DNA of 64,000 nucleotides from Cardiobacterium valvarum (GTDB taxonomy: Bacteria; Pseudomonadota; Gammaproteobacteria; Cardiobacteriales; Cardiobacteriaceae), in contig NZ_UFUW01000001.1 in assembly GCF_900460955.1 (NCBI RefSeq), positions 1,362,738 through 1,426,737 on the forward strand, given 5' to 3'. Positions 1 through 64,000 of this stretch are shown here, one piece after another; within the stretch, counting starts at the first letter, position 1, and each line of letters begins with the position of its first letter. A program made the position numbers and the translations under genes. The notes under the pieces are model-generated. The model searched no databases, was not told where the DNA came from, and saw only the letters and a list, made by a program, of their open reading frames with translations.

Positions 1-1
1 G

Positions 2-334
2 GCGGTCGTGGAAGGTCCGGTGGTGTGGCAGGTCAGGGAAGTGGTACCCGAAGCCGCATTCTCTGCCTCTCTCCCTGGTTCAGGTGGGAGAGCCGGTGCT
101 GCTACAGAGGCCCCCTCCACTACGCTGGAACAGGGTGGCAATCAATCGGCTGCCCTGGAACAGGACAATGATGCCCAGCAACGTGCCCTGGAACAGGCTT
201 TACTGCAGCAATATCAAGCTGAGGAAGCGCAACGTGCCAGTGCAGAGGTGCGCGCGACCCTGGAACAAAATTTACCGAAGTCTCCTTCAGCAACAGAAGA
301 CGTGACTCCGGCGACCGGTAGGGGTACGCCATGA
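2..334 (+). CDS. C-terminal part of a protein with LEQ-rich tail (partial)
   Basis: The reading frame is open from the left edge, so only the last ~110 codons are present and the true start lies outside the window. The tail is hydrophilic and Glu/Gln-rich. It repeats an LEQ tripeptide five times (TLEQ, ALEQ, ALEQ, then TLEQ), encoded each time by nearly the same codons (CTGGAACA), which suggests a small internal repeat expansion. The stop codon overlaps the next start (ATGA), so it is translationally coupled to the DUF2786 gene. No domain can be recognised in this fragment. Confidence 0.6.
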   Translation, partial: AVVEGPVVWQVREVVPEAAFSASLPGSGGRAGAATEAPSTTLEQGGNQSAALEQDNDAQQRALEQALLQQYQAEEAQRASAEVRATLEQNLPKSPSATEDVTPATGRGTP

Positions 335-1047
335 CGGACAACACCGGTAAGCCCAAGCTCACCCCCGAACTACTGCAGCGCATCCGCAAATGTCTGGCGC
401 TGGCTAAATCGGACAACCCGCATGAGGCGGCTGCCGCGTTGCGCCAGGCGCAAAAGCTGATGCAGATGTACGGCCTCGGTAACGAGGAAATCCGGCTGGC
501 GGCGATGGGGGAGAGTGCGGTCGGCAACCGCAGCGCCTCCCTCCCCAAATGGCATGGCTGGCTGGTCTCTACGGTCGCCCGGGCTTTTGGCTGCCAGAAC
601 ATTATCTCCGGCGGGCTAGGCGGGACGCAGATCCTCTTCGTCGGCCGCCATGATCGCTGCGAGATTGCCGCTTACACCTACACCGTCATGCGCCGCCATG
701 TGCTGGCCGCGCGACAACGTTTTATCTCTTCGCTGCCACCCCGCTGCAAGACGCACACCAAGACCCTGCGCGCCGACAGCTACTGTGAGGGCTTTGTCCT
801 TGCCCTGGCGGAACAGGCAGAGCAACTGGCGATGGAGGACGAAGAACAGGCTGTGCTGGAAACCTATCTGCAACGCCGCTTCGGAATGCTGGGCAAGGCC
901 GGTTATGCCCGGGATACGGCGAATGCACAACGTGCCCGCAACAGACAGCCCGATTACCGCTCCAGTGGTTATCACGATGGTCGGCAGGTTGAAGTGCGTC
1001 GCGGTATGCGCGGCAGACGACCGACTTTGTTGGAGCAGCAACCATGA
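331..1047 (+). CDS. DUF2786 domain protein
   Basis: 238 aa. Residues ~13-50 carry the DUF2786 signature (RKCLALAKSDNPHEAAAALR, then AQKLMQMYGL). The middle part resembles the domain usually found downstream of DUF2786, with a helix rich in Arg/His (RRHVLAARQRF). DUF2786 proteins are common in phages, plasmids and ICEs; their biochemical role is not established. The start overlaps the previous stop and its own stop overlaps the next start, so the three genes form a coupled operon. The C-terminus is basic, which would fit nucleic acid binding, but this is inference. Confidence 0.8.
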   Translation: MTDNTGKPKLTPELLQRIRKCLALAKSDNPHEAAAALRQAQKLMQMYGLGNEEIRLAAMGESAVGNRSASLPKWHGWLVSTVARAFGCQNIISGGLGGTQILFVGRHDRCEIAAYTYTVMRRHVLAARQRFISSLPPRCKTHTKTLRADSYCEGFVLALAEQAEQLAMEDEEQAVLETYLQRRFGMLGKAGYARDTANAQRARNRQPDYRSSGYHDGRQVEVRRGMRGRRPTLLEQQP

Positions 1048-1751
1048 GTGCCTTTCAGCCTTCTCTTTTCCGACCCGACAGGGGACAGGGCAATTTCCTG
1101 CAACCTCTGCCCTTGCTGGCAATGAACCGGTCGGTACGCGCCGCCTATGCCGATGATCATGGCGCCGAGCCGATGCCCCGCGATGACCGCCCGGAGGGTC
1201 CGGTATTCGCCTATATCGAACTGGACATGCTCTGCATGCACCCCTGCGAAATCAAAACCTATCTCACCCTGCAAGCCGGAGAATCCCTGGCCGGCAAGCC
1301 CGCCCGGGACGGTGCTTATCCCGGGTTACGCGTCCTCGCCAAGTGGAGTCTGGAGGACAACTGGCGGCAGTTCTTCCTCAGTCTGCTGGTGTTGCGCTTG
1401 CAGGGCATTGTTTTGATGCCTTTATCCGGGCCGGTAATGACCCTGCTGGCCGAATTGGAAGAGCAAGACGGATGTCCCTGCACCCTGTTGATGCTTCGCC
1501 CGACGGTGAGGGATTTGCTGGCTGCCGATCCGAATTTGTTGGCGTTTGCCCGTTCCTGTCTGGCACAGCAAGAGGAACTGCGCGCCTGGCTGACCCGGGC
1601 TCCGGGCAGGAGGGACAGTCTTTCACGGCAGGATTTGTTCAATCTGCTGGCAGGGCGCAAGAAAACCGCACATGACAGCATGGATGATGTCTGCACCCGT
1701 CTGATCGTGCATGCCGACCACCTGGTCCGGACCGTGGACGGCGGGCACTGA
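1044..1751 (+). CDS. hypothetical ICE protein
   Basis: 235 aa, cytoplasmic, with no signal peptide or obvious membrane segment. The start overlaps the DUF2786 stop by 4 nt. I do not recognise the family. The central part (residues ~100-150) is leucine-rich and alternates hydrophobic positions, and the C-terminal third contains several Arg/Lys clusters (APGRRDSLSRQDLF). Its position between DUF2786 and ssb in a coupled operon suggests a role in element DNA processing or maintenance, which is inference only. Confidence 0.65.
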   Translation: MSAFQPSLFRPDRGQGNFLQPLPLLAMNRSVRAAYADDHGAEPMPRDDRPEGPVFAYIELDMLCMHPCEIKTYLTLQAGESLAGKPARDGAYPGLRVLAKWSLEDNWRQFFLSLLVLRLQGIVLMPLSGPVMTLLAELEEQDGCPCTLLMLRPTVRDLLAADPNLLAFARSCLAQQEELRAWLTRAPGRRDSLSRQDLFNLLAGRKKTAHDSMDDVCTRLIVHADHLVRTVDGGH

Positions 1752-1832
1752 TGCGGGCAGTCACCGCTATTTCCCTAACTTCACCCCTTTTCGACTTTAC
1801 CCGATAACTTAACCCAACATAGGAGTAACACC

Positions 1833-2360
1833 ATGGCAACTCGAGGCGTAAACAGAGTCACGATCATGGGCCACCTCGGCAACGAGCCCGACGTACGCTA
1901 CATGCCGAACGGCGACCCCGTCGCCAATTTTTCCATCGCCACTTCGGAAGTGTGGACAGACAAGGCGACGAAGGAAAAGCGCGAACATACAGACTGGCAC
2001 CGCATCGTCGCCTTCCGCAGGTTCGCCGAAATCGTGGGCCAGTTTTGTCACAAGGGCACCAAGCTCTATATCGAGGGCAGGCTGCAAACCCGTAAATGGA
2101 CCGATCAGAACGGCATCGACCATTATGTAACCGAGGTCATCGCCAATAACGTGCAACTGGTCGACTCGAAACAGGGCAGCAGCTACCCACCGCCGCAAGG
2201 CGAAAAACGCCCTCCGGCGCAAGGAAATGCCGCAACCGCAGCTGGAACAAATCCCCAGGGATCAAAGCAAACACCGCCGGGGCCGGACATGGATGAAGAA
2301 CCGCCACTGCCCAGTGAAATCCCAAATTACGACGGGATGGATGACGATATCCCGTTCTGA
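1833..2360 (+). CDS. ssb: single-stranded DNA-binding protein (first copy)
   Basis: 175 aa. The N-terminal OB fold (residues ~5-110) has the usual SSB landmarks: [33 protein letters not shown] and [14 protein letters not shown] Pro/Gln-rich linker follows, and the protein ends in the acidic tip DDDIPF, the peptide that in characterised SSBs docks partner proteins. An AGGAG ribosome binding site lies 8 nt before the ATG. SSBs on conjugative elements protect the incoming single strand. A second, divergent copy is at 12466-12975. Confidence 0.97.
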
Positions 2361-2375
2361 GGGAGGAGGATGCGC

Positions 2376-3941
2376 ATGAAGTACTGTAATGCAAAGAAAC
2401 GCAGCCGGCATATGACCGGCGGACGCAAGACCCTTTCTGCCGCCATACTGGCCGCTGTTCTTAGTGTGGTAGGGGGGATGGCACCCGCCCTGGCTCAGAG
2501 TAGCACTTCCGGCACCAGTCCAGCCGGGAATGCGACCGACCAAACCCCTACCATCGTCACAGCCGAGGATGTGGCGAACCTGGAACCGATGTCACCCGGA
2601 TTTACGTCCATGGAGCTCGCAGAAGCGACCCTGGAACAGTTGCCGATGTGTCTGGAGTACAAGATCACCGGGATTACGCTACGCGTCATCATCACCCCGT
2701 GGTTTGTCTACTATTTCTGGACGCCCCACGTCGAGCACTACTCACCGGATTTGCTGGCAATGAGCCATGCTGAACTTAACGCCATGCCGTGGGTCGAGTA
2801 CAACGCGCTCTTCGGCGAGGCGTATAAACAGGTGAGCAATGTGCTTTTTGCCAAGATCCTCAGCACCCTGTTCGGGCTGCCGCAGACCGAAATCGGTGGC
2901 GGACGCTATCTCGACAAAGGATGGGGAAAGCATCAGGCCGTGCAATTCACGGAATCCACCATCGTCGGCAACCCGGTGGCGATGTTCATCGATGCTTTTA
3001 CCTTCAAGGGCATTAACCTGCCGCAGCCGGCGGACAACAGCAACCAGAATACCAAGCGCAGCAACCCGAGTGACGAAAAACAGTCCGGTAACAAAAGCGG
3101 AGGTAATCGCGGCGGACGGACACCCTCGGTCGGCGGTCAGAGCTCGGGGAACGGGAACAGCGGCCCACAGGTCCCGACAGACACCGTGAAGAACTGGCTG
3201 TCGAGCTGGGCGAATGGCAATACCAACTGGTTGCCGATATTCTCGCAAAACCTCGGTTACACCCAGGTGATGATGATGATGGCTAACAGCCCTGTCGTGC
3301 AAAGCATCAAACAGCTGATGCAGCAAATTGACGCGGCGCTGTCGAGCATCAATGGCAAAGTCGGCGATTCGCCTTTCTGTCCGGTTAATGCTACACCGTT
3401 CGAACCCTATTACCTATCCGGCCTTGATGCCTATGCCTGGCGGCTTGGCTATCCGGTAGCCGACCCCGATAAGTCGCTGACGATCATGAACCCACTCTCC
3501 CGCGACAAGATTGCCCCGTCATCCGAAGAGGATTATGGCAAGGTGCTCTTCAACTTGCCGCCCGAACTGGTGAAGTTCCTTACCCCGCGCTGGGGGCACG
3601 TCTATCCACGCGAAGGGGCGCTGGATCAGCCAGATACCAGCAAACACGGCGCAGTCGTCGCCGAACGCGGACGTAGCCTGCTTGCCGAAAGCAAGAAGCC
3701 ACTGAACCGCATCTACCGTATCCCGAAATACATCATGAACGGTGCTGCCTGGTCGAAGATGCACCCCGTACAAACGATCTGTCACCGTAACATCGCCAAT
3801 ACCGGCGCAGACATTGAAAAGCACTCACGCTATGCGTGGACATTGTGGACTTCGCATGACTGCGACCTGTTCCGACATGGTATTCCGATTGTCACCGTGC
3901 CGATTGGGCCGATCTATGTCACGCCGGCGATACCGGAATAA
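2376..3941 (+). CDS. TraU-like conjugation protein, TIGR03756 (PFL_4710) family
   Basis: 521 aa. An N-terminal signal peptide is clear (hydrophobic stretch ending APALAQS), so the protein is exported. Family landmarks are MCLEYKITGITLRVI near residue 90, WTPHVEHYSPDLL, and the C-terminal block TPRWGHVYPREG followed by HGAVVAERGRSL. The family replaces TraU in type G T4SSs, where it acts in the periplasm or outer membrane in assembly of the mating channel. A Ser/Gly/Asn-rich linker occupies residues ~225-270. The ATG at 2376 has ideal spacing to GGGAGGAGG; an upstream in-frame ATG at 2370 sits too close. In related ICEs this gene sits next to TIGR03755, but here that gene is near the other end of the window. 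Confidence 0.85.
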   Translation: MKYCNAKKRSRHMTGGRKTLSAAILAAVLSVVGGMAPALAQSSTSGTSPAGNATDQTPTIVTAEDVANLEPMSPGFTSMELAEATLEQLPMCLEYKITGITLRVIITPWFVYYFWTPHVEHYSPDLLAMSHAELNAMPWVEYNALFGEAYKQVSNVLFAKILSTLFGLPQTEIGGGRYLDKGWGKHQAVQFTESTIVGNPVAMFIDAFTFKGINLPQPADNSNQNTKRSNPSDEKQSGNKSGGNRGGRTPSVGGQSSGNGNSGPQVPTDTVKNWLSSWANGNTNWLPIFSQNLGYTQVMMMMANSPVVQSIKQLMQQIDAALSSINGKVGDSPFCPVNATPFEPYYLSGLDAYAWRLGYPVADPDKSLTIMNPLSRDKIAPSSEEDYGKVLFNLPPELVKFLTPRWGHVYPREGALDQPDTSKHGAVVAERGRSLLAESKKPLNRIYRIPKYIMNGAAWSKMHPVQTICHRNIANTGADIEKHSRYAWTLWTSHDCDLFRHGIPIVTVPIGPIYVTPAIPE

Positions 3942-3986
3942 AGTAATAAAAACGATATCGCTAGCCATCGAGATGGGAGAAATCAA

Positions 3987-4274
3987 ATGAAAAAATCAGA
4001 GAGAATTGCGGCTTTTTTGATTTTTATAGGGACAGTATTTTTTGTTATGTTTACAAATTTTGTAATGCTGATTCTTCCCGTTATTTGGATGTACGAACAG
4101 CGAGGAGCCTCCATGCTGTTTTTTGTAGCTGCAATAGGCTATGTACAGGTAATGTTAATATTGTTGCTGGGGTTAATAGGGATGGAAATATGTGCCATAA
4201 AAGAAACCTATGATATGTGGCGCTCAAATGAGCCCGAAATCTTTGCCAGATTTAAGGAAGAATTTAAGCAATAA
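3987..4274 (+). CDS. small two-TM membrane protein
   Basis: 95 aa with two hydrophobic segments (residues ~10-35 and ~42-68) and a charged C-terminal tail rich in Glu/Lys. The coding sequence is clearly more AT-rich than the flanking backbone genes, which suggests separate acquisition. A purine-rich GGGAGAAA ribosome site precedes the ATG. No family recognised. It begins a run of small membrane-protein genes (3.9-6.9 kb) inserted between the TraU-like gene and the topoisomerase. Confidence 0.7.
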   Translation: MKKSERIAAFLIFIGTVFFVMFTNFVMLILPVIWMYEQRGASMLFFVAAIGYVQVMLILLLGLIGMEICAIKETYDMWRSNEPEIFARFKEEFKQ

Positions 4275-4286
4275 ATCCCAAGTAAT

Positions 4287-4631
4287 ATGAAAACCCATCA
4301 CCCCTACCGCCGCAAAAGGGCAACCCCGGTTATCCGTTATCCGCAGGCTGTTTGGCATCCCTTGCCGCAATGCCCGGGCTGCCGTTATGAGACCTATCTC
4401 CGGGGACCCTATGGCGAGACGCTGGTACTTGTTGGTTACCGCTATGGGCGCTGTGTCTATGAAGGGGAGGCATCCGCCCTGAACTGGATGGGTCAGGATG
4501 ATGATACCGCGTTTTATGCTGAGGAAGCATTGCTGGCTGAATTCTTGGAGCAGGTCATTCAAGCATGCCGTCTCAACATCCGGAATACAAATAATGAGAG
4601 AGGAACATATGGTTACGGCTACTGTTATTGA
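4287..4631 (+). CDS. hypothetical protein with CxxC motif
   Basis: 114 aa. The N-terminus is basic; PQCPGCRY around residues 28-35 could bind a metal, though only one CxxC pair is visible. There is no signal peptide. It is GC-rich, unlike its immediate neighbours. The last ~23 nt overlap the next gene in another frame. The ribosome binding site is weak. Function unknown. Confidence 0.5.
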   Translation: MKTHHPYRRKRATPVIRYPQAVWHPLPQCPGCRYETYLRGPYGETLVLVGYRYGRCVYEGEASALNWMGQDDDTAFYAEEALLAEFLEQVIQACRLNIRNTNNERGTYGYGYCY

Positions 4632-5034
4632 AATATTAAAATTTTGCGGTATTTATACATTATCTTTAGTAATGATATTTCTGGTGGTTACAGCATATAT
4701 TAATTGCTATACATTCCTGCTTGATAATTTTGATAAAGTTGTCGTAAAAAAGAAAGAACAGTATTTAGAATCGGTAATAGGGAAATTTCTTTATTTCAAT
4801 CTTCGTTATGTTATTTTGCCTTTTCTCATAATATTCCATAATATTGGTGTGGTAGTTCTGTTGTGGGAAGCCGTTCCGGTGATAGTGGCACGAGTTTGGC
4901 AAAATCCGTTAGATGGGGAAAGTGTTTTTATGCTTTGTCTCTATATTGGGATTTCTATTAGCGCGGTTTGTGGAGATATGATTCTTGTAAAACGTCGGCA
5001 ACAGGTTATGCAGCTATTATGGGGCAAGGAGTAA
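4609..5034 (+). CDS. small multi-TM membrane protein
   Basis: 141 aa with three to four hydrophobic segments and Lys-rich connecting loops. The start at 4609 is chosen because GAGAGAGG precedes it at proper spacing; a longer frame opening at 4498 lies mostly inside the preceding gene. AT-rich composition like 3987-4274. No recognised domain. The next gene begins 4 nt after its stop. Confidence 0.65.
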   Translation: MVTATVIEILKFCGIYTLSLVMIFLVVTAYINCYTFLLDNFDKVVVKKKEQYLESVIGKFLYFNLRYVILPFLIIFHNIGVVVLLWEAVPVIVARVWQNPLDGESVFMLCLYIGISISAVCGDMILVKRRQQVMQLLWGKE

Positions 5035-5038
5035 AACC

Positions 5039-5554
5039 ATGCATAACTTACTATCTATCGTTGTCATTATTTTAGCTATTATTTCTATTGGTTTTATTAT
5101 TAAGTGCTGTATATCAGTATTACGTTTGATTCGACAAGAGGGGAATGCCCATCTTGGGGGTTATATAAAGCCCATACTTCTTTCTTCAGCCTATGCCCTG
5201 GTCATCTTGGCCTTCGCAGGTGTTATTACCACGGGAGGCAGTAACCTGAGTAGGGAGGAGAAAGATTGGCAACACTATATCCAGCAGCATCATTGCGAGT
5301 TTGTCGAAGCGACGCAAACGGAAGCCGGATTACCTCTGAGCACATGGCGTTGCGATAATGGCGAACATAAAGTCAATATTGCAACCCATGCCACCGATAA
5401 CGGTGTATTGGTTGGCAAGAATATTGATCATTCCCGTCCGTTTTTCAATCTTGTCACGGTTCTTTGCTTCTTGATTGCATTGCTATATGTCGCGATTATT
5501 GTCATAGAGCAATTGATTAAAGTTTTTCGCAAAAACAATACCGAGCATCCATAA
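5039..5554 (+). CDS. membrane protein, paralogue of 6283-6855
   Basis: 171 aa. Hydrophobic segments lie at residues ~5-28, ~45-65 and ~135-157; between the last two is an extracytoplasmic-looking domain containing DWQHYIQQHHCEFVEA, then LSTWRCDNGEHKVNIAT. The same arrangement (WQxYxxQHHC, then PLxTWxCxxGxHxVN) recurs in the protein at 6283-6855, so the two are paralogues. The two conserved Cys could form a disulfide. Function unknown; such proteins sit between conjugation genes in this element. Confidence 0.7.
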   Translation: MHNLLSIVVIILAIISIGFIIKCCISVLRLIRQEGNAHLGGYIKPILLSSAYALVILAFAGVITTGGSNLSREEKDWQHYIQQHHCEFVEATQTEAGLPLSTWRCDNGEHKVNIATHATDNGVLVGKNIDHSRPFFNLVTVLCFLIALLYVAIIVIEQLIKVFRKNNTEHP

Positions 5555-5605
5555 AGTCCATCAGCGCTTCCACACGTCAACACCTTTAAACCGAAGGAAA
5601 TCACC

Positions 5606-6286
5606 ATGACCCAAACATCCGAATCTCCCAAAATCTACCGCATGCCGATGGCCGGCGAATATCTGCACGATCTGCTCTCTACCGTCGATCCGACGTTCCG
5701 GCCCGAAGAAGTGCTTACCCTGACGGTGGCGCGTATTGATGCGCTATCAGCGGAAGCGCAAGAAAGATTACTGGCCCTTGCCGGTGAGAGCCTACGTGAG
5801 GTAGCGGCCAATATAAGCTATGAAAAACAGACCCTGGCAATTTGCCGGGAAGAACGCTTGCAGCTGCAAGGCACCACCAAAGCGTTGGGGCAACGGAAAG
5901 AACATCTCAAAAACGCCATCGATGCTTCCCTGCCCGATCTACTGGATGACGAGCCATTTGAACAGTTTTTGCGGAAGATGGAAGAAGATCCCGAGCACGT
6001 GTTTCCCCAAGAGCTAACACAGTCTATCAAGAATGAATGGGGGGATTTATCCGAACTCTCCGATGATTTTAACAAGCGGGCCGCTGCATACCTGCGCATT
6101 GAGCAGCAGAAGGAAGAGGACCTACTCGATCTCCAGCAGCATTTCGCGCAACTCAAGTGGCTGGTTTTCGTCCTGAAAACCCACCAGAGGCGGATGCAGC
6201 CGGATTATCAGGGCACTGAAGAGGAATCGCTGTTGTCGCTGTCAATACCGTTGCCGACAGAACCATTCACCTGTGAAGATTCATGA
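5606..6286 (+). CDS. coiled-coil hypothetical protein
   Basis: 226 aa, soluble, strongly acidic, with heptad-like Leu/Glu/Lys patterns over residues ~45-100 and ~140-195 that predict coiled coils. No catalytic motif seen. AAGGAAATCACC precedes the ATG. Its stop overlaps the start of the next membrane protein (ATGATG region), so it is translationally coupled to 6283-6855. It separates the two paralogous membrane genes. Function unknown. Confidence 0.7.
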   Translation: MTQTSESPKIYRMPMAGEYLHDLLSTVDPTFRPEEVLTLTVARIDALSAEAQERLLALAGESLREVAANISYEKQTLAICREERLQLQGTTKALGQRKEHLKNAIDASLPDLLDDEPFEQFLRKMEEDPEHVFPQELTQSIKNEWGDLSELSDDFNKRAAAYLRIEQQKEEDLLDLQQHFAQLKWLVFVLKTHQRRMQPDYQGTEEESLLSLSIPLPTEPFTCEDS

Positions 6287-6855
6287 TGAATACCTTATTG
6301 CCTGTTTCAGTCATAATTGCCGGTATTGCAAGCCTCATCCTCAATCTGTTGATAGTGCCTGCCATCCTTAAGCCGATTCGCCACCGCTTAATGATGGATT
6401 CGCCGCTATCAGAAGAACCGCCCGATATCAAACGCTACCTTCGTGCCTCGATCATAATCATCCTGTGTGTACCAGTGGTGATTGGTCCCCTGCTGTATGT
6501 CGTACATGGCGACAACTTTTTGGGCAAACAAGAACGGCAGTGGCAAGCCTATGTAGAGCAACAGCATTGTAAGTTTGTGTCTGAGGAAACCATAGGCAAT
6601 GCTGTGCCACTGACTACCTGGCAGTGTCATGATGGCCTACATCAGGTCAATGTTGCCGTCCACCAAACGAAACAGGGCATAGCCGTCGGCGGTGATATCA
6701 CCCTGTTGCGCCGTATTTGTTATGTATTAAGTGCTATTTATCTCTTGGTCGCAGTGGGAGAAATACTCCTGACCATGCGGCAGTATTATCTGTATAAACG
6801 GCTGTGGCGACAGATGCGAACCAATCATACAGAAGGGCAAGAAAAACTGTCATGA
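6283..6855 (+). CDS. membrane protein, paralogue of 5039-5554
   Basis: 190 aa with hydrophobic segments at residues ~5-28, ~53-75 and ~140-162. The loop between the second and third carries RQWQAYVEQQHCKFV, then PLTTWQCHDGLHQVN, matching the paralogue at 5039-5554 in order and spacing. The C-terminal tail is basic. The start overlaps the previous stop and the stop overlaps the topoisomerase start (ATGA), so the topoisomerase is coupled to it. Confidence 0.75.
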   Translation: MMNTLLPVSVIIAGIASLILNLLIVPAILKPIRHRLMMDSPLSEEPPDIKRYLRASIIIILCVPVVIGPLLYVVHGDNFLGKQERQWQAYVEQQHCKFVSEETIGNAVPLTTWQCHDGLHQVNVAVHQTKQGIAVGGDITLLRRICYVLSAIYLLVAVGEILLTMRQYYLYKRLWRQMRTNHTEGQEKLS

Positions 6856-9266
6856 CCCGTCTATTGATCGTGGAATCCCCGAATAAGGTCAAGCACATCG
6901 AGCATCACCTTGGTGACGGCTGGCAGGTCGCTGCCTCTGCCGGCCATGTGCGAGACCTGCCTCAGAATGAAATGGGCGTTGCCGGTCCGGACTACTGGCC
7001 GCAGTACGTGAATACCGATCGTGGCGGTGCAGTCATCGCCCGGCTGCGCAAGCTGGCACAGTCAGCCACCGAAGTGTGGCTGGCAACCGACCCCGATCGC
7101 GAAGGCGAGGCGATCGCCTGGCATCTGGCGCAGGTGTTAGGCAAGGAGCACGTCTACAAGCGGGTCACCTTCAACGAGATCAGCAAAACCGCCATCCACA
7201 AGGCCATCGCCGCGCCACGGCAAATTGACCGCTGCCTCTTTCTCGCCCAACAGGGGCGGCGTGTGCTTGACCGTCTCTACGGCTACAAGGTCTCGCCGGC
7301 GCTCGGCAACAAACTCGGCCAGCATGGTCTTTCCGCCGGACGGGTACAGTCCGTCGCTTTGCGTCTCGTTGTTGAGCGCGAAGAGACCATCCGCAATTTC
7401 CAGAAAGTGAAGCATTTCGGGGTGCTGTTGTCGTTTGCCTCTAGCAACGGCAGCCCGGATAACGGGCAATGGAGCGCCCGTTGGACACCCCCGCTCACCG
7501 TCCGACCGGGCAAGGATGCCCATCTATCCCCGGCGGACAATGCCGACGAAACCCCACTGGTCACCGACCGCGCCATTGCCGAGGCAGTGCTGGCAGCGGC
7601 ACGGCAAGGGGTGGTCGTGACCGACTTCGCCGAAAAGACCCAGGCGCGCAAACCGCCGCCGCCCTTTACCACCTCGACCCTGCAACAGGCCGCCTCGGTG
7701 CAGCTGCACCTGGGCGTCAATGCCACCATGCAGGCGGCGCAGGCCCTCTTCGAAGCAGGGTTGATTACTTACCACCGCACCGACAACCCCAACCTCTCTG
7801 ATGACGGAATACAGGCCGTGTGGGCGCTGCTGCGGCAGCGCGGCCAGGACGCCTACATTCCCGAGAAACCCAATACCTGGAAAGCCAAAGACGGCGCACA
7901 AGAGGCGCACGAAGCCATCCGTCCCACCGATTTCAGCCTTTACAAAGGCGCAGACTGCGCAGAACGTGGCGTCAATGCCATGCAGATCCAGCTCTACCAG
8001 CTCATCTGGCGGCGAGCCGTCGCTTCACAAATGAAGGCCGCCCAATTCAAGGTGCGCAGCGCTACGCTCGTCACCACAGCGCCGGTCGCCGCCCTTGATG
8101 CCGTGGCCGTCCCGGCGGACGGCGTACCGGGACAACAGCAAGTCACCTTCACCGCGCGCGGCCAGGAGATGATCTTTGCCGGCTGGATGCGCCTTGCCCA
8201 GGGCGGTGACGAAACCGGCGAGAAAAAAATCGAGGGTGAAGAGGATGCCTCCGGCTTGTTGCCGCTGCTGCGTGTCGGTGACCACCATACCCCACAGGAT
8301 GGCCGTGTCCTTGAGCTTGAGACCAAGCCACCGGGCCGCTTCAGTGAAGCCGGATTGGTGAAAAAACTGGAAGCCGAAGGCATCGGCCGCCCGGCGACCT
8401 ACGCAGCCATCATCGGCACCTTGACCGGCAAAGGCTATGTCGAGACGGTCAACCGTTTCTTCGTCCCGTCTGCACTCGGCGAGGCCATCGTCAATGGCCT
8501 GCGCAACCGCTTCGACTTCATGGAGGTCGGTTACACCAAGGGGATGGAAGACGAGCTGGATGCCATCGCCGCCGGGAAGGCTGACTATCAGCAGGTGGTC
8601 GCCCACTATGACCAGGCCCTGGACGGTCAGCTGGCGCAGTTCACGCAGGTCGATCTGCCGCGCTTCGCCGGTGCCGGGACGGAGGACAGCGCCACCTATC
8701 CCTGCCCTGACTGTGGTGATGGCGTATTGCGCCGCCTCAAGAGCAAAGCCGGCTTCTTCTGGGGATGCAGCAACTACAACCGTGAGGGGAATCCCTGCAA
8801 GGCGACTTTTCCGGACAACAAGGGCAAGCCCGGACAGCGCCCGGAGCAAAGCCACGATCATCCTTGTCCAGCCTGCGGTAAGGGCTACCTGCAACGGCGC
8901 GCCGGCAAGAAACCAGGAACTTACTGGTGGGGTTGCAACGCCTACCCCGCATGCAAACACACTGCCCCGGATAACGACGGCAAACCGGGGGTATGGGGTG
9001 ATAAACCTGCTTCAGGGCAAGCGTCGAGCAAACCTGCAACAGGCAAGCCGTCCGGCAAACCTGGGACAGGCACCAAAACAGCCAATAACCGTAGAGGGAG
9101 CAGTACGGCATTTAGCGGGGGTGGATACCGCTGTCCGGATTGCGGGGGCGAACTGGTGCAGCGCTCAGGCAGCAAAGGGGTGTTCTGGGGGTGCAAAAAC
9201 TATCCCAAGTGCAAACACACCGAGCCGGACGCGCACGGTGAGCCCCGTTTCGCGGCAACAGAATAA
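6852..9266 (+). CDS. topA: type IA DNA topoisomerase with three C-terminal zinc ribbons
   Basis: 804 aa, ATP-independent relaxation enzyme. The Toprim domain begins LLIVESPNKVKHIE, with SAGHVRDLP and the acidic cluster ATDPDREGEAIAW; the catalytic tyrosine is Tyr307 in GLITYHRTDNPNLS. Three C4 zinc ribbons follow (from about residues 617, 671 and 759), each with CPxCG and a WGCxxY-type second half, separated by a Lys/Gly/Pro/Ser-rich linker before the third. The domain order is closer to TopA than to TopB/TopoIII, although ICEs of this type often carry TopB. The start ATG overlaps the previous stop and removes an upstream extension lying in the preceding gene. A role in conjugative DNA processing is inferred from context. 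Confidence 0.93.
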   Translation: MTRLLIVESPNKVKHIEHHLGDGWQVAASAGHVRDLPQNEMGVAGPDYWPQYVNTDRGGAVIARLRKLAQSATEVWLATDPDREGEAIAWHLAQVLGKEHVYKRVTFNEISKTAIHKAIAAPRQIDRCLFLAQQGRRVLDRLYGYKVSPALGNKLGQHGLSAGRVQSVALRLVVEREETIRNFQKVKHFGVLLSFASSNGSPDNGQWSARWTPPLTVRPGKDAHLSPADNADETPLVTDRAIAEAVLAAARQGVVVTDFAEKTQARKPPPPFTTSTLQQAASVQLHLGVNATMQAAQALFEAGLITYHRTDNPNLSDDGIQAVWALLRQRGQDAYIPEKPNTWKAKDGAQEAHEAIRPTDFSLYKGADCAERGVNAMQIQLYQLIWRRAVASQMKAAQFKVRSATLVTTAPVAALDAVAVPADGVPGQQQVTFTARGQEMIFAGWMRLAQGGDETGEKKIEGEEDASGLLPLLRVGDHHTPQDGRVLELETKPPGRFSEAGLVKKLEAEGIGRPATYAAIIGTLTGKGYVETVNRFFVPSALGEAIVNGLRNRFDFMEVGYTKGMEDELDAIAAGKADYQQVVAHYDQALDGQLAQFTQVDLPRFAGAGTEDSATYPCPDCGDGVLRRLKSKAGFFWGCSNYNREGNPCKATFPDNKGKPGQRPEQSHDHPCPACGKGYLQRRAGKKPGTYWWGCNAYPACKHTAPDNDGKPGVWGDKPASGQASSKPATGKPSGKPGTGTKTANNRRGSSTAFSGGGYRCPDCGGELVQRSGSKGVFWGCKNYPKCKHTEPDAHGEPRFAATE

Positions 9267-9295
9267 GATTAATAGCAACAGACGAGGAAAATATC

Positions 9296-9970
9296 ATGAA
9301 AATTGATAGAAACAGCACAAAGTATAACAAGGTGATGAATAGTCATGCCTTGGACGTGCCTTTGGGATTATTGCCGGAGGCAATAGCCAAACGTGAAAAA
9401 GAGAATAAATCCACGATATGGCATACGACGTTTATAGTCGCTGTCTTTCTAATTATGTTTCTTGCCTTCTTCTTGGGGGCGGAACATTTTGATAAAAATG
9501 ACCCTGTTTTAGTCTATGGACTAATAATTCTCTTTTCCATAAGTATGCTATTGTTTCTAGCTTATATGACTTGGGATGACTGGCTGGAAAATCGCATATA
9601 CAAGGATATCGTGCCCCAGATTGGCAACTGGCAACAATTCCGGGAAACGTATCACCTGCAATGCCGACGTGAATATTGTTGCGGAGAGCAGCACGAACAC
9701 GAAAAAGAAAACTGCAGGTGCTACCAGGTGATCTGCGGTTTCTACGCACACACGGCACAGACCGGCAAAGAGGAGGTAGAGGAGTTTATCGAACTTGGTC
9801 GTGGCGGATCACGAGCACTGGCTATCAAACGGGCCAAAATGCGCATTGATAACTGGCGTGCCGAAGACAAAATAGAGAGACTTTACGCTGAACAATTCGA
9901 AACCTTTGTTTTGCGCAAGTTGCGTGAGCAGGCTGCGAATCAGAAAAATATCCAGGTGTTGGTAGACTAA
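9296..9970 (+). CDS. membrane protein with cytosolic Cys-rich domain
   Basis: 224 aa. Two hydrophobic segments (residues ~42-63 and ~72-95) are followed by a hydrophilic domain with a cysteine cluster (CRREYCCGEQHEHEKENCRC), which could bind metal, and a basic helical C-terminus. A GAGGAAAA ribosome site precedes the ATG. No family recognised. It starts a group of three membrane-protein genes (to 10581) after the topoisomerase. Confidence 0.7.
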   Translation: MKIDRNSTKYNKVMNSHALDVPLGLLPEAIAKREKENKSTIWHTTFIVAVFLIMFLAFFLGAEHFDKNDPVLVYGLIILFSISMLLFLAYMTWDDWLENRIYKDIVPQIGNWQQFRETYHLQCRREYCCGEQHEHEKENCRCYQVICGFYAHTAQTGKEEVEEFIELGRGGSRALAIKRAKMRIDNWRAEDKIERLYAEQFETFVLRKLREQAANQKNIQVLVD

Positions 9971-9981
9971 GGGGAATCGGG

Positions 9982-10275
9982 ATGGATATTATTGTTTGCC
10001 TAATATTATTTATCCTGGCGTACTGGTTTGCACCTACCATAGGTGCAGCGCTTTCCACGTTGCAGATTGCTTACCCGGGATTGCTATTAATGGCTATTGC
10101 TTTCATATTCACGATAGTTATGTTCATTATCTGTAGCAAAGAAATCAGGAACGAAAGAAATAAAGGGGATAATGGCAGCCAAGCAGGAATAAAAATACTG
10201 TATCTGTGCGAGTATGGCAGTGTAGGATTATTTCTGATATCTGCCATTCGGGCACTATGGCTAAACTACTCATAA
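9982..10275 (+). CDS. small membrane protein
   Basis: 97 aa with three hydrophobic stretches (residues ~3-20, ~25-47 and ~75-95) separated by a Lys/Asn/Glu-rich loop. GGGGAATCGGG lies just upstream of the ATG. It follows the preceding gene by 11 nt and is probably in the same operon. Function unknown. Confidence 0.6.
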   Translation: MDIIVCLILFILAYWFAPTIGAALSTLQIAYPGLLLMAIAFIFTIVMFIICSKEIRNERNKGDNGSQAGIKILYLCEYGSVGLFLISAIRALWLNYS

Positions 10276-10332
10276 TCAAAATATGGGCTTTAGAAGATAG
10301 GGTAAAATACACGAGAAATAGGGAGGCAAAAA

Positions 10333-10581
10333 ATGTCTGATCTCATTTCAATCTTGCTTTTGGGACTATTCACTGGAATACTCCTCAGTCTTCTACCAAT
10401 GGATCCTGACTTGGCCAAGGACGTTAGGATAGTTATTTTTCTTGGCAGTGCATCGTTAATTTTAAGCATGTGCGTTTATCTATTATGCTGTTTATATAAA
10501 GGAAGGATACGGGCATGGCTGAAGAGAAGGAAGAGAAGGCAGATAATGAACCGCTTGCTCAGAAAATTTAAATTCAAGTAA
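10333..10581 (+). CDS. small membrane protein with basic tail
   Basis: 82 aa. Two hydrophobic segments (residues ~5-22 and ~32-55) are followed by a strongly basic C-terminus (KRRKRRQIMNRLLRKFK), so the tail is predicted to stay in the cytoplasm by the positive-inside rule. GGGAGG precedes the ATG. Function unknown. Confidence 0.6.
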   Translation: MSDLISILLLGLFTGILLSLLPMDPDLAKDVRIVIFLGSASLILSMCVYLLCCLYKGRIRAWLKRRKRRQIMNRLLRKFKFK

Positions 10582-10759
10582 GCACCATAGTCATGAACTT
10601 ACTTACTATATCGCTGTGAAAAGAGATTGGGGAGGTAAAGTTCATCAGCTGGAGGTAAAGCGCGAATATTGACAGAGAATACATAGCCCTTAAAACCTAT
10701 CACGACCATAGCAATCCAAAACAAGATAAATATTTCTTTTCAACATTACTTATATTCCC

Positions 10760-11659
10760 ATGCGAACCTATACGAGTTTATTTACCCGCTTCCCGGACCA
10801 AAACAAGGCGGAGGTCTTTGCCCATTTTCACTGGAAAAGCCACGAGGGCGAGACCTGGCAGGCGCCTTTCGCGCATTTGGCGGAATTGGCCGCACCGGAG
10901 CCTTGGGGCTTCGGTGGCGGTGATACCCATAAAAGCCGTGACTATCCCATTCTGACCAACTACCTGAACCACACGTTTTTGCGCGTTCAGGCACAAGACA
11001 AAATCAATTATAGCCCCGACAAACGTAGATCCTGTTTCAACACCGGCTTGCAGACCAAAGAGGGGAACGACATTTATGCCACCTTCTACTGGAGTGATAT
11101 GGCGGTTGCCTTGAACCGCACCGATTGGGTATGGCATGGCTTCTATCCCGCCCATTCTGACAAATTACGTGAATTCGAGCCGTTGCCGGATATTGCCACC
11201 TACATCGACGACCCCAGCAGTTTGGTCTTTGATGACCGCTACGAATTCGAGATCGACAAGCGCCACATTCTGGAAGATAACCGCGAGCGCTTGCCGCTCA
11301 TTCTGCAAGACAACCTGATCCTGGCCCTGAGTGCCCTGGACGGTGCCGTGAGCATGCTGCAATCCCGGCTGCGCCGGGACTGCATGCTGGCTACCCCGCA
11401 TTGGTACAACAATCAGGTGCAGCTGCTCATGCCGCTGTGCATCACCAGGACCGATACCCCCGACACTGTACTGGTGGCCGAACGGGATGACGAGCGGCGC
11501 AAGTACATCGTCAAAACCATCCTTACGCCGCAGATGGCCTACATCAATGCCCGCGTCCTGCGTGTTCTGCATCGACCCTGGCTGCAAGGCATTCCCATGC
11601 AGCAGGTGGATGCGCCGCTCGAATCGGTACTTAATCCGCTTAATCGCGTTAGCCAATAA
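10760..11659 (+). CDS. DUF3825 domain protein
   Basis: 299 aa, soluble. It matches what I know of DUF3825: ILTNYLNHTFLRVQAQDKI near residue 60, FNTGLQTKEGNDIYATFYW at ~95-113, then a Trp/Phe-rich block and DDPSSLVFDDRYEFEI with HILEDNRERLP. DUF3825 proteins occur alone or fused to RNA-binding modules and their activity is not established. No clear ribosome binding site is seen before the ATG. The 178 nt upstream hold two similar purine blocks (GGGGAGGTAAAG and GGAGGTAAAG, ~10 nt apart) but no gene I can support. Confidence 0.75.
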   Translation: MRTYTSLFTRFPDQNKAEVFAHFHWKSHEGETWQAPFAHLAELAAPEPWGFGGGDTHKSRDYPILTNYLNHTFLRVQAQDKINYSPDKRRSCFNTGLQTKEGNDIYATFYWSDMAVALNRTDWVWHGFYPAHSDKLREFEPLPDIATYIDDPSSLVFDDRYEFEIDKRHILEDNRERLPLILQDNLILALSALDGAVSMLQSRLRRDCMLATPHWYNNQVQLLMPLCITRTDTPDTVLVAERDDERRKYIVKTILTPQMAYINARVLRVLHRPWLQGIPMQQVDAPLESVLNPLNRVSQ

Positions 11660-11710
11660 AAAATACCCTGAATGTAGAGTTGCCCATTTCAAAAAAATTA
11701 GGAAATAAAT

Positions 11711-11980
11711 ATGAATGATCCCTCTTTTCTTGCAACAACCGCCCTTTGCGGAATACTGCTTGTCATTTCTATATTTCTAGGTGACTATTCACCGGATCTT
11801 TTATTGAGTATCACGAAAGGCTTAACTATCCTCTTTATCCCGGTAATTTTATCTGTTGCTTTTTTACCGCGAATCTTGGAATCGTTCCATGAAAAAAATA
11901 AGCAGAAGAAAGAAGCTAATAATACTAATAAAGCAGATCAGGTAACAGACAAAAGAATATCAACAATAGAGAAAATCTGA
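11711..11980 (+). CDS. small two-TM membrane protein
   Basis: 89 aa. Two hydrophobic segments (residues ~5-25 and ~35-55) and a Lys/Asn-rich cytoplasmic tail. AGGAAAT precedes the ATG. AT-rich. No family recognised. Confidence 0.6.
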   Translation: MNDPSFLATTALCGILLVISIFLGDYSPDLLLSITKGLTILFIPVILSVAFLPRILESFHEKNKQKKEANNTNKADQVTDKRISTIEKI

Positions 11981-12016
11981 TCTTTCAGATCTTGATGCTA
12001 GAAGAGAGAAAGGGAG

Positions 12017-12454
12017 ATGAAAACTGATAGAGAAAATAACATAGCACTGGCACAGCAAATTGCCGAACACGGTAATTGCAGGGTAAACCGAATTATCCAT
12101 CTTGCGACATTGGCTGCTTCTTGTAATGAAGAGATCATGGAGGATTTTTGTAACTGCATTGTCTACCACATCCCTAATGACCTGGCCGAACACCGGTTGC
12201 CTTATGTGCGCGAATTTTATGAACAGGTCTCACAACTGATTGCGGAGGTCGGCATGATGGATAGTGATGCTTATCAACAAGTCAGTGAGATATTGCTTGA
12301 GACCGGTACCTGTGGCTATTTGTTGGAGGCGGCACGACCGATGAAGGATTCTTGGGGTTGTAACCAAATTGGGTACTTTTACGCGGAAACCTATGCAGCA
12401 GTGCTGGAAGAGGCTCGGGGATGGGCAGAAAGCGAAGTAGAAGCAGAAGAATAG
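12017..12454 (+). CDS. hypothetical protein upstream of second ssb
   Basis: 145 aa, soluble, acidic, predicted mostly helical, with an acidic C-terminus (ESEVEAEE). Several Cys residues are scattered without a CxxC pair. It lies 11 nt upstream of the second ssb and is probably co-transcribed with it. AAAGGGAG lies right before the ATG, an unusually short spacing. Function unknown. Confidence 0.6.
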   Translation: MKTDRENNIALAQQIAEHGNCRVNRIIHLATLAASCNEEIMEDFCNCIVYHIPNDLAEHRLPYVREFYEQVSQLIAEVGMMDSDAYQQVSEILLETGTCGYLLEAARPMKDSWGCNQIGYFYAETYAAVLEEARGWAESEVEAEE

Positions 12455-12465
12455 GGGAAAGATAA

Positions 12466-12975
12466 ATGACCACACGCGGCATAAATCGGGCAACCGTTTT
12501 GGGTTATCTGGGCAAGGATCCTCATATTACCACCACCGTCAATGGCGGTTTGCGGGCACACATATCCATTGCCACCACCGAAACGTGGCAGAACGAGAAC
12601 GACGAAACAGTCGAACGCACCGATTGGCATCAGATTGTGGCCTTCGGTCGGTTCGCCGAAGTTATCCGTGACCACTGTCAAAAACGCACAAAACTGTACG
12701 TTGAAGGACCCATGCAAACCAGGCAATGGATCGATGGAGACGGGATGAAGCATTTCCGCACCGAAATCATCGCCCACAATATCCAGTTTGTCGCCAATGC
12801 CGGTGGTGAACGTTTTCCACCGCCATGGGGCGAAAAACAGGATTCTTCCGAAAATCCGGGTGAGCAGTCTGATGCTGTAGATGCTGTACCTGACGAGATA
12901 CCGCCCATGGATGACCTACTGCAACCGAATGAACCTTTTGCCTATGACGATATCAACCCCGACACACGAAACTGA
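12466..12975 (+). CDS. ssb: single-stranded DNA-binding protein (second copy, atypical tail)
   Basis: 169 aa. The OB fold is clear (RATVLGYLGKDPHI, ISIATTETW, TDWHQIVAFGRFAEV, KLYVEGPMQTRQW) and parallels the copy at 1833-2360. The C-terminus does not end in the canonical DDDIPF tip; it ends FAYDDINPDTRN, so the partner-docking peptide is degenerate or buried. This copy may bind DNA without recruiting host partners, which is inference. GGGGAAAG precedes the ATG. Confidence 0.95.
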   Translation: MTTRGINRATVLGYLGKDPHITTTVNGGLRAHISIATTETWQNENDETVERTDWHQIVAFGRFAEVIRDHCQKRTKLYVEGPMQTRQWIDGDGMKHFRTEIIAHNIQFVANAGGERFPPPWGEKQDSSENPGEQSDAVDAVPDEIPPMDDLLQPNEPFAYDDINPDTRN

Positions 12976-12984
12976 GGTGAACCC

Positions 12985-13830
12985 ATGGAAATGACCATGA
13001 TCGGACCACGCAACCTTACCCCGGCCGAGAGGGAAGAAATGGAAAACATCGCGGCAGAAAGCCAAACTGCCCCGGATAGCGAATACCGCTACTTTGTCCA
13101 TAACCCGCTGGATAAGACAACGCTTTACTACCGCAGCGAAGCGCTGCAACAACGGGCCGCTGCCGCCATCCTCCGCTCCTGTTGCGTCGATGGTGATTGG
13201 GACGAGGCGGCCGTCGCGCAAATCGCCGTGGGTGTCGTCACCCACTCACCGCAGCGCGTGCTGCTGCAAACCGAACCGCAGCCGGCGGATTACGCCGACG
13301 CCTCCGCCTACACCCAAGCGCATGATGCCTGGGAAGAAGACTGCGACGCCAACGGCGAAGTGTGGACTTACCGCATGCTGCCGCTGGCCGCACCGGGCGC
13401 AGGACAAGAAAGCCGGGCGGACGCCATCGGTGTCCTCAAGGCGGCTGTTTGGCGACAGATAGCGACAGAGACCCGTTACGAGGCAGCGTCCAACGGCTGG
13501 GTACGGGCTACCCTGCCTTTTTGTGACCGGCACGGCGACCAGTTGCAATACTTTTTCCGCCATGAGGGCGAGACCTATCAGCTCAGTGATGACGGTGCCC
13601 TTGTCTGCGACCTGCAGGCCGGCGGTCAACTGCCGACGGATGCCGGGAGCTGGCGACAGTCACTGGCGGCGAGGCTGGCCGTTTTTGGGGTGGAGCTCAA
13701 CGGCGATGCGCTCTACATGCGCTGCAATGCCGGGCAGTTTTCGCACAAATTTGGTGATTACCTGCATGCCCTGCTGGTTGTTGCCGACCCGGCATTTACC
13801 TTTACATCTGAAACGGAGGAACAACCATGA
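12985..13830 (+). CDS. DUF1828-like domain protein
   Basis: 281 aa. The C-terminal half resembles DUF1828: LPFCDRHGDQLQYFF followed by YQLSDDGALVCDLQAGG (residues ~175-215). The N-terminal half is unrelated to anything I recognise and is acidic. The ATG has a GAGGTG site. Its stop overlaps the next start. DUF1828 proteins are found on many mobile elements; function unknown. Confidence 0.65.
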   Translation: MEMTMIGPRNLTPAEREEMENIAAESQTAPDSEYRYFVHNPLDKTTLYYRSEALQQRAAAAILRSCCVDGDWDEAAVAQIAVGVVTHSPQRVLLQTEPQPADYADASAYTQAHDAWEEDCDANGEVWTYRMLPLAAPGAGQESRADAIGVLKAAVWRQIATETRYEAASNGWVRATLPFCDRHGDQLQYFFRHEGETYQLSDDGALVCDLQAGGQLPTDAGSWRQSLAARLAVFGVELNGDALYMRCNAGQFSHKFGDYLHALLVVADPAFTFTSETEEQP

Positions 13831-14123
13831 CCCTAACCCTTGATGATCTGGAAATCCTTGCATGGAGAGTGATCGGTTTTGACCAAGCCTCCGCTGTTAA
13901 CATGTGGGAAGAGCGCAATGACCGCAACGCTGAAATGGGATGGGATTTAGACGGCGCGCTGGAAAAACGGTTCGGCTGTGACTTCTCCGGGTTTTGCAAT
14001 CTGGTCGAAAAACTGCTGCCGCTGATGCCGCTGCTGCCGGATGACAGGGACGGCCGCCAGCATCACGCTTTCCCGGTGGATAGTGCCGTCATCGTCAGAG
14101 CAGCCACCGATAGCGCGGATTGA
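13827..14123 (+). CDS. hypothetical protein
   Basis: 98 aa, acidic, soluble, coupled to the preceding DUF1828-like gene through a 4-nt overlap and preceded by ACGGAGGAAC. No recognised motif. The C-terminal third contains an Asp/Arg-rich stretch (LLPDDRDGRQHH). Confidence 0.55.
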   Translation: MTLTLDDLEILAWRVIGFDQASAVNMWEERNDRNAEMGWDLDGALEKRFGCDFSGFCNLVEKLLPLMPLLPDDRDGRQHHAFPVDSAVIVRAATDSAD

Positions 14124-14171
14124 CGCAACACAAACCACCATTTACCCAACCCTATAACGAGGAAGAACCCC

Positions 14172-15146
14172 ATGGGATTATTTGACCGCTTCAGCCGTCG
14201 GACGGCAGAGCCAACCCCCACCACCGCCAAGACAGCAACATTGGCACCTTTTACCTGTCTCGTCATCGATGGCAGGGTGCAGGTGCAACTCATCGAAAGT
14301 CCCGAAAGCTGCATCAGCAGTGATGACGGCGATGCATCTTCCCTCTGTTGGCACGACGTTGACACGTTGCATGTCGGTGGTAACAGGGAGGGTACAGTCG
14401 TAGTCGGCGGCAACATTATCAACAACATCCATGGCAGCTTTATTGGCTCAATCACGCAAAGCAGACACCTTAAGCTTTCCGATGTTCCTGAGGGACACTC
14501 GGTAAGCGTCAGCAGCAACGGACAGGTGATGATTGACGGGCGAGTGGTGAGTAAGACCGGACAGTCGGTCAGTATCATCAATGGCCGGGTGATGGACGAT
14601 GGCACAGGGATGGTCATACGGCCAAGAAGCTGTACCATCCGCACACCACAGTTGCCAAAGATTATAGTCAAAGCCGGCAGCCTGCATGTACAGGGCTTTG
14701 CCGGGCAAGCAATAGACTATTGCGTTGCCGGCAGCGGCAATATCCGTCATGACGAAGCGGACACGGCAACAGCCAAACTGAAAGTCTGCGGAAGCGGCGA
14801 CGTACTGCTAGGATTGCACGGTTTCGGGCGGGGTAAAACAGAGTCGGAACTGCAGCAGCTCCATGCGCAGCTCTTCGGCAGCGGTGATATCCGTGTGTGT
14901 GGCCGGGCGAAAAGCGCCGACATCTCCCTGAGCGGCAGTGGCAGCATCCATCTCGGCGATTGCCCGGTGGCAGAGGCCAGGGTGTCGCTCTCAGGTTCCG
15001 GCGACATCCGTCTCAATGCAACCGACAGCGTCAGCGGTACCCTCATCGGCGACGGTCAGCTGGCCCTGATGCAGGAACCGCGCGAGCGGCAGCTGACAAT
15101 ACGAGGGTGCGTGGTCTATGTCATCAACCGGGAGGGAACCGCATGA
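14172..15146 (+). CDS. GIN-domain (DUF2807-like) protein without signal peptide
   Basis: 324 aa. Residues ~155-300 show the repeated SGSG(D/N)I pattern of the GIN/DUF2807 beta-helix-like fold (AGSGNIRHDEADT, GSGDVLLGL, FGSGDIRVCG, SGSGSIHLGD, SGSGDIRLNA). A hydrophilic N-terminal half contains GGNIINNIHGSF. Canonical DUF2807 proteins are exported, but no signal peptide is visible here, so it is probably cytosolic or a scaffold. Its stop overlaps the start of the membrane protein at 15143, which suggests a joint function. Confidence 0.7.
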   Translation: MGLFDRFSRRTAEPTPTTAKTATLAPFTCLVIDGRVQVQLIESPESCISSDDGDASSLCWHDVDTLHVGGNREGTVVVGGNIINNIHGSFIGSITQSRHLKLSDVPEGHSVSVSSNGQVMIDGRVVSKTGQSVSIINGRVMDDGTGMVIRPRSCTIRTPQLPKIIVKAGSLHVQGFAGQAIDYCVAGSGNIRHDEADTATAKLKVCGSGDVLLGLHGFGRGKTESELQQLHAQLFGSGDIRVCGRAKSADISLSGSGSIHLGDCPVAEARVSLSGSGDIRLNATDSVSGTLIGDGQLALMQEPRERQLTIRGCVVYVINREGTA

Positions 15147-16354
15147 TTGTTATTGGTCACTTTTCCACCCTGCGCGGCGCAGGGCACAAACTGTACACCG
15201 GTCTTTCGGCTGCCACCACCGCCCTCCGCGAGCTGTGGCAGAGCACACCGTGGCGGCTGGGCTGGCGTGCTGTGGCTATCGGCATTACCGGTTACTGGGT
15301 GCTGCGTGCCGGGACGCTCACGGATCCGTTGCTGCAGGTGATGGCAAACACCCTGACCGTGCTGACCGGCTTGCTGTTGAGCGGTTCTGTCCTCGTGACC
15401 CTGCTGCGCATGCTGCTGTCCTTTGGCGTACGGAAGCAACCGTCGGCCGCTGCGCGGAGTTTTGACTGCACCGTGGCGCGCTCCGGCTTGTACTGGATAC
15501 TGGACATCATCCTGTTCCTTTTCTCCGCTATCGTCCTCTTGCAGGCCGTCGGCCCGGTCGTCTTGCAGGCGGCGCGCGAATATCCGGAGAGAATGGCGGC
15601 AGCCGGTCTGGCCAGCGGAATATTTATCCTGCTCGTGCTCTCTGCCGTGATGCTGCTGCTGTTCCGGCGGCAAGACGCATTGCGCATCCGTCTGGAAGAG
15701 ATGGTGCCAGAGGATGACCCTGTGGCGGCACGCCTCAAACAGCTGAAAACGGAACTCCGGGCTACCCATACTGCACCGCGCCCCTTCGAGCAGCAGCAGA
15801 TGGCCGCCTACCTGGCCGGCCAAGTCTTGTGCTGCGCGGCGTTACCCCGGGTGCCGGCCCGGATCGATACCCGTATGTACAGCCCGGTGGATTGGGATTT
15901 CCTTGACGCAATGGCAGCCGGCATGGACAGTCTGCGCCGGTTGCGTGAGCTGGAAGATTGGCTGCTCCTGTGTCTGCTGGCCGGAGGTGCGGCCGATATC
16001 CGCCTTCGCGACAGCCTCAGCCGTCCTCTGGTCCGCCAGGCCGCCGACGATAATGCCCGTTGGCAGGTCGCCATCCGCGATTATCTCGCCTTTTACTACC
16101 GCCAGACTTACTTCCCCAACCCGCGAAACGCCGTCGAAGCAATGTGGGCCGAACAAATTGATACTATCGTTGATATCCTGCATGGGCAGCAAATGGGCAT
16201 CGTCACGAGTTTCGTAAACCAAAACGAAACGGTATTGCGCGAACTTGCAACGCTCATCCGCAGCAAAAGCGTCCTGAGCCGTGACGACCTGCAGCCCTTC
16301 TTCGCCCGGGTCACCTTCCCGGACCATTTTCCGCGCCCGGGCGGTGTCGTATGA
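15143..16354 (+). CDS. membrane protein coupled to the GIN-domain gene
   Basis: 403 aa. Hydrophobic segments are at residues ~50-70, ~75-100, ~115-140 and ~150-175; the C-terminal ~220 residues are cytosolic and mainly helical. The start at 15143 is supported by GGAGGGAA and a 4-nt overlap with the GIN gene; a longer frame from 14897 lies inside that gene. Its stop overlaps the next start. No family recognised. Confidence 0.7.
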   Translation: MIVIGHFSTLRGAGHKLYTGLSAATTALRELWQSTPWRLGWRAVAIGITGYWVLRAGTLTDPLLQVMANTLTVLTGLLLSGSVLVTLLRMLLSFGVRKQPSAAARSFDCTVARSGLYWILDIILFLFSAIVLLQAVGPVVLQAAREYPERMAAAGLASGIFILLVLSAVMLLLFRRQDALRIRLEEMVPEDDPVAARLKQLKTELRATHTAPRPFEQQQMAAYLAGQVLCCAALPRVPARIDTRMYSPVDWDFLDAMAAGMDSLRRLRELEDWLLLCLLAGGAADIRLRDSLSRPLVRQAADDNARWQVAIRDYLAFYYRQTYFPNPRNAVEAMWAEQIDTIVDILHGQQMGIVTSFVNQNETVLRELATLIRSKSVLSRDDLQPFFARVTFPDHFPRPGGVV

Positions 16355-16689
16355 AAATGCTTGCCGTACTACGTCGCCTTGGCCGGCACATATTTGCCCA
16401 GCCAGGCACTCCCATACCCACTGGAGAAGTACGACCGGCACAGCTGGCAAATTTTCCGGAAGGGGTGGCGTCTGAGAGGGTCAACATCACGGCTGGCGAT
16501 ATAGACGGTCTCGCCACCGCCCTGGATGCCCTGCCGACAGATTGGAACACGGATACCCATGGTCACAAATATATTGAAACACAAGAGAACGGCATCTCTC
16601 ACCGCTATGTGATCGGGACGGTGTGCAAAGGCAAAAGCCGCATAAACGTCCTCCAAGAGCCGGCAAGGCTAGGGGATGACACAAACTGA
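16351..16689 (+). CDS. hypothetical protein
   Basis: 112 aa, soluble, coupled to the preceding membrane gene (ATGA overlap). The N-terminus is basic (MKMLAVLRRLGRHIF); the central part is acidic. No motif recognised. It precedes the DNA methyltransferase by 14 nt. Confidence 0.55.
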   Translation: MKMLAVLRRLGRHIFAQPGTPIPTGEVRPAQLANFPEGVASERVNITAGDIDGLATALDALPTDWNTDTHGHKYIETQENGISHRYVIGTVCKGKSRINVLQEPARLGDDTN

Positions 16690-16703
16690 GTGGAGACACC
16701 GCC

Positions 16704-17627
16704 ATGTTCGATAGCCGCCTCATCATCGGGGATTGCCGTAGCGTACTGCCGCAACTGGCAGCCGACGGACTGCGTGTGCAGACCTGCATTACCTCGCCGC
16801 CGTATTATCGCTTGCGCGACTACGGCATGCCGGGGCAGATCGGCTGTGAGAGCTGCATGGCGGACTACCTGGATGCCCTGGTCGGGGTATTCCGCCTGGT
16901 GCGTGAGGTGCTGGCCGATGACGGCACCCTGTGGCTCAACCTTGGCGACAGCTATGCCGCGCGTGGCGGCGACCTGCGCGCCAAGAACCTGCTCGGTATC
17001 CCGTGGCGGCTCGCCCTGGCCTTGCAGGATGACGGCTGGTATCTGCGCCAGGACATCATCTGGCACAAGACCAACCCCCTGCCCGAGCCGGTCACCGACC
17101 GCTGCGTCGGGGCGCACGAGTATCTCTTCTTGCTCGCCAAACAACCGCGCTATTACTTTGATCACCGCGCGATTCAAGAACCCTCACTGACCTATCCACA
17201 GAGCAAAGACAGTCGCCGCAACGACTTTGCCCGGGCAGAGGGCAAACGGGCACAGGTGGTACTGCCCGGGCGCGGTGTGGCACCGCAACACCGTGCCGAC
17301 CGGCTGCCGACCGCCGTCAAGCCGGAGCGCAACAAGCGTGACGTGTGGTCGCTCGCCACCCGTCCGACTGGGCATGCGCACGTGGCGGCGATGCCGACTA
17401 CCCTGGTCGAACCCTGCATCCTCGCCGGCAGCCGCCCGGGCGATATCGTCCTTGATCCCTTTTCCGGTTCCGGCACCGTCATTGATGTCGCCAACCGCCT
17501 CGAACGCGAATGGCTGGCGATCGAGATCGATCCTGCCTTTGCGCCGCTGCACGAAGATCGCACCGTACAGCGGCCATTGCCCTTGCTGCAAAGTCTTGCA
17601 GCAGAGAGCGGTCTTTCTTGTTCCTAA
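16704..17627 (+). CDS. site-specific DNA methyltransferase (beta class, N4/N6)
   Basis: 307 aa. The catalytic motif IV TSPPYY is at residues ~30-35 and the AdoMet-binding motif I follows late in the protein (LDPFSGSGTVIDVANR, ~250). This motif IV-before-I order is the beta class of DNA_methylase N-4/N-6. SPPY favours N4-cytosine or N6-adenine; the base cannot be told from the sequence. No restriction endonuclease gene is adjacent, so it is probably an orphan methylase that protects the element or marks it. GTGGAGAC precedes the ATG. Confidence 0.92.
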   Translation: MFDSRLIIGDCRSVLPQLAADGLRVQTCITSPPYYRLRDYGMPGQIGCESCMADYLDALVGVFRLVREVLADDGTLWLNLGDSYAARGGDLRAKNLLGIPWRLALALQDDGWYLRQDIIWHKTNPLPEPVTDRCVGAHEYLFLLAKQPRYYFDHRAIQEPSLTYPQSKDSRRNDFARAEGKRAQVVLPGRGVAPQHRADRLPTAVKPERNKRDVWSLATRPTGHAHVAAMPTTLVEPCILAGSRPGDIVLDPFSGSGTVIDVANRLEREWLAIEIDPAFAPLHEDRTVQRPLPLLQSLAAESGLSCS

Positions 17628-17647
17628 ACCCAAACCGGGAGAAAACC

Positions 17648-17920
17648 ATGCAAATTGAAAACCCTGAAACCGCAGCGCAGACCTCCGTCATTGACGATCA
17701 GCAAAAGCCCGTCGTGCCCCGTGACGAGGCCGAGATATGGATGAAAGAGTTCCGGCAGCGCCTCAACAATTACACGCCGGAACAAAGGCAGGCTTTCCTG
17801 CGCTTCCTTTCTGTCCGCGCATTTCGTGCGCAAGTGTGGGCAGCACAACTGGCCGGGCTGATGCCGGCTGACGAAGAGGAAGGCGCATCTGCCGATGCCG
17901 ATTGCGGCGTGGATGAATAA
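17648..17920 (+). CDS. small hypothetical protein
   Basis: 90 aa. The start at 17648 follows GGGAGAAAACC; the longer frame from 17510 overlaps the methyltransferase and is discarded. The middle is helical (EIWMKEFRQRLNNYTPEQRQ) and the C-terminus is acidic with small residues. It lies between the methyltransferase and the AAA+ ATPase in the same direction. No family recognised. Confidence 0.6.
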   Translation: MQIENPETAAQTSVIDDQQKPVVPRDEAEIWMKEFRQRLNNYTPEQRQAFLRFLSVRAFRAQVWAAQLAGLMPADEEEGASADADCGVDE

Positions 17921-17950
17921 GTAAGCAACCACAGCGACGGGGAGTACAAG

Positions 17951-19003
17951 ATGCAAGCGGATGTGCTGGTGGAACTTGTCCGTCATGCAATGGGCGGAAA
18001 CCAGCCTGCCATCCGGCAGTCAGTAGAGCGACTGATTGCCGATGAAGAACAGAGGGGACACCGCATCTTGGCCGAGCGCTTGCAGAAAGCCCTACAAGCG
18101 CCGCATACGCCGCCCCGAACGTCCCCATCGCCTTTCTCCGGGCAAGGCGGCGCTGCGTCGCAGAAAGCGCTCTATTACGAGACCCAACCCGCACGCCGAC
18201 TCGACAGCCTGGTCCTTGCGCCCTACATCAGCGCGCAAATCCGCGAACTGGTGGAAGAGCAGCAACGGGTCGAGCTGCTGCACGCGCATAACCTCTGTGC
18301 CCGACATCGTGTCCTCCTGGCCGGGCCGCCGGGCAATGGCAAGACTTCCCTCGCGGAGGCCTTGGCCGGCGAGCTCGCCTATCCGCTTATCACCATCCGC
18401 TATGAGTCGCTGATGGGCAGCTATCTCGGCGAGACTTCGGGACGCTTGAAAAGCGTACTTGACTACGCGCGTACCCGACGCTGCGTCCTCTTTTTGGACG
18501 AGTTTGAAACGCTGGGCAAGGAACGCGGCGACAGCCGCGAAGTCGGCGAGATCAAACGCATTGTCAGCACCCTGCTGCTGCAACTGGATGCCATGCCGGA
18601 CTACGTCGTCATCGTCGCCGCCAGTAACCATCCGGAAATGCTCGACCGTGCCGTATGGCGGCGTTTTCAATTGCGCCTCGAACTGCCGCTGCCGACAGAA
18701 GCGCAGCTGGCACATTTCATCCGGGTGATCAGCGACCGCTGCGAAGTGGGTTTCGGCGACACGGCAGAAGCCATCGCGGCGCAGCTCGCCGGCCTGAACT
18801 TTGCCGAGACGGAAGAATTTTGCCTAGACATCGTCCGCCGCATTGTGCTCGCCGGATCGGCTGCCGATCCCCGGGTCATCACGCGGTCGAAACTGGAACA
18901 GTGGCAGCAACGCTTGCAGCCGCTGACGGTAGAGACGGGAGTGGTACCCGTGCGCAAGCAGCGGCGACGTCGCGGGGCAACACAGGAGGCATTACCGATA
19001 TGA
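17951..19003 (+). CDS. AAA+ ATPase
   Basis: 350 aa. Walker A is GPPGNGKT (G125-T132), Walker B is CVLFLDEFET (D183, E184), sensor 1 is in IVAASNHPEMLDRAVWRRF, which also contains the arginine finger region. The N-terminal ~115 residues form a helical domain. This is a classic single-ring AAA module of the FtsH/spastin-like type, lacking a protease or other fused effector. Partners are not evident; the neighbours are a methyltransferase and a hypothetical gene. GGGGAGTACAAG precedes the ATG. Confidence 0.9.
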   Translation: MQADVLVELVRHAMGGNQPAIRQSVERLIADEEQRGHRILAERLQKALQAPHTPPRTSPSPFSGQGGAASQKALYYETQPARRLDSLVLAPYISAQIRELVEEQQRVELLHAHNLCARHRVLLAGPPGNGKTSLAEALAGELAYPLITIRYESLMGSYLGETSGRLKSVLDYARTRRCVLFLDEFETLGKERGDSREVGEIKRIVSTLLLQLDAMPDYVVIVAASNHPEMLDRAVWRRFQLRLELPLPTEAQLAHFIRVISDRCEVGFGDTAEAIAAQLAGLNFAETEEFCLDIVRRIVLAGSAADPRVITRSKLEQWQQRLQPLTVETGVVPVRKQRRRRGATQEALPI

Positions 19004-19101
19004 GGCGGCGCGGCGATGCCGGACGCACCGGGGGCTACTAAACAGTCGCCACATCAATAACCAAGAACGAAGGCAACCAGTCCAGGAAAACCAAGGAGAG
19101 A

Positions 19102-19995
19102 ATGTATATGTACTGTAACGATACCCACCAACGCCCTGCAGCCGCAATGAAGCCCCAGCTTCTCGCCTTGTTGCATCGACATCTCGGCAATATGACAGCG
19201 CTGTGCTGGGACAGCGAGCATACAGAGGAAGGCGATAATTTCATCCTTGAAGCGTGCAACAATGATTGGAACTGTCTCAACATTCAGCTCGAGATCCGCC
19301 CCTTATTGCCGGGATTTATCGGCGAAGTGGAAAAACTGTCGCATGGTGAGTGGCTGACGGTGCAAGTGTCTTCGGCACACGATGCCCTGTATCTTGTCAG
19401 CGGAATCATCGACGAATATCTCTTGGAGCGTGGCAGTACACGCAACGGCGTTCTTTATTTTTATCGGCCGCAGGAGGCTGCGCGTGCCATCTCCCGTTTG
19501 CGCGACAGTGGCAAATGGCTACTCTGCGGCAAGATGCCGGTGTTTAGCACAACAGAAGTTATCGAGGCGGATGCCCTGTATGACAACATCGTGGCTTGTG
19601 TCCGCGCTGATATACAGTGGCGTACAGACAGGCGGGAAGAAGAAGCGGTCGCCGGTGCGGAATGGCTGGACGACATCGAACGCGATTACCTGCACAGGCG
19701 AAAGCCCGGTATCCGTCTGTGGCAGACAACCAGACTGAGCACTGCCGCTTGCACCCATTACCTACGTTCGCTGGAAGAGGATAGCGCCGGTTTACCGTTT
19801 AGCGGCCGATGCTGCAGCCTTGAGGCTTTGATGGCCGACCTTAATGCAGCTGCGCCGACATTATCATTTGATTACCTGGATGAAGACACCAAAGACCAAG
19901 AGGCGGCACTAAGGGCCTTCGCCCAAGGAGTGCAGGAAAAACTGTTAGAAGTTATGCGGGAGGAGTTTGTCGCTTCGAGTGAGACCACGCGATGA
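19102..19995 (+). CDS. hypothetical protein
   Basis: 297 aa, soluble, slightly acidic. AAGGAGAGAA precedes the ATG. An internal basic patch (LHRRKPGIRLWQTTRL) lies near residue 200. Possible alternative starts are the Met at residues 3 or 16. No family recognised. The next 400 nt hold no convincing gene. Confidence 0.6.
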   Translation: MYMYCNDTHQRPAAAMKPQLLALLHRHLGNMTALCWDSEHTEEGDNFILEACNNDWNCLNIQLEIRPLLPGFIGEVEKLSHGEWLTVQVSSAHDALYLVSGIIDEYLLERGSTRNGVLYFYRPQEAARAISRLRDSGKWLLCGKMPVFSTTEVIEADALYDNIVACVRADIQWRTDRREEEAVAGAEWLDDIERDYLHRRKPGIRLWQTTRLSTAACTHYLRSLEEDSAGLPFSGRCCSLEALMADLNAAAPTLSFDYLDEDTKDQEAALRAFAQGVQEKLLEVMREEFVASSETTR

Positions 19996-20413
19996 CAAGC
20001 AACGACATTCCGCCCCCAGATAAAATCTGGGCAACACAACTCCGCACGGCAGATGCAGTGGCAATACCGATACGGCGGGGTCTTTGTGGTACGGACACAT
20101 GACGGACGCCACTCCGAAGAAACTGGTTACCGCCTACAACCGGGCGCTGCTGGCTGCGCCGGCTTCATCATGAATGGCCGGCCATCCGACGCCCGGCAGA
20201 AAGCAAGGATCACTGCCGCATGGGCGTTGCCGTACGTCGCAGGGAAGTGGGATCGCTTGCCAGGATTACTTTGTTTAAGTAATGTACAAGTCAAACTCCA
20301 TCAACTCTTGAAAGGTCCGCATACGCGATCTCTGCCGGTTGTGGCAGAAGCCGCACAGCCTGCAAGGAGAACCATGACAGAATCTGTAATCCTTTTTTCC
20401 ACGGAGCCCGGCT
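19992..20413 (+). other. region of short overlapping frames, possibly decayed gene
   Basis: From 19992 a 36-codon frame ends at 20102, a 24-codon frame overlaps it (ATGA at 20099), and an open frame continues from 20053 to 20442. None has a good ribosome site, and coding-like sequence seems to pass from one frame to another, which suggests a frameshifted remnant of one gene. Alternatively it is a leader for the small gene at 20414. I cannot choose from sequence alone. Confidence 0.3.
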
Positions 20414-20686
20414 GTGGCGAACGCAAATACAGCGCACAGTAAAAAACTACGCGCCAAAACCGCCCGGGAGGCCAATCAGCGTCGTCTGGACGAGGGCGGG
20501 ATGCGGATCAGCATCCTGCTTAATGCCGACGAGGCGCAGCGCTTCACGCCGCTTGTCAGCCGCGAAGGCGGGATCAAAAAGGCATTTTTAGCATTACTGG
20601 CACAGGCCGATATGCCGGAAACCGCCCCCGGCACACCGTCGCCGAAGGAGCCGGTTTCCACCGACAAGGAGGACTCACCACGATGA
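20414..20686 (+). CDS. small ribbon-helix-helix-like protein
   Basis: 90 aa with a GTG start. The N-terminal part is basic (KKLRAKTAREANQRRL) and residues ~30-60 (MRISILLNADEAQRFTPL, then GGIKKAFLALLAQ) fit a beta-strand plus two helices, as in small RHH DNA-binding proteins. The C-terminus is Pro/Ser-rich. The stop overlaps the start of the PFL_4669 gene, so it is coupled to it and may regulate it (inference). Confidence 0.55.
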   Translation: MANANTAHSKKLRAKTAREANQRRLDEGGMRISILLNADEAQRFTPLVSREGGIKKAFLALLAQADMPETAPGTPSPKEPVSTDKEDSPR

Positions 20687-21327
20687 AATCCATTCTCGCC
20701 CGGCTGCGGACGTGGTTCGGCCAGCAGCCGTCACCACCGGCAGCAAACACGACAAACGAAGCTGCACCGGGTAAGCCGCGCAAGAGACCGCCCGGCGCGG
20801 CCGATTTGCAACTGCATAGCCGCGACGCGCAACAGCTGCTTGCCGGGCGCAAGGGCGGACGCGGCCGCATCGTCGGCCTTTACGCGTTTGCGAAAGAAGT
20901 GCGCGAACTGGAGCGGGTGGCCAGACAGGGCAATCGTCGGGCACGGGCAGTGCTGGATAGTATTGCCGCCGAAATCGCCGACATTGAGGATATCCTCGTT
21001 GAGGCACAGACACTTTTGCGGGACGACCTGGAACGGACAACCCGCATCAGCTTTGACCCCTACCGGGACAGCACGGCGCAGCCATTACAGTTTACCTTCC
21101 GCTCTGCCTACGCCTGGCAGGCGTTGCAGCTGATTGCCCGGTACGACGACATCCTCTGCCTCGCTATCCCTTACTACCGCGCCGGGCTGCTCGACAAAGC
21201 ACGCTATCGCGAGTGCGTGCAGCTGGGGACCCATCTGCGCCGGCTGCTTGGGATGGCGGAAAAGAGGGCACCCCGCCACCGGGAGGGCATGCCAGCCCAC
21301 GCCGACGAACCGACGGTATCCCCGTAA
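20683..21327 (+). CDS. PFL_4669 (TIGR03761) family ICE protein
   Basis: 214 aa. Family landmarks: LQLHSRDAQQLLAGRKGG, then IVGLYAFAKEVRELERVA, and the C-terminal block QPLQFTFRSAYAWQALQLIA followed by YDDILCLAIPYYRAGLLD. This family is a marker of PFL-type ICEs; its role is not established. An AAGGAGGA site precedes the ATG. The N-terminal 40 residues are basic and low-complexity. Confidence 0.88.
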   Translation: MKSILARLRTWFGQQPSPPAANTTNEAAPGKPRKRPPGAADLQLHSRDAQQLLAGRKGGRGRIVGLYAFAKEVRELERVARQGNRRARAVLDSIAAEIADIEDILVEAQTLLRDDLERTTRISFDPYRDSTAQPLQFTFRSAYAWQALQLIARYDDILCLAIPYYRAGLLDKARYRECVQLGTHLRRLLGMAEKRAPRHREGMPAHADEPTVSP

Positions 21328-21468
21328 CCACGCCGGACGCTTGCGCACAGTACTAGTGGTTTCTGGAGAGAACAGCAATCATCTATCTTCGTCTTTCGTT
21401 TTGCGGCTATCCATGCCACACTCTTATGGTTCTATTTCACCCGATGACCCACCGGAGATTGATTCGTC

Positions 21469-21912
21469 ATGTCGACATTAATGTCCCTTTTGCTTCTCTT
21501 GCTGTCCATTTTTCTATTGACCGTCTTTAGCTATTTCATCTTCAATCCCTTTGCCCGGGTGCTGAAATCGCAATACAAGCTGAATCGCCTAGCCGATATC
21601 TGCCGATATGATGACCTCATCTGGGGCAAGCGGGATTTCCTCCGCTCTCTGAGCGCAGAGGAAGTCCGGCGGTTCCAGACGGATTTCCAAGTGAGCTTAT
21701 TGCCCGTTGGTGATCAGGTGCTTTGCACCTGGCATGACGAGGAAGGTCGGCAGCATGTCCTGGCGCGTGGCGTCAGCGAAGAACGCGCGGTATCCAATGC
21801 CCGGTTCACGTTGGGGCAGTTAGGACTCAAGCATCGCCGCCTGGTGCAGCGTTTATTGGCAGCCCGGGCCTCCCGTGTTGAAATCCTGCAACAGTTGATG
21901 CAACGATCCTGA
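21469..21912 (+). CDS. membrane-anchored hypothetical protein
   Basis: 147 aa. One N-terminal hydrophobic segment (residues ~3-27, very Leu-rich) and a soluble C-terminal domain with alternating charged residues. A CCGGAGA site lies 10 nt before the ATG; a second in-frame ATG follows four codons later. No family recognised. The stretch 21328-21468 has no gene. Confidence 0.6.
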   Translation: MSTLMSLLLLLLSIFLLTVFSYFIFNPFARVLKSQYKLNRLADICRYDDLIWGKRDFLRSLSAEEVRRFQTDFQVSLLPVGDQVLCTWHDEEGRQHVLARGVSEERAVSNARFTLGQLGLKHRRLVQRLLAARASRVEILQQLMQRS

Positions 21913-21940
21913 CCTGACTGACACCCAACCGGGAGTTGAT

Positions 21941-23260
21941 ATGAGCCAAACCCTCATCCCCGGTGGCAACGCCGCCCTCAACAGCGACAACATCGTCATC
22001 CGCGTACGCAGCGGGGCGGACATTGATATTGCCGCCTACCGCCTTGCCAGCAACGGCAAGGTACGCGGCGACGGTGACATGATCTTCTACGGCCAGACGC
22101 AGTGCGATGACGGCAGTGTGTCCTACAGCGGTCACGAGCGCGAATCAACGCTGGCCGTTGACCTGGCGGCACAACCGGCGGTGATCGAGCGCATCGCTAT
22201 TGCCTTCTCGGCGGCGCTGCCGTTGGCGCAGCTCGGCAGCTTGACGCTCTCGGTCGAGGCCGACGGACAAACCCAGCTGCAATGTCCGGTCGACGGCAGT
22301 GGCCGCCGCGAAACCGCGCTGATCCTTGGCGAGTGCTACCGCCGCAACGGGGTATGGAAATTCCGCTTTGTCGGCCAGGGTTTTAACGGCGGCCTCAAAC
22401 CGCTGTCCGAGCACTACGGCGTGGAGATTGCCGATGATGCCGCCGCAGCGCCGGCACCGGCTGCTACAACGACCACGACACCACCTCTGGCCGCTGCCGT
22501 ACCCACTGCCCCGACACTCAGCCTGGCCAAAGAACGGCAACAACGCTTGCTCGAGAAGGCGGAAAAAAAACAGCCGCGCATGGCCAAACTGATCAAACAG
22601 GCCGGTATCAGCCTGGAAAAACGCGGTCTGGCCGAAGCACGCTACCGGGTCTGCCTGGTGCTCGACATCAGTGCCAGCATGGATCAGGAGTACCTGAAGG
22701 GTACAGTGCAAAAACTGGCCGAACGTGCCCTGGCCCTGGCAGCACGGCTGAATGACGAAGGTGAGGTCAAGGTCTATCTCTTCGGGAAAAAGGCACACCG
22801 CAAGCCGCCGCTGTCGCTCGACAACGTGCGGCATTACATAGACGAATTGCGCATCCGGCTGGAGGGCAACACCCAATACCTGCTGCCGATGAAAATGGTG
22901 CGCGAAGATGCGACTGCGGCCGGGCATCAGTATCCGACACTGGTGCTGTTTATTACTGACGGGGCAACCGCAAACGAGGCGGCGGTAAAGCGCTTCATGA
23001 TAGACGTTTCGGCAGAGCCGATTTTTTGGAAATTCATGGGCATCCGTCGGGGCAAAAGAGGCTTCTTCTCCCGGGACAACTTGGGTTTCCTCGAAGAACT
23101 CGATGATGTGGCCGGCCGAAGCATTGACAATGCCGATTTCTTTACCGTGGATGCCGGTGTCACTCTGCCGGATACCGAGCTGTTCGACCTCCTTGTGAAT
23201 GAACTCGACAGCTGGCAACGGGCGGCGAAGAGGGCCGGAATTCTGCCTGGGACAGCTTGA
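21941..23260 (+). CDS. TerD-like plus VWA domain protein (TerF-like)
   Basis: 439 aa. The N-terminal ~165 residues resemble the TerD domain (VIRVRSGADIDIAAYRL, MIFYGQTQCDDGSVSY). An Ala/Thr/Pro linker (~168-185) leads to a VWA domain with the metal site DISASMD near residue 245 and FITDGATANEA near 335. TerD plus VWA is the TerF architecture known from tellurite/stress clusters, where Ca2+ binding and protein assembly have been proposed. No other ter gene is nearby, so it is a lone copy. GGGAGTTGAT precedes the ATG. Confidence 0.85.
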   Translation: MSQTLIPGGNAALNSDNIVIRVRSGADIDIAAYRLASNGKVRGDGDMIFYGQTQCDDGSVSYSGHERESTLAVDLAAQPAVIERIAIAFSAALPLAQLGSLTLSVEADGQTQLQCPVDGSGRRETALILGECYRRNGVWKFRFVGQGFNGGLKPLSEHYGVEIADDAAAAPAPAATTTTTPPLAAAVPTAPTLSLAKERQQRLLEKAEKKQPRMAKLIKQAGISLEKRGLAEARYRVCLVLDISASMDQEYLKGTVQKLAERALALAARLNDEGEVKVYLFGKKAHRKPPLSLDNVRHYIDELRIRLEGNTQYLLPMKMVREDATAAGHQYPTLVLFITDGATANEAAVKRFMIDVSAEPIFWKFMGIRRGKRGFFSRDNLGFLEELDDVAGRSIDNADFFTVDAGVTLPDTELFDLLVNELDSWQRAAKRAGILPGTA

Positions 23261-23371
23261 GAAATTCGCTTTCCCTGTGACAGGGACGACCCGTTTCCCA
23301 CATGCCCCAAAAGGAAAACACGCGATAATCCGCCACATTGTCAGTGGCGAACATGGCGAGGTGAGTAAGCC

Positions 23372-23515
23372 GGTGCTATACTCGAACTCACAGTTGGCGA
23401 ACTGAAAACGCAAAGAGCCGGCGCGAACGCACAGCACCCACGGGTGTCAAACTCGTCTGTAACCCGGCAACGTCATCCTCGCGATGGCGTGACGACCCAA
23501 TCCGGCAGCCATGCT
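23372..23515 (+). promoter_or_regulatory. R header element copy 1 with extended -10 promoter
   Basis: TGCTATACT (extended -10, TATACT at 23377-23382) starts a ~105-nt structured element. It has the conserved blocks GTTGGCGAAC, GAGCCGGCGCGA, AAACTCGTCTGT and CCGGCAACG. Variable hairpin 1 is CACCC/GGGTG and hairpin 2 is CGTCATC/GATGGCG (one G-U). A separate CGGCAGC/GCTGCCG hairpin follows. Six further copies occur in the window. Confidence 0.7.
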
Positions 23516-23528
23516 GCCGTCATCATTC

Positions 23529-23596
23529 AACCCGCAGGGGAACGCCCCTAGCTGGGTCTTTCCGCTGCTTTTCCCTTTATGTTTTATAGGAGAATG
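23529..23596 (+). promoter_or_regulatory. L leader, interrupted at its SD by a MITE
   Basis: Hairpin A is CCCGCAGGGG paired with CCCCTAGCTGGG (imperfect). Hairpin B pairs AGGGGAA with TTCCCTT. The Shine-Dalgarno AGGAG at the end is part of the 9-bp target duplication of the following MITE, so the leader no longer heads a gene. Confidence 0.55.
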
Positions 23597-23753
23597 CTTC
23601 GTACACGACAAAAAAGCCCCTCCCCCATTGGGGGAGGGGGTTGGGGAGAGGGTTTGATAAATCCGCGAAGCGACAAACCTGATAACCACGCCGCTTGACG
23701 AAGCATTGATATCCACTACTTCGGCGGGCGATGGATTTTTGTCGTGTACGAAG
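23597..23753 (+). mobile_element. 157-bp MITE with 18-bp terminal inverted repeats and 9-bp TSD
   Basis: Perfect terminal inverted repeats CTTCGTACACGACAAAAA (23597-23614) and its complement (23736-23753) flank a non-coding interior with a GC-rich hairpin (CCCCTCCCCC/GGGGGAGGGG). The 9-bp direct repeat AGGAGAATG lies immediately outside both ends (23588-23596 and 23754-23762). This is the signature of a non-autonomous transposon insertion. No transposase is encoded. Confidence 0.9.
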
Positions 23754-23916
23754 AGGAGAATGTAAAGCGTGGCTCTGCCACAGAATCCATCAATCCGTTT
23801 GCTTGCAATATTACTTTGCAGGCAGTAATATAAACACATCAGCACAGAGGCATCTTGCTGATACTGCAAAAAGACCTGCCTATAGGGGCGGTTAGTTAAG
23901 ACTTAAGGAGTCGAAC

Positions 23917-24354
23917 ATGTCTAAATATCATATAACCCACTCTTGTGGGCATTCCCGGACCTACAACATTTGCGGGACAGATGTCCACGGAGAGAGGGGG
24001 CGTAAGGCCAAGTGGTATGCGTCACAGCCCTGCCCGGATTGCCGAAGGGCAGAGGAAAACGCCGCTGCGGCTCAATCAAACAGGGAGAAGGGACTTCCAC
24101 AACTCGAAGGCTCCCCCAAGCAGATAGCTTGGGCGGAGACCATTCGCTGTGCTGCCGTCCAGGCAATGGACGCTTTTGGCAGCCAACTTGTTGACCCCGC
24201 TCAGATCGCGGGAGATTCCCAACGGCTCGCAACCTTGAGTCGCATCCATGCCCTTATCGCCGAAACCAAAGCAATTACTTCAGCCGCTTGGTGGATAGAT
24301 CACCAGGCTGACGGTTTTGGTCAGTCTTGGGTTTGCCGCAAGCTGGATATCTAA
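23917..24354 (+). CDS. zinc-ribbon-like mobile-element protein
   Basis: 145 aa. The N-terminus has HSCGHSRTYN and QPCPDCRRA, with C-x-H plus CxxC spacing typical of a small zinc ribbon. The rest is helical. Proteins starting with this cysteine/histidine pattern and a GTDVHGERxRK-like stretch recur in phages and plasmids, without known function. AAGGAG lies 6-8 nt before the ATG inside a small GACT/AGTC hairpin. Confidence 0.7.
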   Translation: MSKYHITHSCGHSRTYNICGTDVHGERGRKAKWYASQPCPDCRRAEENAAAAQSNREKGLPQLEGSPKQIAWAETIRCAAVQAMDAFGSQLVDPAQIAGDSQRLATLSRIHALIAETKAITSAAWWIDHQADGFGQSWVCRKLDI

Positions 24355-24358
24355 ATTT

Positions 24359-24403
24359 GCCCTCGCCGCCCGCGAGGGCGGCTCCTAACAATAGGAGACT
24401 ATC
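24359..24403 (+). promoter_or_regulatory. L-type leader of 24404 gene
   Basis: Hairpin A GCCCTCGC/GCGAGGGC and hairpin B GCCGCCC/GGGCGGC (GCGA loop) are mutually exclusive. Hairpin C pairs CTCCT with the Shine-Dalgarno AGGAG across a 6-nt loop. B lacks a U-tract here. Confidence 0.6.
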
Positions 24404-25006
24404 ATGACAATTCCATCCGAAAAAAACATGTACACCTTTGGGAAGATTGTTGCCGTTGCTGAAGAGCACGGCAAAATCCCTGTATCCGTGTTCGACGCAC
24501 TAGTGCGTCGTCCTGTCTATGGTCTTGGTCTGCTCAACGGAAAAGACTGTTGGCGCCAAACCGTAACAGATACAACCGTAGAAGAAGAACTACGGATGTT
24601 GTTCGGAAAATTGCCAGGCGATATAGAAGACCCCCAAGGTGGGGTCAGTGAAGCCGGCCAATGTGCCTTTTGGTTAGGCTACTACCACCGCAAAAATTTG
24701 CGGGATGAAGAAGGACGGTTCACCCCGCCCATGCTCAACGAGGCTGGGAACCTTCTCTTTGGCGAACATTGGCAGAAGCCTATGGCCCAGGCTCTTGGCC
24801 TGAGTGATACGGCTCGCATCCGTGGCTGGCTCAAGGGGAGCAAGGTGCCTGTGGGTATTTGGTCGGAATTAGACGGCATGTTGCGCGAGCGTAAGAGTCG
24901 CATAAGCGCACTGCTGAACGCGAGTGAGAACGTAGCAGCTCAAGATGATGATGCCAATTTGCCCAATGGAGATTCACACGCTGAGAATCCCGCCAACGCG
25001 GGATAG
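24404..25006 (+). CDS. protein with Csd1 C-terminal-like segment and HTH-like domain
   Basis: 200 aa. Residues ~10-105 show, in order, YTFGKIVAVAEE, a Pro-Val stretch, and AGQCAFWLGYYHRKN. This resembles the end of Cas8c/Csd1, where FxLGYYHQR closes the protein and forms the small-subunit-like helical domain. Residues ~115-170 (LLFGEHWQKPMAQALGL, then IRGWLKGSKVPVG) look like a helix-turn-helix shared with the small protein at 27977-28231. No other cas gene or CRISPR repeat is present. The Csd1 resemblance is from memory and short; it could be convergence. Confidence 0.55.
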   Translation: MTIPSEKNMYTFGKIVAVAEEHGKIPVSVFDALVRRPVYGLGLLNGKDCWRQTVTDTTVEEELRMLFGKLPGDIEDPQGGVSEAGQCAFWLGYYHRKNLRDEEGRFTPPMLNEAGNLLFGEHWQKPMAQALGLSDTARIRGWLKGSKVPVGIWSELDGMLRERKSRISALLNASENVAAQDDDANLPNGDSHAENPANAG

Positions 25007-25116
25007 ACGGTGGTTCTCCTCTTAACGACGGTGAAAACCGAAATTGGGAATACCACAGAATGTGCCAGGTCAGCTTACTGATGCTTGTTAAGCATGATCT
25101 GGCGATTAAATATGAC

Positions 25117-25199
25117 TTGTATTGTTCCTTAATTTAGGTACAATTCATAACCATGAAGGGAAGGCAATCGTGCCGCCCTGTTATAACACGAGGTGTACT
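25117..25199 (+). promoter_or_regulatory. promoter and leader shared with 27264 gene
   Basis: TTGTAT, 16-nt spacer, TACAAT. The spacer ends CCTTAATTTAGG, an imperfect inverted repeat. The 5' UTR has GGCAATCGTGCC (small hairpin) and ACACGAGGTGT, a hairpin with the Shine-Dalgarno in its loop/arm. The same layout with substitutions occurs at 27185-27263. Confidence 0.7.
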
Positions 25200-25889
25200 A
25201 TGAAATATGAAGATCTGGAACTACGGACCCTGAAAGGTAACAAGGTCATTATCAAAAGCCCGGAAGAAGGGAGCGAAATCGGCGTCATCGGCGGGGCTTG
25301 GATAGAGGGGTTGGGTGAGACCAATGCCAGCACATTAGGTTTTTGCTCCGGGGCTTCCCTCAGAGCATGGAGCTCTTTTAAGGGATTCGAGAACATGATT
25401 GACCCAGATGCCAGTTACGAGTGTTTCAAGTTCACAAGCCCCGTGGATGGCGCGGCTTGCTTAGACAAAGCGAGTACAGACGCGTTGCGAGAATTCAAAC
25501 GGGCTCTATTTTGGGCACGGATTGAACAAGCCGGTGTGCGTGCGCAAGAAGAGAAGGCAGCGGAAGAAGCCGCCATCCCTGGATTGAGGGAATTACGCGC
25601 CGCGTATGACGCGGAGGAAAAATACCGCTCCGACTTCGCCGCCGCCATGGAGGACGAAATGCGCGATGGCGTGAATATGCCCGTAGCGCCACGGACGGAT
25701 ATTGACGCCTTAGCGGCGCAATACCCACGTGCCAACCTCTATCTTAAGGCCGAAGGGTACACCGACGCATCCCATTACGCCAAGGCTAGCGCAGGCCGAA
25801 AGGCTATGACACTCTTGCGTGAGGGTGGCACGATTGAGGAGGCGGCAGCCATCCTCGATGGCTGGTTAAGCGACGTCTATGTAGATTGA
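25200..25889 (+). CDS. hypothetical protein, paralogue of 27264-27974
   Basis: 229 aa. Both paralogues open with LELRTLxGxKVI, then GGAWxEGxGxT, a middle block with DKASxDALRxFxxA, and a C-terminal block YxxDFAAAMExE followed by DGVNMP. The start at 25200 is supported by the conserved leader (GAGGTG). The long Ala/Glu-rich helix at residues ~100-150 suggests a coiled coil. The two copies flank the anti-CRISPR gene. Function unknown. Confidence 0.75.
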   Translation: MKYEDLELRTLKGNKVIIKSPEEGSEIGVIGGAWIEGLGETNASTLGFCSGASLRAWSSFKGFENMIDPDASYECFKFTSPVDGAACLDKASTDALREFKRALFWARIEQAGVRAQEEKAAEEAAIPGLRELRAAYDAEEKYRSDFAAAMEDEMRDGVNMPVAPRTDIDALAAQYPRANLYLKAEGYTDASHYAKASAGRKAMTLLREGGTIEEAAAILDGWLSDVYVD

Positions 25890-26008
25890 GCGTAAAACAG
25901 GCTATTTCAATTTTGAACCGGCAGACAGGACGTCTGCCGACAACCCTCTACAGCAGCAAATGACTGAACAAACTCGCCCATGCTAACGACACTATGTCGG
26001 GAGACCCC

Positions 26009-27046
26009 GTGAAACCGCAAGGCAAACATCCGGCGCAGCGCGTCACAGAGCGCTTGCTCAAGCATTTTCCGATCACCGTATCCTGGGCACTGGGGGAAGT
26101 CGGGGGCAAGGACCGCAACTGGCACAGTGCCTGTTATCTGCCGTCGACGGCGCTCATCAACTACGCCGTCGACACTGAGCCGCCACAGCGGCAGGAGACT
26201 TTCCGGGAAATGTTAGCCCTGCAAAGCATCCTGTCCTGGCGCGCCACCCAGGGCATCTACCGTTTCGATCCTGACCTGTACCGGGAAATCGCAGCCACGC
26301 CCCTCACCTCGACCCTGCCAGTCGAAGCATTCTTCACCTTGCCGGCATGGGGGATCTATCTCGAGTTGCAGGATGGGCGCTTTGCCGGCCGCGCAGTGGA
26401 TGGGGTATTTGTCTCTTTGAGCGATGACAGCGCCAGCGAAGGCTATGGCCTGGAATTGCGGCTGGTCTTTGTCGCCGGACGCGGCGATAGCATCGTCTCG
26501 TTTCCCCTGCCGTTGACCGGTGGCACCATCGGTGACTGTCTGGATGCCTTGCAGGTATCGGGTGTCCACAGCCTGCAAAAACACCTTGGCCGTGAGGCTG
26601 CCGGGACGATATCGCCGCTACGGGAAGATGCCGACTTTGTGGCCGACCTCGCCCGGTGTCTCTCCCTGGTGCTCTATCTGTGCAGTGAAGAGCCGGACAC
26701 CCCGGCCCCGCGCGCCCGGCCACTGCCGCGACGCGACAAACGGGGTGCAGTGATTGTCGAGGCCGTACAGCCCAAAGTCTGGGACGTCGGCCTGCGTTTT
26801 GGTACCCAATACCGCGCCTGGCAAGGCAGCCACACGAGTGAAGGAGCAGACAGCGGCCATGGCGGAAGTGTGCGGCCGCATGTGCGCCGTGCTCACTGGC
26901 ACGGGTACTGGTACGGCAAACTGGACCAGGCAGAAAAACGCACCTTCCGACTGCGCTGGCTTTCGCCCATCCTGGTGGGCGATCATCACGGCGAGCTGCC
27001 GGCGGTGGTTCACCCAGTGAAAAAATCCCCGCTAAAGCACGGATAG
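26009..27046 (+). CDS. acrVA2: AcrVA2-family anti-CRISPR
   Basis: 345 aa. The C-terminal block VRPHVRRAHWHGYWYG followed by FRLRWLSPILVG closely matches the end of AcrVA2 (RPHIRRGHWHGYW..., FRVRW). LPAWGIYLEL, the GIYRFDPDL stretch and LYLCSEEPDT also align in order with AcrVA2. AcrVA2 from Moraxella blocks type V-A (Cas12a) by acting on Cas12a biogenesis at the mRNA/nascent-chain level. GTG at 26009 is preferred (GGGAGA 6 nt upstream); an ATG at 25994 is also in frame. It is flanked by a paralogous gene pair and a small HTH gene. Whether this homologue still inhibits Cas12a is not known. Confidence 0.88.
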   Translation: MKPQGKHPAQRVTERLLKHFPITVSWALGEVGGKDRNWHSACYLPSTALINYAVDTEPPQRQETFREMLALQSILSWRATQGIYRFDPDLYREIAATPLTSTLPVEAFFTLPAWGIYLELQDGRFAGRAVDGVFVSLSDDSASEGYGLELRLVFVAGRGDSIVSFPLPLTGGTIGDCLDALQVSGVHSLQKHLGREAAGTISPLREDADFVADLARCLSLVLYLCSEEPDTPAPRARPLPRRDKRGAVIVEAVQPKVWDVGLRFGTQYRAWQGSHTSEGADSGHGGSVRPHVRRAHWHGYWYGKLDQAEKRTFRLRWLSPILVGDHHGELPAVVHPVKKSPLKHG

Positions 27047-27184
27047 GAGAGCAGCGGATTTTCCAGCGGTCGATATAACAATGCAGAGCGAAACCAAGAA
27101 ACGACGGAAATGCCTCCACCCTGGTATATCCTCCACTCCGGCTTATTGATGCCTGTGGGGTATGTGCGGGTGAGGAAAAGTTGC

Positions 27185-27263
27185 TTGCAATGTTCCTAGA
27201 TTTAGGCACAATATCTAACCAGGGATGGCAATCGTGCCGCCCTAATGAAACACGAGGTGTACG
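27185..27263 (+). promoter_or_regulatory. promoter and leader, second copy
   Basis: TTGCAA, 16-nt spacer, CACAAT; the spacer ends CCTAGATTTAGG, with CCTA/TAGG arms that could be an operator. GGCAATCGTGCC and ACACGAGGTGT follow as at 25117-25199. Confidence 0.7.
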
Positions 27264-27974
27264 ATGGAAAAGAAAAAATTTGAAGACTACAAAGAACTGG
27301 AACTGCGGACTTTACATGGCCGCAAAGTTATTCTCAAAGTCTTGGGATTAGAGGCAAAAACCCTCTTCGGCGGTGCATGGGTCGAAGGCGTCGGTGATAC
27401 GGATGCCGCAGGGTATGCAACCGTCCTTATGCCCGATGGGAGAACACTCATGGAGTCCGGCCTGTTTGAGGGATGCGATATTGACCCGGAAGAAACCTAC
27501 TTCGTTATAGAGGCTACCCACCCCATGCGCGGTCGTATAGTCTTTGACAAGGCCAGCAGCGACGCCCTGCGCGATTTTAACCACGCCAGAAACCAGGCGG
27601 CATTAGCCGTGAGGGAGGCAAAATATGCCGCCGAGGAGGCGGCGGTTGAAGCGGTTATACCGGGATACTTGCAACTTCGCGACGCACGCCGGCTTTGGTC
27701 AAAATACCATGCAGATTTTGCCGCTGCCATGGAGTCTGAGGACATGGACGGGGTCAACATGCCGACCATGCCGAAAGTGGACATGGACGAGCTGAGACTC
27801 AAATATCCTCGTGCGGCGGTCTATATGAGGGCGATTGACTGCGAAAACGGCTCCCATTTCATGTTGGCAAAGGCGGGCAAGAAAGCCAAAGAGCTGCTCC
27901 TGAGCGGCGGCAGCCTCGATGAAGCGACCGCTATCCTCGATAACTGGACGAATGAAATAAACATGTGGAATTAA
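27264..27974 (+). CDS. hypothetical protein, paralogue of 25200-25889
   Basis: 236 aa, soluble, acidic, with the same block order as 25200-25889 (LELRTLHGRKVI, GGAWVEGVGDTD, DKASSDALRDF, DFAAAMESEDMDGVNMP) and a C-terminal helix with repeated Leu (KKAKELLLSGGSLDEATAIL). Its promoter and 5' UTR are also duplicated, so the duplication included the regulatory region. The HTH gene follows 2 nt after its stop. Confidence 0.75.
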   Translation: MEKKKFEDYKELELRTLHGRKVILKVLGLEAKTLFGGAWVEGVGDTDAAGYATVLMPDGRTLMESGLFEGCDIDPEETYFVIEATHPMRGRIVFDKASSDALRDFNHARNQAALAVREAKYAAEEAAVEAVIPGYLQLRDARRLWSKYHADFAAAMESEDMDGVNMPTMPKVDMDELRLKYPRAAVYMRAIDCENGSHFMLAKAGKKAKELLLSGGSLDEATAILDNWTNEINMWN

Positions 27975-27976
27975 AA

Positions 27977-28231
27977 ATGGAATCGGCATTTAAGTTTGAC
28001 CCGGCGGACATGGAGACCGCCGGCAAAGCCCTGTATGGCCGCGAGTGGCAGAGCAAACTCGCGCACAGCCTAGGGGTGGATCCGCGCCGGGTTCGGCAAT
28101 GGCTTGCCGGTGAGCGCCGACCCCGGCCGGGGGTGATGCTGGACATCATTGCCCTGCTTGAGGCAAACAAGGCTGAAGTCGGGACGGCCATCCGGCTGCT
28201 GAAGCGCAAGTACAAGCCACCGGTGGAATAG
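27977..28231 (+). CDS. small HTH protein, candidate anti-CRISPR-associated regulator
   Basis: 84 aa. LYGREWQSKLAHSLG followed by VDPRRVRQWLAGERRP is a clear helix-turn-helix of the lambda-repressor-like type. It resembles the C-terminal domain of the protein at 24404-25006. A GTG at 27965 inside the preceding gene is an alternative start. Small HTH proteins downstream of acr genes (Aca) repress acr promoters; that role is inferred here from position and the palindromic spacer of the nearby promoters. An intrinsic terminator follows at 28290. Confidence 0.75.
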   Translation: MESAFKFDPADMETAGKALYGREWQSKLAHSLGVDPRRVRQWLAGERRPRPGVMLDIIALLEANKAEVGTAIRLLKRKYKPPVE

Positions 28232-28289
28232 CAGCGGGTTACCCTGCTGACCCTCAACAGCGATGCGCTGACTGTGTCGCCCCAAACGA

Positions 28290-28312
28290 CCCCTCAATTT
28301 GAGGGGTTTTTT
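28290..28312 (+). terminator. intrinsic terminator
   Basis: CCCCTCA/TGAGGGG stem with a short loop followed by TTTTTT. It closes the 25-28 kb anti-CRISPR block. Confidence 0.9.
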
Positions 28313-28460
28313 GTATAACGACGCCGACCGAGAATTTGGGGAGATCAAGGCTTCGATAATGAAACACTAAAAATAATGCCAAGAACATATCATAATCAGT
28401 GTTGCATGCTATTTAGGAACGGAATATCCTAGCCACCTCGAAAATAACCGGAGGTAGATC

Positions 28461-28820
28461 ATGCAACAACACGAGTTCACCAGAATGCAAGTACGCTTGC
28501 CCGAAGAGCTGTATGCACAGCTCAAAGAGATTTGTGAGAAAAAGCGACTGTCGCTGAACCAATATTTTCTTGAAGCCCTGGAGCAGGCTGTCCGCTTCGA
28601 AAAACGGCGGAATCGACGGCTTATATACAACGACTGGAACACCAAGCACAGTAGTGCCCAAGACTTTACGGATGATTACATACTGCGAGCTGCTGACGGG
28701 ATCACCGAATTCCTTGCTGACCATCCCCAGTACGAACTTGTGAACATTGAGACAAGACCATCGGGTTTGCGCCTGTGGTACACCTACCCGATTGACGAGT
28801 ATGGGCGTGAAGTCCGCTGA
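28461..28820 (+). CDS. ribbon-helix-helix (Arc-like) DNA-binding protein
   Basis: 119 aa. The N-terminus FTRMQVRLPEELYAQLKEI, then KKRLSLNQYFLEALEQAV is a typical RHH fold (beta strand plus two helices). The C-terminal half is acidic with aromatic residues and may bind a ligand or partner. CCGGAGGTAG precedes the ATG. It is single, with no toxin gene adjacent, so it is probably a transcriptional regulator. Confidence 0.8.
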   Translation: MQQHEFTRMQVRLPEELYAQLKEICEKKRLSLNQYFLEALEQAVRFEKRRNRRLIYNDWNTKHSSAQDFTDDYILRAADGITEFLADHPQYELVNIETRPSGLRLWYTYPIDEYGREVR

Positions 28821-29431
28821 TGGACGCTAACCGGAAGCCTGGAATTCGGCGACAACATCGCAAAATGGCCTGTATTTCTCGGCACAGGATCGTTTACAAC
28901 GGTTATCAGGCACCAAAACTGCGAAGAATGGTTAACTGTCTCTAACCACCTTTAAGACACAGAAGACATGTTTGGAAAGAAAAATTGGTGTTCATAGGTA
29001 TCGTTAAAGTAAATAAACCGTGGTTACGACAAATTACCTCAATACCCAAAACTAATTCAAATTCTTTCTTTGAAAGGGTTATCTTGCGATAAAACACCTA
29101 TTATGCCGCAAGATAACCATAAAATATAAAAACCCCTTCAATAACAAGGGGATAAGATAATTAAGGGTGCATCTACTTTCTATTCTCCAGAATCAATCTT
29201 ACAATTGGCCCTAGAGACAAAAGAGCTGCCAATCATACGGCAGCTCAGGAATTGGGATACGGTATTGCCGTACCGTATCCCCGGTGGATCCGTAGCCACA
29301 GTCCCATGAAAGAGCCTAGGTACAGAGTTTGTTACACACAAGCAGTATTCTACAGGTTTTTTCAGGTTGTTCTATTACGGAAGGCCTCTTTTCACAAATA
29401 AAGAGAACAAAAAACTCAATGGAGGAATCCC
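28821..29431. other. non-coding region with clustered inverted repeats
   Basis: Three strong inverted repeats lie within 205 nt: GGTTATCTTGCG and its complement (29077-29088 and 29107-29118), GAGCTGCC/GGCAGCTC (29223-29246) and GGGATACGGTA/TACCGTATCCC (29254-29281, 6-nt loop). A CCCCTT/AAGGGG hairpin sits between them. No gene is supported here. The layout fits an origin (oriT or replication) or a multi-hairpin regulatory region, but no relaxase gene is adjacent. Confidence 0.5.
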
Positions 29432-29563
29432 ATGAAAAAACTTCAACGTAACCAACAGATACAACGGGAAGATACTTTCCGTTTAACCCTGAAAAAATCC
29501 AGGGAACTGTGTTTGTTTGGTTTCCATCTGCAGTTCCGCTTCAAGTTCTGCATCAGTAGGTAA
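29432..29563 (+). CDS. 43-aa small protein
   Basis: ATG preceded by GGAGGA at good spacing; 43 codons, basic (MKKLQRNQQIQRE), ending FRFKFCISR. A strong terminator starts 16 nt after its stop, so it is a monocistronic unit. No family recognised; it could be a small basic peptide or a leader. Confidence 0.5.
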   Translation: MKKLQRNQQIQREDTFRLTLKKSRELCLFGFHLQFRFKFCISR

Positions 29564-29579
29564 ACAATTCAATAAGGAG

Positions 29580-29609
29580 GGCGTCGGGCAACCGACGCCG
29601 TATTTTTTG
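29580..29609 (+). terminator. intrinsic terminator
   Basis: GGCGTCGG/CCGACGCC stem with a GCAA loop, then TATTTTTT. It terminates the small plus-strand gene; umuC converges on it from the other side. Confidence 0.9.
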
Positions 29610-29615
29610 TCCCCG

Positions 29616-30857
29616 TCACCGGCAGCGAGGCAAATCCTCCCAGCGGGTGGTATAGGCCGGACTGAGCATGCCGCGCCGCATCGCCCATGGTTGGCCGATG
29701 CCCTGCGCCGCAAGAAAGACATCATGACGCTTGCGCTGGTTCAGGGCATCAATGACCTGCATCAGCCGGTGATCATTGCGGATGCCTGGCACGGGGAACA
29801 ACGGCGGCTGCCGCTCGCCCCGGCTGAACTCGGAGAGCAGGACACCGGCCTTGGCAAATTTGACCCCAGCCCGAAATATCTCCAGCGCCGCCGGGCGTAC
29901 CGCTCGCAACAGGTCGCGGGTGTCGGCCGTCGATGCTGCCAGGGCAACGGTGCGCTGCGCACTGTAGGGCTGTTGCCCATAACGAGCGCTACGGGCAAAG
30001 ACCGTCACCATGCGGCATTCCTGCTTCTCCTGGCGTAGTTTCTCGGCGGCACGTGCGGTGTACTCAGCCACCGCTTCACATAATGCCTCTGGGTCAGTGA
30101 TCGCACTTGAGAAAGAACGGCTGCTGATGATTTGCTGCTTCGGGGGACGCACCTCTTCCAGCAGCAGGCAGCTTTGCCCGTTTAACTCGGCCACCGTACG
30201 CGCCAGGACAATGTTGAAGCGCTGCCGGATCCATCCCGGATGACTGTCGGCGAGCTGTAGCGCGGTTTGGATACCTAGGGCACGCAGATGCTGTCCCAGA
30301 CGGCGACCAATACCCCACACCTCTTCCACCGGGGTGATGGCAAGCAGGCGGCGCTGCCGGACCGGGTCGGACAAATCCACTACCCCGCCGGTCTTGGGAT
30401 ACTGCTTGGCAGCATGGTTGGCGAGTTTCGCCAAAGTCTTGCTCGGCCCAAAACCAATACCGCAGGTGATACCGGTCCATTGCCGGATGACCTGTCGCCA
30501 CTCGCGCCCCAGCGCTTCCAGACCAGAAAAACCGCCGGCATCGACAAAACACTCGTCAATGCTGTACACCTCAAGCGCCGGGGCAAAAGTGGCGATGGTC
30601 TGCATCACCCGGTTGGAAATATCGGCATAGAGACCGTAGTTACTGGAAAAGACCGCAACACCGCGCGTGCGGAGGTAATCCCGGCAGCGGAAATAAGGCT
30701 CCCCCATCGGAATACCCAACAGCTTGGCCTCGGCATTACGGGCAATGACACAGCCGTCGTTATTGGACAGCACCACCACTGGCTTGCCGCGCAAATCCGG
30801 GCGATAGACCTGCTCGCAAGAGGCGAAGAAAGAATTGGCATCAATCAGCGCGATCAT
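29616..30857 (-). CDS. umuC: Y-family DNA polymerase V catalytic subunit UmuC
   Basis: 413 aa. The polymerase starts IALIDANSFFASCEQVYRP, with the second acidic motif YSIDECFVDAGG; a helix-hairpin-helix region (LLAITPVEEVWGIGRRL) and little-finger domain follow. The C-terminus ends as in UmuC/RumB. It performs error-prone translesion synthesis with UmuD'2. It overlaps umuD by 17 nt. ICEs often carry umuDC (rumAB), which increases mutation under SOS. Confidence 0.96.
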   Translation of the reverse strand: MIALIDANSFFASCEQVYRPDLRGKPVVVLSNNDGCVIARNAEAKLLGIPMGEPYFRCRDYLRTRGVAVFSSNYGLYADISNRVMQTIATFAPALEVYSIDECFVDAGGFSGLEALGREWRQVIRQWTGITCGIGFGPSKTLAKLANHAAKQYPKTGGVVDLSDPVRQRRLLAITPVEEVWGIGRRLGQHLRALGIQTALQLADSHPGWIRQRFNIVLARTVAELNGQSCLLLEEVRPPKQQIISSRSFSSAITDPEALCEAVAEYTARAAEKLRQEKQECRMVTVFARSARYGQQPYSAQRTVALAASTADTRDLLRAVRPAALEIFRAGVKFAKAGVLLSEFSRGERQPPLFPVPGIRNDHRLMQVIDALNQRKRHDVFLAAQGIGQPWAMRRGMLSPAYTTRWEDLPRCR

Positions 30858-31374
30858 GGCGGGCCTTACCCCGGCGCAATTTGCGGATGACGGCCGTCAC
30901 CACACCGACAATCTCAAAATCGCTGTCAGCGGAAACCGGCTGCGCCTTGTAGGCAGCATTGTGCGGAATCAATAAAGGTGCGCCGTCAACAAAGCCCAGC
31001 TCCTTAACGGTAAAGCCGCCATCCAGGGCGGCGATGATGATATCGCCACTCTGCGCCTGCAAAGAGCGGTCCACACACAACACGTCGCCGGGGAAAATCC
31101 CGGCATCAATCATGGAATCCCCATCGGGTTCGACGCGTAAATAAAAGGTCGCCGGCGCGTTGCGCACGCAATACTCGTTGAGGTCGAGCATCTGCTCGAC
31201 GTAGTCATCGGCCGGGCTGGGGAAACCGGCAGCGACGCAGGTGAGCATGAGCGGCAGAGGTAGGTATGGTGGTTCCGCCGGGGCGCAGCCGATGTAGGCA
31301 ACTTGCGCCGGAGGAGTCGGGCTAGAGGATGGAACCGCAGAGTTGGCAGGTGGTGGGGAGGAGAAGGATTTCAT
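30841..31374 (-). CDS. umuD: UmuD-like SOS mutagenesis protein
   Basis: 177 aa. Self-cleavage site Ala49-Gly50 (AAGFPSPADDYVE), catalytic Ser87 (GDSMIDAG) and Lys124 (FTVKEL) are all present. The N-terminal ~40 residues are a Pro/Ser-rich extension, longer than in the chromosomal protein. The start at 31374 is chosen because the domain begins shortly after; a longer frame extends to 31467. I did not see a canonical CTG-N10-CAG LexA box upstream, so its control may differ. Confidence 0.9.
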   Translation of the reverse strand: MKSFSSPPPANSAVPSSSPTPPAQVAYIGCAPAEPPYLPLPLMLTCVAAGFPSPADDYVEQMLDLNEYCVRNAPATFYLRVEPDGDSMIDAGIFPGDVLCVDRSLQAQSGDIIIAALDGGFTVKELGFVDGAPLLIPHNAAYKAQPVSADSDFEIVGVVTAVIRKLRRGKARHDRAD

Positions 31375-31520
31375 GCGGGCATGATCATTTGATACTGTTG
31401 TATTTGGGGTGCTTTGAGCACAGGCTAAATGATTATGTTCTAGGCACCAAGACAAAACTGGTGGCAATCATAAGAAAAATAGTATAATACACTCACAAAA
31501 AATTTGTTTGTGGAGGAAAA

Positions 31521-32252
31521 ATGGAATATGGGTTTAACCTGAATGAAGAGGATATTACTTCATTACTTGGAAATAGGGTAGATTACTATTTTAATATTGG
31601 AAGTGGACAACAGAATACTCAAAAAGAAAAAATAATGGAGAGTTTGGAAAATCATGTTGACTTACCTCGAATAATAAATGCTGATAAGATTATAAAAGAA
31701 TGGTTTCCACAAGTTCCTGTCGATATTTTTCTTTCTCACTCCCACGAAGATGAGAAGTTAGTTGTAGCTCTATCTGGATGGCTGAAAGAAAACTTTAATC
31801 TGAGTGGTTTCGTTGATTCTACCGTCTGGAAACATATTGATGAATTACTACCAGAGCTTGTAGCAGAAGATAATCGTAATGCTGTTCACAAATATATAAT
31901 GTTAGCCTCTTCACTTGCGAAGACTATGAATCAATGCAAGGGTTTCTTTTTTATAGAAACGCCAAACTCCTATAAATTTCAAAAATCAAAAGGGTTCACC
32001 AACTCTCCTTGGCTCTATTTTGAGATGACCATGAGCCAAATATTCTTGTCAAAAGAAAGGTTTTCCTTGGAGGAGAGAAAAGATTCGAGACCATCCATTG
32101 AATATTCAATTTATCCAGAAAACTTGGTACCACTTTCTCTTAAGGCACTACAATCATGGAAATCATTCTATTCAATAACAATGATGAGGAAGTGTCCTTC
32201 CAGCGTTATAGAAAAATTAGAGAAGTTATATGAAGAAGCGTTATCTTCTTAG
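31521..32252 (+). CDS. TIR-domain protein
   Basis: 243 aa. Residues ~67-140 have a TIR-like fold (VDIFLSHSHEDEKLVVAL, then GFVDSTVWKHIDELL). TIR domains of bacterial defence systems hydrolyse or cyclise NAD+. The catalytic Glu cannot be fixed by eye. AT-rich compared with the backbone. GTGGAGGAAAA precedes the ATG and a TATAAT box lies ~30 nt upstream. First gene of a three-gene operon. Confidence 0.75.
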   Translation: MEYGFNLNEEDITSLLGNRVDYYFNIGSGQQNTQKEKIMESLENHVDLPRIINADKIIKEWFPQVPVDIFLSHSHEDEKLVVALSGWLKENFNLSGFVDSTVWKHIDELLPELVAEDNRNAVHKYIMLASSLAKTMNQCKGFFFIETPNSYKFQKSKGFTNSPWLYFEMTMSQIFLSKERFSLEERKDSRPSIEYSIYPENLVPLSLKALQSWKSFYSITMMRKCPSSVIEKLEKLYEEALSS

Positions 32253-32261
32253 GGTATTTAT

Positions 32262-32678
32262 ATGGATAATGAACAATATAAAATAGCACACCTAAACATG
32301 GTGCAGAATGTAATAAACCGCATGGGTAATAATTGCTTTTTAATAAAAGGATGGGCTATAACTTTACTTTCTGCGTTGTTGACTGTGCTATGGGAAAAAG
32401 GACACCTCTGGATAATGTTTATTCCCTTAATATTATTCTGGTATCTTGATAGTTTTTATCTTCGTCAAGAGCGTTTATATAGGAACTTATATAATAAGAT
32501 TATAGTCGGAGATCAGGCAGTAGTTAAATATTCGCTGTGCACAAAGAATTGCGAGAATAATAAAACAAAACTCCAAGCGGCAGCCTTTTCGCGATCAATA
32601 GCTCCTTTTTATGTAACCATAGCTGCACTGCTGCTATCTTATTGCCTATTTTCTCTACTTAAATATCTACTTAAATAA
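32262..32678 (+). CDS. membrane protein of TIR-linked family
   Basis: 138 aa. Hydrophobic segments at residues ~25-62 (double) and ~112-135. The sequence HLNMVQNVINRMGNNCFLIKG followed by a Trp/Leu-rich double TM and FWYLDSFYLRQERLYRNLY is of a type I know next to TIR genes in defence islands. It could be a pore-forming effector or a membrane anchor. It begins 10 nt after the TIR gene. Low GC. Confidence 0.65.
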   Translation: MDNEQYKIAHLNMVQNVINRMGNNCFLIKGWAITLLSALLTVLWEKGHLWIMFIPLILFWYLDSFYLRQERLYRNLYNKIIVGDQAVVKYSLCTKNCENNKTKLQAAAFSRSIAPFYVTIAALLLSYCLFSLLKYLLK

Positions 32679-32747
32679 AATATTATTTCTATATAAATCA
32701 ACATCTAATATAAATTAGATCTTAATAATATTTATTAGGATTATAAA

Positions 32748-33374
32748 ATGGGGAATAAAATATTCATTTCATATAAGTATGCAGATGATAGCGTAAAGCA
32801 ATTGCCCAGCGCTAGTTATCATGCGCCTACTACGGCGCGGCATTATGTCAACATCATTCAGCAAAAACTAGAACGAGACGGCACCCACATCAACAAGGGT
32901 GAGCTGGATAATGAAGATCTTAGCGAATTTCGTGATGATACTATTCGCTCCCATCTAGCCAGGAAAATTTTTGACAGCTCGGTGACGATTGTTCTCATGT
33001 CACCCAATATGCGGGAGTTCCATGTTCCAGAAAGGGATCAATGGATCCCATGGGAAATTTCTTATTCATTACGTCTCAAGCGTGCTGGGGATAACAGAAG
33101 TAATCGTAACGGCATATTATTGATTTACCTTCCGGATCTATTTGGGCAATACAATTATAACGATGGAAGATATCAAGCCGAATTTACAATTATCCGTAGG
33201 AATCAAGATAATATTAAACCATTCAAAAATGATCCATTATTAAGGCTTCCGGCATCATATTTTATAAGTTGTACATGGGATCAGTTCTTGTCGCAAAGGC
33301 ATTTCTGGATTGCCAATGCCGACCGGCAGCGACATTTTGCTGAACGTTACGATATTACCATACAGGTAGATTGA
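32748..33374 (+). CDS. TIR-like (MTH538/ThsB-like) protein
   Basis: 208 aa. KIFISYKYADDSVKQL, HINKGELDNEDLSEF, SVTIVLMSPNMREFHV and DQWIPWEISYSL are in the order of the MTH538 TIR-like domain (Thoeris ThsB-type TIR). ThsB-type proteins make NAD-derived signalling nucleotides that activate a separate effector. Here the other genes in the operon (a TIR and a membrane protein) would be the receptor/effector, which is inference. AGGATTATAAA precedes the ATG. Confidence 0.8.
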   Translation: MGNKIFISYKYADDSVKQLPSASYHAPTTARHYVNIIQQKLERDGTHINKGELDNEDLSEFRDDTIRSHLARKIFDSSVTIVLMSPNMREFHVPERDQWIPWEISYSLRLKRAGDNRSNRNGILLIYLPDLFGQYNYNDGRYQAEFTIIRRNQDNIKPFKNDPLLRLPASYFISCTWDQFLSQRHFWIANADRQRHFAERYDITIQVD

Positions 33375-33529
33375 TCCGTTGTCTTAATGTTCCAGTACAG
33401 ACGATCTCGCGTCCATTGTCATGTCGTCCCGGCAATAATCACTGTCACCACCCCCCAAAACGGCAAACGACCTTGTAGATATCCCTGAACAATCTCTCGC
33501 TAATTCCCCTTAATTTTGTATAATGACCT

Positions 33530-33718
33530 TGGACGTCCGCACGAGCGTCTAACGCGTATCATCGTGCTGTAGCAGCCTTGCCGGACGAAATAGCTGCTTT
33601 AAATCCGGCCAGTCGGGGACAGGTTGCGCGAGTTAATACCAGAGACAGCTCCCCTGCCCAGACACTCGAAGCGAGGCGGTAGTTGCAGGTACCATGCGGC
33701 TACCGCCATCTTTTTTAG
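33530..33718 (+). ncRNA. putative structured ncRNA with terminator
   Basis: A TATAAT box (33519-33524) is followed by ~190 nt without coding potential that end in a GGCGGTAG/CTACCGCC stem and TTTTTT. Internal pairings: GCACGA/TCGTGC, CCGGA/TCCGG and GGGGA/TCCCC. No known RNA family was recognised (not 6S, tmRNA or SRP by eye). The -35 box is weak, so the start is approximate. Confidence 0.45.
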
Positions 33719-33789
33719 CGACTACCTGTCCGGCAGATTCCCCGGATTGCTCTGCTAGCGCTTCCAGAAGTCATTCGCACAGATGTACG

Positions 33790-33820
33790 ACTAAAAAAAG
33801 CGCCCGTAGGCGCTTTATTT
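33790..33820 (-). terminator. bidirectional intrinsic terminator
   Basis: AAAGCGCC/GGCGCTTT stem with a TACG loop followed by T-runs on both sides. It ends the minus-strand array at 33826. Confidence 0.9.
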
Positions 33821-33825
33821 GTAGC

Positions 33826-34509
33826 TCAGTCATGGTCGTGATCGATATAGACGTAGCGGTGTTGCGCTCCATCCCAGCGGTATTCTTCCTCACCGCCCCA
33901 CAACGAAAAAGCAATCTCGTAGGCTTCGCGGCTGCCGTCAAGTACCCAGCCAGCATCAAACCACTTCCCATTTTTGATGGTGTAGCGACCAGCATTGTTG
34001 CCGAGGTCTTCATCAGCGTAGCGGACTTCAAACGTCAGCTGCGGATGTTGCCGTGACAGCGCATCAATAATGGGGCCCGGATGTGCCCAAGCCGTTTCAA
34101 AGGTACAGCGGTCACTGTCTTCTAGGCGGTATTCATGGCAGTTCCACTTGGTACCCCACTCCTCTACACACCAGTCGTACCAGGTCGCGTAACCGTAGAG
34201 GCTGCGGCAGAGGTGATAGCGGCGTGCCAGGGGCAGCCACTCGGCAAGCGGCATGGGCCGGCAAATGTTGTAAGTATTGCCGTAGTCGTCTTGCCCGAAA
34301 CGTAGGAAACTGGGTGGGGCATTTTCCGGCTGGATGATGTCCCGAAAGGACAGACCGTCGAAAATCAGCCTTTCGTAATGGCCGCTGTTCGAGCCGCTCT
34401 CGGTTTTTTCCAGTGCCAGCGGCATCGGGATGATGCGGTTGAAGTCTCGCAGCTTGCCAAGGACTTCGAGGTTGTCGCAGCGGACAGAATTGGCTACCCA
34501 ATTTGGCAT
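33826..34509 (-). CDS. DUF1281/YubB ferredoxin-like protein
   Basis: 227 aa. MPNWVANSVRCDN, LRDFNRIIPMPLAL and EEWGTKWNCHEYRL mark the Api92/YubB family found on plasmids and phages. A beta-alpha-beta ferredoxin-like fold is expected. The start at 34509 has AAAGGAG at correct spacing. Two shorter paralogues are at 46823-47362 and 49044-49703. It is the last gene of the array's leftmost unit. Confidence 0.8.
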   Translation of the reverse strand: MPNWVANSVRCDNLEVLGKLRDFNRIIPMPLALEKTESGSNSGHYERLIFDGLSFRDIIQPENAPPSFLRFGQDDYGNTYNICRPMPLAEWLPLARRYHLCRSLYGYATWYDWCVEEWGTKWNCHEYRLEDSDRCTFETAWAHPGPIIDALSRQHPQLTFEVRYADEDLGNNAGRYTIKNGKWFDAGWVLDGSREAYEIAFSLWGGEEEYRWDGAQHRYVYIDHDHD

Positions 34510-34570
34510 AAATAACTCCTTTGTTTGCATGAAAAAAAGGAGCAATCCCCCAACGGGGGACTGCCCCGTC
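34510..34570 (-). promoter_or_regulatory. L leader of 33826 gene
   Basis: Hairpin B GCAGTCCCCC/GGGGGATTGC (one G-U) is followed by TCCTTTTTTT, which pairs CTCCTTT with the Shine-Dalgarno AAAGGAG (hairpin C, 7 bp). Confidence 0.75.
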
Positions 34571-34633
34571 AGGGAATGGGTCTTGTGACCCGGTGGTGGC
34601 GTTACCGCCGATGATGGCCTTGCGGCCGGTGGG

Positions 34634-37405
34634 TTAGGCGCGGCCGAGCAGCTGCTTGGCCAACGCTTCCGTGATGGAGTTCTCGCCGTCTCCCTCCTCG
34701 ACCAAAGCGTCGAGTCCGGTTTCCGGCATCACCCCCATGGTGGACAGCGCGGTCTTGATCTTGCGCGCCATCAGTTCCATGCACTGCACCTGGGCACTAC
34801 CGGCATAACAGGCGTAATAGACCTTGACGGCCTCTTTTTGCCCGATCCGCCAGCTGCGGCGCGAGGCCTGGGCGACCGTATAGACGTTGTAGCCCGTCTG
34901 CATGAAATACAGCGTCGGAAAGGCGAGCAGGTCAAGGCCGGTTTTCACCAGCTCCGGATTGGTGATAAGGACATCCACACCGCGTTCGACCTGGTCGTTG
35001 ATCCAGTCTTCACGCGCATCGCTGCCAACGGTTGAGCGCAGCACCGCCACACTCAACCCATGGGCCTGCAACAGATTGCGCAGCCGGGTTGAGGTGTCAT
35101 GGCCGCCGGTGTAGGTGGTATAGACGATGACACGCCGGCCCAAGGCCTTTTCGGCGAGGCATAGCTCGATCACATCTGCCTCCTTCGGCGTCGGCGTATC
35201 GGCGTCGTATAGCGCGGCCTGTTGCGCCAGCAGATCCTGTTTGTCGTGCGGGTGCACGACCTTTTCGTCGCGGAAACAGGTTTCTGGCCAGCGCAGCAGG
35301 GCATTGATGACCACCCCCGTAAGGGAATTGTCACGATGGGCCAGCGCTTCACGCAATGCCGTTTGCAGTTGCTGGGTCAGGGAACGGTTCGCATCCGCCA
35401 TCCAGACCGGCATGTCAATGACGCGCGTTTCTTCTGTGAAGTCCGGCAGGATGTTGTCACCCAGATCGCTGAGGCGCATGAACACCGTATACGGCAGTAC
35501 GAAGCGGGCTATGCCGAGTGGCGAAAATCCCGGTGCTTTGCGTGACGACGTCGTCGACTTTTTCGCGCGTGATGTCTGAAAACTCTCACCTTCCTGGTTC
35601 AAGTGCACAATATCGATCAAGCAACCATAATGGCGCATGAAATTGGTCTCAGAGGCCGCAAGCGAGTTGTTTTTCGCGACACCGAAGCCCAACTTCGTCA
35701 TGACGCCGGGCATGGCGCGAAACAAGAGGTAGAAAAGGTCGGAGGCGTAGCCGCCCATCAATGTACCGGTGAGGCATAGCACCTTGTCAGCACGGTCACA
35801 GAGCACGGCCATGGCCTGCCCCTGGGCAGAGCCGGCATTCTTGTACTCGTGTGCTTCGTCAACCAGCGCCAGGGAAAACGCCGTGCGCGGAAAGAAGCGC
35901 TTGACGAACTCGGACGGCTGATAGCTGACATTGCGCAGGGCAAACTCTTGCCGCCCCAAGGCTTTTTCGAGGCGCTCGGCCTGACGGTCGTTGAAGAAGA
36001 AACCGCCGTCGGCCGTTTGCAGGTTGACGAAATCGAAGATGTTATCGTCGATGACCGTCTCCAGCGTCTCGGTGCCGAAGGTGTCGAGCAGGCGGGTCGT
36101 GGTGGCCGCACCGATGCCCGGCAGGGAACCGAGGAACTTGCGCAGGCGATCTTCCGGCGTTTGTTCGCCGTTATCCTGATGCCGCATCGTCCACAGCGCC
36201 GCACCGCAATTTTTGCAATGCTCGCGCCGTTCCTTGCCCCAGCTGCCGCCGGCGTGCAGCGGTCTACCCTCGCTGTCGGTGCAGTAGCTGCCGCAATGCT
36301 GGCAGGCGATGGCCGGGTAACTCTCGAGGCGTTGTTTGCCGTCACTGAGTGTGGCCATAAAACGGTAGGGACGGGTCCAGTAGGACGGCCGCCAGAAAAA
36401 ACCCATGCGCATCCGCACACGGCCGATGACCAGATAGTGCGGCCGGCCACTCTGCGTGATGTCACGCAGACGTTTGCGGAACAGCTGCAGCTCGCGGATG
36501 GCGTTACTGCCATTGATAACGGTAACCACCGCGTCCGGCACAGTGTCGAGGATCTCGCGCCGCCATTTGTAAACCAGGTGCGGCGGTGAAATCACCAGGA
36601 CAGGTTTGCGGGAGAAACCACGCTGCATCAGCGCCGAGACGCAGATGCCCATCATGGTTTTGCCCGTGCCCATTTCGCCGTTCAAAAAAATTGCCGGCAA
36701 GTTGTGCTCGACCAGCCCGGCATAGCAGGCAAGAATGCGGTGTTTCTGGGCGGCAAAGGGTTGACGCTGCAAACTGGCGAGGACTTCATCCTGCCAGGGA
36801 GCATGGGTGCCGTCATAGAGGACCGGTGTCTGTTTGCTGATCTGCTCGAGCAGCGGCGTGCTAAAGTCGGTGAGGAACTGCGCCAGCGGCATGACATGTT
36901 CATCATCCTCGGGCTTTTCATCCTCAGCCGATGGTAGGGCCACTGTCGTGGCATCGTCGCCAAGAGGTTCGCCACCCTCGCTTGCGACGGCAGGTGTGGT
37001 TCCACTTGGCGGCATATCGTCCCAATCCAGGACAATGCGTCGGGCCTGGCGGGCATGATGGGCATACACTGAGAGCGGGGCGGTGGCGCGGAAGTCGGGA
37101 TCGTTGACCAAGGGAATGCCGAATGAGCTGGTGGCGTCAACAATCTCGTTCAGGTCAACATAACCCAGCTCAGGGAATCCCATGCCTAGGTCGCATAGGC
37201 CGAAGGCGATGTCATCATCGATTTCCGACAAGAGCCAATGGTGCTCGTGCCCGGGGACAGCCAAATGTACGACCGGCATGGGGTCGTGACCTTCAGCATA
37301 GTGCCGTTGGTGGTTGGCATGCAGGGTGGCGATTTGCTGTGGGGTGAAAAGCAGCGTAGCCATGCTGGTAGGTTTGACAGCGGCTACGTTGATAGTATCG
37401 GACAT
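34634..37405 (-). CDS. SNF2/DEAD-like helicase with zinc ribbon and HhH
   Basis: 923 aa. Walker A in NGEMGTGKTMMGI, motif II LALVDEAHEYKN, motif III LCLTGTLMGG and C-terminal motifs (VDVLITNPELVKTGLD; QASRRSWRIGQKEAVKVYY) identify a superfamily 2 Rad54/SNF2-type translocase. Between the lobes are CQHCGSYCTD plus CKNCGAALW (zinc ribbon) and LGSLPGIGAATTTRLLDTFG (helix-hairpin-helix). The start at 37405 is supported by AAAGGAGAACACC; a longer frame to 37453 would begin in the leader. It probably remodels or unwinds DNA during element maintenance or transfer. Confidence 0.9.
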   Translation of the reverse strand: MSDTINVAAVKPTSMATLLFTPQQIATLHANHQRHYAEGHDPMPVVHLAVPGHEHHWLLSEIDDDIAFGLCDLGMGFPELGYVDLNEIVDATSSFGIPLVNDPDFRATAPLSVYAHHARQARRIVLDWDDMPPSGTTPAVASEGGEPLGDDATTVALPSAEDEKPEDDEHVMPLAQFLTDFSTPLLEQISKQTPVLYDGTHAPWQDEVLASLQRQPFAAQKHRILACYAGLVEHNLPAIFLNGEMGTGKTMMGICVSALMQRGFSRKPVLVISPPHLVYKWRREILDTVPDAVVTVINGSNAIRELQLFRKRLRDITQSGRPHYLVIGRVRMRMGFFWRPSYWTRPYRFMATLSDGKQRLESYPAIACQHCGSYCTDSEGRPLHAGGSWGKERREHCKNCGAALWTMRHQDNGEQTPEDRLRKFLGSLPGIGAATTTRLLDTFGTETLETVIDDNIFDFVNLQTADGGFFFNDRQAERLEKALGRQEFALRNVSYQPSEFVKRFFPRTAFSLALVDEAHEYKNAGSAQGQAMAVLCDRADKVLCLTGTLMGGYASDLFYLLFRAMPGVMTKLGFGVAKNNSLAASETNFMRHYGCLIDIVHLNQEGESFQTSRAKKSTTSSRKAPGFSPLGIARFVLPYTVFMRLSDLGDNILPDFTEETRVIDMPVWMADANRSLTQQLQTALREALAHRDNSLTGVVINALLRWPETCFRDEKVVHPHDKQDLLAQQAALYDADTPTPKEADVIELCLAEKALGRRVIVYTTYTGGHDTSTRLRNLLQAHGLSVAVLRSTVGSDAREDWINDQVERGVDVLITNPELVKTGLDLLAFPTLYFMQTGYNVYTVAQASRRSWRIGQKEAVKVYYACYAGSAQVQCMELMARKIKTALSTMGVMPETGLDALVEEGDGENSITEALAKQLLGRA

Positions 37406-37476
37406 GGTGTTCTCCTTTGAACATTGGGAATGAATAAAGGGGAACACCACCACAGGGGAAGTGTTCCCCTGTGGGA
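37406..37476 (-). promoter_or_regulatory. L leader of the helicase gene
   Basis: A: CCACAGGGG/CCCCTGTGG. B: GGGGAACAC/GTGTTCCCC followed by TTTATT. C: GTGTTCCCCTTT pairs with AAAGGAGAACAC (11 of 12, one C-A mismatch), hiding the Shine-Dalgarno. Confidence 0.8.
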
Positions 37477-37540
37477 TGTTGGGCAGAGCCCAGAATCAGC
37501 TCGGGCCGCATACGGCTCGAGTAGTGGTTGACGTCAACGG

Positions 37541-37726
37541 TTACGGCTTCCCGTCTTCCGTGACAGAATTGGCATCGTCTGCCGGGTTAGTTGTGATCAA
37601 ACCGACAATGCCCGGCCCGAAGTCTTGGGCGAGGCGTGCTCGCAGCGCCTGCTCGAAGCGGGTGGCGCGGGTGGTGGTGTCGGCATCGTGTCTATCGTCG
37701 CCGAGAAACGAGATTTGGATTTCCAT
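37541..37726 (-). CDS. 61-aa hypothetical protein
   Basis: Small acidic protein with an Asp/Thr-rich N-terminal third (GDDRHDADTTTRATRFEQAL) and a Gly/Asn-rich end. It has its own L leader and the standard GGAGAACACC-ATG start. No family recognised. Confidence 0.65.
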   Translation of the reverse strand: MEIQISFLGDDRHDADTTTRATRFEQALRARLAQDFGPGIVGLITTNPADDANSVTEDGKP

Positions 37727-37796
37727 GGTGTTCTCCAGTTCGGGAAAAAGAAAAAGGGGAACACCACCCGGCGGGGAAGTATTCCCCGTGGGGTGA
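37727..37796 (-). promoter_or_regulatory. L leader of 37541 gene
   Basis: A: CGGGG/CCCCG. B: GGGGAATAC/GTGTTCCCC (one U-G) with TTTTTCTTTTT after it. C: GTGTTCCCC pairs with GGAGAACAC (one C-A mismatch). Confidence 0.8.
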
Positions 37797-37816
37797 GGGC
37801 ACGGCGGCCCGGGAGG

Positions 37817-38074
37817 TTAATCGGCCCGGTACGGGAGGTAGTTACGAACGGGTGAATACTCGTGGCGGAGCACGACCAGTTCGGCCGGTGTACCACGCGC
37901 ACGCATGGTGTCGAGGAAGAGCGACGCGTCGTCGTCTTCTTCCAGGTAGGCAGTCTCGTCGTCCCGGTAGGACCAGGGACTTATGCGTCCGGCGATACCC
38001 AGAGCGCGCAATTCGGCCATGGGCACTTCTACCCAGCCGTGGCTGGGGTCTTGATGGTAGATGTAGTTGGACAT
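37817..38074 (-). CDS. 85-aa hypothetical protein
   Basis: Acidic soluble protein with a Tyr/Asp-rich centre (WSYRDDETAYLEEDDDASLF). Own L leader and strong GGAG ribosome site. No family recognised. Confidence 0.65.
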   Translation of the reverse strand: MSNYIYHQDPSHGWVEVPMAELRALGIAGRISPWSYRDDETAYLEEDDDASLFLDTMRARGTPAELVVLRHEYSPVRNYLPYRAD

Positions 38075-38134
38075 GGTGTTCTCCTAGAAAAACAGGAGAA
38101 CGACCCGGACAGGGGCGTTCCCCTGCGGGTTGGA
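38075..38134 (-). promoter_or_regulatory. L leader of 37817 gene
   Basis: A: CAGGGG/CCCCTG extended by ACCCG/CGGGT. B: AGGGGAACG/CGTTCTCCT (one G-U), then GTTTTT. C: GTTCTCCT/AGGAGAAC, 8 bp perfect across an 8-nt loop. Confidence 0.85.
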
Positions 38135-38179
38135 TGCGTGCCCAAGACACGCGGAAGAGGCACCGGAAGGTGCGAAAGA

Positions 38180-38515
38180 TCAGACGGCGACCAATTCTTG
38201 CAACAACATGCTCATCGTCTCGACCACCGTTTGGTCCGCCTTTTCGACGAACTCAATATTACGTTCACGGTAATCTAATGATTTGAGCTGGATGGAAATG
38301 GCCACGCCACGAATGATGTCGCCATCAATGGCCACCTCGGCATTGTTGCCGCGAATGGTGGAGGTTATCGGGCATACCAATACGAAGCCGGTCAGTCGTG
38401 ATAGCAGCTGGTCGCTGACTACCAACGCCGGGCGGCGTTTCTGGATTTCACGTCCCATGGCTGGGTCAAAATCAATGTAGATGATGTCGCCTCTGGCGGG
38501 AATGTAGCGGCTCAT
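38180..38515 (-). CDS. mazF: MazF/PemK-type mRNA interferase toxin
   Basis: 111 aa. RYIPARGDIIYIDFDPAMGRE, KRRPALVVSDQLLSRLTG and VCPITSTIRG followed by IQLKSLDYRERN are the MazF/PemK family landmarks. Such toxins cleave mRNA at short sequences. The start at 38515 overlaps the antitoxin stop. The frame opens upstream to 38551 inside the antitoxin gene and is discarded. Confidence 0.9.
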   Translation of the reverse strand: MSRYIPARGDIIYIDFDPAMGREIQKRRPALVVSDQLLSRLTGFVLVCPITSTIRGNNAEVAIDGDIIRGVAISIQLKSLDYRERNIEFVEKADQTVVETMSMLLQELVAV

Positions 38516-38775
38516 AGCAGCTCCCTCCCGACGGGGCGCATGTCCATCCACTCGCGATCTTCTTCGGTCTGGAAGGTATCGGGTGTAACCCCTTTAAGAA
38601 TTTCTTCCAGCCTCAGACGTTTGACCTTGGCCCTGGACGGACTCAGGACTATCGCGCCGTCTTGCAGGGCAACATCGAAATGATCACCGATGCCGACACC
38701 GAGCTGTTCTAGCAGGGCTTTCGGCAGGGCAACGATGTTGGCATTGCCGCTCTTGCGGATGGTGATGGATGGCAT
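38512..38775 (-). CDS. mazE: AbrB/MazE-type antitoxin
   Basis: 87 aa from Met at 38775 (ITIRKSGNANIVALPKALLEQLG, the SpoVT-AbrB swapped-hairpin DNA-binding domain). The C-terminal half would wrap the toxin. CCGGAG lies before this ATG. An in-frame upstream ATG at 38829, placed exactly behind an L leader, would add an 18-residue extension, so two starts may be used. Overlaps mazF by 4 nt. Confidence 0.88.
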   Translation of the reverse strand: MPSITIRKSGNANIVALPKALLEQLGVGIGDHFDVALQDGAIVLSPSRAKVKRLRLEEILKGVTPDTFQTEEDREWMDMRPVGRELL

Positions 38776-38829
38776 GGTAATCTCCGGCTCAGTTTTACCG
38801 AAGTATAACCCATGGATGAAGAAATTCAT

Positions 38830-38888
38830 GGTGTTCTCCTAAAAAAACAGGAGAACGACCCGGTACAGGGGCGTTCCCCTGCGGGTTG
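38830..38888 (-). promoter_or_regulatory. L leader of the mazEF unit
   Basis: Nearly identical to the leader at 38075: A CAGGGG/CCCCTG; B AGGGGAACG/CGTTCTCCT then GTTTTTTT; C GTTCTCCT/AGGAGAAC. It points at an ATG 54 nt upstream of the conserved antitoxin start. Confidence 0.8.
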
Positions 38889-38927
38889 GGTGATGCTGCC
38901 GGGTGGTGGCAGCGCGGGTAGAGTTGG

Positions 38928-39056
38928 GTCGTCACGCCATCGCGAGGATGACGTTGCCGGGTTACAGACGAGTTTGACACCCGCGTACGGGTGCTGTGCG
39001 ATCGCGCCGGCTCTGTTGCGTTTAGAGTTCGCCAACTACTAGGGGCGAGTATAGCA
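38928..39056 (-). promoter_or_regulatory. R header element copy 2 with extended -10 promoter
   Basis: TGCTATACT on the minus strand (TATACT at 39053-39048) precedes GTTGGCGAACT, GAGCCGGCGCGA, hairpin CACCCG/CGGGTG, AAACTCGTCTGT, CCGGCAACG and CGTCATC/GATGGCG. A CTGCC/GGCAG hairpin separates R from the leader at 38830. Confidence 0.7.
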
Positions 39057-39071
39057 CCGGCACCCGGCAAG

Positions 39072-39095
39072 AAAAAACCGCCCCGGAAGGCGGTT
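39072..39095 (-). terminator. intrinsic terminator
   Basis: ACCGCC/GGCGGT stem followed by TTTTTT on the minus strand, just after the 39106 stop and before the R2 promoter. Confidence 0.85.
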
Positions 39096-39105
39096 GGCTG
39101 GCCGG

Positions 39106-39555
39106 TTATGCCGGACTCTGCTGAAGTTGGGCCAGATAGCATGCCAGGTTGCGGTCAACCGCCACCGGCAGGTATTGGCCAATATCCAGGGCATACTCGG
39201 TACCGCTCCACTCGTTGGTGAAACAGGCGCTGAGGATAGCCCGGTCATCGACATAGGGACACAGCCTGAGCCGCGCCAGTTTTAATTTGCCGCCGAACTC
39301 TGCCGAGGTCATGCCGAGCGGGATGGCAAGGTCGTAAAGGTGTTGCCGGAATTCCCAGAACACCGAGAGGATGCGCTGCAACGCGGCAACATCAATGTCG
39401 ATGACAAGATCCGGCAAGGGTAGATCGTTGGGGTCGGACATGTAAACCTGATCCAGTTCGGCTGACCCCGCCGGCAGTTCCAGACGCAGCCAGAGACGGC
39501 CGTCTTCGTGTACCGGGAGGAAAAGAGCCGCCGGGGCAGTGGTTGATGTGGACAT
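39106..39555 (-). CDS. hypothetical protein, three-member paralogue family (1)
   Basis: 149 aa, acidic. It shares the order DGRLWLRLELPAGSAELD, then LPLPDLVIDIDVAALQ, and a C-terminal LDIGQYLPV block with 39705-40151 and 40604-41059. The start at 39555 follows CAGGAGCCTTT; the longer frame runs through the leader. The three copies lie next to each other, indicating local duplication with their leaders. Function unknown. Confidence 0.75.
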   Translation of the reverse strand: MSTSTTAPAALFLPVHEDGRLWLRLELPAGSAELDQVYMSDPNDLPLPDLVIDIDVAALQRILSVFWEFRQHLYDLAIPLGMTSAEFGGKLKLARLRLCPYVDDRAILSACFTNEWSGTEYALDIGQYLPVAVDRNLACYLAQLQQSPA

Positions 39556-39622
39556 AAAGGCTCCTGTGCAGGGTTGAAAAACACGGGAGCCTCCCCACGT
39601 GGAAAGACTCCCGTCGTGGGGG
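39556..39622 (-). promoter_or_regulatory. L leader of 39106 gene (divergent sequence, same pairings)
   Basis: A: CCCCACG/CGTGGGG. B: ACGGGAG/CTCCCGT with GTTTTT. C: AGGCTCC/GGAGCCT. The arms differ from the GGGGAAC type, yet B and C still share one arm. Confidence 0.8.
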
Positions 39623-39704
39623 TGATGGTCCGCCGGGGCGGACCGGACAAACAGGGCTGCTTCAGGCCGGACCGGAATCCGGGCTGTAACAGGAAGGGAT
39701 CGGT

Positions 39705-40151
39705 TTATGCCTGTGCCGGCAGGCTCTCCAGCCAGGCTTGCAGGGCATCCGCCTCCGCAAAGGGAAAGCACTGACTCAGGTCGAGAAAATACTCCCCGTT
39801 CCCGTCGACGGCCGCATCGTAGAAATGCAGCTCCAGGTCAAGCTGGGACCCGGTGAAGAGGTAGAGACAGGGCGAGAGGATGTCGCCGGCAAAACCGGCG
39901 GACGAAACATCGATGCGCAGGGCGACATGATGCAGAAGAGCATCTTCGCGTTGCGAGACCGCGAGGGCGGCCGCAAAACGCGCCACGTCAATGTCGATCA
40001 CCGCATCGGGCAGCGGCAGGGCATCGTCGTGCGGAGGCACGACATCGGCCAGCAGGGACGCACCCGGCGGCAATGCCAGCCGCAAGACGCAGCGGCCGTT
40101 CTTTTCGGAAACCACGAAGGCGGGTTCGGTGACAGGGATGGCAGTGTTCAT
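39705..40151 (-). CDS. hypothetical protein, three-member paralogue family (2)
   Basis: 148 aa. NGRCVLRLALPPGASLLAD, LPLPDAVIDIDVARFA and FLDLSQCFPF align with the paralogues at 39106 and 40604. Start ATG behind CCGGAGTCTGTT. No catalytic motif. Confidence 0.75.
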   Translation of the reverse strand: MNTAIPVTEPAFVVSEKNGRCVLRLALPPGASLLADVVPPHDDALPLPDAVIDIDVARFAAALAVSQREDALLHHVALRIDVSSAGFAGDILSPCLYLFTGSQLDLELHFYDAAVDGNGEYFLDLSQCFPFAEADALQAWLESLPAQA

Positions 40152-40215
40152 AACAGACTCCGGTGAAAAAAAGCACGGGAGCCTTCCCCGCCGGGAAAAC
40201 GCCCGTGCGGGGGAA
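40152..40215 (-). promoter_or_regulatory. L leader of 39705 gene
   Basis: A: CCCCGC/GCGGGG. B: GCACGGG/CCCGTGC followed by TTTTTTT. C: GGCTCC/GGAGTC (one G-U). Confidence 0.75.
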
Positions 40216-40226
40216 GAGAAAAAAGA

Positions 40227-40607
40227 TCAGCGCTGCTGCCGGGCTGACTGGCCGTCGGCGGCGATAAGGTGCGGTGTCAGGGCCGACTCCACTTGTTCGC
40301 AGACCCAGCAAAACACCGTACTGCGCCTCGCGTATTGCGGGTCATCGAGGACGGTGCAGAGGAGGGACGCCACATCGGCGGCGAGACCGCCGCCGCTATC
40401 CGTCAACAGGAAATGGTCCAGCAACCGGCACAGGGACTGCTCGCGCAGCCAGTGGTCAATCGCTGCCCGGTTGCGCAGCAACAGCCAGCGGACAACGCCA
40501 TCACTGAGCAGATCATCGACCTGGTCAACATAGCCATCCGCCGCAAGCGGCACGTCGCGGAACAGATAGGCGAGATCCGCATGAGCAAAAACAGCCTCTG
40601 TCGTCAT
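40227..40607 (-). CDS. hypothetical protein, paralogue of 41139-41498
   Basis: 126 aa. Both paralogues have the order ADLAYLxxxxxL, a VDxLLSDxVxRWLLLRNR-like block, and a C-terminal TVxDxPxxAR...WxC block. It overlaps 40604-41059 by 4 nt and has no leader of its own, fitting one leader per coupled pair. Confidence 0.75.
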   Translation of the reverse strand: MTTEAVFAHADLAYLFRDVPLAADGYVDQVDDLLSDGVVRWLLLRNRAAIDHWLREQSLCRLLDHFLLTDSGGGLAADVASLLCTVLDDPQYARRSTVFCWVCEQVESALTPHLIAADGQSARQQR

Positions 40608-41059
40608 GCGCCGTCTCCGTCTTGCCGCAATAAGCCGGCCAGATAGCCGGGTACGTCCCGTTCCGGCACGCTAAAGCAGGCACCGATATCGAAAAAGTAT
40701 TGCGCCGATGTTTCCGCCCATTCGTCCTGAAAAAGCAAATCGAGCGCGATATAGTCGGGGAAGACGGAAAGATGCACATAGGGACGGATCAGGTACCCCT
40801 CAAAGCCTTCTGATTTGACCTCGGCGGCGATGCCCAAGTAGCGTAGGGTGTCGCCGTGTTCACGCAGCAGGTCAATGGCTTGCGCCAGCCGGGCGACATC
40901 AAGGCGGATGACCGCATCCGGTACCGGCAGTGCGCCCGAATCCGGCAGGATCACATCGTCCAGGGTCGGGCAGTCGGCGGGTAAGGTCAAAGACAGCAGC
41001 AAGCGGCCGTCACGGGTTTCCGGCACAAAGCGCGGAGAGGTTGCAGTTGGGGTGTGCAT
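40604..41059 (-). CDS. hypothetical protein, three-member paralogue family (3)
   Basis: 151 aa. DGRLLLSLTLPADCPTLDD, LPVPDAVIRLDVARLAQA and YFFDIGACFSV align with 39106 and 39705. The start at 41059 is immediately behind CGGGAGTTTTTT; upstream frame sequence is leader. It is coupled to 40227-40607. Confidence 0.75.
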   Translation of the reverse strand: MHTPTATSPRFVPETRDGRLLLSLTLPADCPTLDDVILPDSGALPVPDAVIRLDVARLAQAIDLLREHGDTLRYLGIAAEVKSEGFEGYLIRPYVHLSVFPDYIALDLLFQDEWAETSAQYFFDIGACFSVPERDVPGYLAGLLRQDGDGA

Positions 41060-41122
41060 AAAAAACTCCCGGTTGAAACAGGCGGGAGCATCCCCGGCGG
41101 GGATGTTCCCGCACAGGGTGGA
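41060..41122 (-). promoter_or_regulatory. L leader of 40604/40227 unit
   Basis: B: GCGGGA/TCCCGC enclosing ATCCCC/GGGGAT, then CTGTTTC. C: CTCCCG/CGGGAG (6 bp). The Shine-Dalgarno itself has changed to GGGAG and its complement changed with it. Confidence 0.75.
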
Positions 41123-41138
41123 TGAAAAGGAAGACGGT

Positions 41139-41498
41139 TCAAGCCAGGGTGGCTGTACCATCTCCGTCGGTTGAGTGCTGCTTGGGCGAGCAGCGATCGC
41201 AGGCCCAGCGGTAGAGTAAATCGGCACGGGCCTGTTCGGGGTCATGCAGCATGGCGCTAATCGCCCGTGCCAACCCTTCTTTCAGCCGGTCGTCCCGGAT
41301 GAGATGTGCGCCCAGCTGATCGGCAACATTTTGCCGGGACAGCCAGGCAAGAATATCGTCCCGGTTGCGCTGATACAGCCAGACGGTATTGACCGGGTCA
41401 CGGACGACACTGTCCAGGACGCGGCGGTAGTTTTCCTCGTCGATGAGGTAGCCGTCCAGCAGATAGGCGAGATCGGCATTGGGGATAGAAAAGGTCAT
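41139..41498 (-). CDS. hypothetical protein, paralogue of 40227-40607
   Basis: 119 aa, soluble. IPNADLAYLLDGYLIDEEN, then VVRDPVNTVWLYQRNRDDIL and a C-terminal LLYRWACDRC match the paralogue at 40227. Start behind AGAGGAGGGCAG. The final residues are low-complexity (STDGDGTATLA). Confidence 0.75.
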   Translation of the reverse strand: MTFSIPNADLAYLLDGYLIDEENYRRVLDSVVRDPVNTVWLYQRNRDDILAWLSRQNVADQLGAHLIRDDRLKEGLARAISAMLHDPEQARADLLYRWACDRCSPKQHSTDGDGTATLA

Positions 41499-41612
41499 CT
41501 GCCCTCCTCTGAGTTGATGAACAGGGACGCCCCCGCAAGAGAGACGCCCCGACGGGTGGCCGGTTCAGGCAACAGGGGCACCACCCACAGGGAAGTGCCC
41601 CTGCGGGTGGAT
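41499..41612 (-). promoter_or_regulatory. tandem L leaders, upstream one orphaned
   Basis: The upstream leader (41571-41612) has A CCACCC/GGGTGG plus CAGGG/CCCTG and B AGGGGCAC/GTGCCCCT but no Shine-Dalgarno or start codon behind it. A second, weakly pairing leader with two direct GGGGCGTC copies follows and ends at GAGGAGGGC of the 41139 gene. This looks like a leader whose gene was lost. Confidence 0.6.
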
Positions 41613-41631
41613 GAAGGCGGCCTATGGGCTG

Positions 41632-42396
41632 CTAGGGATGCGAGGCATACACGCGCCAGTAGGCGGCGTTGCGTTCCTCTATGAGTGCCGGTGGGAAACG
41701 GCTTTGGCCCGTCAGAACCCAACAATAATCGCAAAGATCAAATTGTTTGTCATACAACTGACATTCGCGTTTATCCACCAGTACCACCAGCCGGCGGTAG
41801 CGTTGTTGTTGGGCTTCCGGCAGCATGGGAAGCTGCCAGCTGAAGATTTCTTCTTCATCCGGCCCAAACAGACGGTCCGGCTCGGGATCATCCGGCACCG
41901 GCAGCGTGCGAAGTTGCGCACGTATGCTGTCCAGCTCGCTTTGCATGGCCTGGAAAATCCGGTCATTCTTGAGCTGCACCCGGCAGAAGGCCGCAGCCAG
42001 CTGCTCCAGCCGGCGCTCGGGATAGTAGATTTCCCAGTCGGGAACATCGACCAAGAGGCTGATTTTTTCCATAAAATACCGGCTATTGCGACGTAATTGC
42101 GCACGCGCAGCCGGAGCCAAGTCATTCAGGAAGGTGACGGCCTCTTCTGACAACAGGACACGGTAGTCCGGCCCGGTCAGGCGCTCCAGCGCCTCATAAA
42201 AGGCGTAGAGCCATTCGCCGTCTGCGTTGGCATAGGACAAATAGGCGGAGGGGCGGGCCAAGAGCTTGCCCTTCCTCGCCTCAATGAGGCTCTCTAGCTC
42301 GTCTGAGGGCTTTTCTTCTACCAGCCGGCTAATGAGGTCGCCATCGATGGCGATGGTGGTTTTGAACGTAAAAGTGGGTTTGGGATAAGTGACCAT
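41632..42396 (-). CDS. hypothetical protein
   Basis: 254 aa, soluble, charged, helical C-terminal half. No domain recognised. Start at 42396 behind CAGGAGAAAAACC; the longer frame to 42447 runs through the leader. It is the first gene behind R3. Confidence 0.65.
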   Translation of the reverse strand: MVTYPKPTFTFKTTIAIDGDLISRLVEEKPSDELESLIEARKGKLLARPSAYLSYANADGEWLYAFYEALERLTGPDYRVLLSEEAVTFLNDLAPAARAQLRRNSRYFMEKISLLVDVPDWEIYYPERRLEQLAAAFCRVQLKNDRIFQAMQSELDSIRAQLRTLPVPDDPEPDRLFGPDEEEIFSWQLPMLPEAQQQRYRRLVVLVDKRECQLYDKQFDLCDYCWVLTGQSRFPPALIEERNAAYWRVYASHP

Positions 42397-42472
42397 GGTT
42401 TTTCTCCTGTAAAAAACAAAAAAGAAATACAGGAGAACGCGCCGCACAGGGGAACGTTGCCCCTGCGGGTTG
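42397..42472 (-). promoter_or_regulatory. L leader of 41632 gene
   Basis: A: CCGC plus CAGGGG with CCCCTG plus GCGG. B: AGGGG(c)AACG/CGTTCTCCT with T-rich tail. C: TTCTCCTGTA/TACAGGAGAA, 10 bp perfect. Confidence 0.85.
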
Positions 42473-42508
42473 GGTGATGCTGCCGGGTGGTGGCAGCGTG
42501 TAGAGTCA

Positions 42509-42635
42509 GGTCGTCACGCCATCACACGGATGACGTTGCCGGATCACAGACGAGTTTGACGTCACGGATGACGCTGTGCATTCGCGCCGGCTCTTTGCGT
42601 TTTGAGTTCGCCAACTGTTGAGTTTGAGTATAGCA
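42509..42635 (-). promoter_or_regulatory. R header element copy 3 with extended -10 promoter
   Basis: TGCTATACT (TATACT at 42632-42627), then GTTGGCGAACTC, GAGCCGGCGCGA, hairpin 1 CGTCA/TGACG, AAACTCGTCTGT, CCGGCAACG and hairpin 2 CGTCATC/GATGGCG. A CTGCC/GGCAG hairpin separates it from the leader at 42397. Confidence 0.7.
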
Positions 42636-42656
42636 CCGCCGCTTTGCGGCGCAAGC

Positions 42657-42683
42657 AAAAACCGCCGGCGGTGCGGCGGTTTG
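42657..42683 (-). terminator. intrinsic terminator
   Basis: ACCGCCG/CGGCGGT stem and TTTTTG on the minus strand, between the nuclease gene and the R3 promoter. Confidence 0.8.
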
Positions 42684-42730
42684 GATTCGGGGTTGTGGGT
42701 GCGCTGTGTAATGTCGGTAGCCGCTGCGCC

Positions 42731-43417
42731 TCAATTGCCGCAGAGCTTTTCACACGGAATACCATCCTTGTCCCCGTCGAGACGGCTGACCCCGCACTGA
42801 CGGTAGTAGTACTGCGCCTCGGCGCAAGAACGCATCTCGCCACAGTAACGCTTGCTGCCGCAACTACCGAAATCGGCGCCGACGGCCGCTTTTGCCTTGC
42901 CGCCCTTTTTCTGTTTCGCTTGCTGTACCTGCAGCTGTACTTCTTTTTGGCCTTTCCGCCATTGCGAGGGCTCAACAATTTGCGCCTCGGGTTGTCCCCA
43001 CAGACCCTTAGCCGCTGTCTTGGCTTCGTCCTGGATCGCCGGCAGGTCATCTCGCCGGTTGTATTGGCTGTAGACCCAGGCATGACCGGTTGCGACCAGA
43101 TCGGCGTTGACGTCGGTCCCGTCCACGGTAAGCGTGCAAACATCACGCTTGTAGCGGTCTTGTTCGCGGCAGTCGGCCACGACCTGCTTGCCAAAGGCCA
43201 GCTCGCTCAGGCGCTGCCGTGCCCGGTTGCCATAGGGCTGGCTTGATTCCGGCGCATCAATGTCGGCCAATCTTATTTTGTGCTGCTTTTTGCCGGCATC
43301 AAGCACGGTCAGGGTGTCGCCGTCGCTGATACCGACGACTTTCCCCTCAATAGTATAGGCCTGGGCGTCCGTGCTAACGGCCAGTGCTGCCGTCAGCAGC
43401 CAGCGTAATCCCTTCAT
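42731..43417 (-). CDS. secreted SNase-like nuclease with excalibur domain
   Basis: 228 aa. N-terminal signal-like segment (LRWLLTAALAVSTDAQA), then a staphylococcal-nuclease domain (GISDGDTLTVL, IRLADIDAPESSQPYG, GRxR-type Arg in the catalytic region, VATGHAWVY). After a Lys/Gln-rich linker the C-terminus is an excalibur Ca2+-binding motif (CAEAQYYYRQCG, LDGDKDGIPCE). It would degrade DNA or RNA in the periplasm or outside. Start behind GAGGAGGAGG. It has its own promoter (43506) and does not use an L leader. Confidence 0.88.
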   Translation of the reverse strand: MKGLRWLLTAALAVSTDAQAYTIEGKVVGISDGDTLTVLDAGKKQHKIRLADIDAPESSQPYGNRARQRLSELAFGKQVVADCREQDRYKRDVCTLTVDGTDVNADLVATGHAWVYSQYNRRDDLPAIQDEAKTAAKGLWGQPEAQIVEPSQWRKGQKEVQLQVQQAKQKKGGKAKAAVGADFGSCGSKRYCGEMRSCAEAQYYYRQCGVSRLDGDKDGIPCEKLCGN

Positions 43418-43446
43418 GTCCTCCTCCTCTGGATGATGGGTCATAA

Positions 43447-43511
43447 AAAACCGGCGCGAGCCGGCAAGACAAGGTAAAAGCCCGCCGATCGCGGCAGGTT
43501 GCGTCATTATA
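43447..43511 (-). promoter_or_regulatory. nuclease promoter and attenuator-like hairpin
   Basis: TATAAT (43511-43506, minus strand) is followed in the 5' UTR by a CCGGC/GCCGG hairpin and TTTTTT (43447-43462). No arm complementary to the Shine-Dalgarno is obvious, so this unit is unlike L. Confidence 0.6.
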
Positions 43512-43574
43512 CGGTGCTGCGTCGGCCGTGGCGTTCCGTCAGTCCGGCGGCAAAGCTACCGACCGGCACCGCAA

Positions 43575-43670
43575 CAAAAAAAAACCGGCTCTAAGGCCGG
43601 GAATGATGGAGGAGGAAACAGGTAGGAGGGACCTGTTCCGATGGAGGAGTTCATAGATACCGTTCATGGT
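43575..43670 (-). ncRNA. putative sRNA with three anti-Shine-Dalgarno motifs
   Basis: Transcript predicted from the TATACT at 43682-43677 to a CCGGC/GCCGG terminator with TTTTTTTTT. It carries CTCCTCCATC, a hairpin AACAGGT/ACCTGTT whose loop is CCCTCCT, and CCTCCTCCATC. Repeated C/U-rich anti-SD loops are known in trans-acting sRNAs of several proteobacteria. A short frame from the ATG at 43666 (42 codons) is possible, but no ribosome site precedes it. Confidence 0.5.
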
Positions 43671-43676
43671 TGCCCA

Positions 43677-43686
43677 AGTATAGCAC
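43677..43686 (-). promoter_or_regulatory. extended -10 promoter of the sRNA
   Basis: GTGCTATACT on the minus strand, identical in its core to the promoters of R1-R3. No good -35 box. Confidence 0.6.
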
Positions 43687-43795
43687 GGTGTCAGGTTAGG
43701 CCACACCGCCGGGCGGCGTGGCCGGGTTACCGTGCTGACAGATGCGGCAGACGATGACCAGGCAGAAAAAACCCGGCCGGAGCCGGGTCGTAGGG

Positions 43796-43981
43796 TTACA
43801 GCCAGTCGTCATCATCGCCAAACCAGGGACGGTGATGCGAGGGCTGATGGTGATACCAGCACACCAGGGCGCTGACACAGATGAGGGCAATGATCACGCG
43901 CAGGCTGAAGACGCTGGTAAGCGTCTGGGCCAGCAACTCGATGGCGAGGGCCGAGCAGAACATGGCAGGTACATGCTTCAT
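43796..43981 (-). CDS. 61-aa membrane protein
   Basis: One long or two short hydrophobic segments at residues ~5-45, then a His/Trp/Asp-rich tail ending DDDDWL. The start overlaps the stop of 43978-44553. Small coupled membrane protein of unknown role. Confidence 0.6.
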   Translation of the reverse strand: MKHVPAMFCSALAIELLAQTLTSVFSLRVIIALICVSALVCWYHHQPSHHRPWFGDDDDWL

Positions 43982-44553
43982 GCGGCCTCCCCGGTCAGAC
44001 GACCGTCTTTGATCAGGGTAGTGACGAGCTGCTGATAACGCTTGTAGTCACCAAGATCGAGCAGACAGGCGTCAACGCCGTGTGAGGGGAGGGCATTGAT
44101 CATGTCGGTCTCGCGCAAGGCAGCTAGCAGCGGCGTACGCCAATGCGGCAGCAAGCCGAGCGGTGAGAGACGGTTTAAAACCGACCAGAGCTCGTCATCC
44201 CCGGTATTGCCGAGCAGCACCTGATGATATGTGCTGTTGCCGGCGATGATCGGGGCATAGAGCATGGCATGGACGCAGTCCTTGCCGTAGCGGCAAGTGG
44301 GTGGCATTTTGGTCTGCCGTTTGTCCAGTTCCTTGCGGATCTCGAGCCGGCGGCCGTCCACTTGCAGGGCGTTGCAGAGGCCGGCCACGATATTGCCGTA
44401 GAGCGACATAATCTTGCCGTCCCGGCCGATAAGGGAAACAAAGACCAGGTCACTGCCGTGCAGGACCCAGGCATCGCAAAAGATACCGGGAAAATTCTCA
44501 ACCGGCAGCACCTGGCGAGCGGACGTAGCCGCCGTGGGGGTTTGGTATGACAT
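43978..44553 (-). CDS. hypothetical protein
   Basis: 191 aa, soluble, basic in the centre, with Cys at YGKDCVHAML. Start at 44553 behind CGGAGTATCCCT. No family recognised. Coupled to 43796. Confidence 0.65.
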   Translation of the reverse strand: MSYQTPTAATSARQVLPVENFPGIFCDAWVLHGSDLVFVSLIGRDGKIMSLYGNIVAGLCNALQVDGRRLEIRKELDKRQTKMPPTCRYGKDCVHAMLYAPIIAGNSTYHQVLLGNTGDDELWSVLNRLSPLGLLPHWRTPLLAALRETDMINALPSHGVDACLLDLGDYKRYQQLVTTLIKDGRLTGEAA

Positions 44554-44614
44554 AGGGATACTCCGTTTTAAAGAAAGCAAGGGAGTACCCCCGCAGGGGT
44601 ACCCCTGCGGGTTG
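44554..44614 (-). promoter_or_regulatory. L leader of 43978/43796 unit
   Basis: A: CCCGCAGGGG/CCCCTGCGGG, 10 bp perfect around TA. B: AGGG plus GTAC with GTAC plus CCCT (bulged T), then TGCTTTCTTT. C: TACTCC/GGAGTA. Confidence 0.75.
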
Positions 44615-44629
44615 CGGCGCGTTGCGCCG

Positions 44630-45703
44630 TTATTTGATGATGAGGATGTCGCCGTAGGTCGGCGCATCCGGGGTGAGGTCGATGGCCTTGATCACAGTTT
44701 CAAAACGGTCGCGGTGTTCTTCCGCGACAATCTCGCCGTTCTCATCCTCACGTTGCCTGACCGTCTTCATTTTGACGGTACGGCCTTTGACCAGCAGCCG
44801 TTGCCGGCCATTGTCGACCAGGCCGCTCACGATCCCGGAGGCGATGAGCAGGCTGGTATGCCAGTCGGTCAGGTCGTGTACCGGACGGATGGCCATCCCG
44901 GAATCGCTAACGCCGAAACGGGTGTTGAAGTCCTGCCACAGGCCGCCATATTCGGCGAGCACGGCAGTGACCCCTGCGACATCCAGATCCGTTACCTGCA
45001 TGTGCAGGGCCTTGTTGTTGTCGCTGGTGACGTAGCGGTCCAGGGGCTGGTCCGGTAAGACCGGCCAGGCTTCCTCGCCGGCTTGCCAGCGCTCAAACTG
45101 GGTTCGCAGCGCTTTATCTGCAGCCCCGGGCATGGCGCGCTTCTTCGCGACGATGACGATCTGCTTGAAGCGGTCGGTCGCGGCCGCCCATACCCCGATA
45201 TCTTCGAAGCGGGCCTGTAACCAGCCGAGGCAGTCTTTATCAACGCTGTACTCAGGCACGATGTAGATGAGCAGGCCACCGGCATGCAGAGCCGGGTAAA
45301 AATGGCGTAGGAAGCGATGTTCGAGCTTTTCGCTCTTTTCGCCGGCCTCGCTGTCGCGCAGGCTCCAGCCATAGGGCGGATTTAGAAAGAGCACGTCGAC
45401 CGCGCCGGTCGTGACCTTGCTATCCAGGGCATCGCCCTGCAGCAGTTGCCGTATTTTTTGCCGTGCCAGGGCGGCACGCTCGACGTCGTCCTCGATCCCG
45501 TAGCAGGTGGCAAACGGAAAGCGCTCGCCCCGGGCAAGATAGACTAGGGCATCGCCACAGCCGCAGCAGGGGTCGAGGAATTTCAGGGGCTGCTCGCTTC
45601 TAGCGAGCAGGTGATCAATGCCGCGCAGGGTACCGTCATCAGTCGGATAGTACCCCTGCTTGGCGTAGTTGTGGGCAACGCGCGGGTGCATGAGCTGCCT
45701 CAT
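44630..45703 (-). CDS. DUF6094-like N6-adenine methyltransferase
   Basis: 357 aa. AdoMet motif I LDPCCGCGDALVYL, then VLFLNPPYGWSL (motif IV NPPY). Such class I methyltransferases with NPPYG are common on conjugative plasmids. The rest of the protein may be a specificity domain. Start overlaps the stop of the DUF3275 gene. No endonuclease partner nearby. Confidence 0.85.
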   Translation of the reverse strand: MRQLMHPRVAHNYAKQGYYPTDDGTLRGIDHLLARSEQPLKFLDPCCGCGDALVYLARGERFPFATCYGIEDDVERAALARQKIRQLLQGDALDSKVTTGAVDVLFLNPPYGWSLRDSEAGEKSEKLEHRFLRHFYPALHAGGLLIYIVPEYSVDKDCLGWLQARFEDIGVWAAATDRFKQIVIVAKKRAMPGAADKALRTQFERWQAGEEAWPVLPDQPLDRYVTSDNNKALHMQVTDLDVAGVTAVLAEYGGLWQDFNTRFGVSDSGMAIRPVHDLTDWHTSLLIASGIVSGLVDNGRQRLLVKGRTVKMKTVRQREDENGEIVAEEHRDRFETVIKAIDLTPDAPTYGDILIIK

Positions 45704-46476
45704 AGGACACCCCCGTCATCGGCCGGCAGCCACAACTGGCGTCGGGTGTCGAGGACATAGCCGAGGGCATCCAGTGCGGCACGGCATTTGGCGATATGCG
45801 CCCTGCCTATTGTGGTGTCGATCTTGTAGGGATCGCCGTAACACCAGCCCTCACGCTCGGTACCAGCAAGGAAAGCGCGCAACAGCCGCACGTTTTCATC
45901 CTCGTAGGCGGCCAGTGTGACGGACATATCGTCGTCCGCAGCTGTGGCCTCCGGTAGTGACGGCACTGCGGCGCGGTTTCCGCCGCTGGCCTCGCCCGGG
46001 CATGCTGCGCCCACGCCGTCCGATGACGTTTCTGGCAGTGTGGAGCTTGATACATCCGTCTCCGGGATATAACAGTCGCTGTCATCGGTATACGGCATGA
46101 AGCCGTCATTGGCGGCGTCATGCGCGAGGTAAGCCTCCTCTTCGGCACCGGCCGTGAAGAGCGTGTAACTGCTGATGACGGCGCGGATGCAGGTGCGCTG
46201 CTCGCCGTAGGCGCGGTAGCTGTAGAGCAGCAGTTCCGCGACCTGGAAGAGGCCTTCATGCTCACCTTCGTCCAGTTCTTGCAGCCACTCGTCGCGGACA
46301 GTGAAGGAACCGACGGTGGTGTACAAAGTGCCGACCGGAAACGGGCCGAAACGGCCGCTGATGAGCTTGACGTGCAAGGTCCCCGTAAAGGGCACCAGGG
46401 TTTGCCCGTCAGGTGTAGCCTCCGCTGTCTCGTCTGCAGTGGGGTAGGACGCAGGGAAATGTTGGGGATAGGACAT
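45700..46476 (-). CDS. DUF3275-family protein (long form)
   Basis: 258 aa. Residues ~28-100 match DUF3275: LHVKLISGRFGPFPVGTLYT, then GSFTVRDEWLQELDEGEHEG and IRAVISSYTLF. A long acidic/Ser-Pro linker and a C-terminal GRAHIAKCRAALDALGY block follow. DUF3275 is an ICE marker of unknown function. A short-form paralogue is at 57891-58250. Start at 46476 behind CGGAGAACCCCC. Confidence 0.85.
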   Translation of the reverse strand: MSYPQHFPASYPTADETAEATPDGQTLVPFTGTLHVKLISGRFGPFPVGTLYTTVGSFTVRDEWLQELDEGEHEGLFQVAELLLYSYRAYGEQRTCIRAVISSYTLFTAGAEEEAYLAHDAANDGFMPYTDDSDCYIPETDVSSSTLPETSSDGVGAACPGEASGGNRAAVPSLPEATAADDDMSVTLAAYEDENVRLLRAFLAGTEREGWCYGDPYKIDTTIGRAHIAKCRAALDALGYVLDTRRQLWLPADDGGVL

Positions 46477-46535
46477 GGGGGTTCTCCGATAAGAAAAACG
46501 GAGGAACCCCACGGGGAGTTCCCCCGTTTGGGTGA
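46477..46535 (-). promoter_or_regulatory. L leader of the DUF3275/methyltransferase unit
   Basis: A: ACGGGG/CCCCGT. B: CGGGGGAAC/GTTCCTCCG (one G-U), then TTTTTCTT. C: GGGGTTC plus TCCG pairs with CGGA plus GAACCCC (1-nt bulge), 11 bp. Confidence 0.85.
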
Positions 46536-46562
46536 GCTGCCTAATGGCAGAAAATTATCCGG

Positions 46563-46742
46563 CTACCGTCCGGCGGACTTGCCATCCAGTACGGTTACGG
46601 CCGGGGTATCGCCGGCAGCGGTTGGCTGCGGCATGGTTTCCGGCACGCTGGCCGGGTAAACGCTGCTGGTCAAGCTGGACGTCGGGCAGGAAGGCGGCAT
46701 GACCGCCCAACAGCCGTTCACCAGTTGGCGCATATTTCGCAT
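46563..46742 (-). CDS. 59-aa small protein
   Basis: Start codon placed exactly behind the L leader of this interval (CGGAGAACCACCT); 59 codons with Pro/Ser/Thr-rich centre and stop 27 nt before the next leader region. A longer frame in another register covers the same stretch but lacks a ribosome site. No family recognised. Confidence 0.6.
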   Translation of the reverse strand: MRNMRQLVNGCWAVMPPSCPTSSLTSSVYPASVPETMPQPTAAGDTPAVTVLDGKSAGR

Positions 46743-46815
46743 AGGTGGTTCTCCGGGTTAAAGGACAAGAAGAAACGGGGAACCACCTCACGGGGTGATG
46801 CCCCGTGTCGGGTAA
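46743..46815 (-). promoter_or_regulatory. L leader of the 59-aa gene
   Basis: A: CACGGGG/CCCCGTG. B: ACGGGG/CCCCGT then TTTCTTCTT. C: AGGTGGTTC plus CCG pairs with CGG plus GAACCACCT (12 bp, one C-A mismatch). Confidence 0.8.
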
Positions 46816-46822
46816 GAAGCAG

Positions 46823-47362
46823 TCAGATCAGGCCGATCTCGTGGAGCATGCGCTCGATACGGGCCAGCTCTGCCGGCTCCCGTTCCCGGTAAGTGCCGAG
46901 CGTCGCCGAATAGACGTAGCCGTAGCGGCGCAGGGGGAAGTGCTGAAAGGCCAGCTCATAGGCCTCGCGGGAATAGTCCGGCAGCACTTGCTTGCCGCTC
47001 ATGGTCCCGTTCCTGATGGCGTAGGTGCTGCAACCACAGCCGATAGTTTCTGTGGCGACGCTGACCCGGAAGATATCGTCCGGGTACTGGCGGCTGAGGG
47101 TGGCGATGATCCAGTGCGGGGCCTGTTCGCTGGTGCGCAGGAAGACGCGGCTCGAAGCCTGGTGGAAGGTGAAAAACCCGGGGGTACGTGCAAACCCCCA
47201 ATGTTCCTGCTGCCAGTCGCGGCGTTCCTGAGACAACCAGCGATCCGGCAGGCGCTTCAGGTGCGGTGGCATCGGGATAATCTGGTCAAAATCCCGTAGC
47301 AGCAGGATTGCTGCGGTATTTTGGCAGCTTACTCTTGTTGAGATGTTGAAACTGCCGGGCAT
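46823..47362 (-). CDS. YubB/DUF1281-like paralogue
   Basis: 179 aa. VSCQNTAAILLLRDFDQIIP and APHWIIATLSRQYPDDIFRV correspond to blocks in 33826-34509 and 49044-49703. The central WGTKWN-type block of the longer paralogue is missing. Start behind CGGAGGAACC. Confidence 0.7.
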   Translation of the reverse strand: MPGSFNISTRVSCQNTAAILLLRDFDQIIPMPPHLKRLPDRWLSQERRDWQQEHWGFARTPGFFTFHQASSRVFLRTSEQAPHWIIATLSRQYPDDIFRVSVATETIGCGCSTYAIRNGTMSGKQVLPDYSREAYELAFQHFPLRRYGYVYSATLGTYREREPAELARIERMLHEIGLI

Positions 47363-47438
47363 AGTCAGGTTCCTCCGGTGAAAAAAGAAAAAGCAGGGGG
47401 AACCGTTCCCCGCCGGGGAGGGTTCCCCTACGGGTGGT
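47363..47438 (-). promoter_or_regulatory. L leader of 46823 gene
   Basis: A: CCCG plus GGGG with CCCC plus CGGG. B: AGGGGAACC/GGTTCCCCT (extra C), then TTTTTCTTTTTT. C: GGTTCCCCC/GGAGGAACC (one C-A mismatch). Confidence 0.8.
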
Positions 47439-47494
47439 AAGTGAATGAAGAGGGGGGGGCAGCCGGATGACTGTCCCGGTGGCGGCCGGTTTCC

Positions 47495-47857
47495 CTAATC
47501 TTCGGGAAACTCGACCGACTCTACCCAGCGGTGCGGGTTGTCCGTGCAGCGCTGGTAGAGCGTTATGCTCTCAATTGAACCGCCATCCTGGCAGTTTTCG
47601 TACTGGATAACGACGCGCTCGGCGCGGCGCATCAGACGGGCGATGCCGTCCGGATCGCAGGGCCGTTCGTACGGCTCCTGATAGTTACTGCCGTACTCCT
47701 CGCGGTATGCGAGGGGGAGGGTTCGTGTCTGCCCATTAGGCAGTACGACCCAGGCCTTGTCCCGATACGAGGCAAGGCAGCCATCGAAACCGTCAAGGCG
47801 GGTGGCGGCGAGGGTTTCTATCACCTGGCGGGTGCTGAGGGTATTGGAAGTTTGCAT
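47495..47857 (-). CDS. hypothetical protein
   Basis: 120 aa, soluble, acidic, with several Cys and Tyr residues. Start at 47857 behind AAGGGAGAAAAACC. First gene behind R4. No family recognised. Confidence 0.65.
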   Translation of the reverse strand: MQTSNTLSTRQVIETLAATRLDGFDGCLASYRDKAWVVLPNGQTRTLPLAYREEYGSNYQEPYERPCDPDGIARLMRRAERVVIQYENCQDGGSIESITLYQRCTDNPHRWVESVEFPED

Positions 47858-47934
47858 GGTTTTTCTCCCTTTATGAAACAAAAAAGCAGGGGAAACCATG
47901 CGCCCGGAGGGGACGGTTTCCCCTGCGGGTGGAT
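47858..47934 (-). promoter_or_regulatory. L leader of 47495 gene
   Basis: A: CCCG plus GGGG with CCCC plus CGGG. B: GCAGGGGAAACC/GGTTTCCCCTGC, 12 bp perfect, then TTTTTTT. C is weak (CCCT/AGGG plus mismatches). Confidence 0.8.
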
Positions 47935-47955
47935 GCCCATGCTTGCGGCATGGGT

Positions 47956-48202
47956 AAAAGAAAAGAGGCCGTGGTCGGAGACCACGACGTACTTGCGAAT
48001 CCTGCCGACGGCGGTGTAGCTTCACCCTCTAAGAGGGGAATACACATGGCCGGCAGGTGTAAAGTCGTCACATACCTTGCGGTATGACGCCGGATTACAG
48101 ACGAGTTTGACGTCACGGATGACGCTGTGCATTCGCGCCGGCTTTCTCACGTTTAAAGCCCGTCGGCATTGGCAAAAAGTCTAGCAAGGCTTTTTGCCAA
48201 TG
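47956..48202 (-). promoter_or_regulatory. R header copy 4 with operator-like palindrome and attenuator
   Basis: The promoter (TTGGCA ... TGCTAGACT) lies inside a 13-bp inverted repeat, CATTGGCAAAAAG and its complement (48167-48202), a good operator. R4 (about 48064-48166) has hairpin 1 CGTCA/TGACG and hairpin 2 GTCATACC/GGTATGTGAC with a GCAA loop. Then follow CGGCAGGATT, GCAAGTAC and a CGTGGT/ACCACG hairpin with a T-rich tail, shared with R5. Confidence 0.65.
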
Positions 48203-48274
48203 TAAACGGATGTTCCCGGGTGGGGAGCCTTACCGCCGGTCAGGCACTGTCCGGCGGCAAGGCAGGGTGGTGTG

Positions 48275-48973
48275 TCAGTCAACCGCCTCGATGCGGGTGA
48301 TGGTCTCATCACGGAGGTCAAGGTGATAACGGTAGGCACCGATCACGACGCTGACGCAGACAAAGCAGGTGGTGCAGGGCTCACAGCATGCTTCCGGATA
48401 GCCGTAGCGGCGCAACACCCATTCTGGGTCGAGCAGATCCCGGCTCATCGCGGCCAGCACCGCCGTGGCCCCATCCAGGGCCGCTGCATGGTGCAGCACC
48501 AGCCAGCCGGGGATGCGCATACAACTTTTGTGGTCGTCATCAGACAGCACGGCATAATGCACGATGCCCTGGTAGGCATCTACCGACCGGACCCGCACAA
48601 TGTGCGCGTTGACGACGTCGGCCAGCCAGCCGTCTTCTACGCCCGGCCGACCGTGCCAGAGGACGACTTGAGCGGCATAGAAGAGTATGACCTCATACGG
48701 ATCAACCTCGGCGGTCAGTTCGGTGAGCAACGTCAGGTGCAGCTGTCCGTCGCTCATAGCGAGACGGCCGAGCCAGGTTTTCGCGCTCGTCGCCAGCAAC
48801 AGGGCAAAGCCGCCGCTGACCGGGTGGCATTCGTACAGGGTGATATTGACCGCCCGTAACTGCCGCTGCAGCAGGTCTCTGTCGAGACGGCCGGCCGGCA
48901 TGGTGGTGAGGATGCCGGCCAGCAGCTGCTGCAACCGGTGCAATTCGTGCAAATCATGGATTTGGGAATTCAT
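48275..48973 (-). CDS. hypothetical protein
   Basis: 232 aa, soluble, with a Cys-rich segment near the C-terminus (EACCEPCTTCFVC) that may bind metal. Start behind CAGGAGTATTAG. Last gene of the R5-headed unit; an imperfect CCTTGCCGCCGG inverted repeat without a T-run follows. No family recognised. Confidence 0.65.
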   Translation of the reverse strand: MNSQIHDLHELHRLQQLLAGILTTMPAGRLDRDLLQRQLRAVNITLYECHPVSGGFALLLATSAKTWLGRLAMSDGQLHLTLLTELTAEVDPYEVILFYAAQVVLWHGRPGVEDGWLADVVNAHIVRVRSVDAYQGIVHYAVLSDDDHKSCMRIPGWLVLHHAAALDGATAVLAAMSRDLLDPEWVLRRYGYPEACCEPCTTCFVCVSVVIGAYRYHLDLRDETITRIEAVD

Positions 48974-49032
48974 CTAATACTCCTGATGGGTAAAACAGAC
49001 AGGAGCACCCCGCAGGGGCCCCTGCGGGTGGT
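48974..49032 (-). promoter_or_regulatory. L leader of 48275 gene
   Basis: A: CCCGCAGGGG/CCCCTGCGGG. B: CAGGGGC/GCTCCTG (one G-U), then TCTGTTTT. C: CTCCTG/CAGGAG. Confidence 0.8.
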
Positions 49033-49043
49033 GAAGGAACGAC

Positions 49044-49703
49044 TCAGACAGAGCCGGTTGCGGCCTCTGTCAGGCTGCGCAGCTGATAACGCGCATCCTC
49101 GAAGACATAGTCCTCATCGAGGCCCCAATGTATCCGGGTCAACGTGTAGGCGGCCGTCGAGCCATCGGCCGGACGCTGGTATTCCAGGTAGTGGCCGTTG
49201 CGGATGCGGTAGCGCCCGGTGTTGAAGCCGGGGTTTTCCTCGGCGAACGTCACCGCAAAGATGTCGTCCGGGAAACGGAAAGACAGCTGACGGATGACGG
49301 TAAAGGGATGGGCGAGCGCGGTGTTGAACGACATCGTTTCTTCATCGAAATCGAGGTTGGGCAGCTCCGCATTATTTGGACTGCCCCAGAGCAGCATGTT
49401 GGCCAGCGAGAAAAAGTCTTCGGCGGCGTGATAAGGACGCGCCATGGTGGCCAGGAAGGCTTGCCGCACGATTTCGCGCGCGGTCTCGAAATCATCGAAA
49501 TGATGGTGTACAGCAGCGGCAGCCTGATCAATGGTCAAAGCATCGTTCTGCCACAGGCCTTCCAGCGCCTCTGCCACAGTCGGGGCAATGCTCCGGCTGT
49601 CAGCGGCAGATGACGGCACAATCAGGTTGAAATCACGCAGCAACATCAGTGCCTCGGTGTTTTTACAAGAAACGTCGTTGCTGACGCGGTAGAGCATGGG
49701 CAT
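49044..49703 (-). CDS. YubB/DUF1281-like paralogue
   Basis: 219 aa. VSNDVSCKNTEALMLLRDFN and AHPFTVIRQLSFRFPDDIFA, with NTGRYRIRNG near the C-terminus, align with 33826-34509 and 46823-47362. Start at 49703 behind AAAAGGAGGCTGT (MPML; a second Met follows). Confidence 0.7.
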   Translation of the reverse strand: MPMLYRVSNDVSCKNTEALMLLRDFNLIVPSSAADSRSIAPTVAEALEGLWQNDALTIDQAAAAVHHHFDDFETAREIVRQAFLATMARPYHAAEDFFSLANMLLWGSPNNAELPNLDFDEETMSFNTALAHPFTVIRQLSFRFPDDIFAVTFAEENPGFNTGRYRIRNGHYLEYQRPADGSTAAYTLTRIHWGLDEDYVFEDARYQLRSLTEAATGSV

Positions 49704-49762
49704 ACAGCCTCCTTTTAAAGAAAGAAGGGGATCTGCCCGACGGGGCTGATACCCCGTGGGTG
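49704..49762 (-). promoter_or_regulatory. L leader of 49044 gene
   Basis: A: ACGGGG/CCCCGT. B: GGGG(t)AT/ATCCCC then TTCTTTCTTT. C: CCCCTT/AAGGAGG with one mismatch. Weaker pairing than most copies. Confidence 0.65.
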
Positions 49763-49794
49763 AAAGAATGACCGGCAAGCGGTCGGTGCAGCCC

Positions 49795-50442
49795 TTAGAT
49801 CGCGAACTGCGGCCGGTATTGCAGCGGCACACCGGCGCGGATCAGCCGTTTGAGGCGCATGTAATGCGCCCGGCGTTTTTGCTGGATGGCATGGCGGATT
49901 TCGGAACGGGCGGCGGCGAGCAGACCGGACGCCTCATGGTCAGAGCCGTAGAAGCTGCCGATGCTGAGATCATCCAGTGCAGGAATGGCGAAGTAGTAGG
50001 TCTCGCCATTGACCCAATCGACCAGGGTGGCGATCTCGGCCTCGAGACGGTGATACACCGCGACCTTCGTCGGGCGGGTGATGCGTTTGACCCCGTATTC
50101 ACGGCGGATATCGGCATGGCTCATGTAGATGTACCCCACTTGCCCGGAATCCCAGCGGTCGCTGAAGGGTGTGCAGCCTAATGCCAAGCCGCTGTGCTCA
50201 AAGCTGTAGACCGGTAGCCAGATGACGTCGCGCTCGGTCAGTCCCCTGTCAGCCAGGTGCTCGGCGAATGCCTCTTCGATGGTGGCAGGGGCGTTCGGGA
50301 GCATCTCGCCACCGAAAGTACGGCGGCGGTGTCGGGTACACAGGGTACTGCTGCACCAGGTGCGTGGGTTTTCCGCATCGTGGTCGGGATGGATCTCGAC
50401 GGTATAACCGCAGAAGGTGAAAGTTTCGAGGGGATGGTTCAT
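49795..50442 (-). CDS. hypothetical mobile-element protein
   Basis: 215 aa. TFTFCGYTVEIHPDHDAENP and YIYMSHADIRREYGVKRIT are of a type I know from phage and plasmid proteins of unknown function. Helical basic C-terminus (QQKRRAHYMRLKRLIRAG). Start at 50442 behind TGGAGACCGTC. Confidence 0.7.
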   Translation of the reverse strand: MNHPLETFTFCGYTVEIHPDHDAENPRTWCSSTLCTRHRRRTFGGEMLPNAPATIEEAFAEHLADRGLTERDVIWLPVYSFEHSGLALGCTPFSDRWDSGQVGYIYMSHADIRREYGVKRITRPTKVAVYHRLEAEIATLVDWVNGETYYFAIPALDDLSIGSFYGSDHEASGLLAAARSEIRHAIQQKRRAHYMRLKRLIRAGVPLQYRPQFAI

Positions 50443-50495
50443 GACGGTCTCCAAAAAAGGGAGACCGCCCCGACGGGAAAGGTCTCCCGTGGGAA
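50443..50495 (-). promoter_or_regulatory. L leader of 49795 gene
   Basis: A: ACGGG/CCCGT. B: GGGAGACC/GGTCTCCC, 8 bp perfect, then TTTTTT. C: CGGTCTCC/GGAGACCG, 8 bp perfect. Strong example of co-varying B and C arms. Confidence 0.88.
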
Positions 50496-50526
50496 AGGAA
50501 AACCCGCCGGAGCGGGTTATGAGGTT

Positions 50527-50700
50527 TTATGGCTGCTCGCCGGACAGCGCAGCCTGTTTTTTCTGCATCAGCAGTTGCCGCTGTTTCAGGACATCGTGGG
50601 CGCGTAGCAACAGTGGCAACGCGTCCTTGCCGGACAGGGCGGCAAAGACGAGGCAGAGATAGCGTGCGCAGAGACACGCGGACTGAAAATGAAAGCTCAT
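50527..50700 (-). CDS. 57-aa small protein
   Basis: Starts at 50700 behind CAGGAGAATACCC. N-terminal Cys/Leu-rich stretch (SACLCARYLCLVFAAL) may be a membrane helix; the C-terminus is Gln/Lys-rich and helical. Own L leader. No family recognised. Confidence 0.6.
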   Translation of the reverse strand: MSFHFQSACLCARYLCLVFAALSGKDALPLLLRAHDVLKQRQLLMQKKQAALSGEQP

Positions 50701-50766
50701 GGGTATTCTCCTGGGTTGGGAAAAACAGGAGAAACACCCGTTGGGGATATTTCCCCTGCGGGTGGC
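50701..50766 (-). promoter_or_regulatory. L leader of 50527 gene
   Basis: A: CACCCG plus GGGGA with TCCCC plus CGGGTG. B: CAGGGGAAA/TTTCTCCTG (one G-U), then TTTTT. C: TTCTCCTG/CAGGAGAA, 8 bp. Confidence 0.85.
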
Positions 50767-50824
50767 ATCACGCACCGGGCGTGATGAACAGATGGCGCTC
50801 GACAGATATCAGCGCCGGTGCGCC

Positions 50825-51202
50825 TTACTCTGGCGAGAAATAGAAGCCGGCGTGCTCAAACACGCTGACTTTGCGGACGGAACCGTCCGCTTGTACTTCA
50901 TCCCGGGCTACGCGCTCGGAGAGTGCGTAGCAAAACCCCACGCCTTGCGCGAGCAGGGCGTTTTCCAGAAAAGACTGGAAGAATGGCGCGCCGCCGAGCA
51001 TGGCGACGTCGGCACCGCTGTTGGCAGCGATTTGCGCCAGGGTGTCAGCACGGTAACGGAGGGTCTCGTAGTTCACCTCAGCCGGTGCGAAGGTGATGAG
51101 AGCGAGCACCTGAGCCCGGATTTCGTCTGGGATGGTGATAAAGGTCACCTCGGCCGCTTGAGACGGGGTCGGGGTGTGTTGAGTGAGGTTGATGACTTTC
51201 AT
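50825..51202 (-). CDS. hypothetical protein of a recurrent phage/plasmid family
   Basis: 125 aa. It starts KVINLTQHTPTPSQAAEV and has a late MLGGAPFFQSFLENALL followed by GFCYALSERVARDE, then GSVRKVSVFEHAGFY. I recognise this layout from phage and plasmid proteins but know no function; it looks like a small Rossmann-like fold. Start at 51202 behind AAAGGAGATATTG. First gene behind R5. Confidence 0.7.
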   Translation of the reverse strand: MKVINLTQHTPTPSQAAEVTFITIPDEIRAQVLALITFAPAEVNYETLRYRADTLAQIAANSGADVAMLGGAPFFQSFLENALLAQGVGFCYALSERVARDEVQADGSVRKVSVFEHAGFYFSPE

Positions 51203-51274
51203 CAATATCTCCTTTATGCAGATAAATGATAAAGGGAGACGCATCCAGCGGGATGTGTCTCCCGCTGGGAGTCC
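51203..51274 (-). promoter_or_regulatory. L leader of 50825 gene
   Basis: A: CCAGCGGG/CCCGCTGG. B: GGGAGAC/GTCTCCC then TTTATC. C: TCTCC plus TTTAT pairs with ATAAA plus GGAGA (1-nt bulge). Confidence 0.8.
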
Positions 51275-51300
51275 TGATTTTGTGATCAGGATAAGAAAGA

Positions 51301-51535
51301 ACCGTGGCAGAACCACGGTTTACTTGCAAAATCCTGCCGACGGGGTTTGCCTGCACAGAAGAGCATAATGGGGGTATCCAATACGCTTTTCCGATGCTAC
51401 ATCCCATGGTCAAGCAGGTGTTTTTTCGCCACCACATAAATTATGCAGTTGCCGGAATCACAGGCGAATTTCACATCTTTTCAGATGCTATGCGATCGCT
51501 CCGGCTCTTTTGCGTGTAAAGTTCGCCAACTATAA
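51301..51535 (-). promoter_or_regulatory. R header element copy 5 with attenuator module
   Basis: GTTGGCGAAC, GAGCCGGAGCGA, hairpin 1 CATCT/AGATG, CGCCTGTGATTCCGGCAAC (minus strand, ~51427-51530). Downstream, CGGCAGGATTTTGCAAGTA and an ACCGTGG/CCACGGT hairpin with T-rich tail (51301-51343) are shared with the R4 region. The promoter is less clear than in R1-R3. Confidence 0.6.
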
Positions 51536-51540
51536 GGGTC

Positions 51541-51925
51541 GCTTGTGGCTCCCCGAAACCATCTGTCACAAGGCTTTGGGGAGCCACCCGGGAAACCCGG
51601 ATGACTGACTACTGCGGGCTTGGCCCAAAGCTGGAGTATTTGTCCGCCCTCCGCTTCAGCCGGCGGTTACATGCAGATAACACTCAGGGCATCTTCGGTG
51701 AAGACACCCAATTGTGTTATCTGGATAAGATAGCACACATCAACCACATGAAGATGGCAAAGCCGTCACCGGCCTTACCATCGCTCATGAGTTTAAATAC
51801 AACGGGAATCATGGTTCCCGTTGCCAACTTTTCCAACGCCCCCGCTATCGAGGTACGCTGTTTAAGGTGTGAAAACAAGGAACCCCCACAAGGGAGTTCC
51901 CTGTGGGGTTACGAGAAAACTCAGG
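51541..51925 (-). other. non-coding stretch with orphan L-like leader
   Basis: A 10-bp inverted repeat GTGGCTCCCC/GGGGAGCCAC lies at 51545-51587. At ~51875-51908 an L-like set (A CCCCACAGGG/CCCTTGTGGGG; B AGGGAAC/GTTCCTT) stands without a gene behind it; only a 31-codon frame follows. I interpret it as a decayed leader-gene unit. Confidence 0.45.
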
Positions 51926-52597
51926 TCAAGCAAATTGGCTTTGCTCTTCCTGATACCTACTCCTCTGCGGGTTTTGCGAACGCGCAGGTTGATATTGCTG
52001 TCGCTGATGTCGCTGAGGCTGCCCCTGATACCCACCTTGCGGCGGATGTTGGGGGCGCCGTTGAGACTGCTGTTGCCAATCCTGTGACTTCCCTTGATCC
52101 TCGCGTTGCGGCGGTGTTTGGGGTTGTCTCTGGGGCTGGGGTTGATTGCGTGGCTGCTGCGGTTGAGACCGGCGCTGAGGTTGTTCTTCCTCAATAGTCG
52201 TATCGCTGCGCCATTCTGGCACTTCGATACGCTCACCGTCGACCTTTAACCATTTTATGGCCAAAAGACGACCGCCCAGAACCGCCTTCGCCTCTCCCTT
52301 GCGGGAGGTGTACGCTTTCGCGTACAGCGATCCAATCCTAAGACCGGCGAGCCAGTTTGGATCACCGCCGTTTCCTTGCGGCCACCCCTGTTGCAGGTGC
52401 TCAAGCACCTGCAACGCTTGTTGACCCCTGACAATAAGGTCGCAGAAGACCTTATTCTCACCATTCTCACCTTCGAGAATGGCTGCCTTTATTCCAATGA
52501 ATCGCCCTTTCTTGCTCTTTTCAGAGCAATGTATCTTGATTTCATTGATGAATGCCACCGCATCAGCGGTGAAATCAAAGAAGTTATTTTGATTCAT
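51926..52597 (-). CDS. DUF3577 (STY4534-like) ICE protein
   Basis: 223 aa. Residues ~5-110 match DUF3577: FFDFTADAVAFINEI, KVFCDLIVRGQQALQVLEHL, GLRIGSLYAKAYTSRKGEA and RLLAIKWLKVDGERI. The remaining ~105 residues are Gln/Pro/Arg-rich low-complexity sequence with repeated QPQ and PQRx units. The core probably binds nucleic acid (SSB-like fold has been suggested for the family). Start at 52597 behind CGGAGGTTCAC. The family is a PFL-type ICE marker. Confidence 0.85.
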   Translation of the reverse strand: MNQNNFFDFTADAVAFINEIKIHCSEKSKKGRFIGIKAAILEGENGENKVFCDLIVRGQQALQVLEHLQQGWPQGNGGDPNWLAGLRIGSLYAKAYTSRKGEAKAVLGGRLLAIKWLKVDGERIEVPEWRSDTTIEEEQPQRRSQPQQPRNQPQPQRQPQTPPQREDQGKSQDWQQQSQRRPQHPPQGGYQGQPQRHQRQQYQPARSQNPQRSRYQEEQSQFA

Positions 52598-52668
52598 GTG
52601 AACCTCCGTTAATGAAAAGGATGCACATGAACCCGACAACGGGGAAATGTACACCCCGTTGGGTTGAA
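52598..52668 (-). promoter_or_regulatory. L leader of the DUF3577 gene
   Basis: A: CAACGGGG/CCCCGTTG. B: GGGTGTACAT/ATGTGCATCC (two wobble pairs, 10 bp), then TTTTC. C: ATGTG plus CC pairs with GG plus CACAT. Very different sequence from the GGGGAAC-type copies. Confidence 0.75.
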
Positions 52669-52696
52669 TGTCCTAAGAAAAGGACTTTGGAAAAGC

Positions 52697-52830
52697 GATC
52701 GTCACGGCGATGATGCCGTTGCCGGATCACAGACGATTTTCACATCTCAAGATGAGGTGCTTTTGCGAAACGCCCCGGCTTTGCTGCGTTTTATTGTCTA
52801 CGCCTGACATCTAGCATTAACCTAGCAAAA
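52697..52830 (-). promoter_or_regulatory. R header element copy 6 with promoter
   Basis: TTGACG, 17-nt spacer with TGC, TAGGTT upstream; R6 has AAAGCCGGGGCG, hairpin 1 CATCT/AGATG, AAAATCGTCTGTGA, CCGGCAACG and hairpin 2 CGGC/GCCG. Nearly identical over ~90 nt to R7 at 57.3 kb in the opposite orientation. Confidence 0.65.
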
Positions 52831-52878
52831 ATCACTGCCAGCGTCAAGAGGTAAGAACTACCTCCCCGCAATACAAAG

Positions 52879-53535
52879 CTATCCACGTTTTGTACTGATA
52901 ACGGCTGGGCAATTTGAGCTACCGGAGGAAACGGGTGCCTCGCTCAAGGCGTTTGGTAGTTCCCCTGTTTCGGGACTTACCGGGAGATATAAATATTGGT
53001 ACACGGTTGCCCTGCTGATCCCGAAAAACTTGGCTAGTTGCACTTTTTTCTCACCCGCAGCTGCGCGTCGCCGTAAGTCTTCTACTTGCTCAACCGTGAG
53101 AGCTTTTTTCCGGCCTTTGTACGCACCTCGTTGCTTGGCCAGTGCTATGCCTTCACGCTGGCGCTCAAGAATTAGTGCACGCTCTAACTCGGCAAAGGCC
53201 CCCATAACAGAAAGAAGCAATTTTGCCATCGGTGAATCGTCTCCAACAAAAACCAATTGTTCTCTGTAGAACTCAACGCGGATGCCCTTCGAAGTAAGTC
53301 CATACACCAGCGCACGCAAATCATCCAGGTTTCGCGCTAAACGGTCCATGCTATGTACGATCAGGGTATCTCCTTCCCGGATGTAGGAAAGGAGTGCCTC
53401 AAGCTGTGGCCGCGCTCTGCTTTTGCCGGATGCTTTGTCTGTAAAAGTCCTGTCAAGATCAACTTTTTCTAACTGGCGCTCCGAATTTTGATCAAAGGTA
53501 CTGACCCTGATGTAGCCGATTCTTTGCCCTTGCAT
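52879..53535 (-). CDS. serine recombinase (Tn3-type resolvase/invertase)
   Basis: 218 aa. RIGYIRVSTFDQNSERQLE (catalytic Ser in RVSTFDQN), LIVHSMDRLARNLDDL (conserved Arg), and GAFAELERALILERQREGIA mark the catalytic domain and E helix; the C-terminal HTH is KKVQLAKFFGISRATVYQYL. The last ~30 residues are a Ser/Pro-rich extension beyond normal length. Start at 53535 (MQGQ) is preferred over a TTG three codons upstream. Upstream direct repeats look like its res site. Confidence 0.93.
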   Translation of the reverse strand: MQGQRIGYIRVSTFDQNSERQLEKVDLDRTFTDKASGKSRARPQLEALLSYIREGDTLIVHSMDRLARNLDDLRALVYGLTSKGIRVEFYREQLVFVGDDSPMAKLLLSVMGAFAELERALILERQREGIALAKQRGAYKGRKKALTVEQVEDLRRRAAAGEKKVQLAKFFGISRATVYQYLYLPVSPETGELPNALSEAPVSSGSSNCPAVISTKRG

Positions 53536-53599
53536 GCTGCTCAACCTCTAAAGTGTATAAATAGGGTCCTAAATTATTTCCGGAATGTGTCAGTAAAAT

Positions 53600-53680
53600 C
53601 AGAAAAGGACTCTAAATAGACATATTTAAATAACCAACAACTCTGTTTAATTAGGGTATACTCTAAATAGACAGTCAAAA
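53600..53680. repeat. res-like direct repeats
   Basis: ACTCTAAATAGACA occurs twice in direct orientation (53609 and 53659 regions), with a related half-site near 53550-53566. Spacing and location upstream of the resolvase gene fit subsites of a resolvase res region. Confidence 0.6.
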
Positions 53681-53785
53681 CATAATATCACAGTTGATAA
53701 TGAATCACCTGATAACGTAGGACAGAGTAATAGCGTTATGGATAATCAAAGAAATTAATTTATTTTGCAAACTTAGCAGCAATAC

Positions 53786-55069
53786 TCATTTCCCCAATAG
53801 TTCACACCGCTTGATCAATTGACGTACCCAACACAACTCGGGATCATTTCCGATCAACCTTTCCAACGCGTCGATTCTGAATTGAGCACTCGTGTACGCC
53901 TTGCGCTCGATATCCTGATAGATTCGAGTCAGCAACTCCGCTACCAGAGGTGGGCGTGTGGTTGCCAGCCCCATCTGGTCTTGCAACACCCGATCCACAT
54001 TTTTGCCATAGGGCATTTCAAGCGGAACAATATTGTGCGGCGCGTCAGACCCCTCATCCAGGCAAAAACAAAGACCTCCCTTGGCCGAGCCAAGAACCAA
54101 CGGCGAATTTGTTGAGATCAAGAATTGGCAGTGGGGGAAAGCGGCGAGCAGACCAGGCACAACAGTTTGCTGCTGGTACGGATGCAGATGTAAGTCGACT
54201 TCATCAATCAAAAAGATGCCTTCACCTAAGAGAGGATCTTCACTTTGCGGATTGGCCGCAGTCAAACGTAGCGCCATGTCACCCACTAGGGCTACCAAGC
54301 ATTTATCACCTTCTGACAATTGCTCGAAAGCAAGACGAAAGTCATCTTCCCCGTCTGCCCCCTGTGGCGGCACCGGCAGATCGTGATCCGGCATCACCAG
54401 GGATAAGGCTCTGAAAAACGAGCTCGATCGCTTCGATGATTCCTTAACAACAGACGATTTCTTTCCAGCTGACCGGCTATTTCTGCGCTGGTTCTCTTCT
54501 CCCAAGCATTCAGGCCCACTGAGCCAGGCAAGAAAGGCCGGGAAATCTGCATCACCGGGCAGTGCATACACGTCGGCAGAAAAAGGAGCGAGGAAATTCC
54601 ATCCGCCATGTTTGGCCTTAGGGCACAGCACAGCACGATGGACGGAATAATGAGCAAATACGGGCAGGGATAGCACCTCGCCTTCTGCAAAGTTGCTGCC
54701 CCGAATTTCCTGAGCCAGGTTCGACAAAAAGACGAGGGAAGTGCGACTTACTTTCGCATCCCGTATATTCCTTCCACGGCGTCTTTTTACAATTTGCCAG
54801 TGTGTTTGTTTATTCTTGCAACCGAGTGTCAAGGATAATTGGGTTAGCAACGCATCATTATGTATTTCTGATTCAGTGGGAAATTTACCTTTGCCATTGT
54901 GCATTCTTATACGGCTTGCCAGCCATGACAAAAGAATAGCTGTTGCATCCAGTATAGTAGATTTACCGGTTCCGTTAACGCCATAAACAATATTCAGTTT
55001 AGGGTGTAATGGCAAAGAAAGTTCTCTAAAACCGCGAAAATCTTGCAGTGAGAGAAGAGAAATATGCAT
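53786..55069 (-). CDS. AAA ATPase of the RecF/OLD-like type
   Basis: 427 aa. Walker A VYGVNGTGKSTILDATAI, signature-like QLSEGDKCLVALVGDMAL, Walker B IFLIDEVDLHLHPYQQQT and ISTNSPLVLGS (sensor/H loop). No fused nuclease or Toprim domain is visible. Such standalone ATPases occur in defence systems (Septu PtuA, retron-linked ATPases), but no partner nuclease or reverse transcriptase is adjacent. It sits between a serine and a tyrosine recombinase gene. Confidence 0.85.
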   Translation of the reverse strand: MHISLLSLQDFRGFRELSLPLHPKLNIVYGVNGTGKSTILDATAILLSWLASRIRMHNGKGKFPTESEIHNDALLTQLSLTLGCKNKQTHWQIVKRRRGRNIRDAKVSRTSLVFLSNLAQEIRGSNFAEGEVLSLPVFAHYSVHRAVLCPKAKHGGWNFLAPFSADVYALPGDADFPAFLAWLSGPECLGEENQRRNSRSAGKKSSVVKESSKRSSSFFRALSLVMPDHDLPVPPQGADGEDDFRLAFEQLSEGDKCLVALVGDMALRLTAANPQSEDPLLGEGIFLIDEVDLHLHPYQQQTVVPGLLAAFPHCQFLISTNSPLVLGSAKGGLCFCLDEGSDAPHNIVPLEMPYGKNVDRVLQDQMGLATTRPPLVAELLTRIYQDIERKAYTSAQFRIDALERLIGNDPELCWVRQLIKRCELLGK

Positions 55070-55173
55070 GAACGTCTATATTGCTCAGGAATGGTAAGCG
55101 TCCTTGGATTCTGGGATGGATGGCTCTATTTACCTGCTTGCTGTGTCTTCAACCAATTAGGGGAGTATGACAA

Positions 55174-56070
55174 TTATTGGCTTCTGCTGCGCGGATGATA
55201 TTGCTGATGCAGGGTTTTGAGCTGCTGCTGCTCCAGTTGGGCGTAGATTTGTGTTGTGCTGATATTTGAGTGGCCAAGTAAAATTTGCACGACCCGCAGG
55301 TCGGCACCATTGGCCAGCATGTGTGAGGCAAAGGCGTGACGTAAGGTGTGGACTGTAAAACCATCATCCAGACAAGCCTGTTGCGCGTACTTCTTGATAA
55401 TACGCCATAGTGTGGAAATATCCATGACCTGTCCCGTCTTGGTTGAAGGGAAAAGGACATTTGAGCCTTGTTCATGGAACAAAAGCATACGGCGTTTCAG
55501 GTAACGGGTGAGCCAGTCCACCGTGGTTTCCAATAAAGGCACCAAGCGCTCTTTACGACGTTTGCGGATGATACGGATCGTCTTCTGTCGTAAATCAACG
55601 TCTGGCAAAGTCAACAAACGCAATTCGGTGTTACGTATCCCGGTATCGTAGAGCAATTGCATGATGGTGCGATCCCGCAAGCCGAGATCCGTTGACGTAT
55701 CCGGCATCGCCAATAAACGCTCTAACTCTGCGCAGGTGTAAAACCGGTGAATCCGGTCCGGATAGCCAGGATGGGAAATAAATTCAAAGGGATTATTGCT
55801 TTGCTCACCAAGCTGAACCCGATAGCGGAAATAGAATTTGACAGCAGTACAGGTTTTGCCAATGGCGGATTCGGTCAGGTTTTCTTCCCGAAAATATTGT
55901 TGTAAATGTCTTTCTTCTAATTCAGCCAAACTAAGTTGGTGAGATACCGCATATTCGAGAAATCGCTTGGTATAACGGATATGCCACGTCGTGGTTTGCT
56001 GGTCCTGGCCCACGATATCGGTCAGATATTCGGCGTAAGCATCTAACGCATCAGTTTCTTCTGTGGACAT
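55174..56070 (-). CDS. tyrosine recombinase (minus-strand member of pair)
   Basis: 298 aa. Catalytic residues: Arg in LLYDTGIRNTELRLLT, HTLRHAFASHML (His-x-x-Arg), LLGHSNISTTQIY (His/Tyr nucleophile). N-terminal SAM-like core-binding domain from residue ~5. Start at 56070 has CCGGAGTCATTA; an alternative Met is at 56088. Divergent from the recombinase at 56165. Confidence 0.92.
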   Translation of the reverse strand: MSTEETDALDAYAEYLTDIVGQDQQTTTWHIRYTKRFLEYAVSHQLSLAELEERHLQQYFREENLTESAIGKTCTAVKFYFRYRVQLGEQSNNPFEFISHPGYPDRIHRFYTCAELERLLAMPDTSTDLGLRDRTIMQLLYDTGIRNTELRLLTLPDVDLRQKTIRIIRKRRKERLVPLLETTVDWLTRYLKRRMLLFHEQGSNVLFPSTKTGQVMDISTLWRIIKKYAQQACLDDGFTVHTLRHAFASHMLANGADLRVVQILLGHSNISTTQIYAQLEQQQLKTLHQQYHPRSRSQ

Positions 56071-56164
56071 TAATGACTCCGGCACCATCAAAGGGATGCA
56101 AACACAGTTAAAAAACATCTAGTTATTAGCATGTTAGCACTTCTAACAACCAGTGGAGTGCAAC
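56071..56164. other. intergenic region between divergent recombinases, possible att core
   Basis: 94 nt with TAGTTATTAGCATGTTAGC followed by GTTAGCACTTCTAAC (GTTAG/CTAAC inverted repeat). Short inverted half-sites around a ~6-nt core are typical tyrosine recombinase binding sites. No other function seen. Confidence 0.4.
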
Positions 56165-57151
56165 ATGCAAAAGAAGTATCTAGAAAAAGGAACGCTGCGC
56201 CATTTTCGCGCAATTTACGAAGAGTATGCCGCCTATTTGAACTGCAAGAAACAACATCGGAACACTCTCTGCTGCAAAACCCGGGTGGTGCGGTATTTTC
56301 TGGGTTTTCTCGAATCGCACCAGAGCAGAACCCGTAATCTACGCAAATTACGGCTTGAGACCATACATGAATTCCTCTTTACTCTGCGAGATTTCGAAAC
56401 CAGCACCTATAACAATTACCTGATCTATTTGCGGCAATTTCTGACCTGGCTGGAACGCAACCACCAGATAGCTCCCATGAGCTGGTTGCTACACAGCAAA
56501 CCGGTAGAGGACAGTCTGCCACGCAATATCCCGCTTTTCCAGATGGAACAGATTTGCACCCCTGCAGAGCAGGAAGCTGATTTGCTGCCATCCCGCCTGG
56601 CCTTGCGGAATCAGGCCATCGTGGAAGTGCTGTTCAGCACCGGGGTGCGCAACAGCGAATTGCGCAATATTCGGGTGAGGCATCTCTCTGTAGACCTGAC
56701 AGAATGCACAATTGCCACGCTGAAAGGAGGGGTCAACCGTACTGTGTACCTCGGCGAAGCGGCCGTCAATGCCCTACAACGCTATTTACTGTGCGAAAAC
56801 GTTGACCGGCAAAAGGATGCCAACCGATATGTCTTCCTCAATTGCCACGGCCAAAGGATGAGTGCAAGAACACTTATCGCAATCGTCAAAGCCATGGGCA
56901 TCCAGCGTTGCGGCTGTCCGGTCACCCCGCACATGTTCCGCCATACTTTTGCGACGGAAATGCTGCGCGCTTGTCACAGTATCCGCTCGGTGCAGGTGAT
57001 GTTGGGTCACAAGAGCATCAATACAACCACCCGTTATTGTCACCTTGATTTTGATGAACAGATGAAAGCCGTGAGTGCGTTCCATCCGCATGCCATCAAG
57101 GCCCAGACCGACGGCACAGGGGAAGAGTCTGACAGCAAGCCCAATTCATGA
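56165..57151 (+). CDS. tyrosine recombinase (plus-strand member of pair)
   Basis: 328 aa. LFSTGVRNSELRNIRVRHL (Arg), TPHMFRHTFATEML (His-x-x-Arg), LGHKSINTTTRYCHLD (His, Tyr nucleophile). Start at 56165 behind GGAG; GTG at 56153 is an alternative. Two divergent tyrosine recombinases plus a serine recombinase in 4.3 kb form a recombination module. Confidence 0.92.
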   Translation: MQKKYLEKGTLRHFRAIYEEYAAYLNCKKQHRNTLCCKTRVVRYFLGFLESHQSRTRNLRKLRLETIHEFLFTLRDFETSTYNNYLIYLRQFLTWLERNHQIAPMSWLLHSKPVEDSLPRNIPLFQMEQICTPAEQEADLLPSRLALRNQAIVEVLFSTGVRNSELRNIRVRHLSVDLTECTIATLKGGVNRTVYLGEAAVNALQRYLLCENVDRQKDANRYVFLNCHGQRMSARTLIAIVKAMGIQRCGCPVTPHMFRHTFATEMLRACHSIRSVQVMLGHKSINTTTRYCHLDFDEQMKAVSAFHPHAIKAQTDGTGEESDSKPNS

Positions 57152-57269
57152 TTCGCTGATACTTCGGCAGAAGCGACCCCTATTTCATCCTACTGAATAA
57201 TAGGATGTTTTGTGAGTTGAACTGTCCGGGCATATAGCGTAAGGTAAAACTGATTATCGTGCCTAGCAC

Positions 57270-57364
57270 GTTAAAAAGAGCCGGAGCGTTTCGCAAAAGC
57301 ACCTCATCTTGAGATGTGAAAATCGTCTGTGATACCGGCAACGGCATCATCGCCGTGACGAAGC
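57270..57364 (+). promoter_or_regulatory. R header element copy 7
   Basis: AAAAAGAGCCGGAGCG, hairpin 1 CATCT/AGATG, AAAATCGTCTGTGA, CCGGCAACG and hairpin 2 CGGC/GCCG. Inverted and nearly identical to R6. The promoter side is shortened (CGTGCCTAGCACG, a small palindrome). It heads the unit beginning at 57472. Confidence 0.6.
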
Positions 57365-57400
57365 TCTTCGCAGTGTCTGGTCGGATACGGCCTCAACCAA

Positions 57401-57471
57401 CCCATAGGGGAAAACCTTTCCCCTTGGGGAAAAGTTTACTCCTTTGGGAACATCAATCCATCGGAGTAATC
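57401..57471 (+). promoter_or_regulatory. L leader of 57472 gene
   Basis: A: AGGGG/CCCCT with CCC/GGG flanks. B: GGGGAAAAC/GTTTACTCC (one mismatch, one wobble). C: TTACTCC/GGAGTAA, 7 bp perfect. Confidence 0.75.
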
Positions 57472-57693
57472 ATGAAAATAATAAAAACGCATCTTCTGCG
57501 TCAAAAAGAAAAAATATTCGCGCTGCAATTTGAGCAGCGGCGTATCATCGCCAACACGTGCGCGGGTTCAGCCGTTGCATGCCTTTTTAATATTGCAAGC
57601 AAAGGTTTTCTATATGCAATATTTGCAATGATAGCCTCATATGCATTATTGCTCATAGCCGTCAAAATCACCTATAAAGGTGAAGGAGAGTAA
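57472..57693 (+). CDS. 73-aa membrane protein
   Basis: Basic N-terminal half (KTHLLRQKEKIFALQFEQRR) and two adjacent hydrophobic segments at residues ~33-65. Start behind CGGAGTAATC, directly after an L leader. Function unknown. Confidence 0.65.
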   Translation: MKIIKTHLLRQKEKIFALQFEQRRIIANTCAGSAVACLFNIASKGFLYAIFAMIASYALLLIAVKITYKGEGE

Positions 57694-57694
57694 C

Positions 57695-57811
57695 ATGACA
57701 AACATCACTGCGGGTGACGTGATCTTTTTGATTTTCTGTTTTTCCCTAGCCGCTTATGGCTATGGTGTAATTCACTATGGAAAAAAACATAGCGAAGAAG
57801 AAAAGAAATAA
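57695..57811 (+). CDS. 38-aa membrane peptide
   Basis: ATG behind GAAGGAGAG, 1 nt after the preceding stop. One hydrophobic segment (DVIFLIFCFSLAAYGYGVI) and a Lys/Glu tail. Probably co-translated with the 73-aa gene. Confidence 0.55.
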   Translation: MTNITAGDVIFLIFCFSLAAYGYGVIHYGKKHSEEEKK

Positions 57812-57831
57812 AGATATTTTCAATAACTCAA

Positions 57832-57890
57832 TCCCATGAGGACGTCATTTCCTCGTGGGAATGATGTCTTCATTTTGTTAGGAGGCATCA
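57832..57890 (+). promoter_or_regulatory. L leader of 57891 gene
   Basis: A: CCCATGAGG/CCTCGTGGG. B: GAGGACGTCATT/AATGATGTCTTC (12 bp, two wobbles), then ATTTTG. C: GATGTCTTC/GGAGGCATC (9 bp, two wobbles). Unlike the other copies in sequence but the same in architecture. Confidence 0.8.
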
Positions 57891-58250
57891 ATGTATGCGT
57901 ACCATAGCGAGGCAGATGCCTCGCTCTCTTTATCTGCGTCCTTGGAAGTAAGTTATCATCAGGGTAATCAGGAGACGTTGCTGAAAAGCAACGTCGGGGA
58001 CTTCGTCATTGACGAAGCCGAGTGCTTCGAGAATTTTGCTGAAGGTACATACGACGGCGTGTTCGAGATCGCTGCGCTCGAGGCTTTTTCCTACAAAGTA
58101 GGGAAAACGTATCACACGGCTATCCGTGCGATACTCCTGTCCTATAGCCTCAGTACCCCTAAAACTGAGAGGGAACGTCCTACCTTGCTAGACCTGGCCT
58201 TTGCCTTTAGCGAGGGTTTCTTGGACGAAGGAGAAAAATATCCAACCTGA
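57891..58250 (+). CDS. DUF3275-family protein (short form)
   Basis: 119 aa. VGDFVIDEAECFENFAEGTY, then GVFEIAALEAFSYKV and IRAILLSYSLS correspond to the DUF3275 core of 45700-46476. It lacks the acidic linker and C-terminal block of the long form. Start behind TAGGAGGCATCA. Confidence 0.75.
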   Translation: MYAYHSEADASLSLSASLEVSYHQGNQETLLKSNVGDFVIDEAECFENFAEGTYDGVFEIAALEAFSYKVGKTYHTAIRAILLSYSLSTPKTERERPTLLDLAFAFSEGFLDEGEKYPT

Positions 58251-58277
58251 TTTTCCAAATCCGCAAATCTTTCAATT

Positions 58278-58301
58278 GGGAGCCTTGGCTCCCTTTTTTT
58301 G
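58278..58301 (+). terminator. intrinsic terminator
   Basis: GGGAGCC/GGCTCCC stem followed by TTTTTTT. Ends the 57472-58250 unit. Confidence 0.9.
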
Positions 58302-58354
58302 TGTACACTTGCTGTCTAATGTGAAATATCAAAGAACCATCTGGAGGAGAACAC

Positions 58355-59029
58355 ATGAAAGCACATCGCACAACTACGGTCATCGTTATTGCTACCCTAC
58401 TATTAAGCGGCTGCATTGAGAGCAGGGGAACGCTCAAGCTGATTGGGAGCGAAGATTGTATTATTTGCATCCGGGACACCTCAACACCACGGCTAGCAGG
58501 GTCCGGCGAAGCCCCCAGCGCAATGAACATACTGCCAGTAGTTTCGACAGAAAATGTGGGGGATGAAAATGAAGCATTGAACCTGGGACTGGATGATGTA
58601 TTGCCTTCCCGTTATGGGAAGTTCAGTAAGCGGGTTGCAGGAGAGGGCCAGCAACTGCTTTTCAACGGCATGGTAGTGCTTGACTCCATGTATCCTCCCG
58701 GATACAAGGAAACCCGTGATACCGAAGAATACATGTATGGCAGTTTCATTCGATTCGATAGTAAAAAGCCATATTCGATTGGTGAGTATGAAGTTTATCC
58801 ACTATTTACGGATGATGGTGGCAATAGACAGGATCGTTTTCCCTACTTTATTCTTGCTATTGGTGCAGATAAGAAACCTATTATATATAGTGACAATCGG
58901 ATGCTATCTAAAAAAGCTGCTTATAAAGTTCAAGGTAATCATTTTATTGCTACATATGACAAGACCACTGTCACTTTTTCGGGAAAAGAATTCCAGCAGC
59001 AGAACAAGGCGCAAAAACGCAAGAAGTAA
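58355..59029 (+). CDS. lipoprotein
   Basis: 224 aa. Lipobox LLLSGC with Cys20 after a hydrophobic signal peptide, so it is predicted to be lipid-anchored. The mature part is charged with many Tyr/Asp. GGAGGAGAACAC precedes the ATG. Possible surface or mating-related role; no family recognised. Confidence 0.75.
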   Translation: MKAHRTTTVIVIATLLLSGCIESRGTLKLIGSEDCIICIRDTSTPRLAGSGEAPSAMNILPVVSTENVGDENEALNLGLDDVLPSRYGKFSKRVAGEGQQLLFNGMVVLDSMYPPGYKETRDTEEYMYGSFIRFDSKKPYSIGEYEVYPLFTDDGGNRQDRFPYFILAIGADKKPIIYSDNRMLSKKAAYKVQGNHFIATYDKTTVTFSGKEFQQQNKAQKRKK

Positions 59030-59141
59030 TGAAGCCTGCGTTGATTACCATAGGCTCCCCCGTCTCGCGCAAGAGCCACACTGCTCTTGACTTCCTGCTA
59101 CATTGGGCGTATATCTGAAAAAAATCAAAAAGGAGACGGAT

Positions 59142-59489
59142 ATGTGGGACAAAACGCAACTGCCACCAACGCCAGCAGAACTAGCGCTTCTGCGTCAGCA
59201 ACTTACCGCATTGTCGGCACAGCAGCAAGCTACCCGATTGGCACACGGATGGCATGTCCAAGTGCCAGACGAAAAGCAACCCATGCAACGTGACAGAAAG
59301 AGTCTGCTGGGGCTTTTTGTAGAAGGGTTTGCCGAAGGATGGAAAGAAGCTAAGGTAATGTCGACATTGAAGCAACGAAAATTAGAAGAATTGAATGATA
59401 ATCAAAGAAATCATTCGTTTCTGAATCATAGCTATGATGATTATGATAGCTACGATAGGTATGATAACTATTTAAAGATTTCAGATTAA
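59142..59489 (+). CDS. hypothetical protein with Tyr/Asp repeat tail
   Basis: 115 aa. Start at 59142 behind AGGAGACGGAT. Helical Gln/Leu-rich N-terminus and a C-terminal low-complexity stretch (YDDYDSYDRYDNY). A frame upstream to 59103 lacks a ribosome site. Confidence 0.6.
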   Translation: MWDKTQLPPTPAELALLRQQLTALSAQQQATRLAHGWHVQVPDEKQPMQRDRKSLLGLFVEGFAEGWKEAKVMSTLKQRKLEELNDNQRNHSFLNHSYDDYDSYDRYDNYLKISD

Positions 59490-59523
59490 TAGCAATCTTA
59501 TACCAATATCAGAAATTAAGGTT

Positions 59524-59571
59524 AGAAGGTGGCGCGCCGAAGACAGTCCCGCTAGTAAGGAGAGGCGCGCC
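59524..59571. repeat. inverted repeat TGGCGCGCC/GGCGCGCCA
   Basis: A 9-bp inverted repeat, each arm itself containing the 8-bp palindrome GGCGCGCC, with a ~25-nt loop that contains AAGGAG. It lies between convergent genes; it lacks a T-run, so it is a protein site or weak terminator. Confidence 0.5.
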
Positions 59572-59671
59572 AAAGAATTCAGATTATTTTCTGGGATTGG
59601 TTTTCTTTGAAATACTATGTTCGTCATTGTCCGTTGCCCAACTTAAAGTATTGTTGTGCCCCACATAGTTT

Positions 59672-61480
59672 CTACCGCCCTCTCCATATTTTTCCTAAAC
59701 CGGACTTTATACCACGGCCGACTCTACGCAACCCTCTTCCTATAGCACGGAATGATCCACGTGCCGCTCCACCTGCTGCTCTTCCAGTTGTGCTACCTAA
59801 ACCACTAGATAAATTTTTCGCTTCACTTTGACTGCTATTCACTACTTGCCCCGGATTTACCCCTTCGCCCAGATTAATCATATAGAACAAGATAAACACG
59901 GCAGCGACTTTGATAACCTGAAACGAAGCATCTAATAGTATAAAGTCAAAGGACATGCTAGATGCTTCCGTGCCATGCATGGACTCCCATATTTTATCAT
60001 CTAGATGATTCATAACCGCCCATATACCGGGCATTACAATCAAAGAAACTATTAGAAACATTCCTTTTATTACTCCATCTATGGCTAGTCGTGCACTAAC
60101 CATAAAAATCCCCCAAAACATATAAATAACCATCAAAATTAAGGGTAGTAAGAATTTTAGGAGAAGCGATAACATGAAAAATGATGCATAAAAACTAACT
60201 ACAGTATTCATTACGCCTCCTGTCAGGTCTACGTCTGTAAAGAAACTTAAAATAAAAGATGCTATTCCAGCAACAATAGTAGCAGCTACGGCATCCTGTA
60301 AATTATTCTTTTCTCCCGCAGAAAGTACGTCATCTCGAGCAAAATTCCCCTGATCGAAATTTAGAAGTCTTGTGACTAGTTTATCGTCATCTCCTGAGAA
60401 TATCACTTGTGAAAGTTGTGCTCTACAATTTTGATAAAATTGATTGCTGAAATCGGTGATTTGACCTTTTTTGTCCTTTGTAACTAAATCGCTATTTTCG
60501 GAAGATCTAGGATCGCATCTTTTATATTTACCAAATAAAGAATCTCCTCCTTGCTTTGCTGCTAGTCTTCGAACCACATCAAAGGATAACTCTTCAGCTA
60601 ATCTTGTCCTCAGCCCAGCTTTTCCTCCCTGTCCAGTCCACCATTCTTTACAAGTAGGGGGGGCATCTTTAGAGGCTTGCCCGGAGCCATCGTCCCCTGT
60701 AAATCCAGTGACAGGATTTTGTGCTTTAAAATATTTATATACGGGTATGCCATTGGGGGATGTTAGTTTTTCGTTGTATACAACCTCTTTAATTAACTTT
60801 GAATCTAAACCATTAAGTAAGATATTACGTGTTTGCTCATCTTTTCCACCTAAATCTTCAATCCATCTCTCTAACCATCTTTGCTGATCTTGTTCTTCTT
60901 TTGTTGTAAATTTCCCGTCAAGTATTTGTTTAAATCTATTAGTAATAGGTACGTGGCATTCATTTCGATACCTCTCATACTCTGTATAAAGAGCTTTATT
61001 ATGATCCAAATTTGCATTCCAAATGGCTTTTTGACCCTCGGTCACATCTGGTGCACACGGAGTTAATTTATAGATAGTATTGTTGATCCCTTGCCCAATC
61101 ATCATGGCAATCCAGGGAAGTACCGGAATGCTTGTCTTGTCTTCAGCAAAATACTTTCCATTGCCATTTACTTTATCAATTTCATACTTCTCAGTACCAC
61201 ATACTCCTTTTAATGAGAATTGATTGAGTTTTACTGGTACTATTGGTACAACAGAAAATAAAAAGACTAAGGTTGTTAATATACCTACAGTTAGCATTTT
61301 TGCTAAATATTCATCCCCGTTACTTCTCGTATCAGATAAATAATCAATGTAAATTCCGGCAAAGCTTCTTAAAACAGGGTAAAGGAACAGCCCTAGTGAT
61401 GCCAATAGCAAATAGAGCATGTAATAGAATTCCCATCCATAGACAGTAAGAAATGCTTCCAAGTAGTTATTAACATTCAT
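59672..61480 (-). CDS. TraG N-terminal-like mating-pair protein
   Basis: 602 aa. Hydrophobic segments near residues ~12-40 and ~65-85, a large extracytoplasmic domain (~90-395), then a cluster of TM segments (~400-545) and a basic/Gly-rich tail. This architecture and the neighbours fit the TraG-N family of type G T4SS (mating-pair formation/stabilisation). AAGGAG precedes the ATG. It is lower in GC than TIGR03756. The T4SS genes here run right to left. Confidence 0.78.
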   Translation of the reverse strand: MNVNNYLEAFLTVYGWEFYYMLYLLLASLGLFLYPVLRSFAGIYIDYLSDTRSNGDEYLAKMLTVGILTTLVFLFSVVPIVPVKLNQFSLKGVCGTEKYEIDKVNGNGKYFAEDKTSIPVLPWIAMMIGQGINNTIYKLTPCAPDVTEGQKAIWNANLDHNKALYTEYERYRNECHVPITNRFKQILDGKFTTKEEQDQQRWLERWIEDLGGKDEQTRNILLNGLDSKLIKEVVYNEKLTSPNGIPVYKYFKAQNPVTGFTGDDGSGQASKDAPPTCKEWWTGQGGKAGLRTRLAEELSFDVVRRLAAKQGGDSLFGKYKRCDPRSSENSDLVTKDKKGQITDFSNQFYQNCRAQLSQVIFSGDDDKLVTRLLNFDQGNFARDDVLSAGEKNNLQDAVAATIVAGIASFILSFFTDVDLTGGVMNTVVSFYASFFMLSLLLKFLLPLILMVIYMFWGIFMVSARLAIDGVIKGMFLIVSLIVMPGIWAVMNHLDDKIWESMHGTEASSMSFDFILLDASFQVIKVAAVFILFYMINLGEGVNPGQVVNSSQSEAKNLSSGLGSTTGRAAGGAARGSFRAIGRGLRRVGRGIKSGLGKIWRGR

Positions 61481-61495
61481 CTTAATCTCCTTGCC

Positions 61496-62176
61496 TTAAC
61501 GTAAAATATAAGGCAGTTGCAGGGTAAGTAAATCAAAGCACATAAGGACTAAAAATACATAGCGAGCTTTGACCCCAGAACGCGCAATACGTAACCTGGC
61601 CGTTTCAATTTGCTGTAATGCCACTTGATCAGGGGTTCCGTTTAGGAACAGTTGCCGCTGTTGTTCTTCAAGATTGGTCATGGCCCGACTACGCACATGC
61701 TTCATAAATACCGGCAATATTAGGAAGGAAATTACAATATAAATTGTCCAACGAAGCAGAGTGGCCGGCCACCAAAGTTGCTCCACTATGCCCCGCATTT
61801 GGGGTACTGCTTCTTCGCCTAAAATAGCGTCCAGCAAAACCGCCAGCAGTGCTAATCCAAATATCACCCCCAGCGCCCTGAATCCGCGCTTGAACCGCCG
61901 CCAGCGGGGTTTCGTAGGATTGATAATGACGATGGTATCGCCGCTTTTGGGTGCTGTTTCATTGCCTCCCTGATAATAAGCGAGGGAGGCGTTTTCTATC
62001 TCCACTGGCGCTTGATTACCCCTTGTTGTCGGGGATGAGTTATTCGCAGTGAGTGATTGCCCCTGTTCAGCCATCATATCGTTTCCAGAAACCGGCATAT
62101 CCGAAGGTAATGATGGTTGTGCGGAAGCGGCTTCTTTCTCGTCATTAGCTGGTGTGTTGTACTGCTTTTGCATCAT
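61496..62176 (-). CDS. membrane protein of the transfer operon
   Basis: 226 aa. A Ser/Gln/Asn-rich cytosolic N-terminal ~85 residues, three hydrophobic segments (~103-120, ~140-160 and ~205-222) and a charged loop between the last two. Start at 62176 behind AAGGGAAG; a TTG upstream is possible. It lies between TraG-like and TIGR03755 genes. No family assigned. Confidence 0.7.
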   Translation of the reverse strand: MMQKQYNTPANDEKEAASAQPSLPSDMPVSGNDMMAEQGQSLTANNSSPTTRGNQAPVEIENASLAYYQGGNETAPKSGDTIVIINPTKPRWRRFKRGFRALGVIFGLALLAVLLDAILGEEAVPQMRGIVEQLWWPATLLRWTIYIVISFLILPVFMKHVRSRAMTNLEEQQRQLFLNGTPDQVALQQIETARLRIARSGVKARYVFLVLMCFDLLTLQLPYILR

Positions 62177-62187
62177 TATTCTTCCCT

Positions 62188-63516
62188 TCAATACTGCCAG
62201 GCACGTTGGCCGATTTCGCGAATATCATCCAGAATGCGGTAGTAGAGCGATCGATACTCGATCTCGGATGGTCCTTTCATACCTGATTGCTGTAAGTCAG
62301 GTGCGTAAACCCCTGTCTTGAGCGCCTGTTTTGCAAAATAGAGATTACGGCGCAAGCGATTGATCGCATATTGCTGTGCACGTGCTTCGATCTCCATTTC
62401 CATTGGATATTCCGGCATCTTGCGAATATCATCCAGCTCTGCCGGGGGAATAATTTGCCCTGTTTTTTTCTCAAACGTTGGACGATTGATGCGGTAATAC
62501 ACATAATCTCGCAAATCCTTGATATATTCGTTGCGATACTTCGTATATTTCCGTTCATATCCTCGCCCTGCAATAGCATTAACATTGGTTGGCTGTGCAC
62601 CGCTTTCGCCGATAGTAATCTCGTTTGCGCCGTAAATTTCCTCTATGAAGTTGTATAACTCTTTAGCGTTTTTGAAATCTCCCAAAATCGGGTTGTTCTT
62701 CACATCACCGCTAAAATCGTTATCCCATTGTTCTTTATCACCGCGAGAAAGCGTCAGGTTCATACCAGCTTTCAGCAAAGACTTGGTGATATTGATCGGT
62801 TCTTGCCCCTCCCCCCCGTAGTTTTTGCCATCCGCCATTGGCACCCCATTCTTGCGAGCCCTTTCAAAAAGATGCTTTTCCGCCTCTACCAGCGTGGTTT
62901 CCTTGGCATTGACCATACCAATGGTCTGTTTCCATTGCTCCCCTACGGCAATTTCCGCAATTTCATCAAAAGGATTTTTCCCTTGGCGTACTTCCCGCTC
63001 GTAGTCCTCACATTGTTTTACTTTGAGATTGAACAGTTCAATATCTTCATCCAACTGTTTGGTGGCGAGTTCACCCAAAGTTGGATTGATCTTCATCAGC
63101 ATGTATTGAAACAGGCTGGAAACTGCCCCCGATATTGAGGCCATGATGGTTGCCTGAGCTTTGTGAAGTGTTTCTGAAATCTTGTGTTGCAGGCGTCTGG
63201 CCTCCGCTTCGATATTATGGAAGAAATTCAGAGAACCGCAGCGATTGGTCAGCCCGGCACGCAGATGTGCATCTAGGCGGAATTGTTTTGAATAGGAACC
63301 GGGATTGATATTGTCACGGGCAGCAGCTGATCCCGGCAAATAGAAACGGCCGTTGTCCCCGGCTGGTACCTTGTCGCCACGAATTTCTCCCAACACCGCT
63401 TCAACATCATTGCTGCCGTCATCTTCTGTGGGCTGCGATTTTGTTTGTGCCAAAAGGGGACTTGCTGTGAGCGCCAATGTCATCAGCAGGGCGAGACGGT
63501 TAGACTGGGACTTCAT
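62188..63516 (-). CDS. TIGR03755 (PFL_4711) family conjugation protein
   Basis: 442 aa. Signal peptide ending ASPLLAQ. LRAGLTNRCGSLNFFHNIEA, then VKQCEDYEREVRQGKNPFDE are the family landmarks (Cys pair and CExxExxIRxGxxPxD-like block). It is a periplasmic T4SS component. GGGAGGTAAATC precedes the ATG and its start overlaps the stop of the right-edge gene. Confidence 0.82.
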   Translation of the reverse strand: MKSQSNRLALLMTLALTASPLLAQTKSQPTEDDGSNDVEAVLGEIRGDKVPAGDNGRFYLPGSAAARDNINPGSYSKQFRLDAHLRAGLTNRCGSLNFFHNIEAEARRLQHKISETLHKAQATIMASISGAVSSLFQYMLMKINPTLGELATKQLDEDIELFNLKVKQCEDYEREVRQGKNPFDEIAEIAVGEQWKQTIGMVNAKETTLVEAEKHLFERARKNGVPMADGKNYGGEGQEPINITKSLLKAGMNLTLSRGDKEQWDNDFSGDVKNNPILGDFKNAKELYNFIEEIYGANEITIGESGAQPTNVNAIAGRGYERKYTKYRNEYIKDLRDYVYYRINRPTFEKKTGQIIPPAELDDIRKMPEYPMEMEIEARAQQYAINRLRRNLYFAKQALKTGVYAPDLQQSGMKGPSEIEYRSLYYRILDDIREIGQRAWQY

Positions 63517-64000
63517 GATTTACCTCCCTGTTTGGATGGATTGATAGTATTTTTAGGCGAAGTTGTCGTAGATGACGCGGGCTTCGTAGCGATTGCTGCC
63601 GGTTTTGTGCTCGTGGCAGGAACTTTCCCGTTTGAGGAAGACGAATTGGCTGATGTGCTTGGTTGGTTCACTGAGGCAGAGGGAGACACATTAACTGTGA
63701 TAGGGGCGTCCGTTTTCCCGGAAGCGGGAGCTATACCGCTATTTCCCCGATTGACCGCCTCTGCTGAAGCAGATGAGCGTATGTCCGGCACAATGTTGAC
63801 GGTCGTGCGATCGCGCACATGTAGCAGCACGTTGTAGCCCTGGTTGGCGTTAAGATAATGATGTTCAATTGGGTCATAACGGGTGATATACGTCTCCGGC
63901 CAACCTTTAATAATCGCTTGCGCGGCTTCTGATAGCGGTTGCTTGCTATTAACCACTACCTGACGTTTCACTTTTCCTTTGACCGCCTTAATTCGGTCGG
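63513..64000 (-). CDS. hypothetical transfer-operon protein (partial, N-terminus outside)
   Basis: Open across the right edge; a GTG at 63971 is an internal possibility, but the frame continues upstream. The visible part starts basic (RQVVVNSKQPLSEAAQAII), has a folded stretch with YHLNANQGYN-like aromatic residues and ends in Ser/Thr/Ala/Lys low-complexity sequence. Coupled to TIGR03755 by overlap. In related ICEs TIGR03757 lies here, but I could not confirm that family. Confidence 0.55.
   Translation of the reverse strand, partial: DRIKAVKGKVKRQVVVNSKQPLSEAAQAIIKGWPETYITRYDPIEHHYLNANQGYNVLLHVRDRTTVNIVPDIRSSASAEAVNRGNSGIAPASGKTDAPITVNVSPSASVNQPSTSANSSSSNGKVPATSTKPAAIATKPASSTTTSPKNTINPSKQGGKS

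Follow-up and report, generated by a model that had tools for sequence, protein, structure and literature searches.

The C/U-rich small RNAs (sRNAs) of anti-Shine-Dalgarno (anti-SD) type that we found in the open-licence literature are chromosomal regulators. The double-hairpin RNAs of Burkholderia (Rfam family RF02278), which include ncS03, ncS05, ncS27 and ncS62 of B. cenocepacia, contain unpaired, CU-rich stretches whose sequence is complementary to that of ribosome-binding sites; overexpression of ncS27 slows growth (PMC5688073). The Neisseria siblings NmsRA and NmsRB have UC-rich sequence in the SL2 loop as well as between their stem-loops, and it is through two anti-SD motifs that they act (PMC5362039). 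Bordetella S17S contains a C/U-rich region with two sites whose pairing would disrupt ribosome binding, ends in a 3'-end terminator and shows homology to toxic sRNAs (PMC11722255). In Xanthomonas, sX13 uses C-rich loops to pair with G-rich motifs close to the starts of translation (PMC3771888). PesA, an sRNA transcribed from the genomic island PAPI-1 of Pseudomonas aeruginosa, acts on a gene outside the island, over the ribosome-binding site of that gene (PMC5493400).

Here we analyse a locus that encodes a candidate C/U-rich anti-SD sRNA, located in a stretch of 64,000 nucleotides of the Cardiobacterium valvarum genome (hereafter the window). A preliminary description of this DNA had appealed to known trans-acting sRNAs that use C/U-rich loops against SD sequences; RF02278, NmsR, S17 and sX13 are indeed analogues of this kind.

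Results

The minus strand holds the whole layout of the locus (Table 1), in which TGCTATACT is followed by a unit of about 95 nt, 43671-43576, with the sequence AACCATGAACGGTATCTATGAACTCCTCCATCGGAACAGGTCCCTCCTACCTGTTTCCTCCTCCATCATTCCCGGCCTTAGAGCCGGTTTTTTTTT. Read 5' to 3', the order is the terminator of the preceding unit, TGCTATACT, the RNA start at about 43671, CUCCUCC, a hairpin, CCUCCUCC, the terminator stem and nine T. Its flanking genes are a small gene (43796-43981), whose end faces the unit, and a nuclease gene. The ~95-nt unit, the hairpin with a CCCTCCT loop, the closing hairpin and the nine T of the preliminary description all proved exact in sequence and fold. The predicted fold has an energy of -21.8 kcal/mol (z -2.4) and presents the C/U-rich motifs at exposed positions: CUCCUCC (positions 23-29 of the unit) is predicted to be 77-95% unpaired, the hairpin loop (positions 42-48) 100% and positions 59-64, which lie within CCUCCUCC, 98-99%. 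Four copies of CCTCC in the 90 nt ahead of a terminator occur in a single case in the window, and even at least three copies were seen in none of 200 dinucleotide shuffles of the window. The same layout, sought across about 0.6 Mb of scanned sequence, had no second site, and the unit is single copy in its own genome (2.76 Mb, two contigs).

Table 1. Features of the sRNA locus and of the related leaders (window coordinates).
Feature	Coordinates	Strand	Basis
Extended -10 promoter TGCTATACT, common to three DUF3577 RNA leaders	43677..43685	-	exact 9-mer match
Terminator of the preceding unit, cutting the sRNA gene off from upstream transcription	43770..43789	-	terminator prediction
Candidate C/U-rich anti-SD sRNA, ~95 nt	43576..43671	-	sequence, fold
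Anti-SD site 1, CUCCUCC, predicted single-stranded	43643..43649	-	sequence, fold
Hairpin 1, nine-pair stem; loop CCCUCCU (43624-43630) is anti-SD site 2	43615..43639	-	fold
Anti-SD site 3, CCUCCUCC; first one or two bases partly in the hairpin stem, remainder predicted single-stranded	43608..43615	-	
Intrinsic terminator CCGGC-CUUAGA-GCCGG (stem 43600-43585) plus nine U, G+C-rich	43576..43600	-	
Nuclease with SNase and Excalibur domains, next gene downstream of the sRNA unit	42731..43417	-	
Nuclease leader: TATAAT (43506-43511), hairpin (43481-43498), terminator-like hairpin (43450-43465)	43450..43511	-	
DUF3577 RNA leader (RF02954) with TGCTATACT promoter	42473..42635	-	
DUF3577 RNA leader with TGCTATACT promoter, ahead of a MazEF-like pair	38889..39056	-	
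DUF3577 RNA leader with TGCTATACT promoter	23374..23523	+	

The window looks like part of an integrative conjugative element (ICE). It encodes a TraU-like protein, a topoisomerase, an AcaB-like regulator, a DUF2958/SNF2 protein and a DUF6094 methyltransferase, together with DUF3275 and DUF3577 proteins, integrases and a resolvase. Two tyrosine integrases stand divergently, back to back, at 55174-57151, with the resolvase nearby (52879-53535), and a TIR-like protein with a Pfam match to ThsB of Thoeris is encoded at 32748-33374 (+). Seven DUF3577 RNA elements (RF02954) are spread over 23374-57394 of the window ahead of different genes, five of them above the family cut-off and two just below it (41.5-42.1 bits). 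RF02954 was not found above cut-off in the 368 other genomes of the class that were sampled; a match in G085 was spurious, and the 16 matches to a DUF3577-core pattern in the genome contigs were all attributable to chance. The RF02954 model gave no match at the sRNA unit. One of the DUF3577 leaders (42396-42635, -) contains an SD-sequestering hairpin, UUCUCCUGUA...UACAGGAGAA, ahead of an orphan gene; for the array protein at 41632-42396, neither plasmids nor the other 31 genomes searched from the order yielded a relative. Another leader precedes a MazEF-like toxin-antitoxin pair (38180-39056, -) with its SD in the hairpin GUUCUCCU...AGGAGAAC.

Exact copies of TGCTATACT occur four times in the window, at the sRNA unit and at the DUF3577 RNA leaders that begin at 23374 (+), 39056 (-) and 42635 (-), against 0.20 expected under a first-order Markov model, and zero times in 400 kb sampled from the remaining chromosome of the same genome. 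The promoter therefore belongs to the element and connects the sRNA with a part of the element's leader-RNA regulon. The identity of the promoter core with those of the array leaders, noted earlier, thus extends to an exact 9-mer at three of them. A sigma-70 scan of the sRNA promoter found no -35 partner, leaving the extended -10 alone; a missing -35 box fits an extended -10 promoter but counts against the sRNA gene. Since terminators lie both upstream of the sRNA unit and at its end, it would form a separate transcription unit, with its own terminator and, as read from the sequence, its own promoter, as expected of a trans-acting sRNA gene.

The sequence reported before the start of the adjacent nuclease gene is present, as the SD GAGGAGGAGG at 43429-43420, ahead of the ATG at 43417. 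The leader of this gene (43417-43511, -) has its own -10 box, a hairpin and a terminator-like hairpin right ahead of the SD; it may possibly serve attenuation or yield another short RNA, about 50 nt long.

In a permissive Rfam search the best neighbour of the sRNA was RF02278, but the match scored 18.9 bits where the family cut-off is 50 (E 0.19 in 401 bases). Membership was rejected on this covariance score, and the sRNA belongs to none of the tested families of anti-SD sRNAs. Of the 32 genomes searched from the order, 29 gave RF02278-like matches of about 28-36 bits; weaker matches carry no meaning, since control genomes also give matches at E up to 1. Twenty-nine of these 32 genomes (L080-L109) share a very conserved, chromosomally encoded C/U-rich double-hairpin sRNA, which lies in the present genome at C2:294901-294976 (L108:1488-1562). 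It lies below the RF02278 cut-off and is therefore not annotated at Rfam's gathering score. The 26 aligned genomes, including this one, have UCUCCUC(C/U)AUAUCCUCCUUUGGUGGUU(A/G)UU plus a terminator in common in the chromosomal RNA, and weaker matches to the model of this RNA were seen in 26 further genomes of the class.

Our own model of the host-lineage RNA, built from 26 genomes (R1), recovered this genome's chromosomal copy with 85.7 bits and, up to E 10, did not match the ICE unit. A second model (R2), made from the ICE unit only, detected no true relative in 40 relatives, 274 genomes of the class and about 270 kb of related ICE DNA; its matches in G007, G024 and G091 were rejected as the host double-hairpin RNA or as terminator or coding matches. 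Thus, the ICE RNA cannot be recognised as a copy of the host RNA, and the design that the two have in common could reflect either convergence or divergence beyond recognition. DNA homologues of the sRNA, sought in relatives and by BLAST in plasmids and phages, amounted to terminator matches or none. A pattern scan of viral contigs returned 62 stretches, all of low complexity and none arranged like the sRNA. Related loci sought through the neighbouring protein were not found, and the neighbourhoods of ten relatives of the DUF6094 methyltransferase held no such sRNA unit. With no homologue found, conservation is unusable as evidence for the sRNA.

The longest perfect match between the sRNA and a start region in the window is 9 bp and is reached by two genes, the nuclease (GGAGGAGGA, at the SD GAGGAGGAGG) and the TraU-like gene at 2376; among 355 chromosomal genes, a 9-bp perfect match is reached by one. 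By perfect-match length these two genes are the best target candidates inside the element. Interaction energies were computed by ensemble co-folding, with accessibility included, and the 260 genes with a recognisable SD were ranked. The nuclease gave -13.2 kcal/mol (rank 28; shuffled sRNAs average -11.6) and the TraU-like gene -14.5 kcal/mol (rank 19; shuffled sRNAs average -12.5), the single ranks being rough with gene starts taken from a naive caller. As a group, the element genes did no better than the chromosomal genes (median -7.2 vs -7.4). With such ranks, and with shuffled sRNAs nearly as good, the energy names no target. For both genes the perfect match falls in the longest class, but the energies lie close to those of shuffled sRNAs. 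In the co-folding, the nuclease SD is predicted to pair with the sRNA at 0.59, most SDs of the array leaders pair little or not at all, and two SDs held in hairpins pair at 0.00-0.01. Target prediction on the leaders, run as co-folding plus energy ranking, singled out no gene and does not support the GGAG sites of the array, which lie partly in leader hairpins, as targets.

Discussion

We conclude with reasonable, not full, confidence that the locus is an independent sRNA gene of the ICE, whose product is most likely a trans-acting anti-SD repressor and is probably assisted by Hfq. From its anatomy we infer the following course of action. The sRNA would be transcribed from an extended -10 promoter that is specific to the element and would also start several of its DUF3577 leader RNAs, and transcription would end at its own intrinsic terminator. 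The RNA would then expose three copies of the ribosomal anti-SD motif (CUCCUCC, CCCUCCU and CCUCCUCC); 16S rRNA itself is missing from the assembly. Pairing would take place in trans, probably with Hfq, which is encoded in the same genome (101 bits) and for which the U9 tail is available, and would be directed to strong GGAGG-type ribosome-binding sites. This would block 30S binding, as proposed by analogy with NmsR and the double-hairpin RNAs, and the most likely breadth of action is that of a broad anti-SD repressor with three sites. Of the preliminary description, the trans-acting anti-SD-type sRNA gene has good support from its anatomy, the shared element-specific promoter and its architectural analogues; the control of array genes is not supported. 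The three motifs are separately mutable and would permit a clean test of sRNA action.

Other readings put the same DNA to different use. The sRNA might be a dedicated local regulator that holds down the level of a DNA-degrading enzyme by covering the nuclease GAGGAGGAGG, in the manner of an RNA antitoxin beside its target. The two genes adjoin in the same orientation as separate units, and both the 9-bp match and the predicted SD pairing point this way. However, the energy rank and the performance of shuffled sRNAs argue against it, the match amounts to no more than a strong SD, and no such RNA lies upstream of the nearest relative of the nuclease (G006, same family, 60% identity); we consider a dedicated nuclease regulator unlikely. 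An attenuated leader of the nuclease mRNA, with part of the polymerase passing the terminator into the nuclease gene, would also agree with the common strand, the distance of about 160 nt and the further hairpins, including the terminator-like one, ahead of the nuclease SD. The nine T of the sRNA terminator, the second -10 (TATAAT) between the sRNA unit and the nuclease, and the lack of an obvious anti-terminator make such read-through improbable. Short protein coding has still less in its favour: a 42-codon ATG frame is open from 43667, its ATG about 5 nt past the inferred RNA start, and could be translated from a near-leaderless mRNA in which the C/U runs would simply encode Leu and Ser. Yet no SD precedes this frame, its product has no Pfam match, it reads across the terminator hairpin and the nine T, and the C/U motifs coincide with exposed positions of the predicted fold, all of which renders a protein gene very unlikely.

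Two further proposals concern the regulon into which the sRNA would fit. It had been suggested to control the DUF3577 array by opening or blocking GGAG sites. The promoter sequence common to sRNA and leaders favours this, as do the SD-sequestering hairpins, each with its own CUCCU arm, in the leaders of 41632-42396 and MazE. The sRNA has the same sense as that arm and would therefore compete with it for the SD, not free the SD; this and the negligible co-folding of the two hairpin leaders leave array control very unlikely. More speculatively, and in our view rather doubtfully, the element sRNA could imitate the conserved C/U-rich anti-SD sRNA of the host: fired with the DUF3577 leader regulon, it would either compete with the regulon of the host sRNA or add to it, so that strong-SD translation is lowered and hairpin-protected element genes escape. 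The predicted failure of the element's hairpin leaders to pair with the sRNA lends this slight support, as does a correlation of the predicted energies of the ICE and host RNAs across genes (r 0.53).

For the favoured reading, a broad trans-acting repressor, there are good grounds to hold that the sRNA would resemble the C/U-rich anti-SD sRNAs in its way of working. Its architecture is that of RF02278, with CUCCUCC as the C/U anti-SD stretch ahead of a hairpin with a C/U-rich loop, then a terminator hairpin, and it is likewise complementary to ribosome-binding sites. It differs in that its stem is unrelated in sequence, its hairpin and terminator have a third anti-SD site between them, it lies on an ICE, and it measures about 95 nt, whereas the short forms have 57-67 nt and ncS27 has 92 nt until it is processed (PMC5688073). 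The likeness to NmsRA and NmsRB is one of layout: a single-stranded UC-rich stretch between stem-loops and a UC-rich loop, both complementary to the SD, recur here, whereas the siblings form a tandem pair and are chromosomal. The short form of S17S is probably processed from a longer RNA and has 27 nt conserved across Betaproteobacteria, in contrast to the ICE RNA, for which no relative was found. sX13 has three stems with C-rich loops, targets with GGGG motifs, no need of Hfq and a chromosomal location. PesA differs in that it activates pyoS3A-I, and the text consulted on it showed no anti-SD design (PMC5493400). An ICE-borne anti-SD sRNA with three exposed sites and an element-specific promoter was not found described in the open-licence literature. 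If the favoured reading is true, an ICE with its own anti-SD sRNA on the promoter of its leader regulon would be a mobile element that reaches host translation in fewer than 100 nt; even if merely another broad repressor, the sRNA would extend the anti-SD class to conjugative elements. The C/U-rich anti-SD mode itself is known, and its carriage by a mobile element and its three-site form appear to be the unusual part.
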